Assembly: GCA_009782975.1 (NCBI GenBank)
Contig: WRIA01000027.1
Location: forward strand, 1 to 6,733
DNA from: Clostridiales bacterium
GTDB lineage: Bacteria; Bacillota_B; Dehalobacteriia; UBA4068
Reading direction: 5' to 3'
Length of the DNA: 6,733 nucleotides
Shown: positions 1 to 6,733 of the stretch, one piece after another
Numbering within the stretch: position 1 is the stretch's first letter
Layout of the letters: each line of letters opens with the position of its first letter
Position numbers and translations under genes: made by a program
The notes under the pieces: generated by a model
The model's database searches: none
What the model was told of the DNA's origin: nothing
Seen by the model: only the letters and a program-made list of their open reading frames with translations

Positions 1-1424
1 TGGCAAGGGCCCTGTTGAAGGAGGCTAACCTGCTGCTATTGGACGAGCCTACCAATCACCTGGATATAGATTCTCTGGAATGGTTGGAAGGCTTCCTTGC
101 CGCCTGGCGCGGCGCATTTATCATCATATCCCACGACCGCTATTTTCTGGATAAGCTGACCACCGCCACCTGGGAGCTGGCCGCCGGACGGCTTTACACC
201 TACAGCGGCAACTACAGCGCCCACCTAACGCAAAAGGAGGCGCGGGAAAACAGTCTGGCCCACCGGCAGGAGCAGGCCAAGCGGGAGGCCCGCCGCATAG
301 AGGCCATTATAGCCCAGCAAAAAAGCTTCAACAGGGAGCGCAACTACCGCACCGTAGCCAGCAAGCAAAAGCAACTGGCCCGTGTACGGGCGGAGGTTGA
401 GGAATTAAGCCCTTTGGCCGCGGCCGGGCAGTTGAACTTCCGCTTTGTAGCGCCGCCCCCCGGAGGAAAGGAAGTGCTGCGTACCTATGGTTTAAGCAAG
501 GCCTTTGGCCCGCGCCGCCTTTTTGAAAAGGTGGAACTGGCCGTGGATAAAGGCGAGCGCGTATTTCTGCTGGGGCCCAACGGCTGCGGCAAGACCACCC
601 TTTTAAAAATCCTCATGGGCCAGCTTAGCCCGGATAACGGCCAGGTACGGCTGGGCGTAAATATAGTACCGGCATATTTCGATCAGATGGCCGGCAGCTT
701 TGACAGCAGCCGCAACATCCTGGAGGAGCTTACGGAGCGATTTCCCCGCCTGACCCAGCATGAGCTGCGTTCTGCGCTGGGGCGTTTCCTATTCGGCGGC
801 GAGGATGTTTATAAGCCGGTGGCGCAGCTTTCCGGCGGCGAAAAAGCCAGGCTTACCCTGCTGACGCTGATGCTGACTCCGGCCAATTTTTTGCTTTTGG
901 ACGAACCCAGCAATCATCTGGATCTGGCGGCACGGGAGGCCGTAGAGCAGGCGCTTTTAGAATATAGCGGCGCTATGCTGGTGGTCTCTCATGACCGTTA
1001 CCTTATAAACAAGCTGGCCCGTCGCTTGTATGTGCTGGGGCCGGGCGGATTAAGCCAATATCTGGGAAATTATGACGATTATCTGGCAAAACAGGCCCTG
1101 CTTTATGTGGATACGCCGAAGCAGGCAGAGACGGAGCAATATCCCGGCGGGGAAAGGACAGGCCGGGGCGGGGAAGAATACCGGCAACGCAAGGAAGAAC
1201 AAAGCCGCCGCCGTAAGGCCGAACGTCGCTTGATGCTGGCCGAACAAGGGGTAGAACAGGCAGAACAGAAGTTGCGGCAACTGGAGGCAGCCATAGAGGA
1301 GGCGGCCACGGATTATCTGCGCCTTACAGAACTGGCGGAGGAGCACAGAAGGGCAGAAGCCGCGCTGATATTATGCTATGAGGAATGGGAGGAGGCGCAA
1401 AAAGGCCAAAACAGAGAAGAATAA
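1..1424 (+). CDS. ABC-F family ATPase, 5'-truncated by the window
   Basis: The frame is open from base 3 and gives 473 residues up to TAA at 1422-1424; the true start lies upstream. Numbering from base 3, the piece begins just after the signature of the first ATPase domain. It has Walker B (DEP at 14-16, followed by TNHLD) and H-loop His44. An ABC-F linker with many charged residues follows at about 70-140. The second ATPase domain has Walker A GPNGCGKT at 191-198, signature LSGGE at 276-280, Walker B LLLDEP at 297-302 and H-loop His330. A charged coiled-coil tail occupies about 400-473. There are no membrane segments. ABC-F proteins are soluble and bind the ribosomal E site, acting as translation factors or protecting against ribosome-targeting antibiotics. 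The C-terminal coiled coil resembles YdiF-like housekeeping members, which is inference; a resistance role cannot be excluded. About 150 N-terminal residues are probably missing. TTG at 15 is not the start, because it falls inside a conserved domain. Confidence 0.95.
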   Translation, partial: ARALLKEANLLLLDEPTNHLDIDSLEWLEGFLAAWRGAFIIISHDRYFLDKLTTATWELAAGRLYTYSGNYSAHLTQKEARENSLAHRQEQAKREARRIEAIIAQQKSFNRERNYRTVASKQKQLARVRAEVEELSPLAAAGQLNFRFVAPPPGGKEVLRTYGLSKAFGPRRLFEKVELAVDKGERVFLLGPNGCGKTTLLKILMGQLSPDNGQVRLGVNIVPAYFDQMAGSFDSSRNILEELTERFPRLTQHELRSALGRFLFGGEDVYKPVAQLSGGEKARLTLLTLMLTPANFLLLDEPSNHLDLAAREAVEQALLEYSGAMLVVSHDRYLINKLARRLYVLGPGGLSQYLGNYDDYLAKQALLYVDTPKQAETEQYPGGERTGRGGEEYRQRKEEQSRRRKAERRLMLAEQGVEQAEQKLRQLEAAIEEAATDYLRLTELAEEHRRAEAALILCYEEWEEAQKGQNREE

Positions 1425-1444
1425 GCCTTTTCGCATCTGAAAGA

Positions 1445-1473
1445 TTGACAATGTGCCCGGTGTGGCATATAAT
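1445..1473 (+). promoter_or_regulatory. Perfect-consensus sigma-A-type promoter
   Basis: TTGACA (1445-1450) and TATAAT (1468-1473) are both exact consensus hexamers separated by the optimal 17 bp. Transcription would begin at about 1478-1481. The site starts 21 bp after the ABC-F stop codon and lies directly upstream of a strongly structured segment. Such a strong promoter is typical of stable RNA genes. I see no other promoter between here and rsgA, so it may also drive rsgA and the ABC transporter genes. Confidence 0.82.
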
Positions 1474-1479
1474 AAAATT

Positions 1480-1683
1480 GTTCCGCAAGGGCAGTAGTTT
1501 ATTCCGAAGGGAGTTGCCTTGATGTCGGTCAGCTTTTTGACCACAATTTAAACTGTGATACGGCTCATAACAGGTTTTTTGGGTCAGACCCTTTGTTTTG
1601 TTATGCGCCGCATCTATAGCGACCTTTCGTGAATACTGCTGAAAGCGGGATACGGTAAAGGCTGTATCCCCTTTTGATTTCTT
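1480..1683 (+). ncRNA. Candidate structured RNA (small RNA gene or rsgA leader), family not identified
   Basis: The segment lies between the perfect promoter and a terminator-like hairpin. By eye it folds into three helices. P1 is the closing stem: 1491-1495 with 1635-1639, 1501-1504 with 1631-1634, and 1505-1511 with 1623-1629, about 16 bp with a 5-nt bulge on one side and a single-base bulge on the other. P2 is a hairpin, GGTCA 1527-1531 with TGACC 1538-1542. P3 is a long hairpin: GAT 1557-1559, CGGC 1561-1564 and CATAACA 1566-1572 pair with 1612-1614, 1607-1610 and 1599-1605. It is capped by GGGT 1581-1584 with ACCC 1588-1591. No open frame here looks like a gene. The size (about 200 nt), the long closing stem, the open middle and the long apical arm recall 6S RNA, but I cannot match conserved 6S positions. 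I looked for T-box, TPP, SAM, cobalamin, c-di-GMP and SRP RNA signatures and saw none. Confidence 0.5.
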
Positions 1684-1684
1684 A
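1642..1684 (+). terminator. Intrinsic terminator of the structured RNA
   Basis: GGGATAC (1647-1653) pairs with GTATCCC (1664-1670), extended inward by G·T and G-C pairs (1654-1655 with 1662-1663) around a 6-nt loop. AAAG before the stem can pair with CTTT after it, with one bulged C. The run after the stem is T-rich (CTTTTGATTTCTT) but interrupted. It could end a small RNA or work as an attenuator in front of rsgA. Confidence 0.62.
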
Positions 1685-1735
1685 TACCGTGAAACAGCAG
1701 CTTTTTAAGAGGCTGCTTGTTCCGCGGTATTTTTG
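1684..1735 (+). terminator. Second terminator-like hairpin upstream of rsgA
   Basis: ATACCG (1684-1689) pairs with CGGTAT (1725-1730). Further in, AACA (1693-1696) pairs with TGTT (1718-1721) and GCAGC (1697-1701) pairs with GCTGC (1712-1716), with a small internal loop and one bulged T. A run of five T residues (1730-1734) follows. Its left arm TACCGT (1685-1690) could instead pair with ACGGTA (1652-1657) of the preceding hairpin, so the two structures may compete. This supports attenuation of rsgA, or simply tandem terminators. Confidence 0.5.
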
Positions 1736-1743
1736 TACCCAAA

Positions 1744-1749
1744 AAGGAG
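1744..1749 (+). promoter_or_regulatory. Shine-Dalgarno site that fixes the rsgA start
   Basis: AAGGAG lies 8 nt before ATG at 1758. The frame stays open upstream to a TTG at 1674, but that codon lies in the T-tract of a terminator-like hairpin and has no ribosome site, so ATG 1758 is chosen. Confidence 0.85.
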
Positions 1750-1757
1750 CGTTAATT

Positions 1758-2825
1758 ATGATAGATTTAAAACTATACGGATACACCGAAAACGAAAAAC
1801 CTCCCCTTGGCCTTTTGCCTGGCCGGATAACGGAACAGCAACGGGAGCTATACACCGTTATTACCGCTAATGGCGAGGTAACGGCGGCGTTGACAGGTTC
1901 GTTTTACCACAGCGCAAAAACGAGCGCGGATATACCCTGCACCGGCGATTTTGTGTTTTTGCGGTACAATAGCAGCGGTCCCTCGCTTATAATGCGTTTA
2001 TTGCCCCGCCGCTCTGTGTTTTCCCGCGCCGATTTTTCCGGCCATACCGCCGAATATGCCAAAACAGTTTTAGAGCAGTTAGTAGCCGCCAATTTTGATT
2101 TCGTGTTTATTTTGAGCTCACTGAACAAGGACTTTAAGATAAGCCGTATAACGCGTTACCTTACCCAGGCCTGGCAAAGCGGCGGCCAGCCTGTGGTGAT
2201 CCTTACCAAAGCCGACCTGGTAGAGGATATTAAAACGCCTGTGTCCGCCGTTCAACAAGGGGCGATTGATGTGCCGGTACACGCGCTTTCCGTCCACACG
2301 GGTTTTGGTCTGGACGCTTTGAAGGGATATTTGCTGCCCGGTAAGACTGCGGTCTTTATAGGTATGTCCGGTGTGGGCAAATCCTCGCTGCTTAATACGC
2401 TGATGGGGCAGGATGTTATGGCCGTTAAGGCTATACGTGAGGACGACAGCCGTGGACGTCATGCCACGACCCACCGCCAGCTTTTTATGCTGCCTTCGGG
2501 GGCGCTGGTGATAGATACACCCGGTATGCGCGAGCTGGGTCTTTTTGGCGCGGACAACGGTATAAGCGTGGCCTTTGCCCGGGTGGAGGAATTATTCGGG
2601 CACTGCCGCTTTTCCGACTGCCACCACCAAAGCGAGCCGGGCTGCGCTGTAATCGCCGCGCTAAAGGATGGTTCGCTTTCGCGGGAGCGCTGGGAAAGCT
2701 ACCTGTCCCATAAGCGGGAAACGGCTTTTGTGGAGAGCAAGGCGGATTTTCTGCGCGAAAAAGGGGAATGGCAAAAATCCATAGCAAAGTTTTCCAAACA
2801 ATACAAGAAAGGACCGAAAAGATGA
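1758..2825 (+). CDS. rsgA: Ribosome small subunit-dependent GTPase A (RsgA/YjeQ family)
   Basis: This 355-residue cytoplasmic GTPase belongs to a family that checks late 30S subunit maturation. An OB-fold-like N-terminal domain covers about 20-90. The GTPase motifs are in the circularly permuted order typical of the family: G4 TKAD (150-153), G5-like segment near Ser178, G1 GMSGVGKSS (202-210), G2 threonines in the RHATTH segment (237-238) and G3 DTPG (253-256). The C-terminal zinc knuckle has the expected C-x4-C-x-H-x5-C spacing (Cys283, Cys288, His290, Cys296). The tail is lysine-rich. At 355 residues it is closer to the longer form (E. coli RsgA about 350) than to B. subtilis YloQ (about 298), so it may be a second RsgA paralogue; this is inference. 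None of the usual Firmicute neighbours (prpC, prkC) is present. Its stop overlaps the start of the next gene by 4 nt. Confidence 0.95.
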   Translation: MIDLKLYGYTENEKPPLGLLPGRITEQQRELYTVITANGEVTAALTGSFYHSAKTSADIPCTGDFVFLRYNSSGPSLIMRLLPRRSVFSRADFSGHTAEYAKTVLEQLVAANFDFVFILSSLNKDFKISRITRYLTQAWQSGGQPVVILTKADLVEDIKTPVSAVQQGAIDVPVHALSVHTGFGLDALKGYLLPGKTAVFIGMSGVGKSSLLNTLMGQDVMAVKAIREDDSRGRHATTHRQLFMLPSGALVIDTPGMRELGLFGADNGISVAFARVEELFGHCRFSDCHHQSEPGCAVIAALKDGSLSRERWESYLSHKRETAFVESKADFLREKGEWQKSIAKFSKQYKKGPKR

Positions 2826-3799
2826 GCCTAATATATACCAAAAACCTTACCAAAACATATAGCAGGTTCGAAAAAGAACCGGGATTAAAGGGCAGTATAA
2901 AGTCGCTGTTTAAGCGCAAGTTTGTGGAAAAGACCGCCGTTGAAGGCTTCGACCTGACCGTTGAGCAGGGGGAGTTTTTGGGGCTTATAGGCCCCAACGG
3001 AGCGGGCAAAACCACCCTGGTAAAAATGCTGACTGGTATAATACCGCCCACAACGGGGGAAATATCCGTGCTGGGGCATTATCCCAATAAGCTGGAAAAC
3101 GCCTTCAAAAAACAGTACGCCGTGGTGATGGGGCAAAAAAGCCAGCTTATATTCGATCTTACCGCCGCCGATACATTTTTGCTGTTCAAGGAGATGTACG
3201 GGATACCGGAGGTTGTGTATAAGCGCAACCTGAAAATGTTTACCGAATTGTTCGGCGCGGAGGAATACCTTAATATGCAGGTCCGCACGCTTTCCTTGGG
3301 CGAGCGGATGAAGATGGAGCTTGTAACGGCGCTGTTGCACGACCCCAGTGTGCTGTTTTTGGACGAGCCTACCATAGGCCTGGACGCCCCTGCGCAAAGG
3401 CAAATCCGTGCCTTTCTTAAAGAGGTGAACAAAAGCAAGGGAACCACCATATTATTGACCTCGCATTATATGGAGGATGTGCGCAGCTTGTGCCCCCGCA
3501 GCGTGGTGGTGGCCGGCGGGCGCAAGGTCTATGACGGCGATACCAAGGAACTGTTCAACGCGTATCAGACCCGCAAAAAAGTGACTGTTCAGTTTAAGCG
3601 CGAAACCGATCTTATGGCGGGCAGCAACTGGATAATCCTGGAAAAAAGCCCGCATAAAACGGTGTTTACTATACCAAAGGATAAAAGCGGCGCCGTGCTG
3701 GAGAATATAATGCGGGAACACCCCCTTAGCGACGTTTCCATAGAGGAAGAGGACATAGGCGTGATAGTAGAAAAAATCTACAGGGGCAAGGGGGCATAA
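2822..3799 (+). CDS. ABC-2-type transporter ATPase (COG4586-like)
   Basis: This 325-residue ATPase powers the export complex formed with the two following permeases. Motifs: Walker A GPNGAGKT (57-64), Q-loop Gln105, signature LSLGE (157-161) followed by RMKMEL, Walker B FLDEP (179-183) and H-loop His215. Between the first strand and Walker A there is an extra basic stretch (about 13-38, GLKGSIKSLFKRK). That stretch and the LSLGxRMKxEL signature are typical of the COG4586 group, which partners COG4587 and COG3694 permeases. A regulatory C-terminal domain occupies about 235-325. A start at 2768 in the same frame is possible, but ATG 2822 has a ribosome site (GAAAGGA) at proper distance, overlaps the rsgA stop as ATGA and matches the usual domain start. 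The transported compound is unknown; a cyanobacterial member of this family has been described as a methyl viologen exporter, which does not fix the substrate here. Confidence 0.94.
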   Translation: MSLIYTKNLTKTYSRFEKEPGLKGSIKSLFKRKFVEKTAVEGFDLTVEQGEFLGLIGPNGAGKTTLVKMLTGIIPPTTGEISVLGHYPNKLENAFKKQYAVVMGQKSQLIFDLTAADTFLLFKEMYGIPEVVYKRNLKMFTELFGAEEYLNMQVRTLSLGERMKMELVTALLHDPSVLFLDEPTIGLDAPAQRQIRAFLKEVNKSKGTTILLTSHYMEDVRSLCPRSVVVAGGRKVYDGDTKELFNAYQTRKKVTVQFKRETDLMAGSNWIILEKSPHKTVFTIPKDKSGAVLENIMREHPLSDVSIEEEDIGVIVEKIYRGKGA

Positions 3800-3801
3800 A
3801 A

Positions 3802-4599
3802 GTGAAAAAATATCTGGAGGTGTTCCGCCTGAGCTTTAAGATGCAGCTCGTCTGGCGCTTTGACGCGGCCATGACCATAATAGCCACCGCCGGGCGCATA
3901 CTTGCGGGTTGGATAGTGTGGCAGGCGATTTTTGAAGGCAAGGAGCTGGTAGGCGGTTTTACCTTTGAGGCTATGCTGTCTTACTATATAGTTTGCTCCC
4001 TGCTGCGCTCTATAGACTTTTCCGACCAGATTAGCGGCGAGGTCTCCGACCTGATACGGGAGGGCAGGTTTTCCGGTCACATGGTAACGCCTATTGATCC
4101 CCTGGGGTTTTTTGGCTCCCTGATAGCGGGGGAATCCGCTTTCCATTTGGGCTTTGGCCTTATAGCGGCCGCTGCTTGCGCCCTTGTCTTGGGCGTAAGC
4201 ATCACGCTTACGGGTGATGTCGCCCGCATATTGGCGGCAGCGGCCATAATACCGACGGGCCTGGCTTTTATGGCCGCTTTCCAGTATTTTATCGGGATAC
4301 TGACCTTTAAGTTTCTGGATATCCGATTCTTTATGTATGTGCAATGGAATATACTGGCTTTTGTTACGGGCTCCATGGTGCCCCTTTCCCTATTGCCCCA
4401 AGGTGTGCTGGCGATTTTGCGGTTTCTGCCTTTTACTCATGTGGTCTTTACGCCTACCATGCTGCTTACCGGGCAGATGACCGCAACGGAGGGCTTGTTC
4501 GGGCTGGCTGTTATAGGGGCATGGGCTATCCTGATGCCGGTTATCGCGCGGTATATGTACGGCCGTTTAAGAGTAAAATACGACGGGGTGGGTATATGA
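3802..4599 (+). CDS. ABC-2-type transporter permease, first subunit (COG4587-like)
   Basis: This is a 265-residue integral membrane protein. Hydrophobic segments lie at about 22-44, 56-70, 103-133, 139-166, 178-198 and 230-252, consistent with six helices and a cytoplasmic N terminus. The cytoplasmic loop motif EGRFSGHMVTPIDPL (87-101) matches the corresponding motif of the next gene (KRGDLDQYLTKPVSPL), so the two are paralogues that probably form a heterodimeric pore. The start is GTG at 3802, 2 nt after the stop of the ATPase gene, with AAGGGGG 7 nt upstream. The size and gene order (ATPase, permease, permease) fit the family that carries the DUF990/ABC2_membrane_6 type of permease. The substrate is not evident. 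Its stop overlaps the start of the second permease by 4 nt. Confidence 0.9.
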   Translation: MKKYLEVFRLSFKMQLVWRFDAAMTIIATAGRILAGWIVWQAIFEGKELVGGFTFEAMLSYYIVCSLLRSIDFSDQISGEVSDLIREGRFSGHMVTPIDPLGFFGSLIAGESAFHLGFGLIAAAACALVLGVSITLTGDVARILAAAAIIPTGLAFMAAFQYFIGILTFKFLDIRFFMYVQWNILAFVTGSMVPLSLLPQGVLAILRFLPFTHVVFTPTMLLTGQMTATEGLFGLAVIGAWAILMPVIARYMYGRLRVKYDGVGI

Positions 4600-5387
4600 A
4601 AAGAAACATAAGGTTTATATTGCTGCTTATAAAGCTTAAATTATCCCGTATGATGATGTTTAGGGTCAGCTTTTTTGGCGCTTTTCTGGCGGACGGCACC
4701 TTGTTTTTGGTGCAGCTGCTGGCCTTCGAAACTATATATTCGCAGATAGACAGCATAGGCGGCTGGGAAAGAGGGCAGATGATAATTTTTATAGGCACCT
4801 TTGCCGTTATCAACGCCCTTAATATGCTTATCTACTTTTTTGGCGTTGTGGAGATATCCGGCAAAATCAAACGGGGCGATTTGGATCAGTATCTGACCAA
4901 GCCGGTAAGCCCCCTGCTGCGCCTGACCTTTGAAAACGTGAACCCAGGCTCTGTACCCCTGGTTGTTTTAAGCGCGCTGATAGTTTGTTACGGCGTGCGG
5001 GTATCGGGCATACAGGTCTCCTTTTGGATCGGGGCGGCCTATAGCGGGCTGGTCCTGTTGATGACGCTGCTATGGTACGATATGGAGCTTATCATACGCA
5101 CGATACCCTTTTTTGTTATCTTTGCAAACGGCGTAATGCAGTTGGAAGAACAGTTTATAGAAATTAACTTTAAGGTTCCCGGCGTGCTGTACAAGGGGGT
5201 ATTTAAGGCGCTGTTTTATTTTATACTGCCCTACGGCGTGATGTCCACGGCACCCACACAGCTGCTTTCCGGCGTATTGAGTACGCAGGGGCTTATCCAC
5301 GCCCTTGGCATAACGCTGGTTTTTACCGCGTTTGCCCTGTGGTTCTGGCGGTTCGGCTTAAGGCATTACAAAAGTGCCGGAAGCTGA
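4596..5387 (+). CDS. ABC-2-type transporter permease, second subunit (COG3694-like, DUF990 type)
   Basis: This is a 263-residue membrane protein with hydrophobic segments at about 24-46, 60-84, 116-135, 142-161, 165-180, 203-225 and 232-252. The inner-loop motif KRGDLDQYLTKPVSPL (92-107) is the counterpart of the motif in the first permease, which supports a heterodimer driven by the upstream ATPase. ATG 4596 overlaps the previous stop as ATGA and has only a G-rich ribosome site (GGGGTGGG), so translation is probably coupled. The frame remains open upstream to 4344, but that part runs inside the first permease and is not real coding sequence. It is the last gene of the cluster. No clear T-tract terminator follows; the next structure is the parS palindrome 22 nt downstream. 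Confidence 0.91.
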   Translation: MKRNIRFILLLIKLKLSRMMMFRVSFFGAFLADGTLFLVQLLAFETIYSQIDSIGGWERGQMIIFIGTFAVINALNMLIYFFGVVEISGKIKRGDLDQYLTKPVSPLLRLTFENVNPGSVPLVVLSALIVCYGVRVSGIQVSFWIGAAYSGLVLLMTLLWYDMELIIRTIPFFVIFANGVMQLEEQFIEINFKVPGVLYKGVFKALFYFILPYGVMSTAPTQLLSGVLSTQGLIHALGITLVFTAFALWFWRFGLRHYKSAGS

Positions 5388-5408
5388 GCATAGCTGCTTT
5401 ACGCAAAA

Positions 5409-5446
5409 TAAGCGTATAATGTTTCACGTGAAACATTATACGCTTA
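5409..5446. repeat. 38-bp perfect palindrome centred on parS site 1
   Basis: The 19-nt arms 5409-5427 and 5428-5446 are exact reverse complements with no spacer. The inner 16 bp are parS; the outer arms add TAAGCGTATAA on the left and its complement on the right. It could extrude as a cruciform. No T-tract follows on the + strand, so it is a poor terminator for the upstream operon. On the minus strand it is followed by TATTTTG. Confidence 0.93.
5420..5435. other. parS: parS site 1 (ParB/Spo0J binding)
   Basis: TGTTTCACGTGAAACA is the exact 16-bp palindromic parS sequence bound by chromosomal ParB (Spo0J). ParB loads here, spreads, and recruits SMC for origin segregation. Sites of this type cluster around the replication origin in most bacteria, so the locus is probably origin-proximal. 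The sequence differs from the Noc box (ATTTCCCGGGAAAT). No parA or parB gene is in the window. Confidence 0.92.
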
Positions 5447-5494
5447 ACCACTGCAAACCGGCAGCTATATGCTACGGCTGTGCTTTATGGCTAA

Positions 5495-5510
5495 TGTTTC
5501 ACGTGAAACA
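5495..5510. other. parS: parS site 2 (ParB/Spo0J binding)
   Basis: This is a second exact copy of TGTTTCACGTGAAACA, with its centre 75 bp from that of site 1. The palindrome extends to 20 bp (AATGTTTCACGTGAAACATT, 5493-5512). Its flanks differ from those of site 1 beyond TAAT on the left and ATT on the right, so only the site, not a larger unit, is repeated. Confidence 0.92.
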
Positions 5511-5582
5511 TTGCAAAAAAGCGCGGCGCAAAAAGGTTTTAAGCCGATTATGCGGCACAGATCTTAATATAAAGATAATAGC

Positions 5583-5611
5583 TTGATGATCTCCTTACAG
5601 TATATTATAAT
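5583..5611 (+). promoter_or_regulatory. Candidate promoter for the sensor kinase gene
   Basis: TTGATG (5583-5588, four of six consensus bases) lies 17 bp before an exact TATAAT (5606-5611). Transcription would start at about 5617-5619, giving a leader of about 75 nt before the kinase start. Position and strand fit a separate kinase transcript beginning just after parS site 2. Confidence 0.55.
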
Positions 5612-5694
5612 AACTGCATGGAGTATGGGTATCCGTTTTTTGGGAGAGCTATATGGTATCCGCGGCGCGGCAGGGAAGGCGCAAGTGACAAATT

Positions 5695-6733
5695 ATGATC
5701 GAGCAAAAAAATAAAGCCCGTAAAAATAATCTGCGCCGCGTTTTATTGCCGGTGGCGATTTTTCTTGCCGCTTCGGTAATAGGATATATATTTCGTTATA
5801 TCAACTTTCCGGATACAAATATAGTAGTAGTTTACTTGCTGGCTGTTCTGATGACCGCGTGGCTTGCCCAAAGCTTTATTTTTGGATTTATCGCTTCGTT
5901 ATTAGCTACGTTTTTATTCAACTATTTCTTTGCGGAACCTATTTTTACATTTTCTGTAAATGACCCTAACTATATAGTTACTTTTGTTACAATGACTGTT
6001 ACCGCGCTTATTACAAGCACGCTGACATCCCATGCCCAGCGCAGCGCAATAGAATCCAAAGAAAAGGAGACGGAAACCAAGGCTATTTATAACCTTACCA
6101 ACCACCTGACCGACGCAAATGGCATACACGACATAGCCGGTATTGCCGCATTTGCCATCAGCGAATGTTTTTCTTGCAATGCCGCTTGCCTTTGCTTCGA
6201 CGAGGATAATATGCCCGAGAATACTTTTATTCAACAAATGCCAGACGGCGAGCAGGTACGGCGGGAGGTTGCGGACGTCGACGAAATGAAACACCGGATT
6301 GAGAGCCTGCGCACCGGCTTTGATACAGGCGCCGAATTTACCGATTGGCCTATTTATGGCAGGGAAAGCATACTGGGCGTTATACGTATTCCCAACGACA
6401 GGGATATAAGCATGAATGAAGCGCAAAAGCGGCTATTGCGCTCTATGATAGAAAGCGCCGCCCTTGCTATGGATAGGTTCCGCTCGGCCGAACAGCGTAT
6501 CCGGTCGCGGGATGAAACAGAAAAGGAGCGCTATCGCGCTAATCTTCTTCGCGCTATTTCTCACGACATACGCACACCTCTTTCCGGCATGATAGGAACG
6601 ACGGAAATGCTTATGGGTATGACCTGCGAGGACGATCCGCGTTATGAACTGTTAAAAGGCATACAAAAAAGTGCGGATTGGCTTCATTCGTTGGTGGAAA
6701 ACATCCTTAATCTTACCCGCTTGCAGGACGGTA
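5695..6733 (+). CDS. KdpD-like sensor histidine kinase with DUF4118 domain, 3'-truncated by the window
   Basis: The frame is open from ATG 5695 to the window end (346 residues and continuing). A basic N terminus leads into four membrane segments (about 17-33, 42-57, 60-78, 93-110) with the DUF4118 pattern, including FNYFFAEPIFTFSVND at 75-90. A GAF-like region follows at about 130-260. The dimerization/phosphoacceptor helix begins near 280, with SHDIRTP at 289-295 and His290 as the predicted phosphorylated residue. The ATP-binding domain lies beyond the window. This corresponds to the C-terminal half of KdpD, the sensor for potassium transport control; the N-terminal KdpD and Usp-like domains are absent. 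An in-frame TGA at 5686 rules out a longer N terminus. The ribosome site is weak: AGGGAAGG lies 15 nt before ATG. No kdp transporter gene is upstream, and the response regulator may lie downstream. A potassium role is plausible but not shown. Confidence 0.9.
   Translation, partial: MIEQKNKARKNNLRRVLLPVAIFLAASVIGYIFRYINFPDTNIVVVYLLAVLMTAWLAQSFIFGFIASLLATFLFNYFFAEPIFTFSVNDPNYIVTFVTMTVTALITSTLTSHAQRSAIESKEKETETKAIYNLTNHLTDANGIHDIAGIAAFAISECFSCNAACLCFDEDNMPENTFIQQMPDGEQVRREVADVDEMKHRIESLRTGFDTGAEFTDWPIYGRESILGVIRIPNDRDISMNEAQKRLLRSMIESAALAMDRFRSAEQRIRSRDETEKERYRANLLRAISHDIRTPLSGMIGTTEMLMGMTCEDDPRYELLKGIQKSADWLHSLVENILNLTRLQDG

Follow-up and report, generated by a model that had tools for sequence, protein, structure and literature searches.

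A probable ribosome-sensing transcription attenuator upstream of an rsgA paralog, from an RNA family without Rfam entry

The DNA analysed here, a stretch of 6,733 nucleotides referred to as the window, carries a gene for an RsgA-family GTPase followed by three genes of an ABC-2 exporter. A structured leader lies between the promoter and the GTPase gene (Table 1). Just upstream, positions 3-1424 encode the C-terminal part of an ABC-F protein of a ribosomal-protection-like family, scored at 332.9 bits against a cut-off of 380 for what is a partial gene. At the other end a gene for a KdpD-type sensor kinase with DUF4118 and HisKA domains (5695-6732) is cut by the end of the window. Two copies of TGTTTCACGTGAAACA are present at 5420-5435 and 5495-5510, the first within a 17-bp palindrome. 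We take this sequence to resemble the parS site of chromosome partitioning, and the two copies suggest that the locus lies near the replication origin.

Table 1. Elements of the leader and the genes behind it, with positions in the window
Feature	Position	Strand	Basis or description
Promoter TTGACA-17-TATAAT	1445..1473	+	12/12 consensus match; predicted transcription start near 1480
Closing stem P1	1492-1498 + 1501-1511 with 1623-1629 + 1631-1641	+	18 pairs, bulged
Strand 1 (5' half of P1, overlaps the uORF Shine-Dalgarno)	1492..1511	+	Duplex with strand 2, -21.0 kcal/mol
Shine-Dalgarno (SD) of the uORF, GAAGGGAG	1506..1513	+	Read directly; aligned SD in alignment A6
uORF, MSVSFLTTI and stop, 9 codons	1522..1551	+	ORF reading; uORF found by rule in 104/113 leaders
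Small hairpin	1527-1542	+	Fold
P3, apical hairpin 3' of the uORF stop	1561..1610	+	P3 helix with 90.5% of cells paired; two-sided changes in 6/6 pairs
Strand 2 (CCTTTCGTGAATACTGCTG..., anti-SD), proposed to pair with either strand 1 or the 5' arm of T2	1623..1646	+	Alignment, swap tests
T1, terminator-like hairpin (1647-1670) and short T run	1647..1675	+	Hairpin listing; the covariation scan has its two best pairs here
T2, terminator hairpin (1685-1729) and T run	1685..1734	+	Fold
rsgA paralog (RsgA_GTPase)	1758..2825	+	PF03193, 160.5 bits; outside the presumed housekeeping clade in the tree
ABC-2 exporter ATPase	2822..3799	+	Domain match; start chosen by us, overlaps the rsgA stop
Two ABC-2 permeases (PF06182)	3802..5387 (3802-4599, 4596-5387)	+	Domain match

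The exact TTGACA-17-TATAAT promoter described in a first-pass annotation of this DNA was borne out. Among the sites listed for the window it is the sole one that matches the consensus at 12/12 positions, and it is also the only site listed on the forward strand between 1400 and 1758, in agreement with the earlier remark that no other promoter is visible before rsgA. The RNA that follows folds more stably than its shuffled versions. The minimum free energy of 1479-1680 is -74.2 kcal/mol (z -4.9) and that of 1479-1757 is -108.9 (z -8.05), and in both cases none of 200 shuffles equalled it. A small hairpin (1527-1542), a long apical arm (1561-1610) and hairpins with T-rich tails (T1 and T2) had been described and are all present. 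The closing stem exists as well, although it has 18 pairs with bulges instead of the 16 bp given before. That account of the fold was thus correct in its structure but omitted the SD and the short open reading frame (uORF) that together occupy 1506-1551, as well as the anti-SD nature of the 3' half of the closing stem. Between the uORF and rsgA the window contains two intrinsic-terminator-like hairpins, T1 and T2. The first-pass annotation could assign the leader to no known RNA family, and a search of Rfam, as it had advised with 6S RNA especially in mind, led to the same result: no family reached its gathering score, and the two matches at E<=10 were both chance-level. 6S RNA, or any other Rfam family, was ruled out in this way as the identity of the leader.

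The leader is a member of an RNA family without Rfam entry, represented by 113 examples from the Bacillota groups searched. With the RsgA protein of the window as query 22 genome loci were obtained, many of which show the same anatomy in other letters upstream of rsgA. R1, a covariance model for which the window and nine loci were the seed, matched 12 of the 22 RsgA loci at E<=0.01, while those of Enterococcus, Lacticaseibacillus and proteobacteria scored above this E value. At E<=1 R1 had matches in 13 of the 14 genomes of these loci, or in 12 once three matches judged false were removed; L035, L040 and L041 were discarded as false matches that have no SD-uORF. Further genome sets gave R1 matches in 4/82, 11/299 and 19/391 genomes, with the centre genome counted in each. 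In the genus of Paenibacillus ferrarius the centre genome itself was the only one of 30 with a match, so the distribution of the leader is patchy. A model built from 52 leaders (R2) matched 34/198, 2/3 (both known before) and 35/295 genomes, in sets that overlap those searched earlier. It matched none of 185 genomes in the class of a gammaproteobacterium and, among six genomes reached via other RsgA loci, one weakly (E 0.05). No relative of the window's leader was found in a search of plasmids at E<=1.

The 113 leaders, the window included, comprise 52 in alignment A6 and 61 in alignment A7, and the lowest score among them is 25.9 bits. Duplicate loci (L023-L030, L032-L034 and L039) were left out of A6 and duplicates of known leaders (L112, L118, L137, L143 and L146) out of A7; L014, a weak R2 match of 29.1 bits, stands outside the 113. 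A third model (R3), made from 44 leaders without the window, found a single match in the window, at 1502-1674, with 74.9 bits and E 9.2e-15. This test is near-independent but not blind, since the 44 sequences had been aligned with R1, whose seed contained the window as one of ten. The window is a divergent member of the family, as it lacks the GGTG element described below and departs from the P3 consensus: one model pair of P3 is broken, yet a longer local stem forms. Two RsgA-paralog genes of Enterococcus seem to be preceded by another short-ORF leader (L009, 4689-4858; L010, 1199-1368), which reached only 15.6 and 14.4 bits.

In alignment A6 90.7% of the cells pair, and two-sided changes occur in 20 of 21 pairs. 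On none of five measures of pairing did any of 500 shuffles score as high, and shifting the helix partners along the alignment abolished the signal. Because A6 is a model-fitted alignment and the shuffles are blind to relatedness, the covariation result is biased toward the structure. A scan of all column pairs placed two T1 pairs and one P3 pair at ranks 1-3; ranks 4-6 fall outside the helices, which means that the scan is noisy below its top. The T1 stem is kept by compensatory changes, often with a T run behind it, and the helix between SD and anti-SD is the least variable of the three. The check on related loci that had been proposed for this leader gave conservation in relatives as well as covarying stems.

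What follows the leader was defined as the longest ORF starting within 600 nt 3' of it. An ORF of at least 70 codons was found in 112 of the 113 cases; the exception, L160, is at the end of a contig and has no ORF. RsgA-like genes account for 80/113 and MutS2 for 11/113 (4 over the NCBIfam cut-off, 7 by blastp cluster). APH-like kinases follow seven leaders (3 by Pfam, the others by blastp cluster), Lsa-like ABC-F proteins two (one over the general ABC-F cut-off) and Tet-type ribosomal protection GTPases another two, whose best family was tet_protect (578 and 513 bits; the cut-off is 775), both genes being cut by the locus end. A methyltransferase, a Na/H exchanger, a HAD hydrolase and an ABC exporter were found once each, and L056 and L058 are followed by a pair with acetyltransferase domains. 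Directly after L076 there is an ABC-2 ATPase 68.8% identical to that of the window, and the ORFs behind L156, L158 and L170 fell into no class. Pieces of rsgA lie between leader and next ORF in L048, L111, L127 and L170, the next ORF being an APH-like kinase in the first three; in L046, L050 and L116 an APH-like gene comes after the leader and no rsgA piece was found.

RsgA, MutS2, ABC-F or Tet-type genes follow 95 of the 113 leaders. Judged by their families most of the genes other than rsgA are related to the ribosome too, so that ribosome protection or rescue would be the theme of the genes under control of the leader. MutS2 of B. subtilis is described as splitting stalled ribosomes (PMC10897456). 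The gene content also bears on what kind of RNA this is. The first-pass annotation had left the choice between a free small RNA of 6S-like shape and a cis-regulatory leader. A small RNA gene, 6S-like or coding for another trans-acting RNA, with incidental read-through into rsgA, would fit the strong promoter, the two terminator-like hairpins and the compact fold. It is nevertheless extremely improbable in view of these 95 leaders, of the missing match to 6S or any other family in Rfam, and of the conserved SD and uORF, the supposed closing stem actually including the SD of this uORF. A cis-regulatory leader, by comparison, is well supported, being conserved, covarying and followed by an ORF almost invariably. 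A northern band of about 200 nt, which had been suggested as a test, could not separate the two possibilities because an attenuator also yields a short terminated transcript. Another kind of cis-regulation would be a metabolite riboswitch in which the uORF is secondary. The conserved P3 arm and the conserved letters after the uORF stop, neither of which a simple attenuator explains, might be accounted for in this way, but the strongest letters are found in the SD, the end of the uORF and the anti-SD strand, and most of the controlled genes have ribosome protection or rescue in common and not a metabolite. We consider a riboswitch very improbable.

RsgA-family matches numbered at least two in each of the 15 genomes searched. 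A tree was built from 45 RsgA sequences, two of them duplicates, and in it one long-branch clade with a support of 1.000 comprised exactly one RsgA from each of these 15 genomes; it is presumed to be the housekeeping RsgA. The RsgA of the window groups outside this clade, together with the leader-linked paralogs. Three Paenibacillus-type genomes (G004, G261 and G329; L092, L094 and L096) possess an RsgA on the paralog side with no leader match at the site. The leader may identify the RsgA paralogs as genes that probably respond to translation stress or antibiotics, and as a sequence handle it could serve for the discovery of more such genes. One candidate RNA switch without Rfam entry would tie together RsgA paralogs, MutS2, ABC-F proteins and protection GTPases.

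How might such a leader work? We think it is a ribosome-mediated transcription attenuator, to which we assign a probability of roughly 0.77 from the sequences compared. The promoter at 1445 would give rise to a leader RNA with the SD and the 9-codon uORF. As long as the SD is free of ribosomes, strand 1 (1492-1511) would pair with strand 2 (1623-1646), T2 (and T1) would form and transcription would stop. If a ribosome was held on the uORF, for example by a translation inhibitor, strand 1 would be hidden, leaving strand 2 to pair with the T2 5' arm. With T2 blocked in this way, the polymerase would read through into the rsgA paralog and on into the exporter genes. In other words, the leader probably lets the rsgA paralog be made only when ribosomes are stuck. 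From the conservation, the covariation, the uORF, the terminator-like hairpins, the kinds of genes and the co-variation of both rival pairings, we infer a switch between pairings with the ribosome as its likely sensor, drugs or other translation stress as the signal and ribosome protection as the purpose.

Two partners that compete for strand 2 would each be expected to co-vary with it. This was addressed by swap tests, in which cognate partners were compared with partners exchanged between leaders and p was obtained by permutation. After removal of leaders at least 70% identical to others, 20 of 36 leaders remained in the first set and 14 of 38 in the second. L043 was taken out of the first by hand for a wrong T2 call, and the 14 were unfiltered against the first 20, some being related (e.g. 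L108 to L046). In the first set strand 2 and the 5' arm of T2 gave -9.64 kcal/mol as cognate and -7.55 kcal/mol as swapped partners (0/5000), a co-variation that is unexplained by GC content (0/20000). For strand 2 and strand 1, the latter taken as flank plus SD, the values were -13.93 against -11.97 (p 0.0004). Both results recurred in the second set, with 42/5000 for the T2 5' arm and 33/5000 for strand 1 including the SD, each tested against strand 2. When the SD was left off, the 5' flank showed no co-variation with strand 2 in the 20 leaders (p 0.22). Control pairings were null in the 20 leaders (strand 2 with the T2 3' arm, p 0.40; P3 with the T2 3' arm, 0.74; strand 2 with T1, 0.72) and likewise in the 14 (strand 2 with either T1 or the T2 3' arm, flank with the T2 5' arm). 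The layout 1:2 / 2:3 / 3:4 suggested by the swap tests is that of classical attenuators.

Several other pairings were tried and rejected. Strand 2 with T1 as antiterminator had a mean z of -0.48, with 3/45 leaders at p<=0.05, and its swap tests gave p 0.72 and 2206/5000. The 3' strand of P3 with the T2 3' arm had p 0.02 in redundant leaders and p 0.74 in the 20 non-redundant ones, and strand 2 with the T2 3' arm went from p 0.06 in redundant leaders, a value distorted by two leaders whose strand 2 has 4 nt, to p 0.40 in the 20.

In the window the T2 5' arm contains CAGCAG (1695-1700), which is complementary to CTGCTG (1636-1641) in strand 2. This 2:3 duplex has 6 bp and -9.9 kcal/mol, compared with -24.5 kcal/mol for T2, which counts against the attenuator. 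So does the place of T1: strands 2 and 3 flank this hairpin, whose formation they might leave unhindered, and its proposed pairing was unsupported. A third point against it comes from equilibrium folding. When the SD or the uORF was masked in 11 leaders, T2 stayed formed (0.78-1.03 on our measure) in all eight that have T2. The pairing of strand 2 with T2 increased only in L005 (from 0.10 to 0.33 at most) and a clear drop of T1 was seen only in L001 (from 0.98 to 0.47); the masked folds started at the SD, which shortened strand 1. Since masking leaves the equilibrium fold unflipped, the switch would have to be kinetic or factor-assisted.

Translation attenuation or a mixed control, with the uORF and strand 2 mainly governing the access to a ribosome binding site or RNA stability and not the terminators, would account for T2 staying closed under masking and for the low variability of the helix between SD and anti-SD. 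It would also account for the leaders in which T2 was absent from a search at a cut-off of -9 kcal/mol, namely 13/52 and 23/61 (36/113). We regard it as unlikely all the same, given that strand 2 pairs with the SD of the uORF itself, which lies some 245 nt before rsgA begins, and not with the SD of rsgA, that compensatory changes preserve the stem of T1, often with its T run, and that co-variation links strand 2 to the 5' arm of T2.

If the leader is a transcription attenuator, the question arises as to what the ribosome would respond to. Of the 104 uORFs found by rule, 68 are 10 or 11 codons long (43 and 25, respectively). In 103 leaders G-GTG-RTT is conserved in the uORF, spanning -13 to -7 relative to the stop, as is an A at +9; because the rule rewards AATA-like letters after the stop, the profile there depends on the rule itself. 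Each letter of GGTG at -13 to -10 occurs in 89-92% of the 103 leaders. The codon at -5, before GTG, ends in G in 94/103 while its amino acid varies, and the valine at -4 is encoded by GTG in 86/91, which argues for selection on the RNA and not on the peptide. The element resembles the second half of a full Shine-Dalgarno sequence (complementary to the 16S end).

A tentative explanation, possible but doubtful, is that the leader is a general translation-stress switch of Bacillota which reads ribosome traffic and not one drug or peptide. It would be a sensor of two ribosomes, or of their collision, that drives MutS2, RsgA paralogs and target-protection genes. One ribosome would be held at the uORF stop by the GGTG element and, with a uORF of 10-11 codons, a second ribosome at the start would stack behind it and hide strand 1. 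On this view the RsgA paralogs would stand to RsgA as HflXr stands to HflX, namely as inducible factors that protect ribosomes. The family offers a system for testing ribosome stalling at a stop codon and stacking directly. The idea was drawn from the relatives. The uORF of the window has 9 codons and ends in TTT TTG ACC ACA ATT TAA without a GGTG element, and on this reading the window would count as a derived member.

Of the experimental cases that we have seen, HflXr of Listeria comes closest to the proposed attenuation, the same design being described there as backed by experiments (PMC6310831). The rli80 leader of hflXr resembles ours in its short uORF and in its arrangement of anti-antiterminator, antiterminator and terminator, and it precedes a homolog of a ribosome-splitting GTPase, the signal there being a ribosome stalled by an antibiotic (PMC6310831). 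It differs in encoding a 14-amino-acid peptide with an RLR motif (PMC6310831), which the peptide of the window lacks; the two RNAs are likened here by description. Unlike rli80, our family would act mostly on RsgA paralogs and MutS2, and its pairing involves the SD of the uORF. Other systems can likewise be compared by description. The uORFC-6-1 motif before hflX is likewise reported as a uORF-bearing structured leader of a ribosome-rescue gene, though of another gene (PMC8632094), and in Bacillus subtilis the attenuators described for vmlR and bmrCD act on an ABC-F gene and, through the ribosome, on an ABC exporter, respectively (PMC9226507, PMC4191407). The titles and abstract openings of open-licence literature on RsgA, MutS2 and uORF attenuation contained no description of the leader, and the main text of PMC8040213 mentions neither rsgA nor MutS2 nor a uORF. 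The members being probable attenuators, the family is new in sequence and gene range and known in kind.

By eye the leaders of tet(M)/tet(O) (L174 and L176, 900-1200 in each) are also similar to ours in having a short uORF with SD, a later complementary strand and then a terminator. They differ in that the complement targets the body of the uORF and not its SD. At E<=10 model R2 found no match in L174 and L175, and in L176 a chance-level match outside the leader. A tail of TTTTTATGCC follows the tet(M)/tet(O) terminator and is also present after T2 in several of our leaders (e.g. L026, L036, L058 and L068). The likeness could be due either to common descent or to convergence.
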